Below, piece after piece: positions 1-64,000 of a stretch of 64,000 nucleotides of DNA; within the stretch, counting starts at the first letter, position 1, and each line of letters starts with the position of its first letter. The position numbers were made by a program, and so were the translations under genes. The DNA lies in NCBI RefSeq assembly GCF_018618415.1, contig NZ_JACSMA010000001.1:1054001-1118000 (forward strand). The letters run 5' to 3'. The notes beneath the pieces were generated by a model. It was given only the letters and a program-made list of their open reading frames with translations, did not search any database and had not been told where the DNA came from. Source of the stretch: Exiguobacterium sp. s146. GTDB taxonomy: Bacteria > Bacillota > Bacilli > Exiguobacteriales > Exiguobacteriaceae.

Positions 1-1
1 C

Positions 2-361
2 GCCCAAGGTGGCGACGCATCGCTCGTCGATGATTTGTCGAAACTTCCACAAGCGAAATATGAGACGACGTTCGTCGCGAAGCAGGCAGGTTACGTCGAG
101 TCAATCATCGCCGACGAAGTCGGCGTGGCAGCGATGCTCCTCGGCGCAGGCCGGGCGACGAAAGAGGATCAACTCGACTTCGCGGCTGGGATCACGCTCG
201 AGAAGAAAGTCGGCGACAAGGTCGAGGCCGGTGACGTGATCGCCGTGCTCCGTTCGAACAAAGAAGACGTGACGTCTGCGCTCGAGCGGATGGACCACGC
301 GTATACGATCGGTGCGACAGAGCCGAAGGCGCGTCCGCTCGTCCATGCTGTCATCCAGTAA
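2..361 (+). CDS. pdp: Pyrimidine-nucleoside phosphorylase, C-terminal part
   Basis: Only the last 119 codons are inside the window; the reading frame is open from base 2 and the start lies upstream. The fragment has the features of the C-terminal alpha/beta domain of thymidine/pyrimidine-nucleoside phosphorylases: a stretch like VGVAAMLLGAGRATKEDQLD, the segment GITLEKKVGDKVEAGDVIAVL and a final Arg/His-rich tail. The family splits thymidine, deoxyuridine or uridine with phosphate to free base and (deoxy)ribose-1-phosphate in cytosolic nucleoside salvage. The catalytic N-terminal half cannot be inspected. It ends in a strong terminator, so it is the last gene of its unit. The family call is firm; the substrate (thymidine-only or broad) is not resolved. 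Confidence 0.85.
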   Translation, partial: AQGGDASLVDDLSKLPQAKYETTFVAKQAGYVESIIADEVGVAAMLLGAGRATKEDQLDFAAGITLEKKVGDKVEAGDVIAVLRSNKEDVTSALERMDHAYTIGATEPKARPLVHAVIQ

Positions 362-373
362 GTAACAAGTCAG

Positions 374-416
374 AACGTCTGTTTCCACAAAATAGTGGAG
401 ACAGACGTTTTTTTTT
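374..416 (+). terminator. Rho-independent terminator after pdp
   Basis: A 15-bp stem (AACGTCTGTTTCCAC against GTGGAGACAGACGTT, one G-T wobble) closes a short A/T loop and runs straight into nine T residues. Confidence 0.9.
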
Positions 417-475
417 GATAGAATGGGCAATGTGTGAGTGAGAAAGACTATATGAACTTAAAGGGGTAACTTGAT

Positions 476-916
476 ATGAAAAAAGGATCAATGCAATTAG
501 AGAACGGCGAAATGATCGAATTCGATTTGTTCCACGATGCGGCACCAATCACGGTTGAAAACTTCGAGAAGCTCGCGAACAGCGGTTTCTATAACGGATT
601 GACGTTCCACCGGGTCATCCCAGGCTTCGTCAGCCAAGGCGGCTGCCCACAAGGTACAGGCATGGGCGGCGCAGGCTACACGATTCCATGTGAGACGTCG
701 ACGTCGTTCCCGTACAAGCACGAAGCGGGTTCGCTCTCAATGGCGCACGCGGGTCGCAACACGGGCTCGTCACAGTTCTTCATCGTCCATGAGCCACAGC
801 CGCACCTCGATGGCGTCCACACGGTCTTCGGAAAAGTGACGTCTGGCCTCGAGCACGCGGTCAAACTCCGTCAAGGCACGAAGATGGCCGAAGTCAAAGT
901 TTGGGACGAGAATTGA
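476..916 (+). CDS. ppiB: Peptidyl-prolyl cis-trans isomerase, cyclophilin type
   Basis: A 146-residue single-domain cyclophilin that catalyses cis-trans isomerisation of X-Pro bonds during protein folding. Family landmarks are in order: the [21 protein letters not shown] entry, [13 protein letters not shown] with the catalytic Arg (about residue 46), GTGMGGAGY, the [16 protein letters not shown] core and the HTVFGKV segment. There is no signal peptide, so it is cytosolic. The ATG follows a GGGG ribosome-binding site 8 bases upstream. In B. subtilis ppiB lies beside the riboflavin operon; here it sits next to ribT but the rib biosynthesis genes are absent. Confidence 0.93.
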
Positions 917-1005
917 TTTCTGCCTGAACGTTATGGCACAATGAGCCATGTCTCTCACGTGTTCACTTAGTGAAACATGAACGACTAAAGGTGGTGAAAC
1001 CAGCG

Positions 1006-1362
1006 ATGCTGGTGAAATATAAACAATCGTACGAAAAGACGGCGATGGGATTGCTCGCGTTCTCATGTAGCGACAAATCGCCACTCGCCTTACTCGACCT
1101 CGTCCGGTCCTATGAAGACGACCCTGCCAAATTCCTTTATCTTTGGAGAGTCGGGGAAGACTTCGTCGGAATCATCGGGATGGAGCAACAAGAGACGACG
1201 ATGTTGATCCATCATATCGCGCTGTCTCCGTCGTTCCGCGGCGAGAAACGTTCCTATGAACTGCTCGATGAGACCCGGAACTTATTGCCGCTCGACTTGA
1301 CGCTCGTCGGTCAAGGCAAGACCGGGGACTTGCTCGATAAATGGAATCAAGTCGTCATCTAA
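1006..1362 (+). CDS. ribT: RibT-like GNAT-family protein
   Basis: 118 residues. The opening LVKYKQSYEKTAMGLLAF closely resembles the start of RibT, the last gene of the B. subtilis riboflavin operon, and the following FLYLWRVGEDFVGIIGMEQ with IHHIALSPSFRG is a short GNAT acetyl-CoA-binding core. The acceptor is unknown for the family. An in-frame GTG exists at 970, but ATG 1006 is preferred because AAAGGTGG lies at the right distance and the homologous N-terminus begins here. Its neighbours ppiB, a DUF309 gene and scpAB match B. subtilis order, but ribDEBAH and any FMN riboswitch are missing, so RibT is probably retained for another role. Confidence 0.8.
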   Translation: MLVKYKQSYEKTAMGLLAFSCSDKSPLALLDLVRSYEDDPAKFLYLWRVGEDFVGIIGMEQQETTMLIHHIALSPSFRGEKRSYELLDETRNLLPLDLTLVGQGKTGDLLDKWNQVVI

Positions 1363-1392
1363 AAAAAGCTAGGCTCAGCGCCTAGCTTTTTT
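1362..1392. terminator. Bidirectional terminator between ribT and the DUF309 gene
   Basis: A-tract, stem GCTAGGC/GCCTAGC with a 5-base loop, T-tract. It reads as an intrinsic terminator on both strands and overlaps the last codons of the convergent DUF309 gene. Confidence 0.88.
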
Positions 1393-1845
1393 GCGTGCCT
1401 CGAGCGCCCGGAGCCGCTCGGTGACGACCGGTGTCCGGTCGCGGTACATATGTTTATGGACGAGCTCGTCAAACGTGAGCGCGGTCGGTTCGAAAGTCGG
1501 TTTCAAGCGCTCAATCCGTTGGCGCGTCGGCGGGTCGAGCGGGAGTGTCTCGGGGAGCGGCCAACGATTCAAGTCTCGGGCGAACGTCTCCACGTCGATG
1601 CCGTGCCCCTCGAGCTCGGTCGCGGCCAACCCGAGCTTCTGCTGGAGCGCCGCGATGCTCTTTTTCGCCCCGGCCATATTGCCGCGACGGGCATGGTAAT
1701 GGGCGACGGCGTACTGAATCAAGACGGCGTAACCTAAATCTTGCCGGCCTCCATCTTGCCAGGCTTCCTCGAGCACTTCATGGCATTCGAAATAATCGGC
1801 ATGGCATTCAAACAAGAGCGTATACTGGAGTAAAGGCGTTGACAT
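1375..1845 (-). CDS. DUF309 family protein (YpuF-like)
   Basis: 156 residues. The family signature is seen early: YFECHEVLEEAW, an acidic/His helix typical of DUF309. An alpha-helical body follows (AHYHARRGNMAGAKKSIAALQQKLG). The biochemical function is unknown; the conserved His/Glu residues could bind metal, but that is inference. The start is ATG 1845, with GAAAGGAG 6 bases upstream; a TTG just before it is less likely. In B. subtilis the DUF309 gene ypuF occupies the same position between ribT and scpA but is co-directional; here it is inverted. Confidence 0.82.
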   Translation of the reverse strand: MSTPLLQYTLLFECHADYFECHEVLEEAWQDGGRQDLGYAVLIQYAVAHYHARRGNMAGAKKSIAALQQKLGLAATELEGHGIDVETFARDLNRWPLPETLPLDPPTRQRIERLKPTFEPTALTFDELVHKHMYRDRTPVVTERLRALEARKKARR

Positions 1846-1923
1846 CAAATTTCTCCTTTCGTGGTCACGGTACTACAAAACATGTTATACTAAAGCGCAA
1901 AAATGTAAATGGCAGGTGTCTCT

Positions 1924-2691
1924 ATGGAAGCGTACAACGTCAAAATCGATACGTTCGAAGGTCCGCTTGACCTGTTGCTCCACTTGATTGGCAAGATGGA
2001 GCTCGACATCGCGGACATCTCTGTCTCCGAGGTCACGGACCAGTATGTCGCCTTTATCCGGACGATGCAAAAATTTGAGCTCGATGTGGCCAGTGAGTAT
2101 TTGGTCATGGCGGCGACGTTGCTCCAATTGAAGAGCAAGCAGCTGTTGCCACCGGTACCGGTCGAAGAGGATGACATTCCTGACTTCGGCGAAGAACCGA
2201 CCCGTGAAGGGTTGATTCGACAGTTGATTGAATATAAGGCCTATAAAGAAGCGGTCGTGTTCATGCGTGAGCAAGAAGAGTCTCGGCTCGAGCTATATAG
2301 CCGTCCCGGCGAAGATTTGACACGCTATATGTCCGACCTCGTCCAACCGTACGACGGACCGCTCAACTTCTCGGACTTGCTGCACGCCTATTCGAAGATG
2401 GTCGAACGCAAGCGGTGGAAAGAACGCCGTAAGAAGACGATCAAACGCGAAGAACGGACGCTCGAGGAGCAGATGACGCGGTTGCACGAGCACGTCTCGG
2501 CAGAAGGAACGACGTCGTTCTTCTCGTTTTTCGAAGAGCGGCCCGACGTCTCCGACCTCGTCGTCACGTTCATGGCGTTGCTCGAGTTGATCAAGTTACG
2601 TGTCGTCACGACCAAACAAGAAGAACGGGACATTCAAATCTCGTTCGTCGAATCGTCAAAGGAAAGGAATGAAGCCGTTGTTGTCTTATGA
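1924..2691 (+). CDS. scpA: Segregation and condensation protein A
   Basis: 255-residue kleisin of the bacterial SMC complex. It bridges SMC heads and recruits ScpB for chromosome compaction and origin segregation at the nucleoid. The N-terminal signature [19 protein letters not shown] is clear, then the SMC-neck helical region ([20 protein letters not shown]-type), a charged linker (about 150-200) and a C-terminal winged helix ([16 protein letters not shown]). An earlier in-frame start at 1909 exists, but ATG 1924 has the correctly spaced AGGTG. Its end overlaps scpB by 23 bases, as usual for this pair. Confidence 0.95.
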
Positions 2692-3262
2692 AACGATTAT
2701 TGAGAGTCTGCTGTTCGTCGTCGGCGAAGAAGGGATGGAAGTGCGTGCCCTCGCGGATACGCTCGACATTTCCGAAGCCGCCGCCCGCGAACAGTTGAGT
2801 AAGCTAGAAGCATCGTTTAAAGACTCCGGTCGCCCGTTCCAATTGATCGAGTCGGCGGGCGTGTACAAGCTCGTGACGGTCCCAGAGGTATCCGAGTATA
2901 TTCAACGTTACGTTGGCACGATGGCCGAACAAGCGTTATCTCGGGCAGCGATGGAGACGCTCGTCATCATCGCGTATAAACAACCGGTCACCCGGGCCGA
3001 TATCGAGGAAGTTCGGGGCGTCAAAGTCGAACGCGTCATCCATACGCTGTTATCAAAAGGGTTGATTGAGTCGGCCGGACGGGCCAAGACGATCGGACGG
3101 GCCAAGTTGTACCGGACGACCGAGCATTTCCTGGACCATTTCGGGTTTAATTCTCTTGAGGAATTGCCCCCATTAACGTTTGAAGACGAGCTCTCGGACG
3201 AAGGCGATTTGTTCTTCGGCCAGCCGTCTGCGATTATGCAAGATAGATTGGAGAATGAATAA
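2669..3262 (+). CDS. scpB: Segregation and condensation protein B
   Basis: 197 residues, two winged-helix domains (about 1-85 and 90-170) that dimerise and bind the ScpA linker in the SMC complex. Diagnostic segments are [48 protein letters not shown] and [26 protein letters not shown]. The start is ATG 2669 inside the end of scpA, with an AAAGGAAAGG purine run immediately before it; translational coupling is likely. The stop is immediately followed by the rluB start, giving a compact three-gene unit. Confidence 0.94.
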
Positions 3263-4021
3263 ATGGAACGTTTACAAAAAGTGATTGCCCAAGCCGGTGT
3301 CGCCTCACGGCGCAAAGCCGAAGAAATGATTTTAGATGGACGGGTCCGCGTCAACGGGAAAGTCGTACGCGAACTCGGTACGAAAGTCGGACCGAAGTCT
3401 GAAGTCGAGGTCGACGGTGTGAAAATCGAGCAAGAAGAGCATGTCTACTATGTCCTCTACAAGCCGAGCGGTTACGTCTCGACGGTCGAAGACGACAAAG
3501 GACGGAAAGTCATCACTGATCTCGTCCCGCCTGGGTCGCGTGTCTTCCCGGTCGGTCGTCTCGACTATAACACGACGGGACTCATCATCTTGACGAACGA
3601 CGGAGAATTCTCGAACATGATGACCCATCCGAAGTTCAAGATTCCGAAACGCTATGTGGCAAAAGTGAAGAACATTCCTTCATATATCGCGATGAAGCAA
3701 CTCGAATCGGGCGTTGAGCTCGATGACGGCTATAAGACGGGCAGCGCCCAAGTGAAGATGAAGACGGTCGACCATAAGAAAAACTCGGCCATTCTTGAAA
3801 TCGTCATCTCGGAAGGCCATAACCGTCAAATCCGCCGCATGCTCGAAGCGGTTGGATCGGAAGTCATCAAACTGAAGCGCGAACAGTTCGGTTTCTTGAC
3901 GCTAGACGGTCTCACGACGGGCGAATGGCGTGAACTGTCACGCAAAGAAGTATCGAAGTTGCGTGAACTTGCCAACCCGACCGTACCCCCTGTACAACGA
4001 GGCAAGAAAAAGAAAAAATAA
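3263..4021 (+). CDS. rluB: 23S rRNA pseudouridine synthase, RluB type
   Basis: 252 residues. An N-terminal S4 RNA-binding domain (ERLQKVIAQAGVASRRKAEEMI, RVRVNGKVV) is followed by a RsuA/RluB/E/F catalytic domain with the GRLDYNTTGLIILTNDGE motif containing the catalytic Asp (about residue 100). The LEIVISEGHNRQIRRMLEAVG motif confirms the RsuA/RluB branch. It isomerises a uridine in 23S rRNA helix 89 in RluB homologues. The ATG follows the scpB stop directly, with GGAG upstream. The C-terminus is a Lys-rich tail. A terminator follows. Confidence 0.92.
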   Translation: MERLQKVIAQAGVASRRKAEEMILDGRVRVNGKVVRELGTKVGPKSEVEVDGVKIEQEEHVYYVLYKPSGYVSTVEDDKGRKVITDLVPPGSRVFPVGRLDYNTTGLIILTNDGEFSNMMTHPKFKIPKRYVAKVKNIPSYIAMKQLESGVELDDGYKTGSAQVKMKTVDHKKNSAILEIVISEGHNRQIRRMLEAVGSEVIKLKREQFGFLTLDGLTTGEWRELSRKEVSKLRELANPTVPPVQRGKKKKK

Positions 4022-4024
4022 CAA

Positions 4025-4060
4025 CTAAAAAATCGTCCTGAGATAGGATGATTTTTTTAG
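4025..4060 (+). terminator. Terminator after scpA-scpB-rluB
   Basis: Stem CTAAAAAATCGTCCT against AGGATGATTTTTTTAG with one G-T wobble, loop GAGAT, followed by T residues inside the descending arm. Confidence 0.85.
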
Positions 4061-4158
4061 TTTGTGGAGATTGTGTGACAAAAAGATGAAAAAAGTCTGT
4101 TAATGTGCGTTTTTGGCGTTTTTTCAGTACAATAACAACTGAAGGATGGTGTGAACTC

Positions 4159-4740
4159 ATGACGAAAGAAACAAAGTCGGGTGATCGCATGAACCAGGCG
4201 ATGGCCCATAAGAAAAAACGGTCATTTTGGCGGCTCATGATTATGACGATGGTCCTGTTCGCAGGAGCGGTCGTCATCATGCAATTGATTGAACAAGCCG
4301 GTAACGACGGACGGGTCGAGGCCGGTGACGATGCGCCGAACTTCAAACTCGTCAGTTTGGACGGGACGACGATGGTCGAGCGCGAGACATACGACGGCAA
4401 AGGGCTGCTCGTGAACTTCTGGGGCACGTTCTGTGAGCCGTGTGAGAAAGAGATGCCGGTCGTCCAGGAAAACTATGCGGCCCTTCAAGACATGGGCGTC
4501 GATTTTTGGGCGGTCAATGTCGGTGAGACACCGCTCCGGGTCGATAACTTCGTGAACGACCTCGGCGTCGAGCTCGACTATCCGATTTTGATGGACACGC
4601 GCAGCGAAGTCGAGAAGGCGTATGGGATTTATAACTTGCCGGTCACGTTCGTCATCGACGCCGACGGCAAAGTGATTGAAAAGTATGAAGGTGAACTCAC
4701 GAAAGAGAAACTGATGGAGTTGGCCGAGAAGTCATTGTAA
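4159..4740 (+). CDS. resA: Thiol-disulfide oxidoreductase ResA
   Basis: 193 residues. A cytoplasmic basic N-terminus is followed by one membrane anchor (about 24-44) and an extracytoplasmic thioredoxin-like domain with the active site FCEPC (Cys about 92 and 95). ResA reduces the CXXCH cysteines of apocytochrome c so that haem can be attached; CcdA (encoded at 47 kb) is its known electron donor in B. subtilis. GKGLLVNFWGTFCEPCEKE and the cis-Pro region YNLPVTFVID are standard. ATG 4159 has GGATGG about 9 bases upstream. A TACAAT -10 element lies at 4128-4133, but the -35 is not clear. It is the first gene of resABC. Confidence 0.93.
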   Translation: MTKETKSGDRMNQAMAHKKKRSFWRLMIMTMVLFAGAVVIMQLIEQAGNDGRVEAGDDAPNFKLVSLDGTTMVERETYDGKGLLVNFWGTFCEPCEKEMPVVQENYAALQDMGVDFWAVNVGETPLRVDNFVNDLGVELDYPILMDTRSEVEKAYGIYNLPVTFVIDADGKVIEKYEGELTKEKLMELAEKSL

Positions 4741-4759
4741 GCGAACGGGGGGCGCACAT

Positions 4760-6307
4760 ATGCTAGATATGAAATACGACGGCGCCGATTTACGATCGAA
4801 GCGTCGTCCACGGTCGTGGATTGACCGGGTCTGGAGCTTTTTTGCATCAGTCAAGGTCGGTCTATGGCTCATCGGTCTCATCATCGTCGGTTCGGCGATC
4901 GGAACGATTTTCCCGCAAGAGATGTACATTCCGCAGCAATTGCCGGCGAGTCAGTATTACACGGACGAATACGGGACACCGGGAACGATTTATTACACGT
5001 TAGGATTCCATAACCTTTATACCTCGTGGTGGTACATCACGTTGATCGTCATGCTGACGTTATCGCTCATCGTCGTGTCAATCGACCGGTTCTTCCCGCT
5101 GTATAAGGCGTTGAAATACCAGCCGGTCCGACGTACCGACCGCTTCATGCGCGGACAACGTTTGATTGGTGAAGGCAAAGGCTCGGACGACCAAATCGAT
5201 GCGTTCGGTGACGCCTTAAAAGCGAAGCGCTATCAAGTGAAGCGGGACGGCGACGCCCTGCTCGCCGAGAAGTATCGTTTCGGTCGTTGGGGCCCTTACG
5301 TCAACCACATCGGGCTCGTCATCTTCTTCATCGGGGCGATGTTACGCGTCTTCCCGGCATTCCATACGGACACGCTCGAATGGGTGCGTGAAGGCGATAC
5401 GGTCCCGCTCGAAGCGACGGATGATGAATATTATTTGCGCAACGACCAATTCATCTTAGAGATGTATGACCCGGAAAACAACGCCGAAGATGCGAAGTTT
5501 GCTGAGGCGATCGAGAAAGCGGGCGCTGTCCCGAAAAACTATGAGACGGAATTGACGCTGTTCAAGAAGACCGGGACGAACGAGGACGGATCGCCGCAAC
5601 TCGAGGAAGTCGATACCGGTTCGACGAAAGTCAACCACCCGTTCAAGTTTGAAAAATACGAAGTATATCAAGAGCAGTATTCGAGTCGACCGGAATTCTT
5701 GTCGATGTCATTCAACGTCGCCGATAAAGAGACAGGCGATGTATACGGACCGTTCACGGTCGACTTGACGAACCCGGAGACGACGTACGACCTCGGTGAT
5801 GTCACGGTCAAACTGAACGACTTGTATCCAGATTTCGAGGTCAAGGACGGCCAGCCGAACACGAAATCGCCACGGGCGCTCAACCCGGCTTTCTTCATGG
5901 CGATTGACACACCGGACGGCACGACCGAATCGAACTTGATCGGGATTCGCTTGAACGTCGCCGACGAGGAGAACCGCTATGCGGTCCAATTCGCGGGGAC
6001 GGAGATGGCGAGCACGAGCGGTCTGCGCGTCAAGAGTGACTCGACGTATCCGGTGCTGATCGTCGGAGGCATCATCTTCATGATCGGAATCGTGATGGGT
6101 ATGTATTGGCCGCATCGTCGCATTTGGATTCGCCGTCACGGCGAGACGGACGTGCTCATCGCCGGTTTCACGAACAAGAACCCATCTTCGCTCAACCGCG
6201 AAATCACACCGCTCCTAGAGAAACATGGCCTGCCGATCTGGGAAGATCAGGCACGGTTCGAAAAAAAGACAGACGACAACTCAACCAATGAAAGAGGGGA
6301 ATCATAA
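4760..6307 (+). CDS. resB: Cytochrome c biogenesis protein ResB
   Basis: 515 residues, the expected size. Transmembrane segments are visible near 32-54, 90-113, 177-197 and 432-455, with a large extracytoplasmic domain between the third and fourth. With ResC it forms the System II haem-handling and ligation complex (CcsB family). The helix WGPYVNHIGLVIFFIGAMLRV carries the conserved His implicated in haem transit. It starts 19 bases after resA and its TAA shares an A with the resC ATG. A long acidic insert in the extracytoplasmic domain is not unusual for Bacillota ResB. Confidence 0.93.
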   Translation: MLDMKYDGADLRSKRRPRSWIDRVWSFFASVKVGLWLIGLIIVGSAIGTIFPQEMYIPQQLPASQYYTDEYGTPGTIYYTLGFHNLYTSWWYITLIVMLTLSLIVVSIDRFFPLYKALKYQPVRRTDRFMRGQRLIGEGKGSDDQIDAFGDALKAKRYQVKRDGDALLAEKYRFGRWGPYVNHIGLVIFFIGAMLRVFPAFHTDTLEWVREGDTVPLEATDDEYYLRNDQFILEMYDPENNAEDAKFAEAIEKAGAVPKNYETELTLFKKTGTNEDGSPQLEEVDTGSTKVNHPFKFEKYEVYQEQYSSRPEFLSMSFNVADKETGDVYGPFTVDLTNPETTYDLGDVTVKLNDLYPDFEVKDGQPNTKSPRALNPAFFMAIDTPDGTTESNLIGIRLNVADEENRYAVQFAGTEMASTSGLRVKSDSTYPVLIVGGIIFMIGIVMGMYWPHRRIWIRRHGETDVLIAGFTNKNPSSLNREITPLLEKHGLPIWEDQARFEKKTDDNSTNERGES

Positions 6308-7491
6308 TGGAATGGATTCAGTGGAGCAGTCGTTTGCTCTTCATCGCGTTCATCCTGTACGCAATCGCGACCGTGTTGTTCACGATCGCGGTCAGCGGGA
6401 TGCGCAAAGACCGCAACGTCAACCGCATCGCCTACGGCAAGTATGCGTTCGTGCTCGCGGTCATCGGCTTTATCGCCCAAATGGGATACTTTATTTTACG
6501 GTGGGTCGGGGTCGGCTATGCGCCGGTATCGAACCTGTACGAATACACGACGTTCTTCGGAATGATGATGGTGCTCGGCTTCCTCGTCGTGTACGGGATT
6601 TATAAAAATGATGTGCTCGGCTTGTTCGCCATGCCGGTGGCGTTACTCGTCATCGCTTTCGCCTCGATGTTCTCGAGCGAAGTGGCACCGCTCATCCCGG
6701 CGTTGAATAGCGTCTGGTTGAAGATTCACGTCACGACCGCCGCGCTCGGCCAAGGAATTCTCGCCATCAGTTTCGCGTCCGGTCTCATCTTCTTGCTGAA
6801 CGAGACGTCGATGCGCGAGCAGTCGAAATCACGGACGTGGCTCGAAGTCACGATGTTCGTGCTCATGTGTACGCTCGGCTTCATTCTCGTCTCGATGCTC
6901 TTCAAGGCGATTGGTGCCGGTGGCGTCGTCGAGTTCACGAACGACCGCGGGACGCAAGAGTCGTATGAGTACTTCATGCCGATGCTATTCGTACCGGAAG
7001 GGGCGCAGCTCATTTCTGGTGCCAGCGGCTTGTCACTCGAGTTGCCGACGTTCATCAACACGTTGAAATTGAACACACTCATCTGGTCGGTCATCGCCGG
7101 CGTCGTGATTTATGTGTTGCTCCGTTTCGTCATCTTGCGCAAGCGCATCGCGGAGGCGTTACAGCCGCTCGCGAAGAAGGTCGACCTCGACCTCGCTGAC
7201 GAAATCAGTTACCGGTCGATCGCCATCGGCTTGCCGGTATTCATTCTCGGTGGTCTCATCTTCGCCATGATTTGGGCCCAAATCGCTTGGAACCGTTTCT
7301 GGGGCTGGGACCCGAAAGAAGTGTGGGCGCTCATCACGATGCTCATCTATATCTATTACTTGCATATGCGGATTCAGCGTGGCTGGACAGGAACGAAAGC
7401 GGCTTGGCTCTGTGTCGGTGGATTCGCCGTCATCATGTTCAACCTCGTCTTCGTCAACCTCGTCATCGCCGGTTTGCATTCGTACGCATAA
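6307..7491 (+). CDS. resC: Cytochrome c biogenesis protein ResC
   Basis: 394-residue polytopic membrane protein of the CcsA/CcmC/CcmF haem-handling family. The tryptophan-rich signature WGWDPKEVWAL is at about 332-342 and presents haem to apocytochrome c on the outer face of the membrane. About eight hydrophobic segments can be counted. Its ATG overlaps the resB stop (TAATG), so the two are translationally coupled. It is followed by a terminator, so the regulatory genes resDE are transcribed separately, at least in part. Confidence 0.94.
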   Translation: MEWIQWSSRLLFIAFILYAIATVLFTIAVSGMRKDRNVNRIAYGKYAFVLAVIGFIAQMGYFILRWVGVGYAPVSNLYEYTTFFGMMMVLGFLVVYGIYKNDVLGLFAMPVALLVIAFASMFSSEVAPLIPALNSVWLKIHVTTAALGQGILAISFASGLIFLLNETSMREQSKSRTWLEVTMFVLMCTLGFILVSMLFKAIGAGGVVEFTNDRGTQESYEYFMPMLFVPEGAQLISGASGLSLELPTFINTLKLNTLIWSVIAGVVIYVLLRFVILRKRIAEALQPLAKKVDLDLADEISYRSIAIGLPVFILGGLIFAMIWAQIAWNRFWGWDPKEVWALITMLIYIYYLHMRIQRGWTGTKAAWLCVGGFAVIMFNLVFVNLVIAGLHSYA

Positions 7492-7493
7492 AC

Positions 7494-7522
7494 AAAGAAG
7501 TCACTTCGGTGGCTTCTTTTTT
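7494..7522 (+). terminator. Terminator between resC and resD
   Basis: Stem AAAGAAGTCAC/GTGGCTTCTTT around a TTCG tetraloop, then a run of T. The UUCG loop makes this a very stable hairpin. Confidence 0.9.
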
Positions 7523-7543
7523 CATGGCGCTATCAACTGACCG

Positions 7544-7627
7544 TTGTGAAGCCAAATAATAGAGTGGTATAGTTATGAAAGAGAGCGAAATGTTCACAAT
7601 TGTGCAACAATCGCTACATCTTGTGAA
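7544..7627 (+). promoter_or_regulatory. resDE promoter with repeated TTGTGAA boxes
   Basis: A promoter candidate TTGTGA (7544-7549), 18-base spacer, TATAGT (7568-7573). TTGTGAA occurs exactly at 7544-7550, on the minus strand at 7593-7599 (seen as TTCACAA) and at 7621-7627, and as TTGTGCA at 7600-7606; the middle two form a CACAATTGTG palindrome. TTTGTGAA-type boxes are known targets of ResD, and Rex uses a related TTGTGAA palindrome. Autoregulation by ResD or redox control by Rex is inference. Confidence 0.55.
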
Positions 7628-7650
7628 GGTTCGATTAGGAGGTTTTGTGG

Positions 7651-8367
7651 ATGGCTAATAAAACTAAAATTTTAGTGGTCGACGACGAGGAAAGAATTCG
7701 CCGCCTATTAAAAATGTATTTGGAGCGGGAACAGTACGTCATCGTCGAAGCGACGAACGGGGAAGAGGCGTTACAGCTCGCCCTCGAGCATAACTTTGAT
7801 GTCATCCTGCTCGATTTGATGATGCCGAAAATGGACGGTGTCGAAGTATGTACCGAACTACGCAAGTCGAAGGCGACACCGGTCATCATGTTGACGGCCA
7901 AAGGGGAAGAGGTCGACCGTGTCCAAGGGTTCGAGGTCGGGGCCGACGATTATATCGTCAAACCGTTCAGCCCGCGTGAGGTCGTCTTGCGCGTCAAGGC
8001 GCTCCTTCGCCGTTCAGGCTCGACGAAATATTTACGTACGGCTGAAAAGTCGAAAGACTTGATCGTCTTCCCGCATTTGACGATCGACAACGACGCGCAC
8101 CGTGTCACGGTTGACGGGGAAGAGATCGCGCTCACGCCGAAAGAATATGAATTGTTGTTCTTCTTGGCCAAGCAAGTCGACAAAGTGTTCTCACGGGAAC
8201 AGTTGTTGAAAGAAGTGTGGAACTATGAATTCTTTGGAGACCTTCGAACGGTCGACACACACGTGAAGCGACTCCGGGAAAAGTTGAACCGGGTCTCTCC
8301 AGAAGCCGCTCACATGATCACGACGGTATGGGGTGTCGGTTACAAGTTCGAAGTCGTCAGTGAGTGA
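7651..8367 (+). CDS. resD: Response regulator ResD, OmpR family
   Basis: 238 residues. The receiver domain (1-120) has the acidic pair DD at 11-12, phospho-acceptor Asp at about 55 (ILLDLMMPKMDG) and the Lys of IVKPFSP; the C-terminal OmpR winged helix contains ALTPKEYELLFFLA and DTHVKRLREKL. In B. subtilis ResD controls respiration, cytochrome biogenesis and anaerobic genes, and its gene follows resABC as here. ATG 7651 is 8 bases after a perfect AGGAGG; an in-frame TTG two codons earlier is unlikely. It shares its stop with the start of resE. Confidence 0.92.
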   Translation: MANKTKILVVDDEERIRRLLKMYLEREQYVIVEATNGEEALQLALEHNFDVILLDLMMPKMDGVEVCTELRKSKATPVIMLTAKGEEVDRVQGFEVGADDYIVKPFSPREVVLRVKALLRRSGSTKYLRTAEKSKDLIVFPHLTIDNDAHRVTVDGEEIALTPKEYELLFFLAKQVDKVFSREQLLKEVWNYEFFGDLRTVDTHVKRLREKLNRVSPEAAHMITTVWGVGYKFEVVSE

Positions 8368-10070
8368 TGATTCGCCGCAATAGCATCGTCACGAAGCTAT
8401 GGTTGACGATTCTCGTGTTGGTCAGTCTCATCCTGTTCATCGTCTCCGTGCTCATGCTCGAGTTTTTCAACTCGTTCCATATCGATCAAGAGCGGGGCCA
8501 TCTGGCCAAACTCGGCGGGCAAGTCCAATCCGTCTTACTTCAAGAAGGGGACGCGTCGCGGACGGTCGATCAAATCATCGAAGTGTACGGCGCCAACTAT
8601 ATATTGGAGAACGGAACGGTCCGTTCGAATTTCGGGACCGAAGTCGATGGGCTCATGACCGAACTCGGGCGCCAAGACTGGGAAACGTATCAAGCCGTCG
8701 GGGAGACATCGATTGGGAACTTCTCGTCGTTTGACGACCAGGCCGCGCTCGCATACCGGACGACGTTCTCACTCGAGACGGGCGAGTATACGCTTTATTT
8801 GATTGAACCGCTCGATGCGATCTCGAGCGCGAATGAAGGGGCCCGGACGATCATCTTTTGGACGGTCGCCTCGGCCATCATCGTCACGACCGTGTTCGCC
8901 TTCTTCTTATCGACGCGAATCACGGCACCGCTCCGGGAGATGCGCGACGCCGTCAACAAGACCGGGGAAGGACAGTTCGACTTGCGCCTCGTGCAAAAGT
9001 CGAACGATGAGATCGGCGAACTGGCCGGTTCGTTCAATGCGATGAGCAGCCAGCTGTCGACGTACGTGAACGCGCTCGATCGGGAACGGCTGCAATTGGC
9101 CTCAATTTTACGATCGATGGCCGATGGGGTCATCACGCTCGACCGCCACGGGAACGTCATCGTGACGAATCCGCAAGCCCAGCCGCTCCTGATTGACGAT
9201 CAACCGCACGAAGTCGTGGTGTCGCTCTATGAGGACGTCGTCGCCGGGGCTCCGGAGAAGACGATTGAAGTGAAACAGCACGACCATTACTATACGTTGA
9301 CCGTGACGCCGCTCCTCGGCGAGGACGATTTCGAAGGTGCCGTCGTCGTCATCCGTGACACGACGGAGGGTCATCGCCTCGACAAGATGCGGACCGATTT
9401 CGTCGCCAATATCAGCCATGAGCTCCGGACACCGCTCGTGACGCTTCAAGGGTATTCCGAGGCGATTATCGACGGTATGACCGAAAGCGATGACGCGACG
9501 AAAGAATTCGCGTCGATCATCTATGACGAGTCACTCCGGCTCGCCCGTCTCGTCAACGACTTACTCGATTTGGCACGGATTGAATCAGGCAAAGAGACGA
9601 TGCAATTTGCGACGTTCGACCTCGGTGAGTTTTTACCGCGCGTCATGCGCAAGTTCAACCAGATGGCGAACGAGAAAGGCATCGCCCTCTCGACGGAAGC
9701 ACCGCGTCACCCGATTGAGGCGGACGGGGACCGATTGGAACAAGTGTTCACGAACTTGATCGGCAATGCCATCGCGCATACCGAGTCCGGCTCGATTCGA
9801 CTTGAGGCGAGCGAAGACGAGACCGGCTTCGTGATCCGTCTGTCCGACACGGGCAGCGGCATCCCGAAAGAAGATTTACCGTTCGTGTTCGAACGGTTCT
9901 ACAAAGCGGATAAAGCACGGACGAGCGGCGGCAAGGCAGGTACCGGAATCGGTCTCGCCATCGTCAAGAACGTCATCGATGCCCATCACGGCACGGTCGA
10001 CGTTTATAGCGCGCTCGGAGAAGGGACGACGTTCACAATCCGTCTCCCTTACACGCAACCGCAGGCATAA
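8367..10070 (+). CDS. resE: Sensor histidine kinase ResE
   Basis: 567 residues, membrane-bound partner of ResD. Order of parts: TM1 (about 10-32), extracytoplasmic loop (33-160), TM2 (161-184), HAMP (185-237), a PAS-like domain starting at MADGVITLDRHGNVIVTNPQA, HisKA with FVANISHELRTPL (phospho-His about 351) and a HATPase domain with NLIGNAIAHT, DTGSGI and GTGIGLAIVKN. The ATG overlaps the resD TGA (TGATG), so coupling is expected; a GTG one codon earlier is an alternative. The signal sensed by ResE homologues is thought to be redox or NO related; nothing here refines that. Confidence 0.92.
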   Translation: MIRRNSIVTKLWLTILVLVSLILFIVSVLMLEFFNSFHIDQERGHLAKLGGQVQSVLLQEGDASRTVDQIIEVYGANYILENGTVRSNFGTEVDGLMTELGRQDWETYQAVGETSIGNFSSFDDQAALAYRTTFSLETGEYTLYLIEPLDAISSANEGARTIIFWTVASAIIVTTVFAFFLSTRITAPLREMRDAVNKTGEGQFDLRLVQKSNDEIGELAGSFNAMSSQLSTYVNALDRERLQLASILRSMADGVITLDRHGNVIVTNPQAQPLLIDDQPHEVVVSLYEDVVAGAPEKTIEVKQHDHYYTLTVTPLLGEDDFEGAVVVIRDTTEGHRLDKMRTDFVANISHELRTPLVTLQGYSEAIIDGMTESDDATKEFASIIYDESLRLARLVNDLLDLARIESGKETMQFATFDLGEFLPRVMRKFNQMANEKGIALSTEAPRHPIEADGDRLEQVFTNLIGNAIAHTESGSIRLEASEDETGFVIRLSDTGSGIPKEDLPFVFERFYKADKARTSGGKAGTGIGLAIVKNVIDAHHGTVDVYSALGEGTTFTIRLPYTQPQA

Positions 10071-10074
10071 CGAC

Positions 10075-10100
10075 AATGGTGACTCCTATGGGTCACCATT
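10075..10100 (+). terminator. Hairpin after resE
   Basis: AATGGTGAC/GTCACCATT perfect 9-bp stem with a short loop, followed by only three T, so it is a weak terminator or an attenuating hairpin before the adenosyltransferase gene. Confidence 0.5.
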
Positions 10101-10123
10101 TGTGGCATAAAGGAGGAAAAGAC

Positions 10124-10672
10124 ATGAAACTGTATACACGAGGCGGAGACAAAGGTGAGACGTCGCTCATCGGCGGGCGCGTCCTGAAAGTCCATCCCCA
10201 CATCCAGGCGATGGGGCTGTTGGACGAGCTGAACAGTCATATCGGTCTCGCGCTCGCCCATCAGACGGACGAGACGCTCCGGACCCAATTGACGCGAATC
10301 CAGCACGACTTGTTCGACCTTGGCTCGGAGCTGATGTATAAACAAGACCCGCCGCAACAAGTCGATTTAGTGATCGTCACCGAGCTCGAGACGTGGATTG
10401 ACGAGCTGGAGACCAAATGTCCGGAGCTCGTCCGTTTCATTTTGCCGGGCGGCAGTGTCGGAGCGGCAAGCCTACACGTGGCGCGCACCGTCTGTCGCCG
10501 TGTCGAACGCGAGCTCGTCAATGTCGATGCGGCCGTCCGTCAACTCCCGTACTACAACCGATTGAGTGATTATTTGTTCACTGCGGCGCGTTACGCCAAC
10601 GTCGTAGCCGGGGTGCCTGACCAAGAGTACGCCCGCGGTGCCGATGTCTTTAAAACGAAGAAGAAGGAGTAG
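10124..10672 (+). CDS. Cob(I)alamin adenosyltransferase, PduO type
   Basis: 182 residues. The N-terminal ATP-binding loop LYTRGGDKGETSLIGG is the hallmark of PduO-type ATP:corrinoid adenosyltransferases (YvqK in B. subtilis), followed by helix-bundle motifs FILPGGSVGAASLHVARTVCRRVER and LNRLSDYLFTAAR-type residues (here YYNRLSDYLFTAARYAN). It transfers the adenosyl group of ATP to Co(I) corrinoid to make coenzyme B12. ATG 10124 is chosen for AAAGGAGG upstream; an earlier in-frame ATG at 10076 lies inside the hairpin. No other cobalamin gene is nearby, so it may serve salvage. Confidence 0.92.
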   Translation: MKLYTRGGDKGETSLIGGRVLKVHPHIQAMGLLDELNSHIGLALAHQTDETLRTQLTRIQHDLFDLGSELMYKQDPPQQVDLVIVTELETWIDELETKCPELVRFILPGGSVGAASLHVARTVCRRVERELVNVDAAVRQLPYYNRLSDYLFTAARYANVVAGVPDQEYARGADVFKTKKKE

Positions 10673-10680
10673 ATCCAGTT

Positions 10681-11919
10681 ATGAAAGGAATCGAACAATT
10701 CCAACAGCGATTGCACTATTCGGTCTACCCGACCCAAAAATTCAAGACGACGACATGTCTCGTCTCGTTCGCGGCGCCATTGTCGCCTGAGACGATCGCG
10801 GCCCGCGCCTTGTTGCCGTATGTGATGGAGAAGGCGACGGAAGCGTATCCGTCAATCGAGCTGTTCCACACGCCGCTCGAACAACTTTATGACGCGAGCC
10901 TGTACGCCGGGGCCTCGAAAGTCGGCAAAGAACATATCATCCAGTTCCAGCTCGAAGTCGTGAACGACGAGCTCGTCGGCGAACCGGTACTCGCCGAGGC
11001 CATCAAACTGCTCGAGGAAGTGTTGCTTCGTCCGAACGCCTATGATGGGGCGTTCCAACCGCTCATCGTCGAGCAAGAGGCCCGCCTTCAACGTCAACGG
11101 ATCGAATCGGTCTATGATGACAAGATGCGCTTTGCCCAACAACGTCTCCAAGAGTTGCTCGGTGGAGAGCTCGCCATCCCGTCGCTCGGGACACTCGACC
11201 AGTTGGAGCATGTGACACCGCGGACGCTGTTCGAGGCGTATGAATCGATGATTCGCCACGACCGCGTCGACGTCTATGTCGTCGGTGACGTCAACCGTGA
11301 ACAAGTGACGGACGCGTTCGCCCCGCTCGAAGGGCTCGGAGAACGCCTCGTTCGGGAATATCCCCAGCCGGTCGACCGTGAGTTTCAACGACTTGAGGAA
11401 CATCAGGCCATCAATCAGAGCAAGTTGCATCTCGCCTATCAGGTCGACATCGACCCGAGAAGTGAGGACGCCGTCCGGATGCAAGTCGTCAACGGCCTTT
11501 TCGGTGGATTCCCGCACTCGAAACTGTTCATGAACGTCCGGGAAAAAGAGAGCTTGGCCTATTACGCGGCCTCGCAGTATAGCTCGCTCAGCCGGATGCT
11601 CTTCGTTTACGCCGGAATCGATGCCTCGAACCAGGCGAAGACCGAAGCGATTATCGCCGACCAGCTCGCCGACCTTCAAGCTGGCACGTTCGAGGATGAG
11701 ACGCTCGAACAGACGAAAGCGATGCTGTATCATCAGCGTCGTCAACTCGGTGACAATCCGCGCCAACTGATCGCTTGGATGAGCGGTTCGGATATCCGTC
11801 CGTTCTCGCTCGATGAAGAGATGGCGATTATCGAACGGACGTCGCGTCAAGACGTGTCCGCTCTCGCGAACCGATTGACGCTACAGGCCGTCTATTGTTT
11901 AAAGGGGGGAACCGCATGA
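10681..11919 (+). CDS. ymfF: M16-family peptidase-like protein, inactive-type subunit (YmfF-like)
   Basis: 412 residues with the two-repeat M16 (pitrilysin/insulinase) fold: an N-terminal domain lacking the HXXEH zinc motif and a C-terminal domain with the typical NGLFGGFPHSKLFMNVREKESLAYYA segment. In heterodimeric M16 peptidases the subunit without zinc supplies the R/Y-pair substrate-binding half, and its partner (next gene) carries the metal site. The stop overlaps the next ATG (ATGA). The order ymfF-ymfH-ymfI matches B. subtilis. The physiological substrate is unknown. Confidence 0.85.
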   Translation: MKGIEQFQQRLHYSVYPTQKFKTTTCLVSFAAPLSPETIAARALLPYVMEKATEAYPSIELFHTPLEQLYDASLYAGASKVGKEHIIQFQLEVVNDELVGEPVLAEAIKLLEEVLLRPNAYDGAFQPLIVEQEARLQRQRIESVYDDKMRFAQQRLQELLGGELAIPSLGTLDQLEHVTPRTLFEAYESMIRHDRVDVYVVGDVNREQVTDAFAPLEGLGERLVREYPQPVDREFQRLEEHQAINQSKLHLAYQVDIDPRSEDAVRMQVVNGLFGGFPHSKLFMNVREKESLAYYAASQYSSLSRMLFVYAGIDASNQAKTEAIIADQLADLQAGTFEDETLEQTKAMLYHQRRQLGDNPRQLIAWMSGSDIRPFSLDEEMAIIERTSRQDVSALANRLTLQAVYCLKGGTA

Positions 11920-13175
11920 GACTCGATTTTCCAAACGTCGGAGAGACGCTTCATCACACCGTCCTCGACAACGGCTTGACGGTTTACTTATTGAAAAAGA
12001 CCGGCTATGAGAAAACGTACGCCACATTCACGACCAAATACGGGTCAATCGACCGTCGGTTCAAGCTAGACGACTGGGTCGACGTACCGGACGGGATTGC
12101 CCACTTCCTCGAGCATAAGATGTTCGAGAAAGAGGACGGTGACGTGTTCCAACAATTCGGACGTCTCGGCGCGTCGGCGAACGCGTTCACATCGTTCACG
12201 CGGACGGCATACTTGTTCGGCGCGACGTCGAACGTCAGTGAGAACTTGAAGACGTTAATCGACTTCGTCCAAGCACCGTACTTTACGGAAGCGTCGGTCG
12301 AAAAAGAGAAAGGCATCATCGGACAAGAGATTCAGATGTATCAGGACAATCCGGGCTGGCGGCTCTATTTCGGTTTGATTGAGGCGATGTACGCCGAACA
12401 TCCGGTCAAAATTGACATCGCCGGGACGATCGACTCGATTAGTGCCATCACGGCCGACGATTTGTATCGCTGCCACCAGGCGTTCTATCATCCGAGCAAC
12501 ATGGTTTTGTTCGTCGTCGGGAACATCGACCCGGACGCGATTCTCGCCGAAATCACCGCCAACCAGGCGGCGAAGACGTTCCCTGAGCCGCTGTTGACCG
12601 CGCGCGAAGCCATCGAAGAGCCGGAGACGGTGCATCTGGCCGAACGCATCATCGAGATGGACGTCTCCGTCCCGAAAGTGATGATCGGGTATAAGGATAC
12701 GCCGCTTGCCGGCAAGGATGGCATGAAGCAAGAGCTCATCGTCGAGCTCCTCATGCACGCCTTGTTCGACACGACGGCACCGCTCTATGCGGAACTGTAT
12801 GCCGAAGGGTTGATCGATGACGCGTTCTCGTTCGATTACACGTCAGAAGAGACGTTCGCCTTCGCCGTCCTATCGATGGAGACGCCGCACGTCGAGTCGT
12901 TCGTCGACCGCATCACGTCCGCCCTCGAGCGTCCGCTCGAACTCGGTGCCGAGACGCTCGACCGCAAGAAGCGCATGATGAAAGGGCAATTTTTGAAGGC
13001 GCTCAACTCACCGGAGTTCATCGCCAACCAATTCTCACGCTACGCGCTCAGCGGCGGGAACATGTTCGACATCCCTGATTTGCTCGATGCGATTTCTCTC
13101 GACGATCTGTACGCCACGTATGACCGTCTTTTCCAAGCCGATCATCGGACCGTCTGCATCGTCAAGAAACCGTGA
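11916..13175 (+). CDS. ymfH: M16-family zinc metallopeptidase, catalytic subunit (YmfH-like)
   Basis: 419 residues. The inverted zinc motif HFLEH (His63, Glu66, His67) is present and a downstream Glu (about 138, in GQEIQMYQDNP) completes the M16 site. It probably pairs with the upstream non-catalytic subunit to form a clamshell protease acting on peptides. ATG 11916 follows AAAGGGGGG and overlaps the previous stop. The next gene begins inside its stop codon (GTGA overlap), so at least three genes form one unit. Confidence 0.9.
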   Translation: MRLDFPNVGETLHHTVLDNGLTVYLLKKTGYEKTYATFTTKYGSIDRRFKLDDWVDVPDGIAHFLEHKMFEKEDGDVFQQFGRLGASANAFTSFTRTAYLFGATSNVSENLKTLIDFVQAPYFTEASVEKEKGIIGQEIQMYQDNPGWRLYFGLIEAMYAEHPVKIDIAGTIDSISAITADDLYRCHQAFYHPSNMVLFVVGNIDPDAILAEITANQAAKTFPEPLLTAREAIEEPETVHLAERIIEMDVSVPKVMIGYKDTPLAGKDGMKQELIVELLMHALFDTTAPLYAELYAEGLIDDAFSFDYTSEETFAFAVLSMETPHVESFVDRITSALERPLELGAETLDRKKRMMKGQFLKALNSPEFIANQFSRYALSGGNMFDIPDLLDAISLDDLYATYDRLFQADHRTVCIVKKP

Positions 13176-13867
13176 CGACGCTTATCACGGGAGCGAGCGG
13201 GGTGATCGGCCGTGCCGTCGCCCTGTCGTTCCGGGACGATGCCCTCATCTTGCAGGCCCATACGCAGGCGGAGTCGCTCCGCGCGTTCGTCGCGAACGAA
13301 GGACTGTCGGCCGAGGTCGTCACGTGTGACCTCGATGACGATGCCGGACTCGAGGCTTGGCTCGACACACTCGGACCGGTCGACCGCATCGTCCATGTCG
13401 CCGGCAATCATGCCTACGGGTTGCTCGTCGATCAGTCGCTGCTCGAGCTCGATCGGTTATACCGGATTCACGTCCGCTCAATGGTCCGACTCGTACAACA
13501 CGTCGTCGGGCAGAAAGCATACGACCGGCCGCTCGATATCGTCGTCGTCTCGAGCGTCTGGGGTGAGGTCGGTGCAGCCGGGGAAGTCCTCTACTCGACC
13601 GTCAAGGCCGCCCAGCTCGGATTCGTCAAGGCGTTCGCCCGCGAGGCGGGACCGTTTCACGTCCGCATCAATGCGGTCACGCCGGGGTGGATTGACACCC
13701 CGATGAATGATACGGTAGAAGAGACGAAACAAACGGCCCGTGAGGAGATTCCGCTCGGCCGGTTAGGTGGACCTGAGGACGTGGCGGAGACGATTCGTTT
13801 CCTCTGCTCCCCGGCCGCCGCCTATATGACCGGTGCCGTGCTTCGGATCGATGGCGGTTGGGTATAA
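13172..13867 (+). CDS. ymfI: Short-chain dehydrogenase/reductase (YmfI-like)
   Basis: 231 residues. Rossmann fold with the nucleotide motif TGASGVIG (about 5-12), an NHAYGLL/VSSVW strand-serine region, the catalytic YSTVK and C-terminal VTPGWIDTPM plus GGPEDVAETIRFLCS, all typical of FabG-like classical SDRs. It uses NAD(P)H; the substrate is unknown. It starts with GTG overlapping the ymfH TGA. The glycine-rich loop is TGASGVIG rather than TGGSRGIG, slightly shortened, a minor divergence from true FabG. Confidence 0.86.
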   Translation: MTTLITGASGVIGRAVALSFRDDALILQAHTQAESLRAFVANEGLSAEVVTCDLDDDAGLEAWLDTLGPVDRIVHVAGNHAYGLLVDQSLLELDRLYRIHVRSMVRLVQHVVGQKAYDRPLDIVVVSSVWGEVGAAGEVLYSTVKAAQLGFVKAFAREAGPFHVRINAVTPGWIDTPMNDTVEETKQTAREEIPLGRLGGPEDVAETIRFLCSPAAAYMTGAVLRIDGGWV

Positions 13868-13896
13868 AACTTTGTCGCCGCGACTGAAACGAGTTC

Positions 13897-13925
13897 TTTT
13901 CAATTCTTCTAAAATAATTTAGAAT
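13897..13925 (+). promoter_or_regulatory. Candidate promoter with an inverted repeat before ymfK
   Basis: TTTTCA (13897-13902), 17 bases, TAGAAT (13920-13925). The inverted repeat TTCTAAA-ATAA-TTTAGAA (13907-13924) is perfect and covers the spacer and -10, so a repressor could occlude it. No known regulator is assigned. Confidence 0.45.
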
Positions 13926-13964
13926 GGACAAGGTAGCGAGCACACATCAGAGAGGGTGGACGAG

Positions 13965-14741
13965 ATGGATCATAAGTTCGAAGAATGGTATCTCGAATAT
14001 GAACTTTGCCAGAATCGGCCCGGTATCCTAGGGGATATCGCTTCACTGATGGGGATGCTTCAAATCTCAATCGTGACGATTAACGGCGTCGATCTCCAGC
14101 GTCGCGGCATGCTGTTAAAGGCGCCGGCCGCGGATCACGTCCATCGTCTGGAACATATTTTGCGCAAGATGGAAGCCATCGTCGTCATCAAGCTCCGGCG
14201 TCCGAAGCTTCGGGACCGGATCGCGATTCGACATGGCCGCTACATCGAGCACGACAATGATGACAAGAAGACGTTCAAATTCGTCCGCGAGGACTTAGGT
14301 GTCCTCGTCGACTTCGTCGCCGAACTGATGAAAGAAGAGCGGCACTTGTTGATTGGCGTACGGGGCAATCCGCGTGTCGGGAAGACCGAGTCGATCGTGG
14401 CAGCGAGCGTCTGTGCGAACAAGCGCTGGCTGTTCCTGTCATCGACGCTCATGAAGCAAACGGTGCGGACGTCGCTGTTCGAAGAAGAACGCGAAGGGGA
14501 CCACGTCTATATCATCGACGGGGCCGTCTCGACGCGGACGATGGATGAACGCCATCGTCAACTGATTCGAGAAGTCATGCGGTTGCCGTCCGTGAAAGTC
14601 ATCGAGCATCCGGACCTTTACGTGCGCAACACCGATTGCGTGTTCGAAGACTTTGATTACATCATCGAACTGAGGAACTCACAAGATGAGGAGATTATCA
14701 TTCCTCAAGAGACACATCGTGAGGCAGAATGGTTTGAATAA
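13965..14741 (+). CDS. ymfK: YmfK-like protein with ACT-like and P-loop segments (DUF3388)
   Basis: 258 residues. The N-terminal 80 residues look like an ACT regulatory domain (ELCQNRPGILGDIASLMGML, then VTINGVDLQRRGMLL). The middle contains a P-loop, GVRGNPRVGKTES (about 131-143), and a Walker-B-like hydrophobic strand HVYIIDG. The combination and position match YmfK (DUF3388) of Bacillus, whose function is not established. ATG 13965 has GAGGGTGG upstream. The small gene ymfJ, which normally precedes ymfK, is absent. An amino acid-sensing nucleotide-binding protein is an inference from the domains only. Confidence 0.8.
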   Translation: MDHKFEEWYLEYELCQNRPGILGDIASLMGMLQISIVTINGVDLQRRGMLLKAPAADHVHRLEHILRKMEAIVVIKLRRPKLRDRIAIRHGRYIEHDNDDKKTFKFVREDLGVLVDFVAELMKEERHLLIGVRGNPRVGKTESIVAASVCANKRWLFLSSTLMKQTVRTSLFEEEREGDHVYIIDGAVSTRTMDERHRQLIREVMRLPSVKVIEHPDLYVRNTDCVFEDFDYIIELRNSQDEEIIIPQETHREAEWFE

Positions 14742-14768
14742 CTACTTGAATGGAAGGTGTGGACCCCT

Positions 14769-15647
14769 GTGACAGAACTAGGGACTTTTTTGAAACAAAG
14801 GCGTGAGGCGAGCGGTTTGACGCTCGACCAAATCCAGCAGACGACGAAGATTCAAAAACGCTATATCATCGCAATCGAGGAAGGTGATTACAAAAATCTC
14901 CCTGGCTCGTTTTATGCACGGGCGTTCATCAAGACGTATGCGGAATCGTTAGGGCTCGATGTCGATGAACTGTACGAGACGTATGCGAAAGACTTGCCGA
15001 AAATCGAGCCGCAACCGACCGTTCAACTATCACGCAAGCAAACCTATTCGAAAGCGTCCGAGACGTCGAGCCGTGTCTCGCGTTGGGTACCGAAAGTGAT
15101 GCTCGTGCTCGTCGCGTTCCTGTTGATGACGGCCGTTTATTATGTCGTCCGCAACCTTGATTTCGGCGACCAAAACGCGTCACCGGCTGAACAGACGAAC
15201 TCGGGTGTAACGATTGATCAAAACAAGGACGTGCCGGAAGAAGAGCCGGTCGAGGAAGAACCGCCGGTCGAGGAAGAACCGCCGGTCGAAGAAGAGCCGG
15301 CTGAAGAGACGGGACCGATTGCGGTCGCGTCGACGAACGGGGCAGACCTCACGTATGAGATTGCAACGGCCGATAAATTGACGACGGAGATTCATGTGAA
15401 AGAGTCGCCGGCGACATATGTCGGTGTTCGGGACACTTCACTCGAGGGACCGTTCCTCGCTCCGGAATATCCGAACCAATCGAAACAAAACCCGATTGTC
15501 ATCGAGGACGCGGAGACGGACACGCTTCGCATCCGAATCGGTTTAATCGGTGGGGTCGAGAAAATTGTTGTCAATGGCCGGGAGCTTGAATTAGCCGACT
15601 CGCCGGTCACACAAAATATATTTGTAAAGAGAGTCGACGCAGAATAA
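14769..15647 (+). CDS. rodZ: RodZ-like cell-shape protein (YmfM)
   Basis: 292 residues. A cytoplasmic helix-turn-helix of the RodZ type (LGTFLKQRREASGLTLDQIQQTTKI ... YARAFIKTYAESLGLD), one transmembrane helix (about 102-123), then an extracytoplasmic acidic Pro/Glu linker and a C-terminal beta-rich RodZ domain. RodZ links MreB filaments to the elongasome. GTG 14769 is used because GGAAGGTG is well spaced; a GTG four codons earlier overlaps that site. The linker is built of tandem PVEEEP units. Position next to pgsA matches B. subtilis ymfM. Confidence 0.88.
   Translation: MTELGTFLKQRREASGLTLDQIQQTTKIQKRYIIAIEEGDYKNLPGSFYARAFIKTYAESLGLDVDELYETYAKDLPKIEPQPTVQLSRKQTYSKASETSSRVSRWVPKVMLVLVAFLLMTAVYYVVRNLDFGDQNASPAEQTNSGVTIDQNKDVPEEEPVEEEPPVEEEPPVEEEPAEETGPIAVASTNGADLTYEIATADKLTTEIHVKESPATYVGVRDTSLEGPFLAPEYPNQSKQNPIVIEDAETDTLRIRIGLIGGVEKIVVNGRELELADSPVTQNIFVKRVDAE
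15246..15299 (+). repeat. Three 18-bp tandem repeats inside rodZ
   Basis: Units at 15246-15263, 15264-15281 and 15282-15299; the first two are identical and the third differs at two positions. Each codes for PVEEEP in the extracytoplasmic linker. Such in-frame repeats can change copy number by slippage. Confidence 0.9.
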
Positions 15648-15678
15648 GTTGACTCTCCTTCTAGAGGAGGAGTTCTCG

Positions 15679-16257
15679 ATGAACCTACCTAACCGTTTGA
15701 CGATGTTACGGGTATTGCTCATCCCCGTGTTCGTCGTCTTACTTGCCGTAGATTTTGATTGGGGAGACATCGCTTTCCTCGGGGCGGATGTACCGCTCCA
15801 TCAATTCATCGCCGCGGTCATCTTTACGATTGCCGCTATCACCGACTGGTTGGACGGGCATCTCGCCCGGAAGCACAACTTGGTCACCAATTTCGGGAAG
15901 TTCATGGATCCGCTCGCTGACAAATTACTCGTCACGGCGGCACTCGTCCTGCTCGTCGAGATGGATCTCGTCGCGGCATGGGTCGTCGTCGTCATTCTCT
16001 CGCGTGAGTTCGCGGTGACGGGACTTCGTCTCGTGGCGGCCGATGAAGGGATCGTCGTCGCGGCCGGGAAGTCGGGCAAAGCGAAGACATGGGTCCAACT
16101 CTTTGCCATCATCTTCCTGCTGTTCGGCAACCCGATTTTCAGCTATGTCGGTATCCCGTTCGGCGAATGGGCGATGTGGCTCGCGCTCGTCTTGACGATT
16201 TACTCAGGAGCCGAATATTTCGCACAAAACTATAAGATCATTGTAAAGTCGATGTAA
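15679..16257 (+). CDS. pgsA: CDP-diacylglycerol--glycerol-3-phosphate 3-phosphatidyltransferase
   Basis: 192 residues, polytopic. The CDP-alcohol phosphotransferase signature D-G-x2-A-R-x8-G-x3-D-x3-D is complete: DGHLARKHNLVTNFG then KFMDPLAD. It makes phosphatidylglycerol phosphate, the committed step to phosphatidylglycerol and cardiolipin. ATG 15679 has GAGGAGG upstream; the earlier in-frame ATG at 15649 would include the RBS. Its length matches the family. It sits between rodZ and cinA as in other bacilli. Confidence 0.95.
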   Translation: MNLPNRLTMLRVLLIPVFVVLLAVDFDWGDIAFLGADVPLHQFIAAVIFTIAAITDWLDGHLARKHNLVTNFGKFMDPLADKLLVTAALVLLVEMDLVAAWVVVVILSREFAVTGLRLVAADEGIVVAAGKSGKAKTWVQLFAIIFLLFGNPIFSYVGIPFGEWAMWLALVLTIYSGAEYFAQNYKIIVKSM

Positions 16258-16267
16258 CCATCGGCAT

Positions 16268-16306
16268 AAACGAGTTGTTCAGCATGGCCGAACAACTCGT
16301 TTTTTT
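16268..16306 (+). terminator. Terminator after pgsA
   Basis: AAACGAGTTGTTC/GAACAACTCGTTT stem of 13 bp, 9-base loop, then T-tract. Confidence 0.92.
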
Positions 16307-16326
16307 ATTTTGGGGGAGGAATTTGG

Positions 16327-17553
16327 ATGAAACGAACCGAAATCATTGCGGTAGGCTCTGAACTGCTCTTAGGGGAAATCACGAACACGAACGCCCGTTA
16401 CTTATCGGAACAGCTGTCGAAATATGGCCTGTTCGTGCTGTATCATGTAGTCGTCGGAGATAACGAGGAACGGTTGCGAGCGACGCTCGAACAAGCGCGG
16501 GCCCGCAGCGAATTCGTCATCGTCACCGGCGGGCTCGGGCCAACGGCGGACGATATCACGAAAACGACACTCGCCGGCGTGCTCGGCCGCCCACTCGTCC
16601 GTGACGAAGCCTCGCTCGAGACGATTCATCGATTCGTCGCCTCGCGCGGACGAACGATGAATGAAGGCGACGCGCGTCAAGCCGACGTCTTGACCGGGGC
16701 CGAGGTGCTCGACAACCCGGTCGGTCTCGCGCCCGGGATGTGGATTGAAGACGAACCGACCTGGCTGTTATTACCTGGCGTCCCGTGGGAGATGAAAGCG
16801 ATCGTCGACGCCACATTCCCTAAAAAGTTCGGCGGCATGACGATCGTCTCAGAATCGTTGCGCTTTTATGAGATTGGCGAATCGGCGCTCGACGCGGCCG
16901 TCGCCGATTTGATGACCGGCTCCAACCCGACGGTCGCCCCGTACGCCGAGTCGGGCGAGGCACGGCTTCGCATCAGCGCCCGGGCCGATACGGAGACCGT
17001 GGCCCGACAGATGATTGAGCAGGTCAAACAGGAGATTTTGGAGCGGGTCGGTGATTATTATTTCGGTTCGGACGACGATACGCTCGCTGCGCGGTTGATT
17101 CACGAGCTACAAGCGCGCAAGGCGACGCTGTCCATCGCCGAATCGCTCACGGGCGGTCAAGCCCAGGCGATGCTCACAGCCGTGCCTGGGGCGTCCTCCG
17201 TGTTCAAGGGCGGGGTCGTCACGTACTCCGACGAGCTAAAAAATAGGTTTTTAGGGGTGTCCCTTGATACAATTGAGTCACACTCAGTCGTCTCAAAAGA
17301 AGTTGCCTTTGAAATGATCCTCGGTTTGACGCGTCAGACCGGAACGGATTATGGGCTGGCGTTCACCGGCGAGGCCGGCCCGACGTCAAATTCGGGTCAA
17401 CCGGTCGGGAAAGTGTTCATCGGCCTCCGGTCACCGGGCGGGATTGAAGTGATTGAACGTGATTATCCGCATCAAGAGCGGCATGTCATCCAAGCCCGGG
17501 CTACGAAAGACGGAATGTGGGAGCTCCTGCAACAAATGAAAAAAGGCGAATAA
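16327..17553 (+). CDS. cinA: CinA-like competence/damage-inducible protein
   Basis: 408 residues with both usual domains: an N-terminal molybdopterin-binding-like fold (EIIAVGSELLLGEITNTNARYLS, VTGGLGPTADDITK) and a C-terminal PncC-type nicotinamide-nucleotide amidase domain (SIAESLTGGQAQAMLTAVPGASSVFKGGVVTY, AFTGEAGPTSNSGQPVGKVF). Family members deamidate NMN to NaMN and hydrolyse ADP-ribose, recycling pyridine nucleotides. GGGGGAGG precedes the ATG. Its stop lies inside the LexA operator of recA, so the recA promoter is tucked against its 3' end. Confidence 0.92.
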   Translation: MKRTEIIAVGSELLLGEITNTNARYLSEQLSKYGLFVLYHVVVGDNEERLRATLEQARARSEFVIVTGGLGPTADDITKTTLAGVLGRPLVRDEASLETIHRFVASRGRTMNEGDARQADVLTGAEVLDNPVGLAPGMWIEDEPTWLLLPGVPWEMKAIVDATFPKKFGGMTIVSESLRFYEIGESALDAAVADLMTGSNPTVAPYAESGEARLRISARADTETVARQMIEQVKQEILERVGDYYFGSDDDTLAARLIHELQARKATLSIAESLTGGQAQAMLTAVPGASSVFKGGVVTYSDELKNRFLGVSLDTIESHSVVSKEVAFEMILGLTRQTGTDYGLAFTGEAGPTSNSGQPVGKVFIGLRSPGGIEVIERDYPHQERHVIQARATKDGMWELLQQMKKGE

Positions 17554-17560
17554 ACGTTCG
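17547..17560 (+). promoter_or_regulatory. LexA (SOS) box of recA
   Basis: CGAATAAACGTTCG, a near-palindrome that fits the Bacillota SOS consensus CGAAC-N4-GTTCG with one change (T for C at position 5), the same deviation carried by the B. subtilis recA operator. It overlaps the cinA stop codon and lies 8 bases upstream of the -35. Confidence 0.85.
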
Positions 17561-17568
17561 CAAAAAAC

Positions 17569-17597
17569 TTGTGTATCGTCTTCGCTTCGCTTATAAT
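17569..17597 (+). promoter_or_regulatory. recA promoter, sigma-A type
   Basis: TTGTGT (17569-17574), 17-base spacer, perfect TATAAT (17592-17597). RBS AAAGGAGG follows at 17611-17618. Confidence 0.85.
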
Positions 17598-17629
17598 GAA
17601 AGTATCAATCAAAGGAGGCTCATTAATCT

Positions 17630-18679
17630 ATGAGTGATCGTAAACAAGCGTTAGAAATGGCATTACGCCAAATTGAGAAACAATTCGGTAAAGGCTCAAT
17701 CATGCGCCTCGGTGAAAATACAGATCAGCAAGTTTCGGTGACCCCGTCAGGCTCAATCGCCCTCGACATCGCACTCGGTGCCGGTGGTTATCCACGTGGT
17801 CGTGTCATCGAAGTGTACGGCCCTGAATCGTCAGGTAAAACGACGGTGGCGCTTCACGCCATCGCTGAAGTCCAAAAACGTGGCGGGCAAGCGGCCTTCG
17901 TCGACGCTGAGCACGCGCTCGACCCGAAATACGCACAAAACTTGGGTGTCAACATCGATGAGTTGCTCCTATCACAACCGGATACAGGGGAACAAGCCCT
18001 TGAAATCGCGGAAGCCCTCGTTCGCTCTGGTGCGGTCGATATCCTCGTCGTCGACTCGGTTGCGGCACTCGTCCCGAAAGCCGAGATTGAAGGAGAGATG
18101 GGTGACTCACACGTCGGTCTTCAAGCCCGTCTCATGAGCCAAGCGCTCCGTAAATTGTCTGGTGCGACGAACAAGTCGAAGACGATCGTCATCTTCATCA
18201 ACCAAATCCGTGAGAAAATCGGGATCATGTTCGGTAACCCGGAAACGACACCTGGTGGTCGTGCCCTCAAGTTTTACTCGTCGGTCCGTCTCGAGGTCCG
18301 TCGTGCCGAAACGCTCAAACAAGGCCAAGACATGGTCGGGAACCGGACGAAGATCAAAGTCGTCAAAAACAAGATCGCGCCACCGTTCAAAACGGCGGAA
18401 GTCGATATCATGTACGGCGAAGGCATCTCGCGTGAAGGGGAGCTCATCGACATCGGGGCCGACCTCGATATCGTTCAAAAGAGCGGCGCATGGTACTCGT
18501 ACAATGAAGAGCGTCTCGGTCAAGGCCGTGAGAACGCGAAGCAGTATATGAAAGAGAACCCGTCGGTGGCCGCTTCGGTCGAAGAGCGCATCCGCGACCA
18601 TTACGGTCTCAACGGTGAAAAGACGGTCACAGTCGAAGCTGACGATGATGACGTCCTCTCACTCTTGGACGAAGATTAA
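17630..18679 (+). CDS. recA: Recombinase RecA
   Basis: 349 residues, full length. Walker [10 protein letters not shown] (about 66-74), Walker [11 protein letters not shown], the L1/L2 DNA-binding region with [22 protein letters not shown] and an acidic C-terminal tail ([13 protein letters not shown]). It forms ATP-dependent filaments on single-stranded DNA, drives strand exchange and stimulates LexA self-cleavage. It has its own LexA-controlled promoter and a strong terminator, so it is monocistronic. Confidence 0.98.
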
Positions 18680-18687
18680 GTAACGTT

Positions 18688-18720
18688 TCTCGCCTGACAC
18701 GGTTCAGGCGAGATTTTTTT
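18688..18720 (+). terminator. Terminator after recA
   Basis: TCTCGCCTGA/TCAGGCGAGA 10-bp stem, 6-base loop, seven T. Confidence 0.93.
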
Positions 18721-18764
18721 AGTATAATTTTTTGACGAATTGGTAGTTCTATCCTGTCCGTGCA

Positions 18765-18793
18765 TTGCATTCTAACAGGTAAATAAGTACAAT
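18765..18793 (+). promoter_or_regulatory. rny promoter, sigma-A type
   Basis: TTGCAT (18765-18770), 17-base spacer, TACAAT (18788-18793). A small ACGCG/CGCGT hairpin lies in the leader just before the RBS. Confidence 0.7.
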
Positions 18794-18865
18794 AAAGCTA
18801 TACGCGGGCTCGCTCGCGTTTTCATTCATGAAAAAATAAAATAACCTTGCGAAAGGGAGGTGAAC

Positions 18866-20428
18866 ATGATGGAATGGCTATTAGAGCTTATTCTGATCCT
18901 CCTTTTGCCGATAGCTTTTGTTGCAGGTTTTTTTGTGCGTAAATCGATCGCCGAAGCGAAGATTCAAGGTGCCGAGACGGAAGCGACCAAGATTGTAGAG
19001 CAAGCGCGACAACAATCGGAAGCGATGCAAAAAGAAGCACGGCTTGAAGTAAAAGAAGAGATGATTCAACTTCGCAATGAAACCGAACAAGAATTGCGCG
19101 AACGACGTGAAGAGCAGAAAGTGAAAGAAAATCGTTTCGTCCAAAAAGAAGAGCTTCTCGACCGGAAAGCAGACATGCTCGAACGGAAAGAAGACGCGTT
19201 GGATGAACGTGAGGCTGCCCTCGCGAAACGGAAGCGTGAAGCGGAAACGCTCGAGAGCAAAGTGGAGGAATTATATGAGGAGGCACGCCAGGAACTCGTA
19301 CGAGTGGCAGCCTTGTCGAAAGAAGAAGCACGGACCATCATCATGGACGAAGCGAAGCAGGAAGCGCTTCACGATGCTGCTCTCCTTCAAAAAGAAATCG
19401 AGCAAAAAGCAAAATTAGAAGCTGATAAAAAAGCGAAACACCTCTTGTCGCTCACGATGCAACGTTATGCGGCCGAACACGTCGCTGAGACGACGGTCTC
19501 TGTCGTCAACTTGCCGAGTGATGAGATGAAGGGACGCATTATCGGACGTGAAGGACGTAACATCCGCACGCTCGAGACGCTCACCGGAATCGATCTCATC
19601 ATCGATGACACGCCGGAAGCGGTCATCCTGTCTGGATTTGACCCGGTCCGTCGTGAAATCGCCAAGATGACACTCGAAAAACTCGTTCAAGACGGTCGGA
19701 TCCATCCGGCCCGCATTGAAGAGATGGTCGAGAAATCACGTCGTGAAGTCGACGAGCGGATCCGTGAGTACGGGGAAGAAGCGACATTCTCAGCCGGCAT
19801 CCACGGTGTCCACCCGGACCTCGTCAAGACGCTCGGTCGAATGCGTTACCGGACGAGTTACGGTCAAAACGTGCTCGCCCACTCAGTCGAAGTGGCCCAC
19901 CTCGCCGGCATGATGGCCGCCGAACTCGGGGAAGACGTCACGCTCGCCAAACGAGCGGGTCTCCTCCACGATATCGGGAAAGCCATCGACCATGAAGTCG
20001 AAGGCAGCCACGTCGAGATTGGTGTCGAACTCGCCACGAAGTACAAAGAGCATCCGGTCGTCATCAACTCGATTGCCTCGCACCATGGGGACGTCGAAGC
20101 GACGTCGACGATTGCGGTCCTCGTCGCAGCGGCTGACGCCTTGTCAGCGGCGCGTCCAGGAGCCCGTCAAGAGACGCTCGAAAGCTATATCCGACGCCTT
20201 GAGCGCCTCGAAGCGATTTGCGAGTCGTTCGAAGGGGTTGAGAAGTCATATGCCATCCAAGCGGGACGTGAAGTCCGGATCATCGTCCGCCCAGACGTCG
20301 TCGACGACGTCGTGGCGAACAAGATGGCTCGCGACATCTGTAAACGGATCGAAGATGAGCTGGACTATCCAGGCCAAATCAAAGTGACGGTCATTCGCGA
20401 AACGCGTGCCGTCGATTATGCGAAGTAA
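18866..20428 (+). CDS. rny: Ribonuclease Y
   Basis: 520 residues. N-terminal membrane helix (about 4-25), long coiled coil (30-190), KH domain with [21 protein letters not shown], then an HD domain with [13 protein letters not shown] and the catalytic pair in [13 protein letters not shown]. RNase Y is the membrane-anchored endonuclease that starts mRNA decay in Bacillota. ATG 18866 is preceded by AAAGGGAGG; a GTG two codons earlier lies in the RBS. Preceded by its own promoter and followed by a terminator. B. subtilis has pbpX between recA and rny; it is absent here. Confidence 0.96.
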
Positions 20429-20432
20429 CAAG

Positions 20433-20455
20433 AGCGGAGACATTCTCCGCTTTTT
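20433..20455 (+). terminator. Terminator after rny
   Basis: AGCGGAGA/TCTCCGCT stem with a 3-base loop followed by five T. It lies only 22 bases before ymdB, so readthrough is possible. Confidence 0.8.
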
Positions 20456-20476
20456 CTATTGGAGGAGGACTAGACG

Positions 20477-21271
20477 ATGAAAATCTTATTTATCGGCGAC
20501 GTGGTCGGAAAACCGGGTCGCGACATCTTGAGCGCCCAAATCGGACGCTTGAAAAGCAAGTACAGCCCGACGTTCATGCTCGTCAACGGTGAAAACGCAG
20601 CCAACGGGCGCGGTATCACAAAAAAAATATACCAACAATTTCTTGAGCTTGGGTTCCATGGCGTGACGATGGGGAATCATACTTGGGACAACCGTGACAT
20701 CTTTGACTGGATCGATGATGCTGACCGCATCGTCCGTCCGGCCAACTATCCTGACGGCACGCCGGGTGTCGGGATGATGGTGTTGAAACAAGGCGGGAAG
20801 AAGCTCGCAGTCATCAACGCGATGGGCACGGTGTTCCTGCCGTCGCTCGACTGCCCGTTCCGTACCGTCGACGCCCTCGTCGAAGAGATTCGGGGCGAGG
20901 TCGACGCGATTTTCGTCGACATGCACGCCGAGGCGACGAGTGAGAAGATTGCGATGGGGTATCACCTTGACGGGCGCGTCCAAGCCGTCGTCGGCACCCA
21001 TACGCACGTCCAGACGGCTGACAACCGGATTTTGAACAACGGCACGGCGTACATCACAGACGTTGGGATGACGGGTCCGCTCGACGGGGTGCTCGGCATG
21101 GATGCCGAGGTCGTCTTGAGAAAGTTCATCACCCAGCTCCCGGTCCGGTTTGAAGTTGCCGAGGGACGGGAACAACTAAATGGAGTTTTAATTACGATCG
21201 ATGACCAATCGAAACGAGCCACAAAAATCGAACGCATACACCTAGATGATCAGACCGTATGGTTTGATTGA
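20477..21271 (+). CDS. ymdB: YmdB-type metallophosphoesterase
   Basis: 264 residues. The dinuclear metal motifs are present: FIGDVVGKPGRD at the start, VNGENAANG, MGNHTWDNRD and HLDGRVQAVVGTHTHVQTAD. YmdB homologues hydrolyse 2',3'-cyclic nucleotides and influence biofilm, motility and RNA turnover, in keeping with a place directly after RNase Y. The ATG has GGAGGAGG upstream. Ends 26 bases before spoVS. Confidence 0.93.
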   Translation: MKILFIGDVVGKPGRDILSAQIGRLKSKYSPTFMLVNGENAANGRGITKKIYQQFLELGFHGVTMGNHTWDNRDIFDWIDDADRIVRPANYPDGTPGVGMMVLKQGGKKLAVINAMGTVFLPSLDCPFRTVDALVEEIRGEVDAIFVDMHAEATSEKIAMGYHLDGRVQAVVGTHTHVQTADNRILNNGTAYITDVGMTGPLDGVLGMDAEVVLRKFITQLPVRFEVAEGREQLNGVLITIDDQSKRATKIERIHLDDQTVWFD

Positions 21272-21297
21272 ACAACCTACCCGAGGGGGAAACAAGA

Positions 21298-21558
21298 ATG
21301 GACGTACTCAAAGTTTCGGCAAAATCGAATCCTAACTCCGTGGCGGGTGCACTCGCTGGCGTACTTCGTGAAAAAGGCACGTGTGAGATTCAAGCAATCG
21401 GCGCCGGGGCGCTCAATCAATCCATTAAAGCGGTCGCGATTGCGCGTGGTTTCGTCGCGCCGAGCGGGCTGGATTTGATTTGTATTCCTGCGTTCACCGA
21501 TATTATGATTGACGGAGAAGAACGAACGGCAATCAAGCTCATCATCGAACCTCGATGA
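21298..21558 (+). CDS. spoVS: Stage V sporulation protein S
   Basis: 86 residues, the exact family size, an Alba-like fold: VLKVSAKSNPNSVAGALAGVLREKG and IQAIGAGALNQSIKAVAIARGF are near-invariant across Bacillota. Thought to bind nucleic acid; in B. subtilis it affects septation and spore coat assembly. It is conserved in many non-sporulating relatives, so its presence alone does not indicate sporulation. GAGGGGG precedes ATG 21298; an earlier in-frame start at 21268 overlaps ymdB. Confidence 0.95.
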   Translation: MDVLKVSAKSNPNSVAGALAGVLREKGTCEIQAIGAGALNQSIKAVAIARGFVAPSGLDLICIPAFTDIMIDGEERTAIKLIIEPR

Positions 21559-21590
21559 GCTTGCGGTCGGGACATAGGTCCTATTCTTGT

Positions 21591-21626
21591 AAGAGAAGCC
21601 ATCGGCGCGGATGGCTTCTCTTTTTT
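21591..21626 (+). terminator. Terminator after spoVS
   Basis: AGAGAAGCCATC/GATGGCTTCTCT perfect 12-bp stem, 6-base loop, T-tract. Confidence 0.93.
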
Positions 21627-21727
21627 GTGTGGAAAATCGACGTTCTATCTTCTCAGGTTCGTCATTTTATGACAAGATGAAAGAGAACGTGAAGTTCGAT
21701 TAAGAGATGAAGAGGGGGACGTTTTCA

Positions 21728-22804
21728 ATGGAACAGCTCGTGTCAACGACAGAGAAGGAAGCAACGACACCTGTGATGAAAGCGATTCAAAAACATACGT
21801 CCGGATTCGGGGCCCAATTGGTCGAAGCACCAATCCCGACACCAGGCGCTGGGGAAGTGTTAATCAAAGTGAAAGCGACATCGATTTGCGGGACCGATGT
21901 CCACATTTATGAGTGGGACGACTGGGCGAAGAGCCGGGTCAAGCCGCCGTACGTGTTCGGTCACGAGTTCGCGGGGGAAGTCGTGGCGCTCGGGGAAGGG
22001 ACGAAACGCATCAAGGTCGGCCAGACCGTATCGGCCGAGACGCATATCGTCTGTCACCAGTGTAAACAGTGTTTGCGGGGGCAATATCACATCTGTAAGA
22101 ACACGAAAATCATCGGCGTCGACACGCAAGGCTGTTTCGCCGAGTACGTCGTCATGCCTGAAGAGAACTTGTGGGTCAACCCGGAAACGATGCCGGCCAA
22201 GCTCGCCTCGATTCAAGAACCGCTCGGCAACGCCGTCCATACGGTGCTCGCGAGTGACGTGTCGGCCAAGTCGGTCGCCATCGTCGGTTGTGGACCGATT
22301 GGTCTAATGGCCGTCGGTGTCGCCAAGGCGGCCGGTGCGAGCCGCGTCTATGCGATTGACGTCAACCCGTACCGGTTGAAGCTCGCCGAGGACATGGGTG
22401 CGGACGTCGTCATCAATAGCCTCGAGCAAAATCCGCTCGAACTGATTATGAATCAGACGGACGGGGACGGCATCGATGTCGTCTGCGAGATGAGCGGACA
22501 TCCGGTCGCCATCGACCAGGCGTTCAAGATGGTCACGGCAGGCGGGGACGTCAACGTGTTGTCACTCCCGGCCAAACCGGTCGCCATCGACTTGACGCGC
22601 GACGTCGTCTTCAAAGGGGTGCGTGTCCAAGGGATCACCGGTCGTAAGATGTATGAGACGTGGGGCCAAGTGTCGACCTTACTCGCGACGGGTCAGCTGA
22701 ACGTCGAACCGATTATCACGCACGTGTTCAAGCTCGAGGAGTTCGAGCAAGGTTTCGAGCTCATGCGGGCCGGGAAATGTGGAAAGGTCGTCTTAATACC
22801 TTGA
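21728..22804 (+). CDS. tdh: L-threonine 3-dehydrogenase
   Basis: 358 residues, zinc-dependent medium-chain dehydrogenase that oxidises L-threonine with NAD to 2-amino-3-oxobutyrate. Catalytic zinc ligands are in SICGTDVHIYEWD and FGHEFAGEV; the structural zinc loop is CHQCKQCLRGQYHIC; the cofactor loop is GCGPIGLMAVG. ATG 21728 has GAGGGGG upstream. The final Pro codon and TGA stop fall exactly on the right end of the transposon-like element that follows. Its partner kbl is normally immediately downstream but is here 422 bases away. Confidence 0.93.
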   Translation: MEQLVSTTEKEATTPVMKAIQKHTSGFGAQLVEAPIPTPGAGEVLIKVKATSICGTDVHIYEWDDWAKSRVKPPYVFGHEFAGEVVALGEGTKRIKVGQTVSAETHIVCHQCKQCLRGQYHICKNTKIIGVDTQGCFAEYVVMPEENLWVNPETMPAKLASIQEPLGNAVHTVLASDVSAKSVAIVGCGPIGLMAVGVAKAAGASRVYAIDVNPYRLKLAEDMGADVVINSLEQNPLELIMNQTDGDGIDVVCEMSGHPVAIDQAFKMVTAGGDVNVLSLPAKPVAIDLTRDVVFKGVRVQGITGRKMYETWGQVSTLLATGQLNVEPIITHVFKLEEFEQGFELMRAGKCGKVVLIP

Positions 22805-23204
22805 ACTACCCCCACCTACGTTTTCACTTAGAAGTGGAGGATTCCTGAGTTATCCGACCTATCAGTCGGAACCTAATCAGGCTAACCCCGTCGTCCCGAC
22901 GGTTGGAAGTTGAACTTGTCCGTTTCTTTAGTGCGGATGCCTACTTTGCTTGGTTTTCGCTATTTCGGTCATCCGCTAGGTGAACGTTGAAGATTTTACG
23001 TGACAGACGAACTTCCTGCCACAACCCTATATCTTCAGTTTTCAAGGAACGTGACACTTTATTTTTACCTGATTTCAGGAAGTTCACACACGATGTCGAA
23101 CCATTGACGTATCGAAAGACACGCCCGGTTCGAAGGCGATTCATCGTCCACTTTCACTAGGGCTTCGCCCGTGTCGTTTAGGAGTGGGAGTATTCTCGCC
23201 TAAT
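22801..23204 (-). mobile_element. Transposase-less IS200/IS605-like element between tdh and kbl
   Basis: About 400 bp, more AT-rich than its flanks, with no credible ORF. Read on the minus strand it ends CCTCCACTT, a short internal hairpin, AGGTGGGGG, then TAGTTCAA. The two arms pair over 9 bp with two G-T wobbles, the kind of subterminal hairpin plus TTCAA end seen at the right end/omega-RNA 3' end of IS605-family TnpB elements. The other end carries a similar block in the same orientation (plus strand TTAGGAGTGGGAGTATTC against TTAGAAGTGGAGGATTC), as expected for IS200/IS605 ends, which are not inverted repeats. The interior is rich in small hairpins (CCGTCG/CGACGG, TCCGAC/GTCGGA, GCGGATG/CATCCGC, GGGC/GCCC). 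Family assignment is by pattern, not by search; it could instead be another structured RNA or MITE. Confidence 0.6.
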
Positions 23205-23226
23205 TTTGATAAAAGGGGAAATCAAT

Positions 23227-24408
23227 ATGGCATTTGAACATATTACAGAAGCAATCAATGAAATGAAACAAGCGGGCACGTTCCGCTCGCTCGTACCTCT
23301 CGAGTCGGCGCAAGGAAACGAGGTCACGATCGACGGTAAGTCGCTCGTCCAGCTGTCGTCAAACAACTATCTCGGTCTCGCCAACCATCCACGCCTGAAA
23401 CAAGCGGCGATTGAAGCGGTCGAACAGTTCGGGGCCGGCACAGGCTCGGTCCGGACGATTGCCGGGACGTTCGAGATGCACGAGGCGTTCGAACGCGAGC
23501 TCGCCGAGTTCAAACATACGGAAGCGGCGCTCGTGTTCCAGTCAGGCTTCGCGACGAACCTCGGCGTCTTGTCGGCACTGCTCGGTCCGGAGGACGTCGT
23601 CATCAGTGACGCGCTCAACCACGCCTCGATTATCGACGGCATCCGGTTGACGAAAGCGGCCCGCCGCATCTATAAGCACACCGACCTCGCCGACTTAGAG
23701 GCAGCATTGAAAGAGACGCAGGACTACCGGACGCGTCTCGTCGTCACGGACGGCGTCTTCTCGATGGACGGCAACATCGCGCCGCTCCCAGAAATCGTCG
23801 AGCTCGCCGAGAAGTATGACGCGGCGGTCATGGTCGACGATGCGCACGCCTCGGGCGTGCTCGGCAAGAACGGTCGCGGTACGGTCAACCACTTCGGACT
23901 CGACGGCCGGGTCGCGCTCCAAGTCGGGACGCTGTCGAAAGCAATCGGTGTCCTCGGCGGCTACGTCGCCTGCTCGAACGACATCCGTGACTTCTTGATT
24001 CAAAAGGGACGTCCGTTCTTGTTCTCGACATCACATCCGCCAGCGGTCGTCGCGGCGAACCGTGAGGCGATTCGGGTCATGAAAGAAGAAGAGGAACTGT
24101 TCGACAAGCTATGGGCGAACACCGAGTTCTTCAAATCGGGACTTCGTGACCTCGGCTTCAACATCGGCCATGCGACGACACCGATCACGCCGGTCATGCT
24201 CGGCGAAGAGACGCTCGCGCACACGTTCTCGGACAAATTGAAAGACCACGGCGTGTTCGCACAGAGCATCGCCTTCCCGACGGTCGAGAAAGGCAAGGCC
24301 CGGATTCGGACGATCGTGACGGCGGAACATACCCGTGACGACCTCGAACGCGCGCTCGCCGCCTTCAAGGCGGTCGCGGAAGAACTGAACGTCACGCTTC
24401 ACGCATAA
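23227..24408 (+). CDS. kbl: Glycine C-acetyltransferase (2-amino-3-ketobutyrate CoA ligase)
   Basis: 393 residues, PLP-dependent alpha-oxoamine synthase. Landmarks: SSNNYLGLANHPRLK, GTGSVRTIAGTFEMHEAFER, the DDAHASGVLGKNGRG strand and GTLSKAIGVLGGY with the PLP-binding Lys. It cleaves the Tdh product with CoA to glycine and acetyl-CoA. ATG 23227 follows AAAAGGGG and comes 22 bases after the inserted element; without that insertion it would adjoin tdh. A promoter within the element is possible but not obvious. Confidence 0.94.
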   Translation: MAFEHITEAINEMKQAGTFRSLVPLESAQGNEVTIDGKSLVQLSSNNYLGLANHPRLKQAAIEAVEQFGAGTGSVRTIAGTFEMHEAFERELAEFKHTEAALVFQSGFATNLGVLSALLGPEDVVISDALNHASIIDGIRLTKAARRIYKHTDLADLEAALKETQDYRTRLVVTDGVFSMDGNIAPLPEIVELAEKYDAAVMVDDAHASGVLGKNGRGTVNHFGLDGRVALQVGTLSKAIGVLGGYVACSNDIRDFLIQKGRPFLFSTSHPPAVVAANREAIRVMKEEEELFDKLWANTEFFKSGLRDLGFNIGHATTPITPVMLGEETLAHTFSDKLKDHGVFAQSIAFPTVEKGKARIRTIVTAEHTRDDLERALAAFKAVAEELNVTLHA

Positions 24409-24413
24409 GCTTG

Positions 24414-24443
24414 AAACTGCAGACGACTCGTCTGCAGTTTTTT
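24414..24443 (+). terminator. Terminator after kbl
   Basis: AAACTGCAGAC/GTCTGCAGTTT stem, 5-base loop, six T. Confidence 0.92.
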
Positions 24444-24505
24444 CATGCAACGAAACGCGAGGCTGTCGACTCTAATGGATGACAAAGAAAAAGGGGGTCG
24501 ACCGG

Positions 24506-25024
24506 ATGGAACAACGAAGACGCCTCGTCAAACGGGCGCAAAAGGGCGATGTAGAGGCGTTCATCACCTTGATGCAACACTATGAGTCGACGCTCTATGG
24601 CGGCGCATTACGTATGTTGCGCCATGAAGCAGATGTCGCCGACGTGATGCAAGAGACGGTGCTCCTCGCCTATACGAAACTGCACACGTTGCGTGACGCC
24701 GAATTTGTGCATACGTGGTTGTACCGAATCATGTTGAATGAATGTCATCGCCTCATCCGCAAGCGAGAGCGAGAGACAAGCGTGAACGACACCATCATAG
24801 AAACGGCGGTGAATGATGCGTATCACCTTGAACTCGACGAGGCGATTCACGCTCTAGCCCCGATTTATCGCGAAGTCGTCACGTTGCGCTATGTGATGGA
24901 ACTGACGACCCGTGAGATTGCAGACGTGCTCGGCACGCCGGAAGGCACAATCAAAGCAAGGTTATCGCGGGCGAGAGAACAGTTGAAGCAGACGTACTAT
25001 CGACAGGAGCGTGAATCGGTATGA
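24506..25024 (+). CDS. ECF-type RNA polymerase sigma factor
   Basis: 172 residues. Sigma region 2 (about 20-85: GALRMLRHEADVADVMQETVL, TWLYRIMLNECHRLIRK) and region 4 (about 115-165: PIYREVVTLRYVMELTTREIADVLG, EGTIKARLSRAREQLK) with no regions 1 or 3, so an extracytoplasmic-function sigma. ATG 24506 follows AAAAAGGGGG. A weak ECF-like site upstream, TGCAAC (24446-24451) with CGAC 15 bases later, may allow autoregulation. The stop overlaps the start of the next gene, its likely anti-sigma factor. Closest to the SigV/SigM-like group by eye; the exact group is uncertain. Confidence 0.9.
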   Translation: MEQRRRLVKRAQKGDVEAFITLMQHYESTLYGGALRMLRHEADVADVMQETVLLAYTKLHTLRDAEFVHTWLYRIMLNECHRLIRKRERETSVNDTIIETAVNDAYHLELDEAIHALAPIYREVVTLRYVMELTTREIADVLGTPEGTIKARLSRAREQLKQTYYRQERESV

Positions 25025-26043
25025 ATGAAGAGTTCGACAAGCGATTGACACAATTACATAATGAAACCAATCTATCGAATGGGGCGCGCCAGGCGTTCGA
25101 TGCCGGCTATGCCCGCATCAGAGAACAGGCGAACCGGGCGCGTCGGAGACGCCAGCGCCGTGTCGGCGGGGTGGTCATGATGGCGGCCGCGACGCTGTTC
25201 GCGTTCATGCTGGCATTTGACGGTTCAGCATTCGCCGCTATCGACCGTTTGTTTAAGTTCGGGGACCGTGGCATCGACCAAGTCGTGTTGACGAACGGAG
25301 GAGAGCGGCCGGACGCGACCGTCACAAATCAAGACGTTCACATCAAGTTAGAGCGGGTCATCGCCGACCGCCATCAACTCGCGCTCCGTTTCGTCCTGAC
25401 AACAGAGGAAATACCATGGAAAGACGTCGCGGATTTGAGTCTCGACTACCGTGTTCGTAGTGCGGACGGATCGTATGTCGACGAGATGGTATCGGATACG
25501 TTGCCGTTGAAGGGAGACGGTGGAATGCGTGACCATCAAGTGAACGTGATGGTCGATGAGAGCGGGTCACTCGTATATGAAGTGTTGAGTGAGGCGGCGG
25601 ACGAGGACATTCCGTCACTTGAAGGCGCGACGATTGAGATTGAGACGGTTCGGCTGTTCCGTGACGGGGAGACCGATACGATTGAGGGCGACTGGCGTTT
25701 ACCGATTGAACAGGTGACGATGCAAGCCGCCATTCGTTATGAAGCTGCCGATGCCGTCTCCCCGCTTGACGTCGGGAATGTGGTTGTCGACCTAACATCG
25801 ATGCGAATCGAGCTTACCGTCAACGGGGATGATTTCGATGAGAACTATTTTATCGACCATGTGAAGCTCCGCGATGCGGATGGGAACGTGTACAACATCG
25901 AATCTGGCTATAGTCGATCGGTCAGTGCCGGAAAAACAAATCTGGTGTTTCAAGTGCCGTTCACGTCACGAGATGCCGGTCCAGAACTGATGCTGATTGT
26001 AGAAGGCATTGGTCAAGTAAAGCTTCACCCCGTTAATAAGTGA
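25021..26043 (+). CDS. DUF4179-type membrane protein, probable anti-sigma factor
   Basis: 340 residues. A cytoplasmic N-terminal segment (1-45, basic RRRRQRR), one transmembrane helix (about 48-70, VVMMAAATLFAFMLAFDGSAFA) and an extracytoplasmic beta-rich region (DUF4179-like, about 70-170, then a second immunoglobulin-like part). This design, immediately after and overlapping an ECF sigma gene (ATGA), is that of a membrane anti-sigma factor that holds the sigma and releases it on envelope stress. No zinc-binding HX3CX2C motif is visible, so it is not a ZAS-type anti-sigma. Confidence 0.82.
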   Translation: MNEEFDKRLTQLHNETNLSNGARQAFDAGYARIREQANRARRRRQRRVGGVVMMAAATLFAFMLAFDGSAFAAIDRLFKFGDRGIDQVVLTNGGERPDATVTNQDVHIKLERVIADRHQLALRFVLTTEEIPWKDVADLSLDYRVRSADGSYVDEMVSDTLPLKGDGGMRDHQVNVMVDESGSLVYEVLSEAADEDIPSLEGATIEIETVRLFRDGETDTIEGDWRLPIEQVTMQAAIRYEAADAVSPLDVGNVVVDLTSMRIELTVNGDDFDENYFIDHVKLRDADGNVYNIESGYSRSVSAGKTNLVFQVPFTSRDAGPELMLIVEGIGQVKLHPVNK

Positions 26044-26045
26044 CT

Positions 26046-26076
26046 AACAGCATGCCTGACTCAGGTATGCTGTTTT
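26046..26076 (+). terminator. Terminator after the sigma/anti-sigma pair
   Basis: AACAGCATGCCT/AGGTATGCTGTT stem with one wobble, 5-base loop, four T. Confidence 0.85.
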
Positions 26077-26092
26077 AGTTTGAAATTTTTGG

Positions 26093-26121
26093 TAGACATT
26101 TAGGGGGAATGACTCTAGAAT
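26093..26121 (+). promoter_or_regulatory. Promoter upstream of the 26228 gene
   Basis: TAGACA (26093-26098), 17 bases, TAGAAT (26116-26121); each hexamer misses the sigma-A consensus at one base. The leader then holds a 14-codon ORF (ATG 26139, RBS AAAAGGTG) and a 3-codon ORF (ATG 26200) before the membrane protein. Confidence 0.55.
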
Positions 26122-26227
26122 TTGAAAAGGTGAAGCAAATGATTAACGTTTATATTATTTCAACTACCGAATTTATTATATAAAAAGAAAGGGCGGCGCG
26201 ATGAGGATGTAAGCCTCACTTTTAGTG

Positions 26228-26686
26228 ATGGGCGTGACCCTGTCCGCAGAAACATTCTCCATCCTGACGATTTCACCGCCGTTCATCATAAACGTCATCT
26301 TCAGTGCTGTAGCTTTGGTTGTCGTGATATATTCCCGAAGCAAGAGCTGGAAAGGTCGATTGTTCAATGCTGTTATAACAATATGGTCGCTGTTCTTCAT
26401 TTCGATGTACGTGTTTGCCTGGTATGTGCGAATAAAATACAATATCACGCCGGACTTTGCGGCCTCGTTTGCGCCCGGTCCATTTCCAGGATGGAAAGAA
26501 TTGCTGTCACAGAGTATGGAGGAGCCAGATGTCACTGGGAATGCGATTACATATGCTGCTCTGCTGTTTCTGACGCGAAAATATAATGACTGGTACATCT
26601 GGCCGGTAAAAGTCGTCTTTATTTTCTTTGTAAGCCTCTTCTTCGTCAAATATATCCTCATTGTCTTCAACTGGCTTGTTACATAA
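26228..26686 (+). CDS. Hypothetical membrane protein
   Basis: 152 residues, unrecognised. Hydrophobic segments near 10-32, 48-66 and 125-150 with a loop containing PGPFPGWKELL suggest three membrane helices. The region is AT-richer than its neighbours. The start is doubtful: ATG 26228 lacks a convincing RBS, and an in-frame GTG precedes it by one codon. A promoter and two tiny ORFs with better RBSs lie upstream, so either a leader-controlled gene or a decayed 5' end is possible. A minus-strand ORF covers the same bases but has no hydrophobic or family pattern. Confidence 0.55.
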   Translation: MGVTLSAETFSILTISPPFIINVIFSAVALVVVIYSRSKSWKGRLFNAVITIWSLFFISMYVFAWYVRIKYNITPDFAASFAPGPFPGWKELLSQSMEEPDVTGNAITYAALLFLTRKYNDWYIWPVKVVFIFFVSLFFVKYILIVFNWLVT

Positions 26687-26687
26687 A

Positions 26688-26711
26688 AAAGCAAGGCACG
26701 TAGCCTTGCTT
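26688..26711. terminator. Bidirectional terminator
   Basis: A-tract, AAGCAAGGC/GCCTTGCTT stem with a 5-base loop; serves the 26228 gene and the convergent DUF4256 gene, whose stop overlaps it. Confidence 0.85.
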
Positions 26712-27258
26712 AGAGGACGAACATGCCGCGGAATCCACGGGCCGCATAATAGGAGTCGGCTCCGTTATGATAGACGAAGATATGGTCATAGCGGCGGTCG
26801 CAGAACAAGGCGCCGCCTTTTTGGCGGATTGCTTCCGGGGTTAAAATCCAACTCGACGTCTTCAAGTCGAACGTGCCGAGCGTCTGCAGATGACGATACG
26901 TTGCTTCATCGAGTAGCTCAATGCCTATCTCTTCAGCCAACGCGACGGCGCTCCCGTCCGGCTTATTCTTCTTCCGCGCCGCGAGCGCCTGCTCGTCGTA
27001 ACAAAGGCTGCGTCGTCCGCTCGGGGCTTCCGATGAGCAGTCGCAAAAAGTGAGGTCACCGTTCGGGAGTCGAATGACGTCCGGTTCGCCGCCGGTCCGT
27101 TCCATGTCAGAGAGTGTGATGAGCTTGTTCGAATCCGTCTCAAGCCTCGTCAACACGTCTGACCAGACGACATCGGGATGTCGCTCCATGTGGGTGTGAA
27201 AGCGTGATTCAACGATGGCTAATAACTTGTTTTTGTCTTCGCTTGAGAGCTCAATCAT
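26710..27258 (-). CDS. DUF4256 family protein
   Basis: 182 residues. Conserved features for this family: an N-terminal helix with FHTHMERHPDVVW, MERTGGEPDVI, FCDCSSEAPSGRRSLCYDEQAL, and a C-terminal FDLKTSSWILTPEAIRQKGGALFCDRRYDHIFVYHNGADSYYAARGFRG. Cys and His residues are frequent but no function is established. The cytosolic protein stands alone, convergent with the preceding membrane gene. Confidence 0.8.
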   Translation of the reverse strand: MIELSSEDKNKLLAIVESRFHTHMERHPDVVWSDVLTRLETDSNKLITLSDMERTGGEPDVIRLPNGDLTFCDCSSEAPSGRRSLCYDEQALAARKKNKPDGSAVALAEEIGIELLDEATYRHLQTLGTFDLKTSSWILTPEAIRQKGGALFCDRRYDHIFVYHNGADSYYAARGFRGMFVL

Positions 27259-27347
27259 GTCTCTTCACTCCGTTTCAGCAGTTTTTATCAGTATAAGATA
27301 TTTTTTGTCATCCATTCATAATTCATTGAGCGAAAGGGGAATGTACG

Positions 27348-28175
27348 ATGAACTTTGATGAGGTGAATGTTCAGCAGCTACACGCGCAGACGTTCCAAAC
27401 GATTGATTTGTTTCAACTCAAAACGGTTTGGTCTGATTGTCTGCCGCATGGTTCTTACCGCGTGACAGACTTTTCAGAGCTGCACTTCCATGTGATGAAG
27501 CCGGAATTACTTCAGATTCGATGGATCGATTTGACGTTACCGATTGGCATCTATTCGGATGAAAAGCTAGTCTTTTTGTATGACCCGTATCACCGTAAAT
27601 TATATACAGAAAAAGTTGTGTCCATCGAGCTATCTAAACACGATGTTTCCTTTCTCGATTATTTATTAGCACATAGTCAGACATTTCATTATCCGGATTC
27701 GTTCTGTGCAAAAATGGGATCACTTTATGATTTTTCGTGGGACAATTTGCGGGATAGCCAATGGAGAGAGTTTTATTTACCGAAGTTGAAAGAACCTACC
27801 TCATTCATGACTTATTTATTGGTTACGCTTGGAGTCCAATCATTTCACATCGTTTCATCAAAGAATGAATTTTTATCGGATTTTGAGTCGTGGGCGAAAC
27901 GGACGGGATGCGATCATTCGATGGAACGCATCGGGAAATGGAGGTGGTCGAAGACGAATAAGGTGAGCTGTGATGTCTCACAACTTTCAGAACACGCCTT
28001 GTATGAGCTTGTGTCAATAATAAACCAATCTGAAGAGTGGGAAGGCATTCGATTCCTCATCCCGACCGAGACAGAAACCGTCTCATTGTTCATCGGAGAC
28101 GATTTGACGCAAGGGGATGGGTACGGTGTGTTTCAGTATAAACATTCGGGAGAGTTGGTTTCCAATGAGATTTGA
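27348..28175 (+). CDS. Hypothetical protein, AT-rich orphan
   Basis: 275 residues, no family recognised. No signal peptide or membrane segment. The sequence is rich in aromatic and His residues and is marked by AT-richer codon use than the surrounding core genes, which suggests lateral transfer. GAAAGGGG precedes ATG 27348. Its last four codons overlap the start of the next (amber-interrupted) gene, so the two are probably co-translated and functionally linked. The layout of two overlapping orphan genes resembles toxin-immunity or SUKH/SMI1-type pairs, but nothing in the sequence proves that. Confidence 0.7.
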   Translation: MNFDEVNVQQLHAQTFQTIDLFQLKTVWSDCLPHGSYRVTDFSELHFHVMKPELLQIRWIDLTLPIGIYSDEKLVFLYDPYHRKLYTEKVVSIELSKHDVSFLDYLLAHSQTFHYPDSFCAKMGSLYDFSWDNLRDSQWREFYLPKLKEPTSFMTYLLVTLGVQSFHIVSSKNEFLSDFESWAKRTGCDHSMERIGKWRWSKTNKVSCDVSQLSEHALYELVSIINQSEEWEGIRFLIPTETETVSLFIGDDLTQGDGYGVFQYKHSGELVSNEI

Positions 28176-28692
28176 AGATTTGTTCCTGTATGACGGGATG
28201 ATGCACGAGTTTGGTTTTCATTATGACATCGGTTCGAAACACCTGACATTCAATTTACAGCTCTCCGACCATCCAAGGAAGCGAAATGCCGCCTTCCGTG
28301 AGCGGCTCTAGGTGAATGGGATTCATTCGCAAAGCGAGGTGGTGAACGTGAAGCTCTGCTTTGAAGACATCATTTACATGGAAGTCATCGATGAATCGTA
28401 TGCCGATGGGGTGGTGATTACGCCCCACGACCAATCTGAAGGAAATCAAATCGTTCGTTACACGAGATCCGGCTATCTCGAGCAGCTCCAAGAAACACGT
28501 TTTCGATTGTGGGAAGACATCAAACCGGACGTTGTTACATTTTGCCACTATCGGATTTACGGTTTGGATACGGTCCTCGAGATCATCACAATGTCGGATC
28601 CGACGGTCGAGGCGGCGATCGGGTTAAAATGCATTCGTCGCGGGAGCCCGAGTTACTATTTTGGAGGCAAGTATTTCTACGAGCAATCGTAA
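28165..28692 (+). pseudogene. Orphan gene interrupted by an in-frame amber stop
   Basis: An open frame of 175 codons from ATG 28165 (RBS GGGAGAG) is broken only by TAG at 28309-28311; both halves are in the same frame. Upstream half: 48 residues ending RNAAFRERL; downstream half: 126 residues beginning NGIHSQSEVVNVKL and ending FGGKYFYEQS. The junction is short of any indel, so a single substitution (for example from CAG, AAG or GAG) would explain it. Function unknown. It overlaps the previous orphan gene by 11 bases. A GTG at 28312 could restart translation, but no RBS precedes it. Confidence 0.75.
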
Positions 28693-28713
28693 GAAGTACG
28701 TACAACAGCAAAC

Positions 28714-28744
28714 AGGCGCCCTCTCTGACCGAGAAGGCGCCTTC
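28714..28744. terminator. Hairpin between the amber-interrupted gene and the MFS gene
   Basis: AGGCGCC/GGCGCCT stem extended by CTCTC/GAGA; short T-run on the plus strand. It probably ends both convergent units. Confidence 0.7.
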
Positions 28745-29908
28745 TTATTGTGCAGATTGTACCACATCGTCCGTCAAATCGATGTGTCGACCGAGCCAGA
28801 CGAGCGGAACGGTCAAACCTGCGCCGATCAGATAGACGATCGCAATCGGCAATCCGTCCGCAAGCAAGCCGAACGTCAGGCTGCCGATGCTGAAGGCGAG
28901 GGTATAGGCCGTCTGTTGAACGCTATACACGTACGGAAGTTGCGAGGCCGGTGTCGTTTCTTGGAGCACCGTGTTCGTCTGGATGATGCGGAGCTGGGTG
29001 GCGTAGCCTTGAACCGCGAGCGCGATGAGCGCGAACGCGATGTGAGATGTCACCCCGAATAACAAGGCCGCCCCGACAGACAAGATGGAGCTGACGGCAA
29101 GTGAGCTGTTGCGCTTTGCGCGGTACAGATACGCGCTGGCCAGAATCATGCTGACCAAGAAGCTCGCGTTCATCGTGCCCCACCAGCCGGTATCGATGTG
29201 GAGGTGGCGTTCCAGATAGACGAGCAAGAGCGCCGAAATCCAGAGCGTGCTGACGAACGACTCGAACGTGACGAACACCGTGATCAATCTGGCGAAAGGA
29301 GCCGTGCGCACGAAGGCGAGGCTGTCTTTAAGTGATATGTCTGATTCGCCATCCTCTACTGTCACGTCGCGGTCGAGCGAACGAACGAAATGAAACGTGA
29401 CGAGCGTCGAAAGTATGAACAACATCAACGCAATCGTCAGAGCGAGTGCGCTCGAGAAAGAAGCGACGACCATCGTGCCGAGCGGCCACATCGCCAGCTG
29501 GATGAACTGGTTCGACCCTTGGACGAGACTGTTCGCTTGTTGGCGATTCGTCGTCAACCGTGGGATGAACGACGCCTGGACCGGTCGGGCGAACCCGTCC
29601 AAGAAGGCGATGAGCACGACGAGTCCGAGGACGAGCATCGACTCCGACCAAATGACGACCCCGAGCAAGACCGTCTTCAATAGTTGCGTGACGAGCAACG
29701 TCTGACCGAGGGTGAATCGGGACAAGACACGGGCAAAGAACAGACCGCTCCCGGTCATGCCGATCGTGACGGCAATTGGGAAACCGGCGGCGGCTAGGGC
29801 GGAACCGGTCTGTTGATACAATAACGCGATCAAGGCGACGATATAGAGCACGTCACCGATATTGGCCAGCCATTGACTGACCAGTAGCAGGTAAAACGAC
29901 TTCATCAT
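28745..29908 (-). CDS. MFS transporter, probable drug or solute exporter
   Basis: 387 residues, about 11-12 hydrophobic helices. Major-facilitator pattern: LVSQWLANIGDVLYIVALIALLYQQTGSALAAA at the start, ARVLSRFTLGQ in the loop between helices 2 and 3, AFLDGFARPVQASFIPRL, and a C-terminal half restarting at TAPFARLITVFVTFESFVSTLW. It resembles the Bacillus macrolide-efflux/YfiS-like group (enterobactin exporter-like MFS). The substrate cannot be told. ATG 29908 has GGAGGAG upstream; the next codon is also ATG. Confidence 0.85.
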   Translation of the reverse strand: MMKSFYLLLVSQWLANIGDVLYIVALIALLYQQTGSALAAAGFPIAVTIGMTGSGLFFARVLSRFTLGQTLLVTQLLKTVLLGVVIWSESMLVLGLVVLIAFLDGFARPVQASFIPRLTTNRQQANSLVQGSNQFIQLAMWPLGTMVVASFSSALALTIALMLFILSTLVTFHFVRSLDRDVTVEDGESDISLKDSLAFVRTAPFARLITVFVTFESFVSTLWISALLLVYLERHLHIDTGWWGTMNASFLVSMILASAYLYRAKRNSSLAVSSILSVGAALLFGVTSHIAFALIALAVQGYATQLRIIQTNTVLQETTPASQLPYVYSVQQTAYTLAFSIGSLTFGLLADGLPIAIVYLIGAGLTVPLVWLGRHIDLTDDVVQSAQ

Positions 29909-29995
29909 GACTCTCCTCCAGAACTATTCAATTTTGGGTGGATGACATGATGGCGAATTACATACTTTCACCGCTTTCAAATTATTTACAAATAG

Positions 29996-30023
29996 TTTAC
30001 GATAAAATCATCAAGAGTACAAT
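29996..30023 (+). promoter_or_regulatory. Promoter of the acetyltransferase gene
   Basis: TTTACG (29996-30001), 16 bases, TACAAT (30018-30023), 27 bases before the start codon. Confidence 0.6.
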
Positions 30024-30049
30024 AATTGGAAAGTAAACGGGGAAACGAC

Positions 30050-30598
30050 ATGTTACGCTTTGACATCAACGACCAGCTTCAATTACGAATGTTCACCATC
30101 GATGACGCGGAGGCGTTGTTCCAATTGACGATGGCATCGAAGCCATACCTTCGCGAGTGGCTCGGCTGGCTCGATTACACCGAGACGGTCGACGATTCGC
30201 GACAAAATATCGAAGGACGGATCAAAGGGTTGATAGAGACGGGTGGGTATCCGAAGTCGTTCGCGATTATGTATCAGGGCGAGCTCGCCGGGACGATCGG
30301 CTTCAATGACATCGACCGGGGTATCAAGTGCGGGACGGTCGGCTATTGGCTCGGCCAAGAGTTTCAAGGCAAGGGCATCATGAGTCAAGCGCTCGAGACG
30401 GTCATCGATTATGGATTCCGTGACTTGAAACTCGATAAAATCGAGATTCGGGTCGCAACCGGGAATGTGAAGAGCCGGGCCTTGCCGGAACGGTTCGGTT
30501 TCCTCGAAGAAGGGGTGCTTCGCAACGCGGAGTGGCTATATGACCGCTACGTCGACCACGTCGTATACGGCTTGTTGCGAAATGAGTGGGCCCACTGA
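30050..30598 (+). CDS. RimJ/RimL-type GNAT N-acetyltransferase
   Basis: 182 residues. GNAT core: AEALFQLTMASKPYLREWLGWLD, an IGFNDIDRGIKCGTVGYWLG strand pair, the acetyl-CoA loop QEFQGKGIMSQALETVIDYGF and the closing KIEIRVATGNVKSRALPERFGFLEEG. This matches the YdaF/RimL group that acetylates ribosomal protein N-termini or small amines; the substrate is not known. ATG 30050 with ACGGGG upstream is preferred to the longer in-frame start at 30026. Confidence 0.88.
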   Translation: MLRFDINDQLQLRMFTIDDAEALFQLTMASKPYLREWLGWLDYTETVDDSRQNIEGRIKGLIETGGYPKSFAIMYQGELAGTIGFNDIDRGIKCGTVGYWLGQEFQGKGIMSQALETVIDYGFRDLKLDKIEIRVATGNVKSRALPERFGFLEEGVLRNAEWLYDRYVDHVVYGLLRNEWAH

Positions 30599-30994
30599 CT
30601 ACAGCGTTTTGAAATGATGGCCAAGCAGTTGGTCGACCGCATAGAAAATGAAGGCGCTCGACACGCCAAGTAACGATGCGAGGTTGAATATACCTGTCTC
30701 GAAGATGGATGGATCGAATAACAGTCCATATGGGACCACGAACAACCAGCCAGCAATCAGATGGAACACGAAAGACGTCATCCGTTTCGAACGGAATGGC
30801 GTCTTTTGGCTTATATACTCGGACAGTAGAGAAGTGAACGTCCCGTAGATGAACACGATGGGGATCGCATAGAGCAAATAGACAGCCACGCTCGGTCCAT
30901 ATGACAAATCGAGCGCGTCGGGAAAGAAGAGCGGCAACACGAAAGGAATAATGAATAGACTGATGAGAGCAGATTGGATTTTTTGAAAGAACAC
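30599..30994 (-). CDS. Hypothetical four-helix membrane protein
   Basis: 131 residues with hydrophobic segments near 8-26, 35-60, 72-90 and 98-120. No family recognised; the pattern resembles small UPF/DUF integral membrane proteins of bacilli. GTG start at 30994, supported by AAAGGTGGG upstream. Its stop abuts the acetyltransferase stop (convergent, no gap). Confidence 0.65.
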   Translation of the reverse strand: MFFQKIQSALISLFIIPFVLPLFFPDALDLSYGPSVAVYLLYAIPIVFIYGTFTSLLSEYISQKTPFRSKRMTSFVFHLIAGWLFVVPYGLLFDPSIFETGIFNLASLLGVSSAFIFYAVDQLLGHHFKTL

Positions 30995-31022
30995 GGGACG
31001 CCCACCTTTCGGATCATCAAGT

Positions 31023-31053
31023 AAAAAAAGCCGTCACCTGCAAAGATGACGAC
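31023..31053 (-). terminator. Terminator after the tyrosine recombinase gene
   Basis: On the minus strand GTCGTCATC/GGTGACGGC pair through 9 bp (two wobbles) around TTTGCA and run into seven T. Confidence 0.85.
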
Positions 31054-31056
31054 GGG

Positions 31057-32055
31057 TTACGGGGTGACGCCCCCTGATTCATAGAGCGTTGCGCCGAACT
31101 CCGCATACGCCTGCTCATAGCGCCGGAGCGATGACTCTTTATGCATACACGTCACGTTCATGCGTTCGAGGGATGTCATGTCGGTCGCGTACGTCTTCAA
31201 GACGTGGGCGTTCCGGAGCATCGACGGCGTGACCGAGCGGGTAAGGCCGCTGCGTTCATTCAACTGGCGCATCATCTTCGTGATCATGACGATCGTCAGC
31301 TGTTTCGGCTGGTTCTTCGCATATACCCAGCGGAACGTCATCCGCGAGAAGTCGAACGAGACGAAGACGGGATCGTCCGAGTACCAACGCGGACGGACCG
31401 GCGTCGGGATGTCGGCCAAATAGTTCATGAGAAGTGTCTGATCCTCTTGACTGAGTTTCAACGTGTACCGGTTGCCGAGCCGGTCATAGACGTCGAACTC
31501 GTGGCTCGCGAGATGCAGGTCGTTCATCCGGAGACGGATGATATGATGGACGCGGAGTCCATATTTATAGAACAGCGTGACGATCAGCTCGTTCCGATTG
31601 ACGAGATACGGATGCGCCTGAAGCTGGTTCTCACTCAGCCCGCTTGTCGAACGGATCGTCCGAACGAGCTTGCTGAACTCGGCCGGCAAGGCAATCTGGT
31701 CGACCGTGAGCGTATGGGCCGGTTGGGCGTAGGCGAGCATCTTTTTCCGGAGCGGATTCAAGAAGACGGTCAGGCTATTGATGACGGTGACGATTCGGGC
31801 GACCGTCGCCTGTTGATATTGCTTCTCCTCGATGAGGAAGTCGTTGACGAACGTCTTCCACGATTCGAGCGGGACGGCGAGCCAGGCCTCCGGGGCATCG
31901 AGCTCGACGTTATGGTCATGAAAGTATTTATGCACATCGATTAAATCGTACCGATAGCGTTTCAGCGTCGACGGTTGACGGCCGCTCGCCCCGAGATGGA
32001 ACAAGTACGCCTCGATATATTCAGGCAATGGATACTCTTTTCTACGTTTCGTCAT
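31057..32055 (-). CDS. Atypical tyrosine recombinase/integrase-like protein
   Basis: 332 residues. N-terminal SAM-like core-binding domain (about 8-110: YLFHLGASGRQPSTLKRYRYDL). Catalytic-type domain begins with LIVTLFYKYGLRVHHIIRLRMNDL, carrying the box I Arg. Box II is degenerate: the usual HxLRH reads SMLRN, so Arg is kept but the His is replaced by Ser and the following His by Asn. A later CMHKESSLRRYEQAY keeps a His and a candidate nucleophilic Tyr. Xer-like proteins resolve chromosome dimers; this one may be a divergent or catalytically weakened relative. It has its own terminator and faces hflX across 102 bases; no attachment site or phage gene is near. Confidence 0.75.
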   Translation of the reverse strand: MTKRRKEYPLPEYIEAYLFHLGASGRQPSTLKRYRYDLIDVHKYFHDHNVELDAPEAWLAVPLESWKTFVNDFLIEEKQYQQATVARIVTVINSLTVFLNPLRKKMLAYAQPAHTLTVDQIALPAEFSKLVRTIRSTSGLSENQLQAHPYLVNRNELIVTLFYKYGLRVHHIIRLRMNDLHLASHEFDVYDRLGNRYTLKLSQEDQTLLMNYLADIPTPVRPRWYSDDPVFVSFDFSRMTFRWVYAKNQPKQLTIVMITKMMRQLNERSGLTRSVTPSMLRNAHVLKTYATDMTSLERMNVTCMHKESSLRRYEQAYAEFGATLYESGGVTP

Positions 32056-32157
32056 GGACGTTCCTCCTTCTCCTCATATCGTACCACAAACGGACGTTCT
32101 CCATTCGTCGTTTCGTGGTAAGATGGAGGATGAGACTTATAGGAATGAGGGATTTTT

Positions 32158-33402
32158 ATGCAACGAGAGAAAGTCATTATCGTCGGATGTCAATTACCGA
32201 CCGTCGACGATTGGACATATGAACAATCGATGGGGGAACTCGTCGAATTGGTCGATACGGCACGAGGAGAGGTCGTCGCCCGTCTTGACCAGAAACGGCA
32301 ACAAGTCGACCGCCGCACGTTCATCGGAAAAGGGAAGGTCGAGGAGCTCGCGGTGCTCATCGAGCAGTTTGAGCCGGACATCGTCATCTTCAACGCCGAG
32401 CTGTCGCCGGCCCAATCGAAGAACATTCGCATCTCGCTGAACGACCCGGACGAGATGAAACTGATTGACCGGACGCAATTGATTCTAGATATCTTTGCCG
32501 GACGGGCCCAATCGAAAGAAGGGAAGCTCCAAGTCGAGCTCGCCCAGATGAACTACCTGCTCCCGCGTTTAATCGGACAAGGCACGCAGCTGTCACGTCT
32601 CGGAGGCGGAATCGGGACACGGGGACCGGGTGAGACGAAACTCGAGTCGGACCGCCGACACATCAAACGCCGCATCGATGAGATTAAGAAACAACTCGAA
32701 GGCACCGTCGCGCACCGTGACCGTTACCGCGAACGTCGGAAAGAGAACCGTGTGTTCCAAATCGCGCTCGTCGGCTACACGAACGCCGGCAAATCGACGA
32801 TTTTCAACCGCTTGACGGACGCCGACACGTACGAACAGGACGAGCTGTTCGCGACGCTCGACCCGCTCACGCGTGAACTTGAACTCCCGCGCGGTGGGAA
32901 AGTGCTCATCACGGATACGGTCGGATTTATTCGCGACTTGCCGACGAAACTCGTCGCCGCATTCCGTTCGACGTTAGAGGAAGTGCTCGGGGCCGATCTC
33001 GTCCTGCACGTCATCGACGCGTCTAACCCGCACTACATGAACCAAATCGACACGACGAACTCGGTCTTGTCGGAACTCGGCGCGAGTGAGGTGCCGCAGC
33101 TCGAGGTATACAATAAGAAAGACCGGTTGACCGAAGACTTCGTCGGCGGACCGCTCGTCATCTCGGCACTCGACTCGGCCGATATCGAGACGCTCATCGG
33201 CGCGATTGAAGATAAGATTGCCGACGTGTTGACGAAAGTACACGTCATCTTGCCGGTCCGCTCGTTCGAGCATTACCATCCGGCCAAAGACTCGATGTAT
33301 CGGCTCGAGGAGAAGTTCCTCGATGACGGTTCGGTCGAACTGGTCGGTTATATGAGAGAAGACACGCGTCTTTATGCGACGCTGAAACAATTTGAGGTGT
33401 GA
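32158..33402 (+). CDS. hflX: GTPase HflX
   Basis: 414 residues. N-terminal HflX domain (GKGKVEELAVLIEQFEPDIVIFNAELSPAQ), helical linker with the GGGIGTRGPGETKLESDRRHI signature, then a G domain: G1 GYTNAGKST, G3 DTVGFIRDLP, G4 NKKD, and a C-terminal ferredoxin-like end. HflX binds and splits stalled 70S ribosomes. It is followed at 4 bases by the PLP enzyme gene, as ynbA-ynbB in B. subtilis. Confidence 0.95.
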   Translation: MQREKVIIVGCQLPTVDDWTYEQSMGELVELVDTARGEVVARLDQKRQQVDRRTFIGKGKVEELAVLIEQFEPDIVIFNAELSPAQSKNIRISLNDPDEMKLIDRTQLILDIFAGRAQSKEGKLQVELAQMNYLLPRLIGQGTQLSRLGGGIGTRGPGETKLESDRRHIKRRIDEIKKQLEGTVAHRDRYRERRKENRVFQIALVGYTNAGKSTIFNRLTDADTYEQDELFATLDPLTRELELPRGGKVLITDTVGFIRDLPTKLVAAFRSTLEEVLGADLVLHVIDASNPHYMNQIDTTNSVLSELGASEVPQLEVYNKKDRLTEDFVGGPLVISALDSADIETLIGAIEDKIADVLTKVHVILPVRSFEHYHPAKDSMYRLEEKFLDDGSVELVGYMREDTRLYATLKQFEV

Positions 33403-33406
33403 AACA

Positions 33407-34705
33407 ATGATGTGGCAAGAAAAGATTGCGTACTATGATGAATTGGCCCCGTTCGTGACCGAGGCGGAAGCGCGGGTAAAACCATATTTTGAAACGATTG
33501 AGGCGACGGCAGAATTTAACCAATACCGCGTCCTCGAGTCGTTCAAGAAGCATAAAGTGTCGGATTTCCATTTCAATCCGACGACCGGGTACGGCTACGA
33601 CGATATCGGGCGCGACACGCTCGAATCGATTTATGCCGACGTGTTCGGGGCGGATCTCGCCCTGTGCCGCCCGCAAATCATTTCGGGGACGCACGCCATC
33701 GGGATCGCCTTGTTCGGTGTGTTGTTGCCGGGGGATGAACTGCTCTATATCACCGGCAAGCCGTACGATACGCTCGAAGAGATCGTCGGGATTCGGGGAG
33801 ACGGCCGTGGCTCGCTCAAAGAGCTCGGTGTCGGCTACGACACGGTCGAGTTGAAAGACGACAAAATCGACGTCGAGACCGTCATCGCACGGATTCGCCC
33901 TGAGACGAAGCTCGTCGGCATCCAACGCTCGAAAGGATATGCCAATCGCCGCAGCATCCCGGTCCAAGAGATCGGGGAGGCCATCGCGACAATCAAAGCG
34001 GCGCATCCGCACGTCTTCGTCTTCGTCGACAACTGCTACGGTGAGTTTGTCGAGACGATTGAACCGACCCATGTCGGGGCCGACCTCATGGCCGGCTCGC
34101 TCATCAAGAACCCGGGCGGCGGCTTGGCGAAGACGGGTGGCTATATCGCCGGGACGAAAGAGCTCGTCGAACGTTGCTCGTTCCGCATGACGACGCCAGG
34201 CATCGGCAGCGAGGCCGGTCCGTCGCTCTATTCGCTCCAAGAGATGTATCAAGGCTTTTATATGGCGCCGCACACGGTCGCCCAAGCGTTGAAAGGGGCG
34301 CACTTGACGGCGAGCCTGCTCGGATTGCTCGGGTTCGAGACCGACCCGCACTATACGACGCCCCGGACCGATCTGATTCAATCGGTGACGTTCCGCGATC
34401 GCGACAAGATGATCGCCTTCTGCCAGAGCATCCAGATGGCGTCGCCGGTCAATGCCCACGCGTTGCCGGTACCGGCCTATATGCCGGGTTATGAAGATGA
34501 TGTCATCATGGCGGCCGGGACGTTCATTCAAGGCTCATCGATTGAACTGTCGGCCGACGGGCCGCTCCGTGCCCCTTACACGGCCTACGTGCAGGGCGGC
34601 TTGACATACGCCCACGTCAAGGTCGCGCTCATGCTCGCCTTGAGCCAATTGCGGACGAAAGAGCTCGTCACATTTGACCGTGATAAAATCTCACAAAAGT
34701 TGTAA
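33407..34705 (+). CDS. ynbB: Aluminium-resistance-type PLP-dependent enzyme (YnbB-like)
   Basis: 432 residues, Cys/Met-metabolism-type PLP fold. Landmarks: PTTGYGYDDIGRDTLE, PQIISGTHAIGIALFGVLLPGDELLYITGKPYDTLEEIVG, the cofactor Asp in VFVFVDNCYGEF and the Lys in GSLIKNPGGGLAKTGGYIAG. Annotated in databases as aluminium resistance protein; the reaction is not known and the name may be historical. ATG 33407 with GAGGTG upstream; a second ATG follows at once. The order hflX-ynbB-glnR-glnA is conserved. Confidence 0.88.
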   Translation: MMWQEKIAYYDELAPFVTEAEARVKPYFETIEATAEFNQYRVLESFKKHKVSDFHFNPTTGYGYDDIGRDTLESIYADVFGADLALCRPQIISGTHAIGIALFGVLLPGDELLYITGKPYDTLEEIVGIRGDGRGSLKELGVGYDTVELKDDKIDVETVIARIRPETKLVGIQRSKGYANRRSIPVQEIGEAIATIKAAHPHVFVFVDNCYGEFVETIEPTHVGADLMAGSLIKNPGGGLAKTGGYIAGTKELVERCSFRMTTPGIGSEAGPSLYSLQEMYQGFYMAPHTVAQALKGAHLTASLLGLLGFETDPHYTTPRTDLIQSVTFRDRDKMIAFCQSIQMASPVNAHALPVPAYMPGYEDDVIMAAGTFIQGSSIELSADGPLRAPYTAYVQGGLTYAHVKVALMLALSQLRTKELVTFDRDKISQKL

Positions 34706-34716
34706 CCGAAATGTCA

Positions 34717-34733
34717 TGTTAACTTTCTTAACA
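34717..34733 (+). promoter_or_regulatory. GlnR/TnrA box upstream of glnRA
   Basis: TGTTA-ACTTTCT-TAACA fits TGTNA-N7-TNACA exactly and lies 4 bases before the -35, the usual place for GlnR repression of glnRA. Confidence 0.88.
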
Positions 34734-34737
34734 TCTA

Positions 34738-34778
34738 TTGACAGGTTAGTTGTCATGTATTATTCTCACAGTGTGAGA
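34738..34778 (+). promoter_or_regulatory. glnRA promoter with a start-site palindrome
   Basis: Perfect -35 TTGACA (34738-34743), 17 bases, -10 TATTCT (34761-34766). A perfect inverted repeat TCTCACA-G-TGTGAGA (34764-34778) covers the -10 and the expected transcription start; it does not have the GlnR half-site spacing. Confidence 0.8.
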
Positions 34779-34798
34779 CAGAAAAGGAGGGGTAAGAG

Positions 34799-35197
34799 AT
34801 GGCCGATCAATTTCGTCGCTCCAACCCGTTGTTTCCGATTGGAATCGTTCAAGATTTGACGCAACTGACAGGTAGGCAGATTCGGTACTATGAAGAACAG
34901 GGTCTGATTTCGCCTAGTCGGACGGAATCGAAACGACGGCTCTATTCCTTTAATGATGTCGAACGTCTACTCGCGATCAAGGATTTCATCGATCAAGGTT
35001 TCAACTTGGCGGCGATTCGCCATATGCTCGACAATGCGGACGCCAAAGAAGTGGAATCACCAAAAGCACCGGTCGAGGAACCACCGAAGATCTCTGAACA
35101 AGAGTTACACAAACTATTGAAAACACAGCTTCAAGAAGCTGGCCGTTTCAATAAGACGTCGCTCATTCAAGGTGAGCTGTCACGTTTTTATCGATGA
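34799..35197 (+). CDS. glnR: Nitrogen regulator GlnR, MerR family
   Basis: 132 residues. MerR winged helix (about 8-80): [58 protein letters not shown] and a C-terminal tail that in homologues interacts with feedback-inhibited glutamine synthetase ([11 protein letters not shown]). It represses glnRA under nitrogen excess. AAGGAGG is 8 bases before the ATG. Its own box lies upstream and glnA follows 46 bases later in the same unit. Confidence 0.95.
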
Positions 35198-35243
35198 CGC
35201 CAGTACATTAACCATTACACAATGTGAGAGGGGACATTTTACC

Positions 35244-36584
35244 ATGGCTAGAAAAACGTTCACGAAAGAAGACATCAAACGGATCGCACAAGAAGAGGAC
35301 GTACGCTTTATTCGTCTTCAATTCACGGATATCCTCGGTACGATTAAAAACGTCGAGGTGCCAATCAGCCAATTGGACAAAGCACTTGATAACAAGATGA
35401 TGTTCGACGGCTCTTCAATCGAAGGTTTCGTACGCATCGAGGAATCAGACATGTACCTCTATCCAGACCTCGACACGTGGGTTGTCTTCCCGTGGACGGA
35501 CGGCAGCGGTAAAGTCGCTCGCTTGATTTGTGATATTTATAACCCAGACGGCACACCGTTCAGCGGTGACCCGCGCGGTAGCTTGAAGCGTAACCTCGAG
35601 CGTATGCAAAAGCTCGGCTTCACAGCGTTCAACGTCGGACCAGAGCCTGAGTTCTTCCTCTTCAAGAAAGACTTGAACGGCAAACCGACACTCGAACTCA
35701 ACGACCAAGGCGGTTACTTCGACTTGGCACCGGTCGACCTCGGTGAGAACTGCCGTAAAGAGATCGTCATCGAACTCGAAAACATGGGCTTCGAAATCGA
35801 AGCGTCACACCACGAAGTCGCTCCTGGACAACACGAAATCGACTTCAAATACGCGGATGCAGTCACTACGGCTGACAACATCCAAACGTTCAAACTCGTC
35901 GTCAAGACGATCGCAGCGAAATACGGCCTCCACGCGACGTTCATGCCGAAGCCACTCTTCGGTGTCAATGGTTCTGGGATGCACGCCAACATGTCGCTCT
36001 TCAAAGGCGACACGAACGTCTTCTACGACCCGAACGGCGAAATGGAATTGTCAGATACAGCCCGTGCCTTCACGGCAGGGATTCTCGAGCATGCTCGTGC
36101 GTTCACGGCCGTCTGTAACCCGACTGTCAACTCGTACAAGCGCCTCGTACCTGGTTACGAAGCACCTTGCTATGTAGCATGGAGCGCGCGCAACCGTTCA
36201 CCACTCGTTCGTGTACCTGCGGCCCGTGGCCTCTCGACGCGTATCGAAGTACGTTCGGTTGACCCAGCGGCGAACCCATACCTCGCCTTGTCGACTCTCT
36301 TGGCTTCTGGCCTTGACGGAATCGAGAAGGACATGGCGGCTCCGAAGCCAATCGACAGCAACATCTACGTGATGGACAAGCCAGAGCGTGTTGCGAACGG
36401 CATCGACGACCTTCCGGCTACACTCTTCGACGCACTCGAAGTCCTTCGTGCCGACAAAGTCGTGATGGATGCTCTCGGTGACCACATCGGTGAACACTTC
36501 CTCGAGTTAAAAGAAATCGAGTGGGATATGTTCCGCACACAAGTGACAGAGTGGGAACGCGATCAGTACATGACGCTCTACTAA
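35244..36584 (+). CDS. glnA: Glutamine synthetase, type I
   Basis: 446 residues, the size of the GSI-alpha (Bacillus) form that lacks the adenylylation loop. Signatures: [22 protein letters not shown] with the feedback-related Arg (about 64), [50 protein letters not shown]. It condenses glutamate and ammonia with ATP in the cytosol. ATG 35244 has GAGAGGGG upstream; an earlier in-frame start at 35172 runs inside glnR. Codon use is that of a highly expressed gene. Confidence 0.97.
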
Positions 36585-36617
36585 GTCGATGAACTGGGGA
36601 CGTTAACCCTACCAATC

Positions 36618-36666
36618 AGAGTCCTGAACGAGTCTTCGCAAGGAGAACTTATTCAGGACTCTTTTT
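36618..36666 (+). terminator. Terminator after glnA
   Basis: AGAGTCCTGAA/TTCAGGACTCT 11-bp stem with a 23-base loop, then five T. Confidence 0.87.
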
Positions 36667-36740
36667 CTGTCATTCTATATAATGAGGGAGCATGGATGGC
36701 TAGATGAGCGCAATAGAAGAAGCGGAAGGAGGTGCAGCAA

Positions 36741-37844
36741 GTGGCACTGGCATTAAAAGAGGTATATCATGAAGACTTTTTGTTCGCGTTTGGACAACGT
36801 GTTCAATCCGTTTACCCATCGTTTGACGTACAGGCGTTTGTCGCATCGATTGTAGATGAATCATGGGAAGCGTTAGCATTGAAAGGACGTACTCGCCGAA
36901 TCTCGACAAGACTCGGGCAGTACTTACCTCCACATTACGAATCGGCTTTGGACGTACTGATTGAAATTGCTGACGATTGTATCGGCTTTCCATATTTATT
37001 CTTTCCGGACTTCGTAGCAGTCCATGGACAGGCGGAAGAACATTGGGAACGTTCGATGTCTGCGCTCGAACTCTTCACGCAGAAATCGTCTTCTGAATTC
37101 GCGATCCGACCGTTTCTGCTTCGTGATTCGAAACGAGTGTTGAATCGCATGATGGCATGGGCCGAGCATCCGAATGAGCATGTACGAAGATTGGCAAGTG
37201 AAGGCTGCCGTCCTCGTCTTCCTTGGGCGGAATCGTTACCGATGTTTAAAGAAGACCCGGCTCCAGTGTTGGCGATTTTAGAGTTATTAAAACAAGACCC
37301 ATCAGTATATGTGAGGAAGAGTGTCGCCAACAACCTCAACGATATCTCGAAAGATCACCCGGAAGTCGTGCTCGCGGTCTCGAAACGTTGGCAGGGCGAA
37401 CATCCTCATACCGATTGGATTATCAGACATGGGTGTCGAACATTGATCAAATCCGCACATCCCGACGCCTTAACCTTGTTCGGATATGCCCAAGATGCGG
37501 CATTAACCGTCCACGCATCGCTTACGATACATCCGAACGTGCTCAGCATCGGGGAGGCGTGCGAGATTCAATACGAGTTGTCGATTCGTCCAGTTGATGA
37601 GGCGTATATTCGAGTCGAATATGCGATTGACTTCATAAAGGCCAACGGGAAAGCGAATCGTAAATCATTCCTGTTAGCAAATCGGATTGTCGCTGGGGGT
37701 GCACGACTTTCAGCGAGCAGAGTGCACAATTGGTCAGATTTGACGACGCGTCGCCATTATCCAGGTGCGCATCGAATCGTTTTGTTGGTAAATGGACGAA
37801 AAGTCGCTGAGAGTCGCATCGTGTTGCATCAACGTGACGATTGA
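36741..37844 (+). CDS. AlkD-like DNA alkylation repair protein
   Basis: 367 residues. Alpha-helical HEAT-like repeats (about 1-270) of the DNA-alkylation-repair family, with LKEVYHEDFLFAFGQRV at the start, MMAWAEHPNEHVRRLASEGCRPRLPWAESLP and YVRKSVANNLNDISKDHPEVVLAV, followed by a C-terminal region of about 90 residues (SIGEACEIQYELSIRPVDEAYIRVEYAIDFIKANG), as in the longer AlkC-like branch. Family members excise alkylated bases without base flipping. GTG 36741 is chosen because AAGGAGG is 9 bases upstream. The gene is AT-richer than glnA. No SOS box precedes it. Confidence 0.8.
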   Translation: MALALKEVYHEDFLFAFGQRVQSVYPSFDVQAFVASIVDESWEALALKGRTRRISTRLGQYLPPHYESALDVLIEIADDCIGFPYLFFPDFVAVHGQAEEHWERSMSALELFTQKSSSEFAIRPFLLRDSKRVLNRMMAWAEHPNEHVRRLASEGCRPRLPWAESLPMFKEDPAPVLAILELLKQDPSVYVRKSVANNLNDISKDHPEVVLAVSKRWQGEHPHTDWIIRHGCRTLIKSAHPDALTLFGYAQDAALTVHASLTIHPNVLSIGEACEIQYELSIRPVDEAYIRVEYAIDFIKANGKANRKSFLLANRIVAGGARLSASRVHNWSDLTTRRHYPGAHRIVLLVNGRKVAESRIVLHQRDD

Positions 37845-37876
37845 TTTATACTCTCGGATTCAATAAGCGGTCCGAA

Positions 37877-37915
37877 AAAAGGGCAACCCTGTCTAGTCGA
37901 CGGGGTTGCCCTTTT
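37877..37915. terminator. Bidirectional terminator
   Basis: AAAAGGGCAACCC/GGGTTGCCCTTTT 13-bp stem, between the AlkD-like gene and the convergent DUF2227 gene. Confidence 0.9.
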
Positions 37916-37934
37916 GGACGTATCGCATAAATGA

Positions 37935-38375
37935 TTAAAAGGCACGTTTGAAGAACGTGGACGCATAGTCGAGCGTCGTATGTAGCGTCGTCGCGAAGAC
38001 GAGCCCGAAGAAACAGGCCGCCCCGTTCAGGTCGAGCCACGATTTGGCAGCTTCTTCATACGGCGTGAACGTAAGCACGAGCGTGAGCGGGAAACCGAGA
38101 TAGATGACCCGAATGAGATCGCTCAAGAGCGGCAGGTGTGAGAATAACGACCGATGGGGCATGATCTTCACGTAAGGGAGCCAAAAGCCCCGGAGCGGTC
38201 CCCAGCGATAATAGGCGTCCGACTTCAAATCAAGGTCCGGGGAGAGCCAGAACGTCCCAATCAAAGCGCCGAGTAGGAATACGGTCGGGACATCGATGTC
38301 AATAAAAGGCGTGGCAATCGCAAGAGCACCGATTGCCACGAGATTCGTACGGGTATGTGTCTTGCCACTCGCCAT
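37935..38375 (-). CDS. DUF2227 family metal-binding-like membrane protein
   Basis: 146 residues. ASGKTHTRTNLVA at the start, the acidic WLSPDLDL, and PHRSLFSHLPLLSDLIR are the conserved His/Asp motifs of DUF2227 (putative metal-dependent, membrane-associated). Hydrophobic segments near 10-45, 88-105 and 118-135. Its ATG shares the A of the lexA TAA stop (TAATG), so it is translationally coupled to lexA and should be co-expressed with it. Function unknown. Confidence 0.78.
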   Translation of the reverse strand: MASGKTHTRTNLVAIGALAIATPFIDIDVPTVFLLGALIGTFWLSPDLDLKSDAYYRWGPLRGFWLPYVKIMPHRSLFSHLPLLSDLIRVIYLGFPLTLVLTFTPYEEAAKSWLDLNGAACFFGLVFATTLHTTLDYASTFFKRAF

Positions 38376-38995
38376 TAGTGAATCGTCCGGTATACACCGA
38401 TCACCTTCCCTAAAATCGACACGTTATCGAAATACATCGCTTCAAGTTCATCGTTCTCCGGTTGGAGGCGCACTTTCGAAGCTTCTTTATAAATTCGCTT
38501 CACGGTCGCTTCGCCTTCATCTGTCATGGCGACGACAATCTCTCCATTGTCGGCCGTGTTCTGTTGGCGGACGAGGACACGATCCCCATCCAAGATGCCG
38601 GCGTTAATCATCGAGTCTCCCGAAACCGAGAGCATATAGACGTTGTCGGAACCGACGACGTGGGCCGGGAGCGGGAAATGTTCTTCCACGTTCTCGATTG
38701 CCGTGATCGGCGTACCGGCCGTGACTTTCCCGATGACAGGCACGTACATGACGGCATCATGGTCTTCGACGACTGACATCTCTTCATCTAAAATCTCGAT
38801 GGCACGGGGCTTCGTCTTGTCACGTCGAATCAATCCACGCTTCTCCAGACGGTCCAAGTGGCCGTGAACGGTCGAGCTCGAAGCGAGTCCGACTGCCTCA
38901 CCGATTTCACGAACAGAAGGGGGATACCCTTTCGCCCGAACTTCGGTTTTTATAAAATCAAGAATCTGTTGTTGTCTTGCTGACATTTTTTTCAA
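38375..38995 (-). CDS. lexA: SOS repressor LexA
   Basis: 206 residues. N-terminal winged helix ([47 protein letters not shown]), a cleavage site near VTAG (Ala-Gly, about 92), then the S24 peptidase domain with the catalytic Ser in [16 protein letters not shown] and Lys in [15 protein letters not shown]. It represses SOS genes until RecA filaments trigger self-cleavage. The start is TTG 38995: GAGGTG lies 7 bases before it, whereas the next ATG is 15 bases from that site. A perfect LexA box lies upstream. Confidence 0.96.
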
Positions 38996-39081
38996 TGGAT
39001 TTCACCTCGATTATGTCGAATAACCTGCGAACGCATCCTATTCTTTATGGGTTTAGTTTAACACAAGAACACATGAGCGCA

Positions 39082-39095
39082 CAAACATTCGTTCG
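39082..39095 (-). promoter_or_regulatory. LexA box of lexA
   Basis: Minus strand CGAACGAATGTTTG matches CGAACRNRYGTTYG at every position. It overlaps the -35 of a minus-strand promoter candidate (TTGTGC, 18 bases, TAAACT), so LexA should autoregulate. Confidence 0.87.
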
Positions 39096-39106
39096 TTTTT
39101 TTCTGC

Positions 39107-39136
39107 TTGACCGAACAGAAGTTCTTGTTTTATGAT
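39107..39136 (+). promoter_or_regulatory. Promoter of the yneA-like unit with a LexA box in its spacer
   Basis: TTGACC (39107-39112), 18 bases, TATGAT (39131-39136). The LexA box CGAACAGAAGTTCT (39112-39125) fills the spacer. Confidence 0.82.
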
Positions 39137-39149
39137 GAGAACAGATAAA

Positions 39150-39179
39150 CGAACAGACGTTCTCGAGAACGTGTATTCT
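39150..39179 (+). promoter_or_regulatory. Two further LexA boxes in the yneA-like leader
   Basis: CGAACAGACGTTCT (39150-39163, core GAAC-N4-GTTC perfect) and AGAACGTGTATTCT (39166-39179, one mismatch in the core). They lie downstream of the promoter, before the RBS. Confidence 0.8.
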
Positions 39180-39200
39180 TATTCCCAGGAGGTAATCGTT

Positions 39201-39437
39201 ATGAGAGACACAATCAATGGAATCATTTTAGTCGGCATGTTGGCACTTGGAATGTTCGCGTTTTATATGGTCGGGGAGATGCGCCACGACGTCGACGTCG
39301 TCGCGACCGAACCGGTGATTGAACATAGCGTCGAAGAAGAAGTCGCTTTGACGGAGGCTGAGTCACTCGAAGCACAGCTTCTCGCCGAACGGGCTGAGGA
39401 AGAAGACGACAAGACGACGTGGTTCGCCGCCGAATAA
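39201..39437 (+). CDS. SOS-controlled small membrane protein in the yneA position
   Basis: 78 residues. One transmembrane helix (about 7-25, GIILVGMLALGMFAFYMVG) near the N-terminus, then a strongly acidic tail (EEEVALTEAESLEAQLLAERAEEEDD). AGGAGG is 8 bases before ATG 39201. B. subtilis has the cell division inhibitor YneA, with a membrane helix and a LysM domain, in exactly this place divergent from lexA and before yneB. This protein keeps the membrane anchor but has no LysM domain, so by position and control it is a candidate SOS division inhibitor, though homology cannot be claimed from sequence. Three LexA boxes precede it. Confidence 0.75.
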   Translation: MRDTINGIILVGMLALGMFAFYMVGEMRHDVDVVATEPVIEHSVEEEVALTEAESLEAQLLAERAEEEDDKTTWFAAE

Positions 39438-39479
39438 TCTTTTCTGATTGCGAATAGTCCCCGAACCTGTGTATCGTAG

Positions 39480-40154
<675 letters not shown>

Positions 40155-40214
40155 TTCCTGCTCGCTGATTTTGTACAGTAGAAGAACAAATTCAGTAGAG
40201 AGGGGGCGAGCCTG

Positions 40215-40448
40215 ATGCTAGCACCTGAACAGTTGGAGCGAATCAATTTTCTCGCCAACAAAGCGAAGACCGATGGACTGTCATCACAAGAGATGGACGA
40301 GCAGCAAGCGCTGCGCCAACAATATTTGAAAGCGTTCCGCCAATCATTCAAATCACAGATGATGGGGATGAAGGTCGTCGATCCAGACGGAAACGACGTG
40401 ACGCCTGAAAAATTGAAAGACGAGCAGAAACGACATCGCTCAGAGTGA
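40215..40448 (+). CDS. ynzC: DUF896 protein YnzC
   Basis: 77 residues. LERINFLANKAKTDGLSSQEMDEQQALRQQYLKAFRQSFKSQMMGMKVVDPDGNDVTP is the DUF896 (UPF0291) pattern, a small helical hairpin. Last gene of the SOS-induced yneA-yneB-ynzC operon in B. subtilis; function unknown. GAGGGGG is upstream of ATG 40215; a terminator follows immediately. Confidence 0.92.
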   Translation: MLAPEQLERINFLANKAKTDGLSSQEMDEQQALRQQYLKAFRQSFKSQMMGMKVVDPDGNDVTPEKLKDEQKRHRSE

Positions 40449-40454
40449 CCACGA

Positions 40455-40490
40455 ATGCACATCCTATTTCATATAGGGTGTGCATGTTTG
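40455..40490 (+). terminator. Terminator after ynzC
   Basis: ATGCACATCCTA/TAGGGTGTGCAT 12-bp stem with one wobble, 7-base loop, then an interrupted T-run. Confidence 0.78.
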
Positions 40491-40584
40491 TTATACGCGA
40501 ACGGCGATCAGGGGGGCCTATTGGACCGTTTTCAAGCGAAAGAAAGTAAACGATTCCAATCAATGTGTTATACTAATTAATTAG

Positions 40585-40613
40585 TTGTGACACACGAATG
40601 AGTGTGCTAAAAT
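40585..40613 (+). promoter_or_regulatory. tkt promoter, sigma-A type
   Basis: TTGTGA (40585-40590), 17 bases, TAAAAT (40608-40613). The spacer contains CACAC-GAATGA-GTGTG, an inverted repeat. Confidence 0.7.
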
Positions 40614-40655
40614 ATGACGGGTAGAAACTTTGTAACAACAGAGAGGATGAAATTA

Positions 40656-42638
40656 GTGGAAACAACTACTAAAGAATTATTAGCGATTAACTCGATTCGG
40701 ACGCTCTCGATTGATGCGGTCCAAAAAGCGAACTCTGGTCACCCGGGGATGCCGATGGGTGCGGCTCCGATGGCGTTCACACTTTGGACGGATAAAATGC
40801 GTCACAACCCGAAAAACCCGAACTGGTTCAACCGCGATCGGTTCGTTCTTTCAGCGGGACACGGTTCGATGCTCTTGTACTCGCTTCTTCACTTATCTGG
40901 TTACGACCTTTCACTCGACGATCTCAAATCGTTCCGTCAAATGGATTCGAAGACGCCTGGACACCCAGAGTACCGTCACACGGCCGGTGTCGACGCGACG
41001 ACTGGACCGCTCGGCCAAGGGATCGCCATGGCAGTCGGTATGGCGATGGCTGAGAAGCATTTGGAAGCAACATACAACCGTGATGAGTTCAAAGTGGTTG
41101 ACCACTTCACGTATGGGATTTGCGGAGACGGTGACTTGATGGAAGGCGTGTCGGCAGAAGCTGCCTCACTCGCTGGTCACTTGAAACTCGGCAAGCTCGT
41201 CGTCCTTTACGATTCAAACGACATCTCACTCGATGGCGACCTTCACAAGTCGTTCTCAGAGAGCGTCGAAGATCGTTTCAACGCTTACGGCTGGCAAGTG
41301 ATTCGCGTCGAAGACGGCACGGATATCGATACGATCGCGAAAGCAATCGATGAAGCGAAAGCGGAAACGTCGAAACCGACCCTCATCGAAGTGAAGACGG
41401 TCATCGGTTTCGGTTCACCGAACAAGTCAGGGAAATCAGCCTCACACGGCGCGCCGCTCGGCGAAGCTGAGATCGAACTCACGAAACAGTTCTATAAGTG
41501 GGAAGGCGAGAACTTCTACGTACCGACCGAAGTGTACGACTTGTTCAACGAGAAAGTCGTTGAGCCAGGCGCCAAAGCGGAAGCGGACTGGAACGAACTC
41601 GTCGCGGCTTACAAATCGACACACCCTGAACTCGGTGCCCAATTCGAGCGTGCAATGAACAACGAGCTTCCAGAAGGCTGGGACAGCGAATTGCCGACGT
41701 TCGAAGTCGGTTCGAAGAAAGCGACACGCCAAACGAGCGGTGAAGTGTTGAATGCGATCGCCAAGGCAGTCCCGACACTCTTTGGTGGCTCGGCTGACCT
41801 CGCGGGTTCGAACAACACGATGATTAAAGGTGCTGCGGACTTCGATGAAGATCCAGCAGGGCGTAACATCTGGTTCGGTGTCCGTGAATTCGCGATGGCT
41901 GCTGCCGTCAACGGTATGGCACTCCACGGTGGAGTCCTTCCGTACGGTGCGACATTCTTCGTCTTCTCAGACTACTTGCGTCCAGCGGTTCGACTCGCGG
42001 CCCTCATGGGAATCCCATCGACGTTCGTCTTGACGCACGATTCGATCGCGGTCGGCGAAGATGGCCCGACGCACGAGCCGGTCGAGCACTTGATGAGCTT
42101 CCGTGCGATGCCAAACTTGTCTGTCCTCCGTCCTGCTGACGGGAAAGAGACGATTGCGGCTTGGAAACAAGCAGTCACAACGAAGACGACACCATCGCTT
42201 CTCGTCTTGACGCGTCAAGCGATACCAGAACTCGAAGGCACGTCGATTGAAGACGCGGCCAAAGGTGGTTACGTCGTCGCCGGTAACTCGAGCGAGGCGG
42301 ACGTCCTTCTTCTCGGTACAGGCTCTGAAGTCCACGTCCTCGTTGAAGCGCGCGAAGCACTCGCGGCTGACGGTGTGAACGCGGCTGTCGTCTCGATGCC
42401 TTCGTGGGAATTGTTCGAAGCGCAATCGGCAGAATACAAAGAGTCGGTGCTTCCATCGTCCATCACGAAGCGCGTCTCGCTTGAAGCGGGCGCGACACTC
42501 GGCTGGTACAAATACGTCGGATTCGGCGGTAAAGTACTCGGCATCGACAAGTTCGGCGCCTCTGCCCCTGGGGATCTCCTCATGAAAGAATATGGCATGT
42601 CGGTCGACAACGTCGTCGCTGCCGTCAAATCACTTTAA
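40656..42638 (+). CDS. tkt: Transketolase
   Basis: 660 residues. Thiamine-diphosphate enzyme of the pentose phosphate pathway moving two-carbon units between sugar phosphates. N-terminal [15 protein letters not shown] and [14 protein letters not shown]; ThDP/Mg site in [22 protein letters not shown]; Pyr domain with [21 protein letters not shown]-terminal domain with [11 protein letters not shown]. Start choice: GTG 40656 has GAGAGG 9 bases upstream and gives an N-terminus like other Bacillota transketolases; ATG 40647 would abut the RBS. Confidence 0.96.
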
Positions 42639-42650
42639 TCGCTTGCGAGC

Positions 42651-42687
42651 AGTGGTGGCCCATCGTTTTGGGTCACCACTTTTTTTA
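42651..42687 (+). terminator. Terminator after tkt
   Basis: AGTGGTGGCCC/GGGTCACCACT stem with one wobble, 8-base loop, seven T. Confidence 0.9.
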
Positions 42688-42761
42688 CAGACGACTAGCG
42701 AATTAGCGTAATATAGTGTATAGTAAAAAACGATGTTTCATATGGTAGAGGAGGTTAAGCC

Positions 42762-42992
42762 TTGAGTACATTATTCTGGATTCTTCTGATCGTGGCAGCA
42801 CTAATCGGGGGTATTGCGATCGGTTTCTTTATCGCTCGTAAATACATGATGAACTACCTCGAACAGAACCCGCCGATCAACGAAGATATGATTCGTACAT
42901 TGATGATGCAAATGGGTCAAAAGCCGTCACAGAAGAAAGTTAACCAAGTGATGCGTGCCATGAACGTTCAAATGAAGAACGAAAAGAAATAA
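42762..42992 (+). CDS. yneF: UPF0154 membrane protein YneF
   Basis: 76 residues. A single N-terminal transmembrane helix (about 4-26, [20 protein letters not shown]), then the family motif [43 protein letters not shown]. Function unknown; always next to tkt in bacilli. TTG start at 42762, 8 bases after GAGGAGG. Confidence 0.93.
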
Positions 42993-43006
42993 AACGGATT
43001 GACCGA

Positions 43007-43035
43007 AGCACTTTGCGCCCGCAAAGTGCTTTTTT
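43007..43035 (+). terminator. Terminator after yneF
   Basis: AGCACTTTGC/GCAAAGTGCT stem, 4-base loop, six T. Confidence 0.92.
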
Positions 43036-43127
43036 CATCCAGTTTTTGTTAGACAATCGAACAAACTTTCGCTAATCTAATAGAATAGTCTGAATTCAAG
43101 ACGACATAGGGGGTGTTTCCAATTCGT

Positions 43128-44876
43128 GTGTTCAAACAACTGGCTTGGTTCTTCAAGCTCGAATGGCGGACGTATGCGCTCGGCATCGTCCTACTCATGT
43201 TCGTCGCGGCGCTCGAGCTCGTGCCGCCACGCATCATCGGCCGAATCGTCGATGAAATCAACCGAGAATCGCTCGAAACGGATTTATTGTGGCTCTTGCT
43301 CGGCGGACTCGCGGCCGTCGGAATCGGGAACTACGTGGCCCGTTTCTTCTGGCGATACTTTATCTTCGGCGCCTCGATTCGGCTCGGCCGGATGTTACGG
43401 AGTCAGCTCTATCGCCACTTCACCGATTTAGATCAACGCTTTTATAAGAAGTCGCGGGTCGGAGATTTGATGGCCCATGCGACGAACGATGTGCAAGCCG
43501 TCTCGACGACGGCGGGTGCGGGGATTTTGACACTCGTCGACAGTATTACGATGGGGACGTTCGTCATCATCACGATGGTGACGACGATCAGTTGGAAGTT
43601 GACGGTCGTGGCGCTGTTGCCGCTACCGGTCATGGTCGCGTTGACGACACGATACGGCAAACTATTACATAACCGGTTCGGGGTCGCCCAGGCGGCGTTC
43701 TCCGAACTGAATGACAAAGTCCAAGAGAGCGTCAGTGGCGTCCGGGTCTTGAAATCGACTGGGGAAGTCGGCCGCGACGTCGACTCGTTCGAGAAGTTAT
43801 CGGACGAGGTCATGGCGAAGAACGTTCGCGTCGCCAAAATCGATGCCTTGTACGATCCGACCATCTTCGGAATCGTCGGCCTCTCGTATATCCTGTCGAT
43901 TGGTTATGGCGCCTATTTGATTGAACAAGGCGAGCTGACGATCGGTCAAATCGTCAGCTTCACGGCGTATCTCGGCTTGCTCACTTGGCCGATGCTCGCG
44001 TTCGGCTGGCTGTTCAATATCGTCGAACGCGGTCGTGCATCGTACGATCGGATTGAGCGGATGCTCGCCGTCAAACCAGAGATTCAAGATGACCCGTTGG
44101 CGGCGACGAAACTCGCGCATTCGGAAATCGAGGCGGACATTCATGTCTTTCGCTATGATGAGACGCCAGTCTTGCAGGACGTGTCGTTCCGGATTGAACG
44201 CGGTCGCACGCTCGGCATCGTCGGGCGGACCGGTTCCGGTAAAACGACGCTCGTTCGATTGTTGACGCGGGAGTATGATGTCCATGACGGCACCATCAAA
44301 ATCGGGGGCATCAACATTCGACAAGTGAAAAAGTCACTTCTGCTCGACAAGGTCGCCGTCGTGCCGCAGGACCATTTCTTGTTCAGCGACTCGATCGCGA
44401 ACAATATCGCGTTCGGCAAACCGGAAGCGAAACTCGACGAGGTTATGGAGGCGGCCAAAATCGCCGAAGTGCATGATGACATCATGCGGTTACCGGAAGG
44501 ATACGCCACACTCGTCGGCGAACGGGGCGTGACACTATCGGGCGGCCAGAAACAACGGATTTCAATCGCGCGTGCCCTTATGATTGAGGCGGACGTATTG
44601 ATTCTTGACGACGCCCTCTCTGCCGTCGATGCGAAGACGGAAGAAGCGATCATCGATCATTTCCGAGCCGGGAATCCCGATCAGTCCCGCTTGATCGTGG
44701 CGCACCGATTGTCCGCCGTCGAGCACGCCGATGAGATTCTCGTCCTCGAAGACGGTCGCATCATTCAACGGGGCCGGCATCAGGACTTGATTCGCGAACC
44801 GGGATGGTACAAAGACACGTATGATCGTCAACAGCTCGAAGCAATCGTAGAAGGGGGTGGCCACCATGAAGCATGA
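43128..44876 (+). CDS. yheI: Heterodimeric ABC exporter subunit, BmrC/YheI type
   Basis: 582 residues: six membrane helices (about 1-310) fused to an ATPase domain (330-575). Walker A GRTGSGKTT, signature TLSGGQKQR, but the Walker B ends ILDDALSAVD with Asp in place of the catalytic Glu, the degenerate-site pattern of BmrC. With the next gene it should form an exporter for drugs or lipids. Start uncertain: GTG 43128 follows AGGGGG by 15 bases; an ATT codon at 43122 has ideal spacing and would give the homologous N-terminal length; GTG 43113 overlaps the RBS. Not adjacent to these genes in B. subtilis. Confidence 0.9.
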   Translation: MFKQLAWFFKLEWRTYALGIVLLMFVAALELVPPRIIGRIVDEINRESLETDLLWLLLGGLAAVGIGNYVARFFWRYFIFGASIRLGRMLRSQLYRHFTDLDQRFYKKSRVGDLMAHATNDVQAVSTTAGAGILTLVDSITMGTFVIITMVTTISWKLTVVALLPLPVMVALTTRYGKLLHNRFGVAQAAFSELNDKVQESVSGVRVLKSTGEVGRDVDSFEKLSDEVMAKNVRVAKIDALYDPTIFGIVGLSYILSIGYGAYLIEQGELTIGQIVSFTAYLGLLTWPMLAFGWLFNIVERGRASYDRIERMLAVKPEIQDDPLAATKLAHSEIEADIHVFRYDETPVLQDVSFRIERGRTLGIVGRTGSGKTTLVRLLTREYDVHDGTIKIGGINIRQVKKSLLLDKVAVVPQDHFLFSDSIANNIAFGKPEAKLDEVMEAAKIAEVHDDIMRLPEGYATLVGERGVTLSGGQKQRISIARALMIEADVLILDDALSAVDAKTEEAIIDHFRAGNPDQSRLIVAHRLSAVEHADEILVLEDGRIIQRGRHQDLIREPGWYKDTYDRQQLEAIVEGGGHHEA

Positions 44877-46629
44877 CGTTCAGGAATGGGCGGTCATCAA
44901 ACGTCTCTTGGCGTACACGAATCGTTACGCGCGTCAACTCGGTCTCGCGTTCGTATTCTTGTTGCTCGCCACCGGGGCAAAACTTGCCGGACCGTTTTTG
45001 ATTAAAGTCTTTATCGATGAGTTCGTGACGCCAGGCGTCTATCCGACGAACTGGGTCGTCACGTTGCTCGTCGTCTATTTGGTGCTGCATGTGTCGGCAA
45101 TCATCTTCGACTATTTGCAGTCCATCTCGTTTCAAAAAATCGCCTTGAAAATCGTGCAAAACATCCGGATGGATATTTTCCGTCATGTCATGGGCATGCG
45201 GCTCGCCTATTTCGACCGGACGCCGGCGGGCGTGCTCGTCTCGCGCATCACGAACGACACCGAGGCGGTGAAAGAATTGTACGTCGGGGTGATGAGTACG
45301 TTCGTCCAGTCGGCCGTTCAGCTGCTCGGGACGTATATATTCCTCTACATCCTCGAACCGACGCTCGCAACGATGGGACTCGTCCTCGTGCCGTTGTTCT
45401 GGCTCATCATCTGGGTGTATCGTCGCTACTCGACGAAGTACTTCGCCCAAGTCCGTGACCTATTGTCGCAATTGAACGGACAACTGAATGAGTCGATCAA
45501 TGGGATGGGAATCGTACAACAGTTCCGTCAAGAAGAGCGGCTCGTCCGCCAATTCGAAGAGACGAACGAGGCCCATCAAGAGGCGCGTTATCGGAACTTG
45601 AAGCTCGACAGCATGTTGCTGCGGCCGATCATCGAATTGTTGCTCGCCTTCTCCATCATCGGGCTGCTCGGTTATTACGGCGTCTTGTCGACGACCGAGC
45701 AAGTGCAAGTCGGAGTCGTCTACGCCTTCATCAGCTACATCGAGCGCATCTTCCGTCCCGTGCTCGATATCATGCAGCGTTTAAGCGAGTTTCAACAGGC
45801 GGTCGTCTCGGCGGACCGTGTCTTTAAAATCCTGGACACGGATGAGCCGGCACCAGGGAAAAGCCTGGAGGGAGCGGCTGAAATCGGCTCCGGGGAAGTC
45901 CGGTTTGAGAACGTCACGTTCAGCTATGACGGGGAAGTCGATGTGTTGAAACAAATCTCGTTCGTCGCCAAGCCTGGTGAGACGGTCGCCCTCGTCGGAC
46001 ATACCGGGAGCGGGAAGAGTTCAATCATCAACTTGTTGACCCGGTTCTATCCGTACCAATCAGGACAAATCACGATTGACGGCCATCCGATTGAGCAGTT
46101 CGAGGAAGCCGAGCTCCGGGCCAAAGTCGGGCTCGTGCTCCAAGACCCGTTCTTGTTCACTGGGACGATTGAGGACAACTTGAAACTGTTCAACCCGACA
46201 ATCGACTCGGACAAAGTCCGGGAAGCGGCCGAGTTCGTCCAAGCCCATACGTTCGTCGAGAAACTCGAGGCTGGTTACGGGCATATGGTCGGGGAACGGG
46301 GGGCGACATTCTCAAGCGGGGAACGACAGTTGCTCGCCTTCGCCCGGACGGTCGCCCGAGATCCAAAAATCTTGATTCTGGATGAGGCGACGAGTTCGAT
46401 TGACACCGAGACCGAGGAGCGTGTCCAGCTCGCCCTCGACCGGATGCGGCGTGGTCGAACGACGATTGCCATTGCCCACCGGCTCTCGACGATTCAAGAT
46501 GCCGATTTGATTCTCGTCCTTCACCGCGGCGAAATCGTCGAACGAGGCAATCATCAATCGTTGTTAAAACAAGATGGGCTTTATAAAAAGATGTATGAAC
46601 TTCAATCAGGCCAACGTCTGATGTCATAA
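44866..46629 (+). CDS. yheH: Heterodimeric ABC exporter subunit, BmrD/YheH type
   Basis: 587 residues with the same membrane-ATPase fusion. Here the Walker A (GHTGSGKSS) and Walker B (LILDEATSSID) are complete, but the ABC signature is altered to TFSSGERQ. Combined with the upstream subunit this leaves one competent and one degenerate ATP site, as in BmrCD. Overlaps the previous gene by 11 bases; ATG 44866 has AAGGGGG upstream. Terminated by a strong hairpin. Confidence 0.92.
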   Translation: MKHDVQEWAVIKRLLAYTNRYARQLGLAFVFLLLATGAKLAGPFLIKVFIDEFVTPGVYPTNWVVTLLVVYLVLHVSAIIFDYLQSISFQKIALKIVQNIRMDIFRHVMGMRLAYFDRTPAGVLVSRITNDTEAVKELYVGVMSTFVQSAVQLLGTYIFLYILEPTLATMGLVLVPLFWLIIWVYRRYSTKYFAQVRDLLSQLNGQLNESINGMGIVQQFRQEERLVRQFEETNEAHQEARYRNLKLDSMLLRPIIELLLAFSIIGLLGYYGVLSTTEQVQVGVVYAFISYIERIFRPVLDIMQRLSEFQQAVVSADRVFKILDTDEPAPGKSLEGAAEIGSGEVRFENVTFSYDGEVDVLKQISFVAKPGETVALVGHTGSGKSSIINLLTRFYPYQSGQITIDGHPIEQFEEAELRAKVGLVLQDPFLFTGTIEDNLKLFNPTIDSDKVREAAEFVQAHTFVEKLEAGYGHMVGERGATFSSGERQLLAFARTVARDPKILILDEATSSIDTETEERVQLALDRMRRGRTTIAIAHRLSTIQDADLILVLHRGEIVERGNHQSLLKQDGLYKKMYELQSGQRLMS

Positions 46630-46634
46630 ATTAC

Positions 46635-46665
46635 AAAAAAAGACGCCGGAATCGGCGTCTTTTTT
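46635..46665 (+). terminator. Terminator after the ABC exporter pair
   Basis: AAAAAAGACGCCG/CGGCGTCTTTTTT, tetraloop GAAT. It also reads on the minus strand. Confidence 0.93.
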
Positions 46666-46709
46666 CCATGGAAACGCTCTCCACAATTGATAGGTGGAGA
46701 GCCGTTCAT

Positions 46710-46892
46710 TTAAAAGATTAAGGGTTCTGAAGCATGTATAGCCAGCACGTGACGTGTAATCAGCTTGTCTAACTCTTGGCTGACGTGAATCACTTCAGGA
46801 GACGTCCAACTGTGCTGTGAAGCGATTTCGTACAGTTCATCGCGTTTCTGTTCAATGGCATAATGTAAGTTTTCAGCTGTGATGACCGCCAC
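46710..46892 (-). CDS. Spo0E-like aspartyl-phosphate phosphatase
   Basis: 60 residues. A helix-loop-helix with IEQKRDELYEIASQH and the family signature SQELDKLI (SQELD is the Spo0E-type motif that contacts Mg and the phospho-aspartate of response regulators). In B. subtilis the Spo0E paralogue YnzD lies beside ccdA, as here; YnzD dephosphorylates Spo0A-P. GTG start at 46892, GGGGG upstream. Its target in this organism is unknown, and other response regulators are possible. Confidence 0.85.
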   Translation of the reverse strand: MAVITAENLHYAIEQKRDELYEIASQHSWTSPEVIHVSQELDKLITRHVLAIHASEPLIF

Positions 46893-47084
46893 GGTATTTC
46901 CCCCATCATTATAAAGTCAAAACTGTTTCTTAGGAATATCCAAATCTTAGCATCTGACACTACTGTTTACAAGTTTCATTTCCATTTCAAAGATTACAAT
47001 TTCAATCAAACAATCGCCATAGAAAAAGATGCGAGCATTTTGAAAAGGTTTTCGCTATAATGGGGCTGAAAGGTGGAAGATCGC

Positions 47085-47783
47085 ATGGAAGTTACCCTTT
47101 GGCTCGCATTTGGGGCGGGCGTCTTGTCATTTTTGTCTCCGTGCACGCTACCGTTGTATCCAGTCTTTTTATCATATATCACTGGGGTCTCTGTCTCTGA
47201 CTTGAAGAGCGAGGGACTGCGGCAGCGCACGGCATGGTTTCATACGTTCTCATTCCTCTTCGGTTTCTCCATCGTCTTTCTCGTGCTCGGTTTGTCGACC
47301 TCGCTGATTGCCGACGTGTTCATTCAATACAAAGACAGTTTGCGCATGTTCGGTGCCATCCTCATCTTCGTATTTGGTGTCTTCTTGGCAGGTCTATGGC
47401 AACCACGCTTTATGATGCGCGAGAAAAAGCTCGCATTGGGAGAGCGCAAGAGCGGCTATTTTGGGACGGCACTCATCGGAATCGGGTTCGCGGCAGGGTG
47501 GACACCTTGTACCGGACCAATCCTTGCTGGCGTCATCGCCCTCGCGGCTTCGAACCCGAGTCAGGGAATGGGCTATATGTTGGCCTACGTCATCGGCTTT
47601 GCCATCCCGTTCCTCGTCATGGCCGGTTTTGTCGGCAAAATCAAGTATTTGGCACGCAACAGTGCCAAGGTAGCAAGATTCGGAGGCTATTTGATGATGG
47701 CTTTCGGCGTCGTATTATATTTTGATGGCATGAACCGCTTCGCTGCATGGATGAGCGAATTAGTAGGATTCACCGGATTTTAA
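47085..47783 (+). CDS. ccdA: Cytochrome c biogenesis/thiol-reducing membrane protein CcdA
   Basis: 232 residues, six membrane helices. The redox pair is visible: FLSPCTLPLYP in helix 1 and AGWTPCTGPILAG in helix 4. CcdA carries reducing equivalents from cytoplasmic thioredoxin across the membrane to ResA. ATG 47085 is used, with AAAGGTGG upstream. A perfect -10 TATAAT is at 47056-47061, without a good -35. Confidence 0.95.
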   Translation: MEVTLWLAFGAGVLSFLSPCTLPLYPVFLSYITGVSVSDLKSEGLRQRTAWFHTFSFLFGFSIVFLVLGLSTSLIADVFIQYKDSLRMFGAILIFVFGVFLAGLWQPRFMMREKKLALGERKSGYFGTALIGIGFAAGWTPCTGPILAGVIALAASNPSQGMGYMLAYVIGFAIPFLVMAGFVGKIKYLARNSAKVARFGGYLMMAFGVVLYFDGMNRFAAWMSELVGFTGF

Positions 47784-47796
47784 AGGGGTTGACCGA

Positions 47797-48255
47797 ATGT
47801 CGATATTTTGGGGATCGACCCTCGTCGCACTGATGATGGGTTTGATTGCGAGCTTCGTTCGCGTCAAAGCGTCAGCACGTCCGACGAATGCGAAAAAGAT
47901 TTTGATTCCACCGCTCGCGATGTCGACGGGCATGTTACAATTTCTCGTCCCGGCGTTTCGATTGACTTGGCTCGAAGTCGGAGAGGCGCTGATCGTCGGA
48001 TTGATTTTCAGCGTGTTTCTCATCAAGACGTCGAACTTCGAGAAACGTGACGGAGAGGTGTACTTGTCCCGTTCGAAAGCGTTCTTTATCGTCGTGTTTG
48101 TCTTATTGGCCATCCGCACGGTCATGAAGGCGTTCATCGGGGATGAGGTCAATATTTTCGCGACGGGTGGCCTGTTCTACTTGATCGCCTGGGGCATGAT
48201 CGTCCCGTGGCGCATCGCGATGTACCAAAAGTACAAACAAATCGTAGCATCATAA
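47797..48255 (+). CDS. ccdC: CcdC-like membrane protein (YneJ, DUF1453)
   Basis: 152 residues, four hydrophobic helices. Conserved VRVKASARPTNAKKILIPPLAMSTGMLQFLVP at the start and VKTSNFEKRDGEVYLSRSKAF-like middle (here IKTSNFEKRDGEVYLSRSKA). The family is linked to cytochrome c/CcdA clusters, but no activity is known. Begins 13 bases after ccdA, so it is co-transcribed. Confidence 0.88.
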   Translation: MSIFWGSTLVALMMGLIASFVRVKASARPTNAKKILIPPLAMSTGMLQFLVPAFRLTWLEVGEALIVGLIFSVFLIKTSNFEKRDGEVYLSRSKAFFIVVFVLLAIRTVMKAFIGDEVNIFATGGLFYLIAWGMIVPWRIAMYQKYKQIVAS

Positions 48256-48284
48256 ACGGCGTCCCTTGTGGGGGACGCCGTTTT
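48254..48284. terminator. Bidirectional terminator between ccdC and the acetate permease gene
   Basis: AAACGGCGTCCC/GGGACGCCGTTT perfect 12-bp stem, with flanking A and T runs. Confidence 0.88.
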
Positions 48285-48289
48285 GTCGA

Positions 48290-49852
48290 TTAAGAAGATT
48301 TTTTGGTCATGGCTGCCTCGGTCTCGGCATCGATTCCGGTGTTCGCCTTGACGAGGATCCGTTCGAAGTTTCCGGCGACTTCATCCGACTTCGTCACGTA
48401 CGTGCCGACGATGGCGGCGAGGAAACCGAGCGGAATCGAAACGATACCCGGGTTCGTGAGCGGGAATAGCGCCTCGCCGATAAAGATGGCCGAACCGTCC
48501 GGCGCCCAGACGTTCGGGCTGATGGCGACGAGGAAGAGCGACGAGAACAAGCCGACGATCATACCGAACACGGCGCCTCCGGTGTTGAACCGTCTCCAAT
48601 AAATCGTGAACAAGATGACCGGCAAGTTCGCACTGGCGGCCACGGCGAACGCGAGCGAGACGAGGAATGCGACGTTCATCGACTGGGCGAAGAACGCGAG
48701 TCCCATTGAGACGAGGGCGACCGCGATTGAAGCGATCCGGGCCGCTGTGACTTGTTCTTTCTCGGTCGCTTCCCCTTTCCGAACGATATGTCCGTAGAAG
48801 TCGTGGGCGAACGCCGAAGCGGCCGACAAGACGAGGCCGGCGACGACGGCAAGGATCGTGGCGAAGGCGATTGCCGCCACAAAGGCGAACAACAAGTCAC
48901 CACCGAGCACTTGGGCTAGCAGCGGTGCGGCCATATTTCCGGCAGGGTTGGCCGCGATGATGGCATCCGAGCCGACGAACGCGGCCGCCCCGAATCCGAG
49001 GAAAATCGTCAATATGTAGAACGCACCGATGACCCATGTCGCATAGACGACAGATTGGCGTGCCGTCGGCGCATCCTTGACCGTGAAGAAACGGATGAGG
49101 ATGTGGGGCAGACCGGCCGTCCCGAGGACGAGCGCCAAGTTGAGTGAGATGGTGTCGAGCGGAAGTTTGAACTTGTTGCCCGGGTCCAAGAAGCTGTCTC
49201 CCAGCGGTGTCGCCTTGCTGACCTCGGAGAACATCGTGAACACCGAGAAGTCAAAGCGGGCGAACACGAGGAACGAGATGATGGCGGTCCCGATCATCAA
49301 TAGGACAGCTTTCGTGATTTGGACCCATGACGTCGCGGTCATCCCCCCGAAAACGACGTACACCGTCATCAAGATGCCGACGACGACGACACTCGTCGTA
49401 TACGGGATACCGAGCAATAGCTCGATGAGCGCACCGGCCCCGACGAGCTGCGCGATCATATAGAAAATCGAGATGACGATGGCGTTCATGGCGGCGACAC
49501 CGCGGACGCGCGGTTTGTTGAAACGAGCCGCAATCATATCGGCCATCGTGTACTTCCCGAGGTTACGAAGCGGCTCGGCGACGAGATAGAGCACGACGAG
49601 ATAAGCCACTAAGAAACCGATTGAGTAGAAGAACCCGTCAAACCCGGCGAGGGCGATCATCCCGGCGATTCCGAGGAAAGAAGCGGCCGACATGTAGTCG
49701 CCGGCGATGGCGAGCCCGTTTTGGAAACCGGTCAGCCCCCCATCGGCCGTATAAAAGTCACTTGCGGTCTTCGTCTTCCGGGCGGCGAAGAACGTGATGA
49801 CGAGCGTGAGCCCGACAATCGCAAGGAATAAGAGAATGGCGGTCCAGTTCAT
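48290..49852 (-). CDS. actP: Sodium/solute symporter, acetate permease type
   Basis: 520 residues with about 13 helices of the SSS family. ActP/MctC landmarks are TASDFYTADGGLTGFQNGLAIAGDYMSAASFLGI, YTMADMIAARFNKPRVRG, and NLALVLGTAGLPHILIRFFTVKDAPTARQSV. Such proteins take up acetate, pyruvate or other short monocarboxylates with Na or H. The upstream DUF485 gene overlaps its start by 4 bases, the standard partner arrangement (yjcH-actP). A CcpA box lies upstream of the pair. Confidence 0.88.
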   Translation of the reverse strand: MNWTAILLFLAIVGLTLVITFFAARKTKTASDFYTADGGLTGFQNGLAIAGDYMSAASFLGIAGMIALAGFDGFFYSIGFLVAYLVVLYLVAEPLRNLGKYTMADMIAARFNKPRVRGVAAMNAIVISIFYMIAQLVGAGALIELLLGIPYTTSVVVVGILMTVYVVFGGMTATSWVQITKAVLLMIGTAIISFLVFARFDFSVFTMFSEVSKATPLGDSFLDPGNKFKLPLDTISLNLALVLGTAGLPHILIRFFTVKDAPTARQSVVYATWVIGAFYILTIFLGFGAAAFVGSDAIIAANPAGNMAAPLLAQVLGGDLLFAFVAAIAFATILAVVAGLVLSAASAFAHDFYGHIVRKGEATEKEQVTAARIASIAVALVSMGLAFFAQSMNVAFLVSLAFAVAASANLPVILFTIYWRRFNTGGAVFGMIVGLFSSLFLVAISPNVWAPDGSAIFIGEALFPLTNPGIVSIPLGFLAAIVGTYVTKSDEVAGNFERILVKANTGIDAETEAAMTKKSS

Positions 49853-50181
49853 CGGTCGTCCTCCTCTTGTTTGAGGGCGGTGACGAGTTCGTCAAACCGA
49901 CGGGCCCGGCGGCTGTACATCACACAGAACGTCCAGGTCATGAAGAATTGGGCGAAGGCGAGCACCCAAGCCCACGTGATGTCCCCGGCGACGGGGATGT
50001 TCAAAAAGCTGAAGTAACTAGTCGAAATCGGTAACGTGAAATAAAAGATGAGGGAGAAGATGATGGATGGAACAATGAACCGATTCTTTTCTCGCATCAA
50101 TTTGTGGAACGTTTGGCTCTCGACAATCGCTTCGGCCGAGCGGGTACTGTCGGTTTGCGTGACGTGCGTGACATCATGCAT
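49849..50181 (-). CDS. DUF485 membrane protein, partner of the acetate permease
   Basis: 110 residues, two helices (about 38-58, 70-92). DUF485 pattern FHKLMREKNRFIVPSIIFSLIFYFTLPI and AWVLAFAQFFMTWTFCVMYSRRARRFDEL. It always accompanies ActP-like symporters and is presumed to be an accessory subunit. AAGGAGG is 7 bases before the ATG. First gene of the unit. Confidence 0.88.
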   Translation of the reverse strand: MHDVTHVTQTDSTRSAEAIVESQTFHKLMREKNRFIVPSIIFSLIFYFTLPISTSYFSFLNIPVAGDITWAWVLAFAQFFMTWTFCVMYSRRARRFDELVTALKQEEDDR

Positions 50182-50301
50182 GTAAGGACCTCCTTCGGTA
50201 TCAAGATACGTACATTATAGAAATGTAAATAAAGGAAAAGCTATCCATTTTTTATTGTCCAAAATGAAATTGTTATACTGATATTGGTCATACCACTTTT
50301 A

Positions 50302-50315
50302 TGTAAGCGTTTTCA
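50302..50315 (-). promoter_or_regulatory. cre (CcpA box) upstream of the acetate permease operon
   Basis: TGTAAGCGTTTTCA (plus strand) fits TGWAANCGNTNWCA at every position. Read toward the operon it overlaps the -35 of a TTGAAA-18-TATGAC promoter candidate, so carbon catabolite repression is expected. Confidence 0.85.
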
Positions 50316-50457
50316 ATATTGTCTATATTATGAACGTTATCTTTGGATAGTTAATTCTCTTGAAAAAGGTACTTTTGACCTACTAGTCGTATGGCACAAT
50401 TTGAGAAGCGGGAGACATAACCAGTCGGTTGCATCGAGTCGTCATGAAGAGTTGGAC

Positions 50458-50486
50458 AAAAAAAGACGCCAGGCCCATGGCCTGAC
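50458..50486 (-). terminator. Terminator after yneK
   Basis: On the minus strand CAGGCC-ATG-GGCCTG followed by GCGTC and seven T. Confidence 0.85.
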
Positions 50487-50494
50487 ATCTCGTC

Positions 50495-50926
50495 TCATTG
50501 CTGGAAGTAATGTTGGTACACTTTCCAATCGATTTGTTCTTCTTCAAGCGCCTTCTTTAAAAACTTATGATCCCGCTTCGGTGTCGCAGCGATATAGCCT
50601 TTGACGACGAGCTCGGTCGTCATTTCACGGGCCCGGGTCTCGAGGGCGAACTGTCCGATCTTACCGGCGATCTTGCGGATGGCGACGTCCCGGAACAGCT
50701 CCGGTACCGGTGTGACGAGGCGGTCGAGCAACGTGCGCGTCTCCGGCGTCCATAAGTGGCGAGTCTTGTCGATGTAGTCATCCTCGATGTCGAGGAGTGA
50801 GCGCCCATCTTCTTTTGGCATTCGTTTCAAAAATTTACGGAACATAAAGTAACCGCCGATCGACATTAACCCGATCATCACGAATCCCCAGAAGACAATG
50901 AAATACATCATCAAGTTTTCTGGCAT
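50495..50926 (-). CDS. yneK: DUF2621 membrane protein (YneK)
   Basis: 143 residues. One N-terminal transmembrane helix (about 6-28, MYFIVFWGFVMIGLMSIGGYFMF), then a soluble helical domain with LLDIEDDYIDKTRHLWTPETRTLLDRLVTPVPELFRDVAIRKIAGKIG and KGYIAATPKRDHKFLKKAL, the DUF2621 pattern. Function unknown. In B. subtilis it follows ccdA-yneJ; here the permease operon separates them. ATG with ACGGGGG upstream. Confidence 0.85.
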   Translation of the reverse strand: MPENLMMYFIVFWGFVMIGLMSIGGYFMFRKFLKRMPKEDGRSLLDIEDDYIDKTRHLWTPETRTLLDRLVTPVPELFRDVAIRKIAGKIGQFALETRAREMTTELVVKGYIAATPKRDHKFLKKALEEEQIDWKVYQHYFQQ

Positions 50927-51119
50927 CGTCTTTCCCCCGTTCTGTCATTTCACGTTCATTCATGCTAAGTATACAAAAAAGGGGCGCGATACAAAAGCTA
51001 CAGCTATCCGTTCCCTACTATAAAGATGGACGAAACGGGCCGGTTTCGTTAGAATAGATAGCGTTGCAATGAGCAAGACATCGTATAAATCGTATTGTCC
51101 AGAAAGGAAAGAGCCATAC

Positions 51120-52715
51120 ATGAATCAATTAAAACAAGAAGTAGAGAAGCGTCGGATTTTCGGCATCATCTCGCACCCGGATGCCGGTAAGACGACGCTA
51201 ACGGAGAAGTTGCTCCTTCACGGGGGCGCCATCCGTGAGGCGGGGACGGTCAAAGCCCGCAAAAATTCCAAGCATGCCAAGTCGGACTGGATGGAAATCG
51301 AGAAACAACGTGGAATCTCGGTCACCTCGTCGGTCATGCAGTTCGTCTATCAAGACAAGGTCGTCTCGATCATGGACACGCCAGGTCACAACGATTTCGG
51401 GGAAGATACGTATCGCGTGTTGACGTCAGTCGACAGTGCCGTCATGGTCATCGATGCGGCCAAAGGGATTGAGACGCAGACGAAGAAACTGTTCCAAGTC
51501 TGTCGGATGCGGGGGATTCCGATCTTCACGTTCATGAACAAATTGGACCGCCAAGCGAGAGACCCGCTCGAACTTATGGAAGAGCTCGAAGAAGTGCTCG
51601 GCATGCCTTCGGTCGCCGTCACGTGGCCGATTGGGAGCGGGATGCAGTTCGAAGGCGTGTACGACCGCCTGAAGAACGAAGTCCACTTGTTCCGCGGCGA
51701 GAAATCGACGCTCACGTTGAACGAGGACGGCGTCAATGATCCGATTCTTGCCGACTATTTGACGGAAGAGAACTTGACGAACCTCCGAGACGAAATCGAT
51801 TTGCTCGACGGTGCCGGCAATGAAATCGAAGTCGATGCGATTCAGCACGGGAAACTGACTCCGGTCTTTTTTGGGACGGCCCTCGTCGACTTCGGCGTGA
51901 CATCGTTCTTGAACCATTACCTCGAGATGTCACCGGCCCCTGAGGCCCGCAAGTCGAACGTCGGTCCGATTGACCCGACATCAGAAGAGTTCAGCGGCTT
52001 CGTCTTCAAGATTCAAGCGAACATGAACCCGGCCCACCGTGACCGTATCGCTTTCGTCCGCATCTGTTCGGGCGTGTTCGAGCGCGGCATGGACGTCACG
52101 CTCACACGGACTGGGAAGAAAATCAAGTTGAGCCAATCGACGCAACTCATGGCCAACGACCGGGAGACGGTCGATCAGGCGTTCGCGGGGGACGTGATCG
52201 GGATTTACGATTCGGGAACGTACCAAATCGGCGACACGATCACCACATCAAAACAAAAAATCGCGTTCGAGGCGTTGCCGACGTTCCCGCCTGAACTGTT
52301 CATGCGCGTTTCGCCGATCAACTCGCTCAAATCGAAGCATTTCCACAAAGGTGTGGAACAGCTCGCCCAAGAGGGAGCGATTCAAGTGTATCGCAACGAA
52401 TACAACGAGATTTATCTCGGTGCGGTCGGTCAACTCCAATTTGAGGTGTTCGAGTATCGCTTGAACAATGAATACGGTGTCGACATCCGCATGGAGCCGG
52501 TCTCGTACAGCGTCGCGCGTTGGGTGAAGGACAAGGAACTGAAGGCGCTCAAGCCGTTCCAAGACTCACGCAACATGCTCGTGACGGATCGTTGGGAGCG
52601 TCCCGTGTTCTTGTTCGCCAACGAGTTCACGTTCGACCGCTTCAAAGAACGGTATGAAGACGAGCTCACGCTCGTCGACGCCCTCGACGTCAACGTCGAG
52701 ATTGGCGCAGAATAA
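51120..52715 (+). CDS. prfC: Peptide chain release factor 3
   Basis: 531 residues, translational GTPase of the RF3 group. G1 [16 protein letters not shown], switch [22 protein letters not shown]3 [15 protein letters not shown]4 NKLDR, then domains II and III ([27 protein letters not shown]). It removes RF1/RF2 from terminated ribosomes. ATG 51120 is chosen for AAAGGAAAGAG; an in-frame ATG at 51069 would add 17 atypical residues. B. subtilis lacks this gene. Confidence 0.94.
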
Positions 52716-52722
52716 TGATTCG

Positions 52723-52751
52723 AGACGGCTCTTGTCCAAGGGCCGTCTTTT
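52723..52751 (+). terminator. Terminator after prfC
   Basis: AGACGGCTCTT/AAGGGCCGTCT stem with one wobble, 4-base loop, four T. Confidence 0.85.
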
Positions 52752-52778
52752 CTCGTTTCAGTGAGTTTGACGTCGCTA

Positions 52779-52793
52779 ATAAGTTTTACTTAT
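52779..52793 (+). promoter_or_regulatory. CcpC-like operator upstream of acnA
   Basis: ATAA-GTTTTAC-TTAT is exactly the ATAA-N7-TTAT dyad bound by CcpC, the citrate-responsive repressor of aconitase and citrate synthase genes. Its centre is about 60 bases upstream of the transcription start predicted from TATTAT (52837-52842). Confidence 0.7.
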
Positions 52794-52802
52794 GACTAAT
52801 TT

Positions 52803-52842
52803 GTGACGGAATGTATTTTACGTCACGCTATAGTTGTATTAT
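52803..52842 (+). promoter_or_regulatory. acnA promoter area with a GTGACG/CGTCAC inverted repeat
   Basis: GTGACG (52803-52808) and CGTCAC (52821-52826) form a perfect 6-bp dyad with a 12-base gap, followed by a TATTAT -10 at 52837-52842. No good -35 hexamer is present, which suggests activator dependence or weak basal activity. Confidence 0.5.
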
Positions 52843-52857
52843 GATAAACATGTGATA

Positions 52858-52881
52858 AGTAAGCGATTACGGCACGTGCCG
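52858..52881 (+). promoter_or_regulatory. cre-like site and CGGCACGTGCCG palindrome in the acnA leader
   Basis: AGTAAGCGATTACG (52858-52871) has the cre core GTAANCGNTTAC and differs from the full consensus only at its two ends. The perfect 12-bp palindrome CGGCACGTGCCG (52870-52881) follows and can extend to GCGA/TCGC as an mRNA hairpin. Confidence 0.55.
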
Positions 52882-52912
52882 AAGTCGCCGCTTTCAAAAA
52901 GGGGGATATCGT

Positions 52913-55627
52913 ATGGAACAGACGAACGTATTAGACGCTTTCAAATCTCGGACGCAGTTCGAGGTCAATGGACAAGCGTACGATTATTACCGGCTTAAAA
53001 AGCTTGAAGAAGAAGGGGTGACGGAACTTAGTCGACTTCCGTACTCGATTCGTGTCTTGCTCGAATCGGTGCTTCGCCAACAGGATGGCCGCGCCATCAC
53101 GAAAGAACACGTCGAAAACTTGGCTAAATGGGGTACTGCCGAAGTTTCGAAAGACATCGATGTTCCATTCAAACCGGCTCGCGTCGTCCTTCAGGACTTT
53201 ACGGGGGTTCCGACGGTCGTTGACCTCGCCTCGCTTCGCAAAGCAATGAGCGATCTCGGGGGAGACCCGAACAAAATCAACCCAGAAATCCCGGTCGACC
53301 TCGTCGTCGACCACTCGGTCCAAGTCGATGCGTACGGATTTGCCGGCGCACTCATGAAAAACATGGACATCGAGTTCGAGCGCAACGAAGAGCGTTACAA
53401 GTTCTTGCGTTGGGCGCAGACAGCGTTCGATAACTATCGTGCCGTACCGCCTGCGACAGGGATCGTTCACCAAGTCAACTTGGAGTACTTGGCTTCGGTC
53501 GTCCTCGAGAAGAACGATGGTGAAGGCAATGTCGCGTATCCAGATTCACTCGTCGGGACAGACTCGCACACGACGATGATCAACGGTCTCGGCGTCCTCG
53601 GATGGGGTGTCGGTGGAATCGAAGCCGAGGCGAGCATGCTCGGCCAACCGTCTTACTTCCCGGTACCAGACGTCGTCGGCGTCAAAATCATCGGTGAAGT
53701 CAATCCGGGTGTCACAGCGACAGACGTCGCGCTCGTCGTCACCGAGATGCTCCGTAACGAGAAAGTCGTCGGCAAGTTCGTCGAGTTCTTCGGTCCATCG
53801 CTTCACACGATGCCGCTCTCAGACCGGGCCACGATTGCCAACATGGCACCAGAATACGGTGCGACTTGTGGCTTCTTCCCAGTCGACACCGAGACGCTCA
53901 ACTACATGCGCACGACAGGTCGCCCAGAAGAATTGATCGACCTCGTCGAAGCGTATTCGAAAGCGAACGACTTGTTCTACACGCCAGACCAAGCGGATCC
54001 GTCATTCACGAAGACGCTCACGCTCGATTTGTCGAAAGTGGAACCGTCACTTGCTGGACCGAAACGTCCACAAGACCGAATCAACTTGTCAGACCTTCAG
54101 TCAGCATTTGTCGACAGCGTGACGGCACCAGCCGGACACAGCGGTTTCGGACTTGACCGGGCTGAGCTCGACAAAACGGCAGCTGTCAACTACACGGACG
54201 GCGCTGTCGACATGCGCACGGGTGACGTGGCGATTGCAGCCATCACGAGCTGTACGAACACATCGAACCCATACGTCATGGTCGGCGCAGGTCTCGTCGC
54301 GAAGAAAGCCGTTGAACGTGGTCTCACGGTTCCTAAATTCGTGAAGACGTCGCTCGCACCGGGCTCGAAAGTCGTTACCGACTACCTCGACAAAGCCGGT
54401 CTCACGCCATACCTTGACCAACTCGGTTTCAACACCGTCGGTTACGGCTGTACGACATGTATCGGCAACTCGGGTCCGCTCGACCGCGAAGTCGAAGAAG
54501 CGATCACATCGAACGATTTGCTCGTCTCGTCGGTCCTCTCGGGGAACCGTAACTTCGAAGGCCGCGTCCACCCACTTGTAAAAGCGAACTTCTTGGCGTC
54601 ACCGCCACTCGTCGTCGCATACGCGCTCGCCGGGTCGGTCAACTTCGATATCATGAACGAGTCGTTCGGAACGGACAAAGATGGCAATGAAGTCTTCTTC
54701 AAAGACATCTGGCCATCGAACGATGAAATCAAGATGGTCGTTCAAGACGTCGTCTCACCGGAAGCGTTCCGCAAAGAGTACGATACAGTGTTCACGGGCA
54801 ATGAACGTTGGAACGCGCTTGACGTCCCAGAAGGCAACTTGTATGACTTCTCAGACGACTCGACGTACATCCAAAACCCACCGTTCTTCGAAAACCTCGA
54901 GCCAGAGGCTGGAGAAGTTCACGCATTGAACGGCCTTCGTGTCATCGGGAAGTTTGCCGATTCGGTCACGACCGACCACATCTCACCGGCCGGTGCGTTC
55001 TCGAAGACGACACCAGCTGGACAGTACCTTCAGTCGAAGGGCGTCGCACCGCTCGACTTTAACTCGTACGGCTCACGTCGTGGGAACCACGAAGTCATGA
55101 TGCGTGGGACGTTTGCGAACATTCGCATTCGTAACCAAGTCGCACCAGGCACTGAAGGCGGCTTCACCACGTACTGGCCGACCGGCGAAATCATGCCGAT
55201 GTATGATGCAGCCATGAAGTACAAAGAGCAAGGTACAGGCCTCGTCGTCTTCGCAGGAAACGACTACGGTATGGGCTCGTCGCGTGACTGGGCAGCCAAA
55301 GGAACGAATCTTCTCGGCATCCGTGCCGTCATCGCACAGAGCTTCGAACGGATTCACCGCTCGAACCTCGTCATGATGGGCGTCTTGCCACTCCAGTTCA
55401 TGGACGGGGAGTCGGCCGACTCTCTCGGACTCACAGGCGAAGAAGCGATCGACATCCAAGTCGACGAGTCAGTCCGCCCACGTGATATCCTGAACGTCAA
55501 AGCAACACATGAGAACGGCACAGTGACCGAGTTCAAAGTCGTCGCTCGCTTCGATTCTGAAGTCGAGATCGATTACTACCGTCACGGTGGCATCTTACAG
55601 ATGGTTCTCCGCAACAAATTGAAGTAA
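52913..55627 (+). CDS. acnA: Aconitate hydratase
   Basis: 904 residues, full-length IRP1/AcnA-type aconitase converting citrate to isocitrate through cis-aconitate in the TCA cycle. Fe-S ligands are seen in [10 protein letters not shown] and [13 protein letters not shown] (Cys-x2-Cys). Other marks are [43 protein letters not shown] and [21 protein letters not shown] lies 9 bases before the ATG. The upstream region carries CcpC-like, cre-like and dyad elements. B. subtilis aconitase also binds RNA when apo; this cannot be tested here. Confidence 0.97.
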
Positions 55628-55634
55628 GCCAATG

Positions 55635-55667
55635 ACCTTCCTTTTGCAAAAAAGGAAGGTTTTTTTT
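55635..55667 (+). terminator. Terminator after acnA
   Basis: ACCTTCCTTTT/AAAAGGAAGGT perfect 11-bp stem, 4-base loop, eight T. Confidence 0.94.
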
Positions 55668-55735
55668 GTGAATGTGCGAATATGAGGTGAGAGGATGACT
55701 CATATCGGGAACAGAATGGGGAGAGGGGGGAGTGT

Positions 55736-56224
55736 ATGGAACGACAGACGAAATCAGGTAAAAGCTGGTGGCAACGGCTGACGCAAAAAGAGGAAATGCC
55801 GGAGGAAGAGATTGACCTTACGCTTCCACAGTTGCGAGAAGCCATCCATGAATATGAGCAGACGTTACCGAAAGGCGTCAATCGTACGGTCTTACTCGAC
55901 GAGGCCCAAGAAATCGATTTGGCTCGACTAAAAAAACACTTGCCCGGAAAACCGAGACAGCGGTTTTATATGTCAAAAGAGACGTTTCATATCGTCCCCG
56001 AGGACGAGCGGGAATTGGTTTATGAGATGGATCAAGTGCAGCGGGCGCTCGATTTATATTTTGAACAAGAAAAAAAAATACCGTTTCGAAAATTTCAACA
56101 AACATTGCAATTGGATTTGACTCGATTACGTGAGGGTGGCTACTTGAAAGTACTGCCAAAACGGCCTTATTACGTCGTTGATGAGACGTTAATCGTGTCT
56201 TTGGAACCGAAACCGCTGGAGTGA
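55736..56224 (+). CDS. DUF3939-like cytosolic protein
   Basis: 162 residues, no signal or membrane segment. Contains DLTLPQLREAIHEYEQTLPKGVNRTVL, a RFYMSKETFHI strand, and a C-terminal winged-helix-like part (IPFRKFQQTLQLDLTRLREGGYLKVLPKRPYYVVDETL). The pattern resembles Bacillus proteins of the DUF3939 group, recalled rather than searched, so treat the label as provisional. GAGGGGGG lies before the ATG. It stands alone between acnA and the BCCT transporter. Confidence 0.65.
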   Translation: MERQTKSGKSWWQRLTQKEEMPEEEIDLTLPQLREAIHEYEQTLPKGVNRTVLLDEAQEIDLARLKKHLPGKPRQRFYMSKETFHIVPEDERELVYEMDQVQRALDLYFEQEKKIPFRKFQQTLQLDLTRLREGGYLKVLPKRPYYVVDETLIVSLEPKPLE

Positions 56225-56350
56225 CGACATACCATCGTCACTTTTTTTGACATGGCCGGCCGAGCACGTCATGGGGTTGAGTCGGGTTTACAAACTATGT
56301 TACGGTGGAAAACGTATATGAAAATAAGAAAATTGAATAGGAGTGAGATT

Positions 56351-57919
56351 ATGGAAAGGAAAAGCAAAGTAACGACCGTTTTTCTCGTTTCAGCCATCAT
56401 TACGGTCTTATTCACGATCTGGGGTGTCATCCCAGAGAGCGTCCTCGGCAACGCCAGTCTCTTAAATGTGACGACGAAACTGCAGGGCTGGCTCTCGAAC
56501 GGCTTTGGTTGGTTTTATTTACTCAGTGCGACCGGAATTCTCCTCGTCGCCATTTTTTTAATCTTCTCGAGGTTCGGGTCAATTCGACTCGGGAAAGATA
56601 CGGATCGTCCGGAATTCGGCTATCTATCATGGTTCGCCATGTTGTTCAGCGCCGGGATGGGTATCGGACTCGTGTTCTGGGGGGCAGCGGAGCCGTTGTC
56701 TCATTTTCACGCGCCGCCATTCGAGTCGGGTTCACCTGAAGGCGATGCGCGTACCGCGATGCGCTATTCGTTCTTCCACTGGGGCTTGCATCCTTGGGCG
56801 ATTTACGCGATGATCGCGCTCGCCATCGCTTACTCGACGTTCCGGAAAGGTCGCCCGGCGACAATCGGGGAGACGATCGGGTCGCTCGTCAATGACCGCT
56901 ACGAAACATCGGTCAAGCGGACGGTCGATGTGTTGGCCATCATCGCGACCGCGTTCGGTGTGGCGACATCGCTCGGCTTCGGGGCCCAGCAAATTGCCGG
57001 TGGCCTTCATTTCTTGATTCCAAGCGTACCGAATGCGTTTATGACACAGTTAGTCATCATCGCTATCGTGACCGTGCTCTATATGATCAGTGCCTCGACG
57101 GGACTCGAGAAAGGGATTCGTATCCTAAGTAATACGAACATCTTTCTCGCCATCGTCCTATTGATTGCGACGCTCATGGTCGGACCGAGTGCCTTCATCC
57201 TCGATTTGTTCACGCAGACGATCGGGACATACTTGCAACAGTTACCGTCGATGAGTTTCCGGACGGCTGCATTTGAGCCAGCGGAACGTGAATGGATCAA
57301 CGGATGGACGATCTTCTATTGGGCTTGGTGGATTTCATGGTCACCATTCGTCGGGACGTTCATCGCCCGTGTCTCGAAAGGACGTACGATTCGTGAGTTC
57401 ATCATCGGTATCCTGCTCGTACCTACCTCGTTCGGTCTACTCTGGTTCTCCGTCTTCGGAGGTGCCGCTATCTGGGCCGACTTGAACGGCGGAGCAAACT
57501 TGATTGCCACGGTCAACGAGATCGGCACGGAAGTCGGATTGTTCGCTTTGTTCGAGACGTTTGGTGGGTTTGGGACAATCCTTAGTATTGTCGCCATCTT
57601 CTTGGTCTCTGTCTTCTTTATCACGTCAGCGGACTCGGCGACATACGTGCTCGGCATGTTGTCGACGAACGGTAAACTCGTGCCACCGATGCGAATCAAG
57701 CTCGTCTGGGGATTCATTCAGTCCTCAATCGCCGCCGTACTCTTATATGTCGGTGGACTCGGAGCGCTCCAAGCGGTCGCAATCCTGGTCGCGTTCCCCT
57801 TCATCTTCGTGTTAATCCTGATGATTGTCGCCTTGTTCAAAGATTTGTCCGATGAACCGGACGAACGGGACAAGTATATTGAAGCGTATAAGCAGGAAGA
57901 AGAAGATAAGCTCGGATAA
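56351..57919 (+). CDS. BCCT-family betaine/choline transporter (OpuD-like)
   Basis: 522 residues, twelve helices. BCCT landmarks: FGYLSWFAMLFSAGMGIGLVFWG, a Trp-rich WAWWISWSPFVGTFIARVSKGRT segment in helix 8 that binds the trimethylammonium group, and SADSATYVLGMLS. Imports glycine betaine, choline or similar osmoprotectants with Na. ATG 56351 with TAGGAG upstream is chosen; the in-frame ORF extends 33 codons further but carries no family sequence. The acidic C-terminus (YKQEEEDKLG) fits an osmosensory tail. Confidence 0.92.
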   Translation: MERKSKVTTVFLVSAIITVLFTIWGVIPESVLGNASLLNVTTKLQGWLSNGFGWFYLLSATGILLVAIFLIFSRFGSIRLGKDTDRPEFGYLSWFAMLFSAGMGIGLVFWGAAEPLSHFHAPPFESGSPEGDARTAMRYSFFHWGLHPWAIYAMIALAIAYSTFRKGRPATIGETIGSLVNDRYETSVKRTVDVLAIIATAFGVATSLGFGAQQIAGGLHFLIPSVPNAFMTQLVIIAIVTVLYMISASTGLEKGIRILSNTNIFLAIVLLIATLMVGPSAFILDLFTQTIGTYLQQLPSMSFRTAAFEPAEREWINGWTIFYWAWWISWSPFVGTFIARVSKGRTIREFIIGILLVPTSFGLLWFSVFGGAAIWADLNGGANLIATVNEIGTEVGLFALFETFGGFGTILSIVAIFLVSVFFITSADSATYVLGMLSTNGKLVPPMRIKLVWGFIQSSIAAVLLYVGGLGALQAVAILVAFPFIFVLILMIVALFKDLSDEPDERDKYIEAYKQEEEDKLG

Positions 57920-57923
57920 AGCG

Positions 57924-57950
57924 AAAGGGTCTCGGTTGAGGCCCTTTTTT
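57924..57950 (+). terminator. Terminator after the BCCT gene
   Basis: AAAGGGTCTC/GAGGCCCTTT stem with one wobble, GGTT loop, then T residues. Confidence 0.88.
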
Positions 57951-57963
57951 GGTTGTAAATGTT

Positions 57964-57991
57964 TTGCAGGACCCTCTCGCTAGTGTAGGAT
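57964..57991 (+). promoter_or_regulatory. Promoter of the 58022 gene
   Basis: TTGCAG (57964-57969), 16 bases, TAGGAT (57986-57991). Confidence 0.55.
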
Positions 57992-58021
57992 AGTAAGTGA
58001 AGAAGATTGGGAGGGCATTCT

Positions 58022-58705
58022 ATGAAACAACATGTGAAAAAGCGATTGAGTTGGGTGATTTTTGCCGGAATCCTCATTGTCGGCGTCCTGCTCGCCTATA
58101 ACTTTTACTCGATCATGAACTTGAATGACGACGAGGGCCGCGTCAACCGGGCCGAACCGTTCTACACATCCGTCGTGATCGGTTATGAAGAGAAGAAACT
58201 GCCGGAGAACGGCGAGACGTTGGAAGTTCGTGAATATGAAGTGACATACGATGAAGACGGTCATTTCGTGTCTGAGGTCGTGGAAGGTCCTAACGTCGGG
58301 GCCCGGGCCGAATGGGACGGTACCGTTTATCGTGAGTTCAATCCGGACGGTGAGGAGACGAACAGCCAAGAGACGAGCTCCGGCGCCGTGGCACCGCACC
58401 CATTCCTGTCGCGCGCGACGAATGAGCAGATTCGCAAATGGCTCGACGATGGCACGCTCGGTTCGAGCGAAGGTGACGTCGATATCATCAATCGCACCGC
58501 GCAAGCGTTCGTCAAAAAAGAGTCGCCTGAGGCTGTCCCGGCAGAGTGGGTCGAAAAGTATCCATCGATTTTCAGTGAAGATGAGAATGAAGAGGCCGTG
58601 ACGTATTACGTCGATGCGAACGAGCGCATCTTGCTCGCCGCCGAATCACGCAACAACGGAAAGTTGTTCCATTCGATTCGAATGACTTCTTTTGAATCAC
58701 GATAA
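58022..58705 (+). CDS. Hypothetical anchored extracytoplasmic protein
   Basis: 227 residues. Basic N-terminus, one hydrophobic anchor (about 11-31, WVIFAGILIVGVLLAYNFY), then a soluble acidic domain with no Cys. The repeated E/D-rich strands (TLEVREYEVTYDEDGHFVSEVVEGPNVGARAEWDG) suggest a beta-rich secreted fold. No family recognised. ATG 58022 has GGGAGG 7 bases upstream; the in-frame TTG at 58007 is less likely. It could be an envelope or stress protein; no functional claim is made. Confidence 0.65.
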   Translation: MKQHVKKRLSWVIFAGILIVGVLLAYNFYSIMNLNDDEGRVNRAEPFYTSVVIGYEEKKLPENGETLEVREYEVTYDEDGHFVSEVVEGPNVGARAEWDGTVYREFNPDGEETNSQETSSGAVAPHPFLSRATNEQIRKWLDDGTLGSSEGDVDIINRTAQAFVKKESPEAVPAEWVEKYPSIFSEDENEEAVTYYVDANERILLAAESRNNGKLFHSIRMTSFESR

Positions 58706-58762
58706 CCCGGCGAGGAGCAGACTGAAACGTCGGCTCCTTTGTCGTCTAAAAAGGAGAATACT

Positions 58763-61024
58763 ATGAAACAAATCACTTTAGATCAAGTGCAATCGGACTT
58801 GACGGCGTGGGAAGCGGGCGGGCGCATCGAGGAAGCGGCGTTATTGTCTTACGCCCATTGGTCCCGCGCGACCGGGCACCGTCAAGAGTTGATTCGCACC
58901 TTGACGCTCCTCGCTTCGAGACGATTCGAAGCGCGCCAGACCATCGACCCGTTGTTACATCGTTGGGTCAAAGAATTGGAGTCACTCAACGCATTGCCGC
59001 CAGCACTACGCGTCAGTCAATTATACGAAGTGCTGCGACGTCACAAACAGCATTTGCACGTCGAATGGCCAAAATTACGGGAGACGGATTATGCGTCGAT
59101 GAAAGTCCAAATCTTGACCGAGTACGAGGCGAAGACGTCTGAATTGCTCGAGCAACTCGAACAGCTCCACGACGAGATTGAACGTGCCAAATCCGACCTT
59201 CGTGATTCGGAGTTCAAAGGTCAACTCGAGCGGTTATTCCTCGTCGTCATCGAGGCGATGCAAGAAGTGGCCGCACTCGAGGATGACACGGCTTCGCTCT
59301 TGGCGTCGATGCAAGGCAATTACTTCAGCCGTGAATCGTTCCACCGTTTTGGTGAACGGGTCGATCTCGTCAAACAGCGGCTCGCCACGATAGTCGAGCA
59401 TTTGCCGGAGCAGACGGAACAGGTCCGTTCGAGCGCCATCGAATCCCTCGAGGCGATGATTGGGCTCTCGGACGTGAAGCAACGTGTCAAAGCATGGTAT
59501 CGTTTCCTCTTGTTCCAAAAAGAACGGGAAAAGGCGGGCTTCTCGTCCAAACATCAACCATCGCTCCATCTCGTGTTCACCGGAAATCCCGGCACGGGCA
59601 AGACGACGCTCGCGCGTCTCATGGCCGAGATTTATTTTGAGCTCGGTCTACTCGCCCGTCCCGACGTCGTCGAGGCCGATCGGTCGAGTCTTGTCGGCGC
59701 GTTCGTCGGACAGACCGAGGAGCAAGTCATGAACAAAGTGAAAGAAGCCGAGGGGGGAGTCCTGTTCATCGATGAGGCGTATGCGCTCAAACGGCAGGAC
59801 GCGAGCGGAAGTGACTATGGCCAGGCCGCCATCGATACGCTCGTCGCCGCGATGACGAGTGGCGAGTACGCCGGTAAATTCGTCGTCATCCTCGCCGGTT
59901 ATCCGGAAGAGATGCGTCACTTCCTCTTGGCCAATCCGGGGTTACGTTCGCGCTTCCCGGAATCGAACCACTACGAGTTGCCGAACTATAGTGACGACGA
60001 GCTCGTCGCCATCGGGGAGAAAGTCGCCGCAGAGAACAATTACGTCCTGACGGTCGAGGCGAAACGCGCCTTGATTGCGCGCATCGACCGGGAACGGGTC
60101 GACGCCACGTTCGGGAACGCGCGCACGGTGCATAACATTCTGCTCGATGCCATGTTCAAAAAAGGGTCTCGCTTCGGTGCCGATGCCCCGCTCGACGAGA
60201 TGGCCTTGTTGACAGAAGTCGATTTCGAGATGGATGCGACCGAGGACACATCAGCCCCGACACTCGACGATTTGGTCGGGATGGACGAGGCGAAACGTCA
60301 ACTGCGTGAAATCGAAGCGCTCGTCACGATTCAAAAACGACGCCGCGAACTTGGATTGAAGACGGCACCGGTCCAACTTCATGCCGCACTCGTCGGCAAC
60401 AGCGGGACAGGGAAAACGACGTTCGCGCACCTGTATGCCCAGCTGTTGAAGAAGACCGGTTATTTGAAACGGGGACACTTGAAAGTCGTCAGCCGGGCCG
60501 ATCTCGTCAGCGGCTATGTCGGCCAGACCGCCCAAAAGACGAAAGCGGCAATCCGCGATGCGCTCGGCGGCGTGATGTTGATTGACGAAGCGTACAGTTT
60601 GAACGGCGGTCCGAACGACTACGGACGTGAAGCGATCGATACGCTCGTCGATGAGATGCCGAAACACGGGGACAACCTCGTCGTCGTCATGGCGGGTTAC
60701 GAGGCGCCGATGCGGCGATTGATCGAGTCGAACCCGGGGCTGAACAGTCGAATCAAACGTACCATCCAGTTCGAGGATTACTCGACCGACCAACTCGTCG
60801 AGATCGCCAAGACGTATGCCGCGAAATTTGGTTATACGTATGACGAGGCGGTGGAGCAAGCGCTCATGGAGCGACTGTCCGGCATCGAGCGACCAAACGC
60901 GCGAACGGCGCTGTCGTTGATTGACGAAGCCATCGCGAGACAGTCTTATCGTTTGATGGACGGACAGGCTGAAACTGAGGACTTGAATCATATTTTAGTA
61001 GTAGATATTAAGACCAAGTTATAA
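58763..61024 (+). CDS. Two-domain AAA+ ATPase, CbxX/CfqX (SpoVK-like)
   Basis: 753 residues. N-terminal helical region (1-235, coiled-coil ELLEQLEQLHDEIERAKSDLRD), AAA domain 1 (about 240-480) with Walker A GNPGTGKTT at 274, Walker B VLFIDEAYAL and sensor/Arg-finger LRSRFPE; AAA domain 2 (about 505-745) with GNSGTGKTT at 545 and VMLIDEAYSLNGG. Both sites look active. SpoVK of Bacillus has one such domain and acts in spore maturation; CbxX-type relatives remodel Rubisco. Here it is alone, with its own RBS (AAAAAGGAG) and no ESX or Rubisco genes near, so its client is unknown. Confidence 0.85.
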   Translation: MKQITLDQVQSDLTAWEAGGRIEEAALLSYAHWSRATGHRQELIRTLTLLASRRFEARQTIDPLLHRWVKELESLNALPPALRVSQLYEVLRRHKQHLHVEWPKLRETDYASMKVQILTEYEAKTSELLEQLEQLHDEIERAKSDLRDSEFKGQLERLFLVVIEAMQEVAALEDDTASLLASMQGNYFSRESFHRFGERVDLVKQRLATIVEHLPEQTEQVRSSAIESLEAMIGLSDVKQRVKAWYRFLLFQKEREKAGFSSKHQPSLHLVFTGNPGTGKTTLARLMAEIYFELGLLARPDVVEADRSSLVGAFVGQTEEQVMNKVKEAEGGVLFIDEAYALKRQDASGSDYGQAAIDTLVAAMTSGEYAGKFVVILAGYPEEMRHFLLANPGLRSRFPESNHYELPNYSDDELVAIGEKVAAENNYVLTVEAKRALIARIDRERVDATFGNARTVHNILLDAMFKKGSRFGADAPLDEMALLTEVDFEMDATEDTSAPTLDDLVGMDEAKRQLREIEALVTIQKRRRELGLKTAPVQLHAALVGNSGTGKTTFAHLYAQLLKKTGYLKRGHLKVVSRADLVSGYVGQTAQKTKAAIRDALGGVMLIDEAYSLNGGPNDYGREAIDTLVDEMPKHGDNLVVVMAGYEAPMRRLIESNPGLNSRIKRTIQFEDYSTDQLVEIAKTYAAKFGYTYDEAVEQALMERLSGIERPNARTALSLIDEAIARQSYRLMDGQAETEDLNHILVVDIKTKL

Positions 61025-61054
61025 TATAATGACCTTGAAAGCGAGGACGATTCA

Positions 61055-61474
61055 ATGCATACGATTCAGATTCCGGTCCGCTACCAAGAGACCGACATGA
61101 TGGGCATCGTCTATCATGCGAACTATTTAGTCTATCTCGAAATTGCTCGAACTGAGTTATTGCGCGAGCTCGGGGTTGAATATAAAGACATGGAACAGGC
61201 GGGCTTCGTCTCTCCGGTGACGAACGTCTCGGTTGACTATAAGAAGAGCGTCACGTTCGGGGACACGGTCCACGTCCGGGTATGGGTCGACAGCTATTCG
61301 AAGATTCGGACGGTCTATGGCTATGAATTGACCGATCAAGACGGGAATCTCGTCGGTTCGGCGAAGACGACCCACGTCGTCGTCAAACAGGGTGACTTCA
61401 AACCAATCCGTCTCGACCGCGAGTTTCCAGAGTGGCATGACATGTATATGCGTGTCATGAGTCCCGTCACATAA
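61055..61474 (+). CDS. yneP: YbgC/FcbB-type acyl-CoA thioesterase (YneP)
   Basis: 139 residues, hot-dog fold. The active motif YQETDMMGIVYHANYLVYLEIARTELLRE contains the catalytic Asp of the 4-hydroxybenzoyl-CoA thioesterase family. Hydrolyses acyl-CoA thioesters; the chain-length preference is unknown. Located 30 bases after the AAA gene, and close to plsY as in B. subtilis yneP-plsY. Confidence 0.9.
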   Translation: MHTIQIPVRYQETDMMGIVYHANYLVYLEIARTELLRELGVEYKDMEQAGFVSPVTNVSVDYKKSVTFGDTVHVRVWVDSYSKIRTVYGYELTDQDGNLVGSAKTTHVVVKQGDFKPIRLDREFPEWHDMYMRVMSPVT

Positions 61475-61549
61475 CAGTGGTTCTTTTGTACCGTCAGTAT
61501 GGTATCATATCTTGACGGTATTTTTTGTACAAAGAAAGGGGAAGATCGC

Positions 61550-62485
61550 ATGCGAAAACCATCTCTGTTGATGGTATGCTGCGCCTTGACGCTCACCTTG
61601 GTGGGCTGTAACACAAGCAACCAAAACGAAGCGGAAGAAGCCGATAACAAACCGGCTGAAACCGAGACTGAACAACGAACAGAAACGCCGGCCGATGTGC
61701 CGAAGGATACAGAAGACGAAGTGGTGGAAGAAGCTCCGGCGCCTGAAGCCGAGCCACCGGCAGAAGACAAGCCTGCGGAAGACAAGCCTTCAGAAGAACC
61801 GGCAACAGACGAGCCTGAGGGCGAAGAAAAACCTGTTGCCGAGGCACCGCCTGTGGAAGAACCGGCTCAGACGCCGAGCGAGCCGCTCGAGCAAAATGGG
61901 ACGGCGAATCTGAAACTCGATACGCTCATCCTCGTCAATAAACAAATCGCCTTGCCGGCCGGTTACAAACCGAACGACCTCGTGACGGCAAACATCGACT
62001 TCGTCGATACGGCGTCCGGGGAGCGGAGAATGCTCCGTAAAGAAGCCGCACAGGCGATCGAGAAATTGATGGCCGGTGCGAAAACGGCCGGAATCGATTT
62101 GAAAGGGACGAGCGCGTTCCGTTCATACGACTATCAAGTCCAATTGTTTAACGCTTACGTCGCCAAAGACGGAAAAGAACAAGCGATGAAGTATTCGGCA
62201 CCGCCGGGCCATTCTGAACATCAGACGGGACTCGCCATCGACGTCTCGAGCGCCTCGGTCGGGTATCAATTGACACAAAGCCTTGAGCAGACGAAAGAAG
62301 GCAAGTGGTTGGCCGACAACGCCCATAAATATGGGTTCATCGTCCGCTATCAACGTGCCTACGAAGCGGAGACGGGTTATATGTTTGAACCGTGGCACTT
62401 ACGCTACATCGGGGTGGAACATGCGACGAACGTTCACAAGACGAACGTCCCGTTCGAACGCTATCTCGAGCAATCCATGAATTAA
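61550..62485 (+). CDS. VanY/LdcB-type D-alanyl-D-alanine carboxypeptidase lipoprotein
   Basis: 311 residues. A signal peptide with lipobox LVGC (Cys about 20) is followed by a long Pro/Glu/Asp-rich low-complexity linker (25-120, PAEDKPAEDKPSEEPA repeats) and a VanY peptidase domain (150-305): SAFRSYDYQVQLF, the zinc motif SEHQTGLAID and EPWHLRY. It trims D-Ala from peptidoglycan stem peptides outside the membrane. ATG 61550 has AAAGGGG upstream. It is separated by 11 bases from plsY. Confidence 0.92.
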   Translation: MRKPSLLMVCCALTLTLVGCNTSNQNEAEEADNKPAETETEQRTETPADVPKDTEDEVVEEAPAPEAEPPAEDKPAEDKPSEEPATDEPEGEEKPVAEAPPVEEPAQTPSEPLEQNGTANLKLDTLILVNKQIALPAGYKPNDLVTANIDFVDTASGERRMLRKEAAQAIEKLMAGAKTAGIDLKGTSAFRSYDYQVQLFNAYVAKDGKEQAMKYSAPPGHSEHQTGLAIDVSSASVGYQLTQSLEQTKEGKWLADNAHKYGFIVRYQRAYEAETGYMFEPWHLRYIGVEHATNVHKTNVPFERYLEQSMN

Positions 62486-62496
62486 GGGGAATCGCG

Positions 62497-63114
62497 ATGC
62501 CTTATTTGACAGAAATCATCATGATCATCATCAGCTATCTACTCGGTTCAATCCCGTTCGCCCTCCTCGTCGGTAAGCTCGGCTATAAAGTCGATGTCCG
62601 CGAGCACGGGAGCGGGAACTTGGGCACGACGAACACGTTTCGCGTGCTCGGGAAGAAAGCCGGTACGATCGTCCTGCTAGGCGATATGGGGAAAGGCTTG
62701 GTCGCAGCGTTATTGCCGCTCCTATTCGGGAGCGAGATGAGCCTGCTCCTCGCCGGGATTCCGGCCATCATCGGCCACTCTTATCCCATCTTCGCCAAAT
62801 TCAAGGGCGGAAAATCGGTGGCGACGAGCGCGGGCGTGCTGCTCGCGGCGTTCTCGTGGTTTTTCGTCGTCGTCGTCGGTACGTTTATCGTGACGCTGCT
62901 CGTCTCAAAGATGGTGTCGCTCTCGTCGATGGCAGCCTCTGTCGTCGCACTCGTGACGGTCGTCGTCTATGGCCTCATGACGAAAGACTGGTTGCCGCTC
63001 ATCGTCATCGTCCCGCTCGCCTTGTTCATCATCATCAAGCACCGTTCGAACTGGGAACGCATCCGTGCGGGCACGGAACCGAAAGTGCCGCTGTTTCAAA
63101 AACGAAAAGGATAA
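62497..63114 (+). CDS. plsY: Glycerol-3-phosphate acyltransferase PlsY
   Basis: 205 residues, polytopic. Motifs of the PlsY family: LLGSIPFALLVGK, VREHGSGNLGTTNTFRVLGKKAG (motif 1), GIPAIIGHSYPIFAKFKGGKSVATSAGV (motif 2) and the C-terminal KHRSNWERIRAGTEPKV (motif 3). Transfers the acyl group of acyl phosphate to glycerol-3-phosphate, the first step of phospholipid synthesis. AAGGGG lies before ATG 62497; a longer frame at 62392 only overlaps the previous gene. Confidence 0.95.
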   Translation: MPYLTEIIMIIISYLLGSIPFALLVGKLGYKVDVREHGSGNLGTTNTFRVLGKKAGTIVLLGDMGKGLVAALLPLLFGSEMSLLLAGIPAIIGHSYPIFAKFKGGKSVATSAGVLLAAFSWFFVVVVGTFIVTLLVSKMVSLSSMAASVVALVTVVVYGLMTKDWLPLIVIVPLALFIIIKHRSNWERIRAGTEPKVPLFQKRKG

Positions 63115-63418
63115 CGACTGGACCGAACTGATTATCTCTCTGTATGGGAGTGTTGGTTTGGTCTATTTTTGTAGGAGGGACGCACATGTTAGATTGGATC
63201 GATCCGACCGATGCATTGACATATGTTTCGTGAGTTACAAAAAAAATTGAGTGGTGAATCACTCTTTACGAGATGATTGTTGTGGATTTCCGTTGATTTT
63301 TGACGATAATTACGAAAAAAGTGTTGGATTTGCCCGTTCTTTACTTTCTGTTTACGTTAAATTTACATCCGTTCGCTACACTGAAAAAGGAAGCGATATT
63401 TGCGGAGGAGGCAGGGAA
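63115..63418 (+). other. AT-rich intergenic region before the DeoR regulator
   Basis: 304 bases. It holds one small ORF with a strong RBS (63186-63233), a weak hairpin GAGTG/CACTC with three T (63249-63267), and an AT-rich stretch that probably contains the regulator promoter, although no convincing -35/-10 pair was found. Confidence 0.55.
63186..63233 (+). CDS. Possible 15-residue peptide
   Basis: ATG, 15 codons, TGA: MLDWIDPTDALTYVS. It is 8 bases after a perfect AGGAGG, better than many real genes here. It has no homologue I recognise. It could be a leader peptide, a small regulatory peptide or the truncated start of a lost gene. Confidence 0.35.
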   Translation: MLDWIDPTDALTYVS

Positions 63419-64000
63419 GTGTCTTTAATTGGAGAAGAACGTAAACAAAAGATTGTTGAATGGATAGAGCGGGAAGGCAAAGTGAAGACGAGCGAGTTGA
63501 TTGAACGGTTGAACGTCTCGGGGGAGTCGATTCGGCGCTACTTAGAAGAATTGGAGAAAGAACATCGCATTAAACGGGTGTATGGCGGAGCGGTGCTCCA
63601 TCAGAGCGTCTCGTTCCAGCCGATGATGATCTCGAATATGGATGGGATTCGCCGCATCGCCTATACGGCGTTCCAGCTCGTCGAGGATGACATGTTGCTC
63701 TATATCGGACACGGCGTCGCTCCGGAACAGGTCGCGGCCCGGCTTCGCGGACGGAATTTGACCGTCGTCACCCCGTCGCTCATGGTCGCCAAGGCGCTCT
63801 TCGAGCAACGAGCGAAGGGTGTATTCACGGGAGACATCCAATTGCTCGGCGGAACGATCGACCCGAAACACCTCGTCACCGTCGGCGAGCACGTCCTGCA
63901 GCAACTGAAGACGTACGTGTTCGATATGGCCATCTTGTCCGTCGAGGGGGTCGATGCCTCGCTTGGCTTGACGTGTGACGCCCATGGTCTCTCGACCGTG
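63419..64000 (+). CDS. DeoR-family transcriptional regulator, partial
   Basis: 194 codons inside the window, running off the right edge. N-terminal DeoR helix-turn-helix (EERKQKIVEWIEREGKVKTSELIERLNVSGESIRRYLEELEKEHRIKRVYGGAV), then the sugar-phosphate-sensing domain (LLYIGHGVAPEQVAARLRGRNLTVVTPSLMVAKAL, LLGGTIDPKHLVTVG). Such proteins repress sugar or nucleoside catabolic operons. GTG start at 63419, 8 bases after GGAGGAGG. The target operon would be downstream, outside the window. Confidence 0.88.
   Translation, partial: MSLIGEERKQKIVEWIEREGKVKTSELIERLNVSGESIRRYLEELEKEHRIKRVYGGAVLHQSVSFQPMMISNMDGIRRIAYTAFQLVEDDMLLYIGHGVAPEQVAARLRGRNLTVVTPSLMVAKALFEQRAKGVFTGDIQLLGGTIDPKHLVTVGEHVLQQLKTYVFDMAILSVEGVDASLGLTCDAHGLSTV

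Follow-up and report, generated by a model that had tools for sequence, protein, structure and literature searches.

TnpB is the ancestor of Cas12, and boxA is a motif for which a role in antitermination has been proposed upstream of rRNA. In transposons of the ISDra2 type, the omega-RNA (or reRNA) has a 3′ domain that ends at the right end of the element and carries a pseudoknot between the stem-1 loop and the 3′-terminal UUC; the guide comes from the flank, and the transposon-associated motif (TAM) lies at the left end (PMC8612924, PMC10097598). The ISDra2 guide corresponds to about 16 nt after the right end, and a donor-joint model explains how TnpB aids retention (PMC8612924). Cleavage in the ISDra2 system does not require the omega-RNA's 5′ region (PMC10097598). 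Other members of this world do not encode the proteins. PATEs, described for example in Halanaerobium hydrogeniformans, have IS605 ends, keep the right end together with some of the 3′ end of tnpB, carry neither tnpA nor tnpB, and are moved in trans (PMC7290912). IStrons combine IS605 ends with a structured RNA, a group I intron, and those of group A insert after TTGAT, ATTAT or TTTAT (PMC4227781). The bcr1-bcr3 repeats of the Bacillus cereus group are described as MITE-like, TTTAT-associated and partly transcribed (PMC6542083, PMC3446304). Finally, boxA is proposed to act in antitermination upstream of CRISPR arrays as well (Stringer et al., 2020, cited in PMC7862264, PMC12691694).

Here, we analyse an insert between tdh and kbl in a stretch of 64,000 nucleotides from Exiguobacterium sp. 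s146, called the window, to which all positions refer (Table 1). The insert is a mobile RNA-only element of the IS605 type. Its minus-strand RNA would probably be a non-coding chimera in which a 5′ domain made of a boxA and a pseudoknotted fold is joined to a TnpB omega-RNA scaffold with a UUCAA end; the element would be mobilised in trans by TnpA, and its RNA would be helped by boxA antitermination and taken up by resident TnpB. The broader proposal is a new class of mobile element consisting solely of RNA genes: guide-RNA transposons that stand alone, rely on an rRNA-type boxA and a novel pseudoknotted domain to provide full-length guides in trans for resident TnpB, and exploit the TnpA and TnpB of others for their spread and persistence. 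We see its chances as even.

The limits of the insert follow from comparison with relatives. The uninterrupted tdh-kbl junction (...ATACC-ATAA...GGGG...ATGGCATTTGAA) is read in 17 of 18 congeneric genomes, the eighteenth (L103) not being resolved by the pattern, and among the genomes read the insertion is peculiar to the host. This bears out the initial annotation, made from the window's letters only, in which an insert splits tdh from kbl; its start at 22801 also stands, and its end, placed at 23204, has to be moved four bases further, to 23208. Read on the minus strand, the element begins with CAAAATTAGGCGAG and finishes with GGGGGTAGTTCAA. It sits immediately 3′ of TTTAT, precisely and without target duplication, as in the IS200/IS605 family. 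The end of tdh reads ATA CCT TGA in the host and ATA CCA TAA in most relatives, so that T 22801 and the stop codon TGA (22802-22804) derive from the element, as had been proposed for the last base of the final proline codon and the stop codon. Neither tnpA nor tnpB was found inside the 408 bp, in agreement with the initial reading, and the longest ORF fully inside encodes 67 aa. With short ORFs only and covariation of the RNA type, we do not take the interior to be coding. Directly downstream of kbl, a further Exiguobacterium genome has an IS that carries tnpA (G013:C1:1748418-1750400, L115).

Table 1. Features of the tdh-kbl insert and its surroundings (positions in the window).
Feature	Positions	Strand	Basis or remark
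tdh ORF as listed	21707..22804	+	Last base of final Pro codon and TGA derived from the element
Predicted guide GGTATTAAGACGACCTTTCC, 3′ coding end of tdh	22781..22800	-	Adjacency to the right end; ISDra2 analogy
Whole RNA-only IS605-type element	22801..23208	-	408 bp; empty sites in relatives; ends common to ~30 copies
Right end, omega-RNA-like scaffold as in tnpB elements; stem 1 at 22888-22902	22801..22905	-	Alignment of the last 105 nt
Omega-type pseudoknot, stem-1 loop GGA (22894-22896) with UUC of terminal UUCAA (22803-22805)	22803..22896	-	Covariation
Helix Pc with conserved internal loops GAARTAGCGAAAACCAAGCARAGTA	22933..22976	-	Conservation; covariance-model match
Pseudoknot, Pb loop CGT (23007-23009) with ACG (22985-22987)	22985..23009	-	Covariation
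Helix Pa (23031-23037 with 22988-22994) around hairpin Pb (23016-23023 with 22999-23006)	22988..23037	-	Covariation
boxA-like motif GTTCCTTGAAAACT, 5′ end of the core RNA	23037..23050	-	Same motif in 16S leaders
5′ two-part hairpin of Exiguobacterium copies (element 75-112)	23097..23134	-	Both-side changes at several pairs
Left end (element 1-74)	23135..23208	-	Common to tnpB elements and tnpA-carrying IS; blastn 73-97% identity over the matched stretch
Target/TAM TTTAT (ATAAA on +)	23209..23213	-	At nearly all intact copies and most tnpB elements
kbl	23227..24408	+	Ribosome-binding site undamaged by the insert

The insert belongs to a mobile family. Matching ends occur in 36 of the 61 genomes searched, and about 30 near-full-length copies, 81-86% identical, were collected in Exiguobacterium genomes, far beyond chance; copies of the window's own subfamily that carry a name are from Exiguobacterium species. 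Most of the near-full-length copies occupy intergenic sites unrelated to one another; almost all follow TTTAT and end with TTCAA, and their flanks vary, save for a few shared insertions. The subterminal hairpin with TTCAA, first noticed in the window, recurs in nearly every intact copy. These observations fit the mobility that had been suspected. Splicing out of transcripts by a group I intron, as in IStrons, would account for IS605 ends around a structured RNA and for a TTTAT site; however, none of the 28 Exiguobacterium copies examined for it lies within an open frame, the window copy lies in antisense orientation within its operon, and Rfam gave no group I match even at permissive E-values. 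An element of this kind, which differs from IStrons by having no such intron, is thus extremely improbable as a splicing unit.

The ends are shared with protein-coding relatives. Element positions 1-74 and 304-408, stretches of 74 and 105 bp, correspond in sequence to the left and right ends of tnpB elements of 1.31-1.38 kb, which use TTTAT (a few CTTAT or CTCTAT) and TTCAA, and element 75-303 is missing from them. An IS200/IS605-style assignment of the ends had been made at the outset and is upheld by the TTTAT site, the lack of target duplication and this sharing. A TnpB-encoding relative with matching ends, which the initial annotation had suggested looking for, is present in the host genome itself (G000 C16:141121-142490); it encodes an intact TnpB of 393 aa with PF01385, PF07282 and PF12323, whose best solved relative is ISDra2 TnpB (E about 1e-98). 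The RNA-only element of G231 belongs to a second family, and its right end, too, matches sequence that directly follows TnpB domains on the 3′ side. IS with tnpA in other genomes have the left end in common with the element; with the shared ends and the TTTAT target, this suggests that TnpA would move it in trans. No Y1 transposase was detected in the host genome, and the window copy may therefore now be immobile there.

The most conserved part of the element lies between these ends. A core RNA of about 120 nt (element ~158-276) stands out, with a mean pairwise identity of 95.6% for boxA and Pa/Pb and 95.5% for Pc, against 83.6% for the left end, 76.2% for the linker and 89% for the omega part. 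A covariance model of the core, whose E-values are rough since it is home-made, matches the window at 22933-23050 with 132 bits. It finds the core in 48 of 399 Bacilli genomes from 31 genera, often in many copies, the copy numbers being lower bounds because at most nine candidates were scored per genome. Outside Exiguobacterium, the core is found for example on plasmids of Peribacillus asahii and Bacillus arachidis. One locus was found in viral contigs; phages gave matches to the element ends only and E. coli gave none. The flanks read usually show one plan, namely an IS605-like left end, the core, an omega-like 3′ part and a terminal [TG]TCA[AC]. In Rfam 15, searched at gathering and permissive thresholds, no family scored above its gathering score and only sub-threshold matches appeared; the core is an RNA family unlisted in Rfam 15. 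A Bacillus-type copy at positions 3001-3231 of CP079755.1, annotated as Klebsiella grimontii plasmid pNY3A (L400), adjoins a gene for a bifunctional DAHP synthase/chorismate mutase and is probably foreign Bacillus DNA in the assembly.

The fold of the core is established at the level of sequence comparison. In a sequence-only alignment of 35 diverse copies, with controls in which the partners were slid by 1-3 bases, Pa, Pb and the three-base pseudoknot have 96.1% of their cells paired vs. 23.7-48.1% in the slid controls, with a covariation score of 0.667 vs. at most 0.105 and both-side changes at 14 of 17 pairs. The pseudoknot alone is paired in 93% of cases, through the variants CGT/ACG, GGT/ACC, GCT/AGC, GTG/CAC and CAC/GTG. 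In the full-core subfamily, Pc bears a nearly invariant GCGAAAACCAAGC loop. In the L239, L244 and L249 subfamilies, this sequence sits in the Pb loop instead of Pc, with boxA and Pa unmoved. A resemblance to the glutamine riboswitch (CGUUCAYC...GAAGUAG) was dropped because there was neither an Rfam match nor a partner strand.

Such conservation weighs on another account, in which the insert is an ordinary MITE or PATE, that is, a passive internal-deletion derivative of a tnpB element moved by TnpA in trans, its interior being filler and its omega part a relic. Ends-only IS605 derivatives are known (PMC7290912), the left end is indeed shared with TnpA-bearing relatives, and like PATEs the element has a fixed insertion motif without target duplication, lacks tnpA and tnpB, and has hairpin ends in common with tnpB elements. 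Yet its interior is not derived from tnpB, covaries strongly across 31 genera and is more conserved than either end, which speaks for selection on it, and no tnpB was detected in the 219 core loci searched. This account thus appears improbable to us, and the element differs from PATEs by a dedicated, long-conserved RNA domain (boxA plus pseudoknotted core), often with its own promoter.

The core opens with the motif G(C/T)TC(C/T)TTGAAAACT. All 13 genomes read, the host's included, carry the same motif in their 16S leaders, at a distance of 62-227 nt from the 16S rRNA, and by position and sequence we take it to be the rRNA boxA, a name borrowed from established knowledge. In the window copy, boxA carries a single T-to-C change and the linker has diverged. 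Literature searches on boxA together with TnpB returned nothing relevant. Here as in the leaders of rRNA operons and CRISPR arrays, boxA comes early in an untranslated RNA, in the element perhaps with a guide to follow; in contrast to them, it lies in a transposable element and is followed by a specific pseudoknotted fold, and dependence on Nus factors is putative. In many copies from outside Exiguobacterium, an extended -10 (TGnTAnnAT) precedes boxA at a near-fixed distance; overall, 15 of 38 non-redundant upstream sequences have it, against a mean of 1.2 in shuffled ones. The Exiguobacterium copies, that of the window included, have no convincing promoter and lack the clear extended -10 of the other genera. 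Loci L243, L236 and L247 form a distinct subfamily with a long leader, GAGAAAACYGTTGGGTAGC...CTACTAAAGGCACT, before boxA (in a variant form in L236).

The boxA core could also be a separate regulatory or structural RNA, such as a pre-rRNA mimic, a stabiliser or a signal for processing by which the omega-RNA gains a free 5′ end, rather than an antitermination signal. Its structure does extend well beyond boxA, and the retention of GCGAAAACCAAGC after relocation to the Pb loop suggests a binding or catalytic module. Against this, nearly all divergent subfamilies retain boxA at the RNA 5′ end, and its sequence agrees with the motif of the 16S leaders; we hold the alternative to be unlikely, if somewhat less so than a passive MITE.

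At the other end of the RNA, the right end carries the scaffold expected of an omega-RNA, with the stem-1 loop and 3′-terminal pseudoknot known from the ISDra2 structure, which has the same topology (PMC10097598). The stem-1 loop can pair with bases three to five from the element 3′ end and the pairing covaries (GRA/UUC vs. GRC/GUC), 15 of 17 combinations being fully paired (A-U vs. C-G concordance, p=0.0014). The element RNA differs from that of ISDra2 in that it is neither overlapped by nor processed from a tnpB gene and has the boxA core in place of the 5′ region, a replacement that fits with the dispensability of that region in ISDra2. The initial idea of an omega-RNA-like minus-strand transcript guided by the 3′ end of tdh thus gains support from the scaffold, the pseudoknot and the adjacency of the predicted guide. 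A match to known omega-RNA covariance models, also suggested then, did not materialize: Rfam gave only Ref70, an Enterococcus sRNA, which resembles the omega-like part weakly (22825-22908, minus strand, 22 bits for a cut-off of 115; also at L141) and does not match the core. Judging from this weak match, Ref70 could be another guide RNA of TnpB. That the insert is a domesticated guide RNA regulating tdh-kbl would agree with its place in the operon and with a guide matching tdh, but the insertion is unique to the host among the genomes read and flanks differ between copies, making such a role very unlikely.

The core depends on TnpB at the level of genomes. TnpB is encoded in 47 of 48 core-positive vs. 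164 of 351 core-negative Bacilli genomes (Fisher p=2e-13), a comparison that counts genomes and not independent events; in G343, the one exception, no TnpB was seen. The association with TnpA is weaker (39/48 vs. 178/351). TnpB and the core could both track general IS load. No TnpB homologue was detected in 219 core-bearing loci (tblastn with one TnpB query, E 1e-5), including 130 cores flanked by 1.5 kb or more on either side. As none of these loci held a TnpB-encoding form, the element cannot be put down simply to the loss of a nuclease by an RNA at this site. Of the initial proposal of a mobile orphan or an RNA without nuclease, mobility is therefore retained, and neither a chance orphan nor simple nuclease loss is.

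We regard a mobile guide-RNA gene that stands on its own as the most economical account, and the element would then work as follows. Because the RNA ends at UUCAA, a transcript running out of the element would gain its guide from the flank. The boxA domain would most likely recruit NusB-S10, allowing RNA polymerase to pass Rho and the strong hairpins of this untranslated RNA and to reach the guide. The RNA would most likely be loaded by the TnpB of a resident tnpB element. The loaded TnpB would then cut the empty donor site, TTTAT-GGTATTAAGACG, favouring copy retention as in the donor-joint model, and the occupied locus would be safe from cleavage because the element separates TAM and target.

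If this holds, an RNA family found in 31 genera of Bacilli is tied to TnpB, guide RNAs can be selfish mobile genes apart from their nuclease, and the host rRNA antitermination machinery may be borrowed for guide RNAs. The element gives a direct way into whether TnpB acts in trans on the guides of other copies, and bears on what keeps the high-copy "MITE" repeats of Bacilli alive. On contigs of Seinonella peptonophila and Bacillus sp. B15-48 (L252-L331), many RNA-only copies are present, with about ten or more strict-pattern matches each.

Follow-up and report, generated by a model that had tools for sequence, protein, structure and literature searches.

The arrest of the septal peptidoglycan (PG) synthase by small membrane proteins raises a question of mechanism on which the lexA-divergent region of Exiguobacterium bears directly. 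The 2026 model of Bacillus subtilis YneA holds that PG binding by the LysM domain is essential and that residue D46 is needed (PMC13396833). The gene found in the corresponding slot of Exiguobacterium encodes a protein of 78 residues devoid of LysM, here called P0001, and it can be asked what this protein does, how it is controlled and from where it derives.

Within the window, i.e., the whole stretch of 64,000 nucleotides that was analysed, the gene order at the locus is lexA, slot gene, yneB, ynzC and tkt (Table 1). The P0001 gene is divergent from lexA and lies upstream of yneB, which is the YneA position, as the initial annotation had proposed. The order lexA-yneA-yneB-ynzC-tkt of B. subtilis is the same as at the Exiguobacterium locus. 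The yneB homologue of E. chiriqhucha strain RW-2 is 99% identical to the yneB of the window, which places the window near this species.

Table 1. Coordinates of the features discussed in the text (positions in the window, except for the last row, which gives positions within each locus).
Feature	Coordinates	Strand	Basis or remark
LexA-type site CGAATAAACGTTCG upstream of recA	17547..17560	.	recA match at 17636-18598 in the same window
lexA, divergent repressor gene	38375..38995	-	TIGR00498, 254 bits (cut-off 111); Peptidase_S24 and LexA_DNA_bind
LexA site 1 CAAACATTCGTTCG (lexA side)	39082..39095	.	core with 1 mismatch; invariant in the 19-genome alignment
Predicted slot-gene promoter TTGACC-N18-TATGAT, spacer filled by LexA site 2	39107..39136	+	10/12 consensus matches
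LexA site 2 CGAACAGAAGTTCT	39112..39125	.	exact core; conserved 19/19
LexA site 3 CGAACAGACGTTCT	39150..39163	.	exact core; conserved 19/19
LexA site 4 AGAACGTGTATTCT, 16 bp downstream of site 3	39166..39179	.	core with 1 mismatch
Ribosome binding site AGGAGGT	39187..39193	+	read from the sequence
78-aa slot protein P0001, proposed SOS-induced division inhibitor	39201..39437	+	ORF; 19/19 genomes of the genus
Membrane helix, residues 2-29	39204..39287	+	AlphaFold2 helix; alignment
Predicted acidic extracellular helix, residues 44-77	39330..39431	+	AlphaFold2, low confidence
Conserved C-terminal tail W-[FY]-A-[AS]-E, candidate CtpA degron	39420..39434	+	alignment; degron role inferred
yneB, resolvase-like	39510..40154	+	NF049883, 323 bits (cut-off 175)
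ynzC-type DUF896 gene	40215..40448	+	PF05979, 104 bits (cut-off 24)
Transketolase gene tkt	40614..42638	+	TIGR00232, 982 bits (cut-off 682); longest frame taken, start approximate
Bare-helix peptide loci	L047:2893-2982, L076:2874-2966, L079:2883-2972, L082:2890-2982, L083:2859-2951		

A 101-aa version of the protein, starting at the ATG at 39132, was rejected, since this codon falls within the predicted -10 element, and the 78-aa start is therefore preferred. The protein so defined begins with MRDTINGIILVGMLALGMFAFYMVGEM and ends in WFAAE, and a hand count from residue 29 onwards gives 17 D/E and 2 K/R in 50 residues; hence, the description of a 78-residue product with a membrane helix and an acidic tail, encoded behind three LexA sites, holds for the frame at 39201-39437. 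The lack of LysM noted at the same time is equally borne out, as Pfam detects no LysM in P0001 and the LysM motif is found in none of the 14 slot proteins of the genus. At E <=1, P0001 matches no Pfam or NCBIfam family, including the YneA model NF010723, except for a meaningless match to Pfam Meg (E 0.13, 13 bits vs. a cut-off of 27), which was discarded. Residues D3, T4, N6 and G7 are invariant in the alignment and residue 2 is always K or R, while W74, A76 and E78 are invariant at the opposite end in 19/19 Exiguobacterium genomes. AlphaFold2, run on 15 sequences, gave pLDDT values of 67-87 for the helix block 2-29 and about 53-61 for the helix 44-77, with a pTM of 0.29, and therefore only the first of these helices is usable. 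Judging from its hydrophobicity, this single N-terminal helix would insert in the membrane, and the acidic tail argues for a C-terminus that would lie outside it.

The slot gene is present and uninterrupted in the 19 Exiguobacterium genomes, with 27 of 79 alignment columns invariant, and it is under purifying selection. Its median dN/dS is 0.12 over the whole gene (28 usable pairs of 105, from 15 sequences), and the values by part are 0.11 for residues 1-28 (48/105 pairs), 0.41 for the linker (31/105) and 0.10 for the tail helix (29/105), all of them derived from only part of the 105 pairs, as silent sites have reached saturation in most. Compared with yneB (dN/dS 0.022, 24 pairs), the slot gene evolves faster, yet it is constrained. 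A loose linker between two constrained modules is the pattern that a membrane anchor carrying an effector helix would show, and the AlphaFold2 prediction agrees with this two-module picture in outline, its first helix alone being of fair confidence. It is very improbable, then, that P0001 is a decaying remnant without function: the erosion of LysM in a sister genus and three other Bacillaceae loci with no slot gene, both described below, would suit such decay, but the uninterrupted frames, the dN/dS of 0.10-0.11 in both structured blocks and a promoter region that keeps four conserved LexA sites all speak against it.

When a LexA site is defined as the core GAACN4GTTC with at most one mismatch, the lexA-divergent region contains four LexA-type sites (at 39083, 39113, 39151 and 39167), all of them inside 96 bp (39083-39178), in keeping with the four sites in under 100 bp recognized by the initial annotation. 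None of the four cores varies among the 19 Exiguobacterium genomes aligned; the form GAACN4ATTC of site 4 is present in 19/19 and, by eye, also in 11 upstream regions of the sister genus. Four non-overlapping sites in 110 bp were obtained in none of 200 dinucleotide shuffles of the window, and three sites in 10 of 200, while 5000 shuffles confined to the 205-bp intergenic region never gave three or more sites. The LexA-type sites near the slot promoter are thus beyond chance as well as conserved. In contrast, a looser LexA 14-mer with at most two mismatches is not enriched in the window as a whole (82 found vs. 76.7 expected), and therefore the signal is the cluster and not the number of sites. 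A loose LexA pattern applied to the whole genome, with 335 forward places at one mismatch vs. 102 for a control pattern, proved too noisy to delimit a regulon.

The predicted promoter TTGACC-N18-TATGAT is the sole promoter-like match in 38900-39600, although by itself it is no better than chance (1 found vs. 0.7 expected in shuffles) and its -35 match is missing in one genome of the 19-genome alignment (L100). The region also contains a terminator-like hairpin, ACGTTCTCGAGAACGT, at 39157-39172, which the slot mRNA could also form in its 5' leader; its interpretation as a terminator was discarded, since it merely consists of the back-to-back halves of LexA sites 3 and 4. At the same threshold, four sites, two of them exact, precede the slot gene in 14/14 Exiguobacterium cases and in the 8/8 sister-genus regions counted (of 11 proteins read), whereas the upstream regions of Bacillaceae yneA hold three sites in 56/57 cases and five in one, with no exact site in 55/57, and those of SosA-type genes hold three sites, one exact, in 10/10. 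To call the control of this locus stronger-looking is thus justified as a count of sites.

P0001 is probably the SOS-induced division inhibitor of Exiguobacterium, and its comparison with known proteins suggests that it would work like SosA and not like the LysM-dependent YneA. Staphylococcal SosA is a protein of 77 aa without LysM, encoded divergently from lexA; its extracellular C-terminus is essential, the substitution D44A kills its activity, its level is limited by its last 10 residues together with CtpA, and it stops division once FtsZ and EzrA are in place (PMC6851548). Since such a LysM-less membrane inhibitor is known in the same slot, the missing LysM of P0001 is no surprise by itself. 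Both proteins share the lexA-divergent slot, a length of about 77 aa, one N-terminal membrane helix and a short, partly hydrophobic C-terminal end. Moreover, SosA is turned over by CtpA (PMC6851548), and the Exiguobacterium genome carries one gene for a Peptidase_S41 (CtpA-type) protease. The tail W-[FY]-A-[AS]-E of the genus resembles the WVAAA tail that makes a protein a substrate of E. coli Tsp, as quoted in PMC5758756, but its last residue is charged. However, SosA and P0001 show no significant sequence similarity, and the membrane-proximal motif EQTYEMTDH of SosA is missing in P0001, as it is throughout the alignment of Exiguobacterium slot proteins. The tails also differ in mean net charge (-9.1 in 14 Exiguobacterium proteins vs. 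-3.6 in 10 SosA-type proteins), and the LexA sites number four vs. three. The SosA-type proteins came from 10 genomes of a single family (f10), which was taken as Staphylococcaceae because seven of the ten carry EQTYEMTDH.

YneA of B. subtilis and other Bacillaceae has in common with P0001 the slot, the neighbouring genes, the LexA sites and the single membrane helix, whereas P0001 is without LysM, measures 78 aa instead of about 103 and gives no NF010723 or profile match. More distant parallels can be drawn by description. DivS of Corynebacterium glutamicum is a LysM-less, single-helix inhibitor of division in the SOS response encoded near lexA, although an actinobacterial one (PMC6851548), while ChiZ, which has LysM, and SidA of Caulobacter are small membrane inhibitors of division upon DNA damage, but belong to other phyla (PMC13396833, PMC6851548). 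LysM-less inhibitors in the lexA slot being already known from SosA, P0001 most likely adds a further variant.

It is unlikely that P0001, while SOS-induced, serves some end other than inhibiting division, e.g., by modulating YneB, or the envelope of damaged cells. Such a role would be in line with a locus shared with yneB and ynzC, and with the lack of the PG-binding module that is required in B. subtilis. Nevertheless, the tested lexA-linked slot proteins of Gram-positive bacteria named in PMC6851548 are division inhibitors, including the LysM-less SosA and DivS, and the matches listed in the Exiguobacterium genome offer no other YneA candidate. In fact, the only frames of this genome with LysM above the search threshold are three long ones (270, 365 and 582 aa), and the NF010723 matches listed for the genus are longer frames only, the smallest of 199 aa and none above 39.7 bits; hence, the profile search proposed at the outset as a possible refutation, for a LysM or a clear YneA homology elsewhere in the genome, gave only long frames among the matches listed and does not refute the proposal. 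For the preferred reading, P0001 as an inhibitor, count the gene order like that of B. subtilis, the non-chance cluster of four sites, the two conserved blocks, the presence in 19/19 genomes and the precedent of SosA; against it count the lack of significant similarity to YneA-type or SosA proteins, the unconserved equivalents of FtsW V204/P206, the chance-level promoter match and the charged end of the tail.

The gene, its sites, their conservation, the absence of LysM and the single CtpA-type protease gene are supported by the sequence, and from them we infer LexA binding, induction, topology, division arrest, the FtsW target and CtpA turnover, as follows. LexA would occupy the four sites, one between the -35 and -10 elements and two downstream of the slot promoter, keeping the gene silent. 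Upon DNA damage, LexA would be cleaved and the 78-aa protein would enter the membrane through its N-terminal helix, leaving the acidic tail outside. The membrane helix may then dock on the septal synthase FtsW-PBP2B-FtsL-DivIC, while the acidic helix, in place of a PG-bound LysM, would hinder the outer face of the synthase, so that septation stops. Finally, the W-[FY]-A-[AS]-E end could be the handle by which CtpA removes the protein after repair.

The proposed docking follows what has been described for YneA, which binds TM7 of FtsW through its membrane helix and is blocked by a change of V204 or P206 of B. subtilis FtsW; AlphaFold 3 also places SosA on FtsW TM7, with low confidence (PMC13396833). 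Although P0001 has a build that would suit such docking, neither V204 nor P206 has a conserved equivalent in the two Exiguobacterium FtsW sequences aligned, where this stretch is gapped, and an argument from co-variation with FtsW was abandoned on these grounds. The membrane helix of P0001 is not expected to suffice alone, because a B. subtilis YneA reduced to its own membrane helix has no activity, and neither has the D46A variant (PMC13396833).

Regarding origin, comparison of profiles or sequences did not establish homology of P0001 to YneA, SosA or the slot protein of the sister genus. The profile of the P0001 genus reached a probability of 0.8% (E 0.069) against that of the sister genus, 0.7% against YneA and 0.3% against SosA. 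In column-shuffled Smith-Waterman comparisons, which used few sequences of each set, the tail was equalled by shuffles in 19/300 cases for the sister genus, 195/300 for YneA and 17/300 for SosA, and the helix in 57/300, 44/300 and 81/300, respectively, while the positive control of sister genus and YneA gave 0/300 for the tail and 6/300 for the helix. SosA-type proteins and YneA, for their part, matched at 32.7% over 17 membrane-helix columns only. Among 398 Bacilli genomes, the P0001 profile matched 48 at E <=0.1, of which 19 were those of Exiguobacterium; the other 29 matches were weak, and the best of them was partial (20.5 bits, E 0.0013). None of the 19 sister-genus genomes was matched, no intermediate forms were present among the 19 Exiguobacterium genomes, and no relative of P0001 was found in viral contigs, a mobile origin being discarded on this basis.

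The sister genus (g2), belonging to the same family, has a slot protein of 95 aa that is still matched by the YneA model. NF010723 finds it beside lexA in 19/19 genomes, at 54.9-60.6 bits and above the cut-off of 60 in 15 of them, and 11 of these proteins, taken as an alignment, match the profile of Bacillaceae YneA with a probability of 98.2% (E 3e-14, 90 columns). Pfam LysM, however, is not reported for these slot proteins at E <=1, and both PG-contact loops are gone from all 11 proteins read: the equivalent of GDTLW is NATVE, DATVE, NVTVE or STTIE, and that of the PGD loop is SKN, SKD, SKS or ETD. In the alignment, the position of D46 is occupied by A (8), V (2) or T (1), while T47 is kept; in B. 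subtilis YneA, D46A and T47A are reported to abolish toxicity and to reduce PG binding (PMC13396833). Like P0001, the sister-genus protein sits in the same slot behind four LexA sites, but its tail is unlike that of P0001.

That P0001 descends from YneA, with a LysM that decayed and later gave way to a helix inside this family, the sister genus being an intermediate, has about an even chance of being right. The match to the YneA model beside lexA, the loss of both loops and the same four LexA sites in the sister genus point in this direction, and so do the N-termini, alike by eye (M-[RK]-D-T-[ILV] vs. M-[MI]-H-[TS]-I in 10/11 sister proteins). Against it stand the insignificant profile and shuffle comparisons of Exiguobacterium with the sister genus, the lack of an intermediate in the 19 Exiguobacterium genomes and the failure of the P0001 profile in the sister genus. 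Descent from YneA is compatible with a SosA-like inhibitor and rivals gene replacement, a more doubtful account in which an unrelated membrane gene came to occupy the slot, and to use its promoter, once the ancestral yneA had been lost by deletion. Replacement would agree with the absence of detectable homology to YneA or SosA and with the occurrence across the Bacilli of other slot proteins whose tails differ; however, the 398 Bacilli genomes yielded no donor, the matches outside the genus being weak, nor did the viral contigs yield a relative. As to the initial suggestion of an unrelated or reduced inhibitor, the eroded YneA of the sister genus favours a reduced protein, whereas P0001 shows no significant similarity to YneA, to its eroded form or to SosA.

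Elsewhere in the Bacilli, slot proteins are small and single-helix, either with LysM or SosA-type without it, a common build that is partly by construction because they were picked with hydropathy or LysM-motif filters. Slot proteins with LysM of the GD[TS] type occur in 7/7 f3 loci, in the one f9 locus examined and in 12 of 20 further regions from six families, among which f37 repeats a named locus (L249 is the same protein as L050); these 12 of 20 regions gave a slot candidate under a filter for start, RBS and hydropathy, which returned none in 12 f17 loci. In 57 of 66 named Bacillaceae loci, YneA was picked by LysM-motif pattern and length, so that the presence of the motif in 57/57 is by construction; 55 of these 57 entered the YneA alignment A6 (L065 and L084 left out). 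The nine other loci comprise one disrupted frame, three without a visible slot gene and five with a bare helix. The disrupted frame is that of a B. mojavensis assembly (L026, about 2660-2980), where yneA is split over two frames by a sequencing error or a real loss. In the Gottfriedia and Ectobacillus loci (L066, L071, L072), lexA and yneB are present with no slot gene seen between them, so that these genomes either lack the inhibitor or encode it at another place. The record named Chryseobacterium sp. ISL-80 (L033) contains a Bacillaceae-type YneA and yneB, and is probably mislabelled or contaminated. Since LysM slot proteins recur across other families of Bacilli, an intact LysM looks like the ancestral state, from which it was lost locally. 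The family of Exiguobacterium appears to have abandoned PG binding, and the slot of Exiguobacterium itself is without LysM.

Among halophilic Bacillaceae, a membrane helix of about 30 aa, e.g., MFNKLSKLDVTYILLFAASLAFLYYSMVTSV, can be all that the yneA slot encodes. This arrangement was seen in six f41 genomes (L254-L258, L264) and in five named loci, those of Ornithinibacillus, Oceanobacillus, Paraliobacillus and two Halobacillus. K-x-D precedes the helix in 10/11 cases, three or four LexA sites lie upstream and yneB is next. A bare-helix profile matched 11 of the 398 genomes at E <=0.01, namely the six f41 genomes and five weak matches, two of which were inspected and neither found beside lexA. 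The Halobacillus copy pair differs by 4/3/18 changes at the codon positions (13 silent, 6 replacement codons), and Ornithinibacillus vs. Oceanobacillus by 7/6/17 (8 silent, 13 replacement codons), a pattern that, as expected, would fit a translated gene. One genome (G373, locus L265) has a second bare-helix copy; no signature resembling lexA or yneB was found around it, and the 200 bp before it contain no LexA core. The bare helix is possibly a minimal SOS membrane peptide. These peptides are a puzzle, because the bare YneA helix binds FtsW in B. subtilis without blocking division (PMC13396833). The open-access literature searched contains no description of either the Exiguobacterium slot gene or the bare-helix peptides, although one may exist elsewhere.

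The slot proteins can be arranged in steps, from a full LysM in most Bacilli read, through the loopless LysM of the sister genus and the acidic helix of Exiguobacterium, to the bare helix of about 30 aa. It is conceivable, if tentative, that the slot represents a series shedding its PG-binding domain, in which the core function would be a membrane helix on the septal synthase and PG binding would be optional, lost or replaced several times. The sister orthologue is without D46 and the loops, and the Exiguobacterium protein without LysM, both preceded by more LexA sites than the Bacillus gene. Should these slot proteins still block division, PG binding could not be how such inhibitors work in general; should they fail to, these bacteria must have some other means of delaying division when their DNA is damaged. 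The bare-helix peptides pose the same question at its minimum, and this series, in which nature has removed LysM, allows the PG-binding model of YneA to be put to the test.
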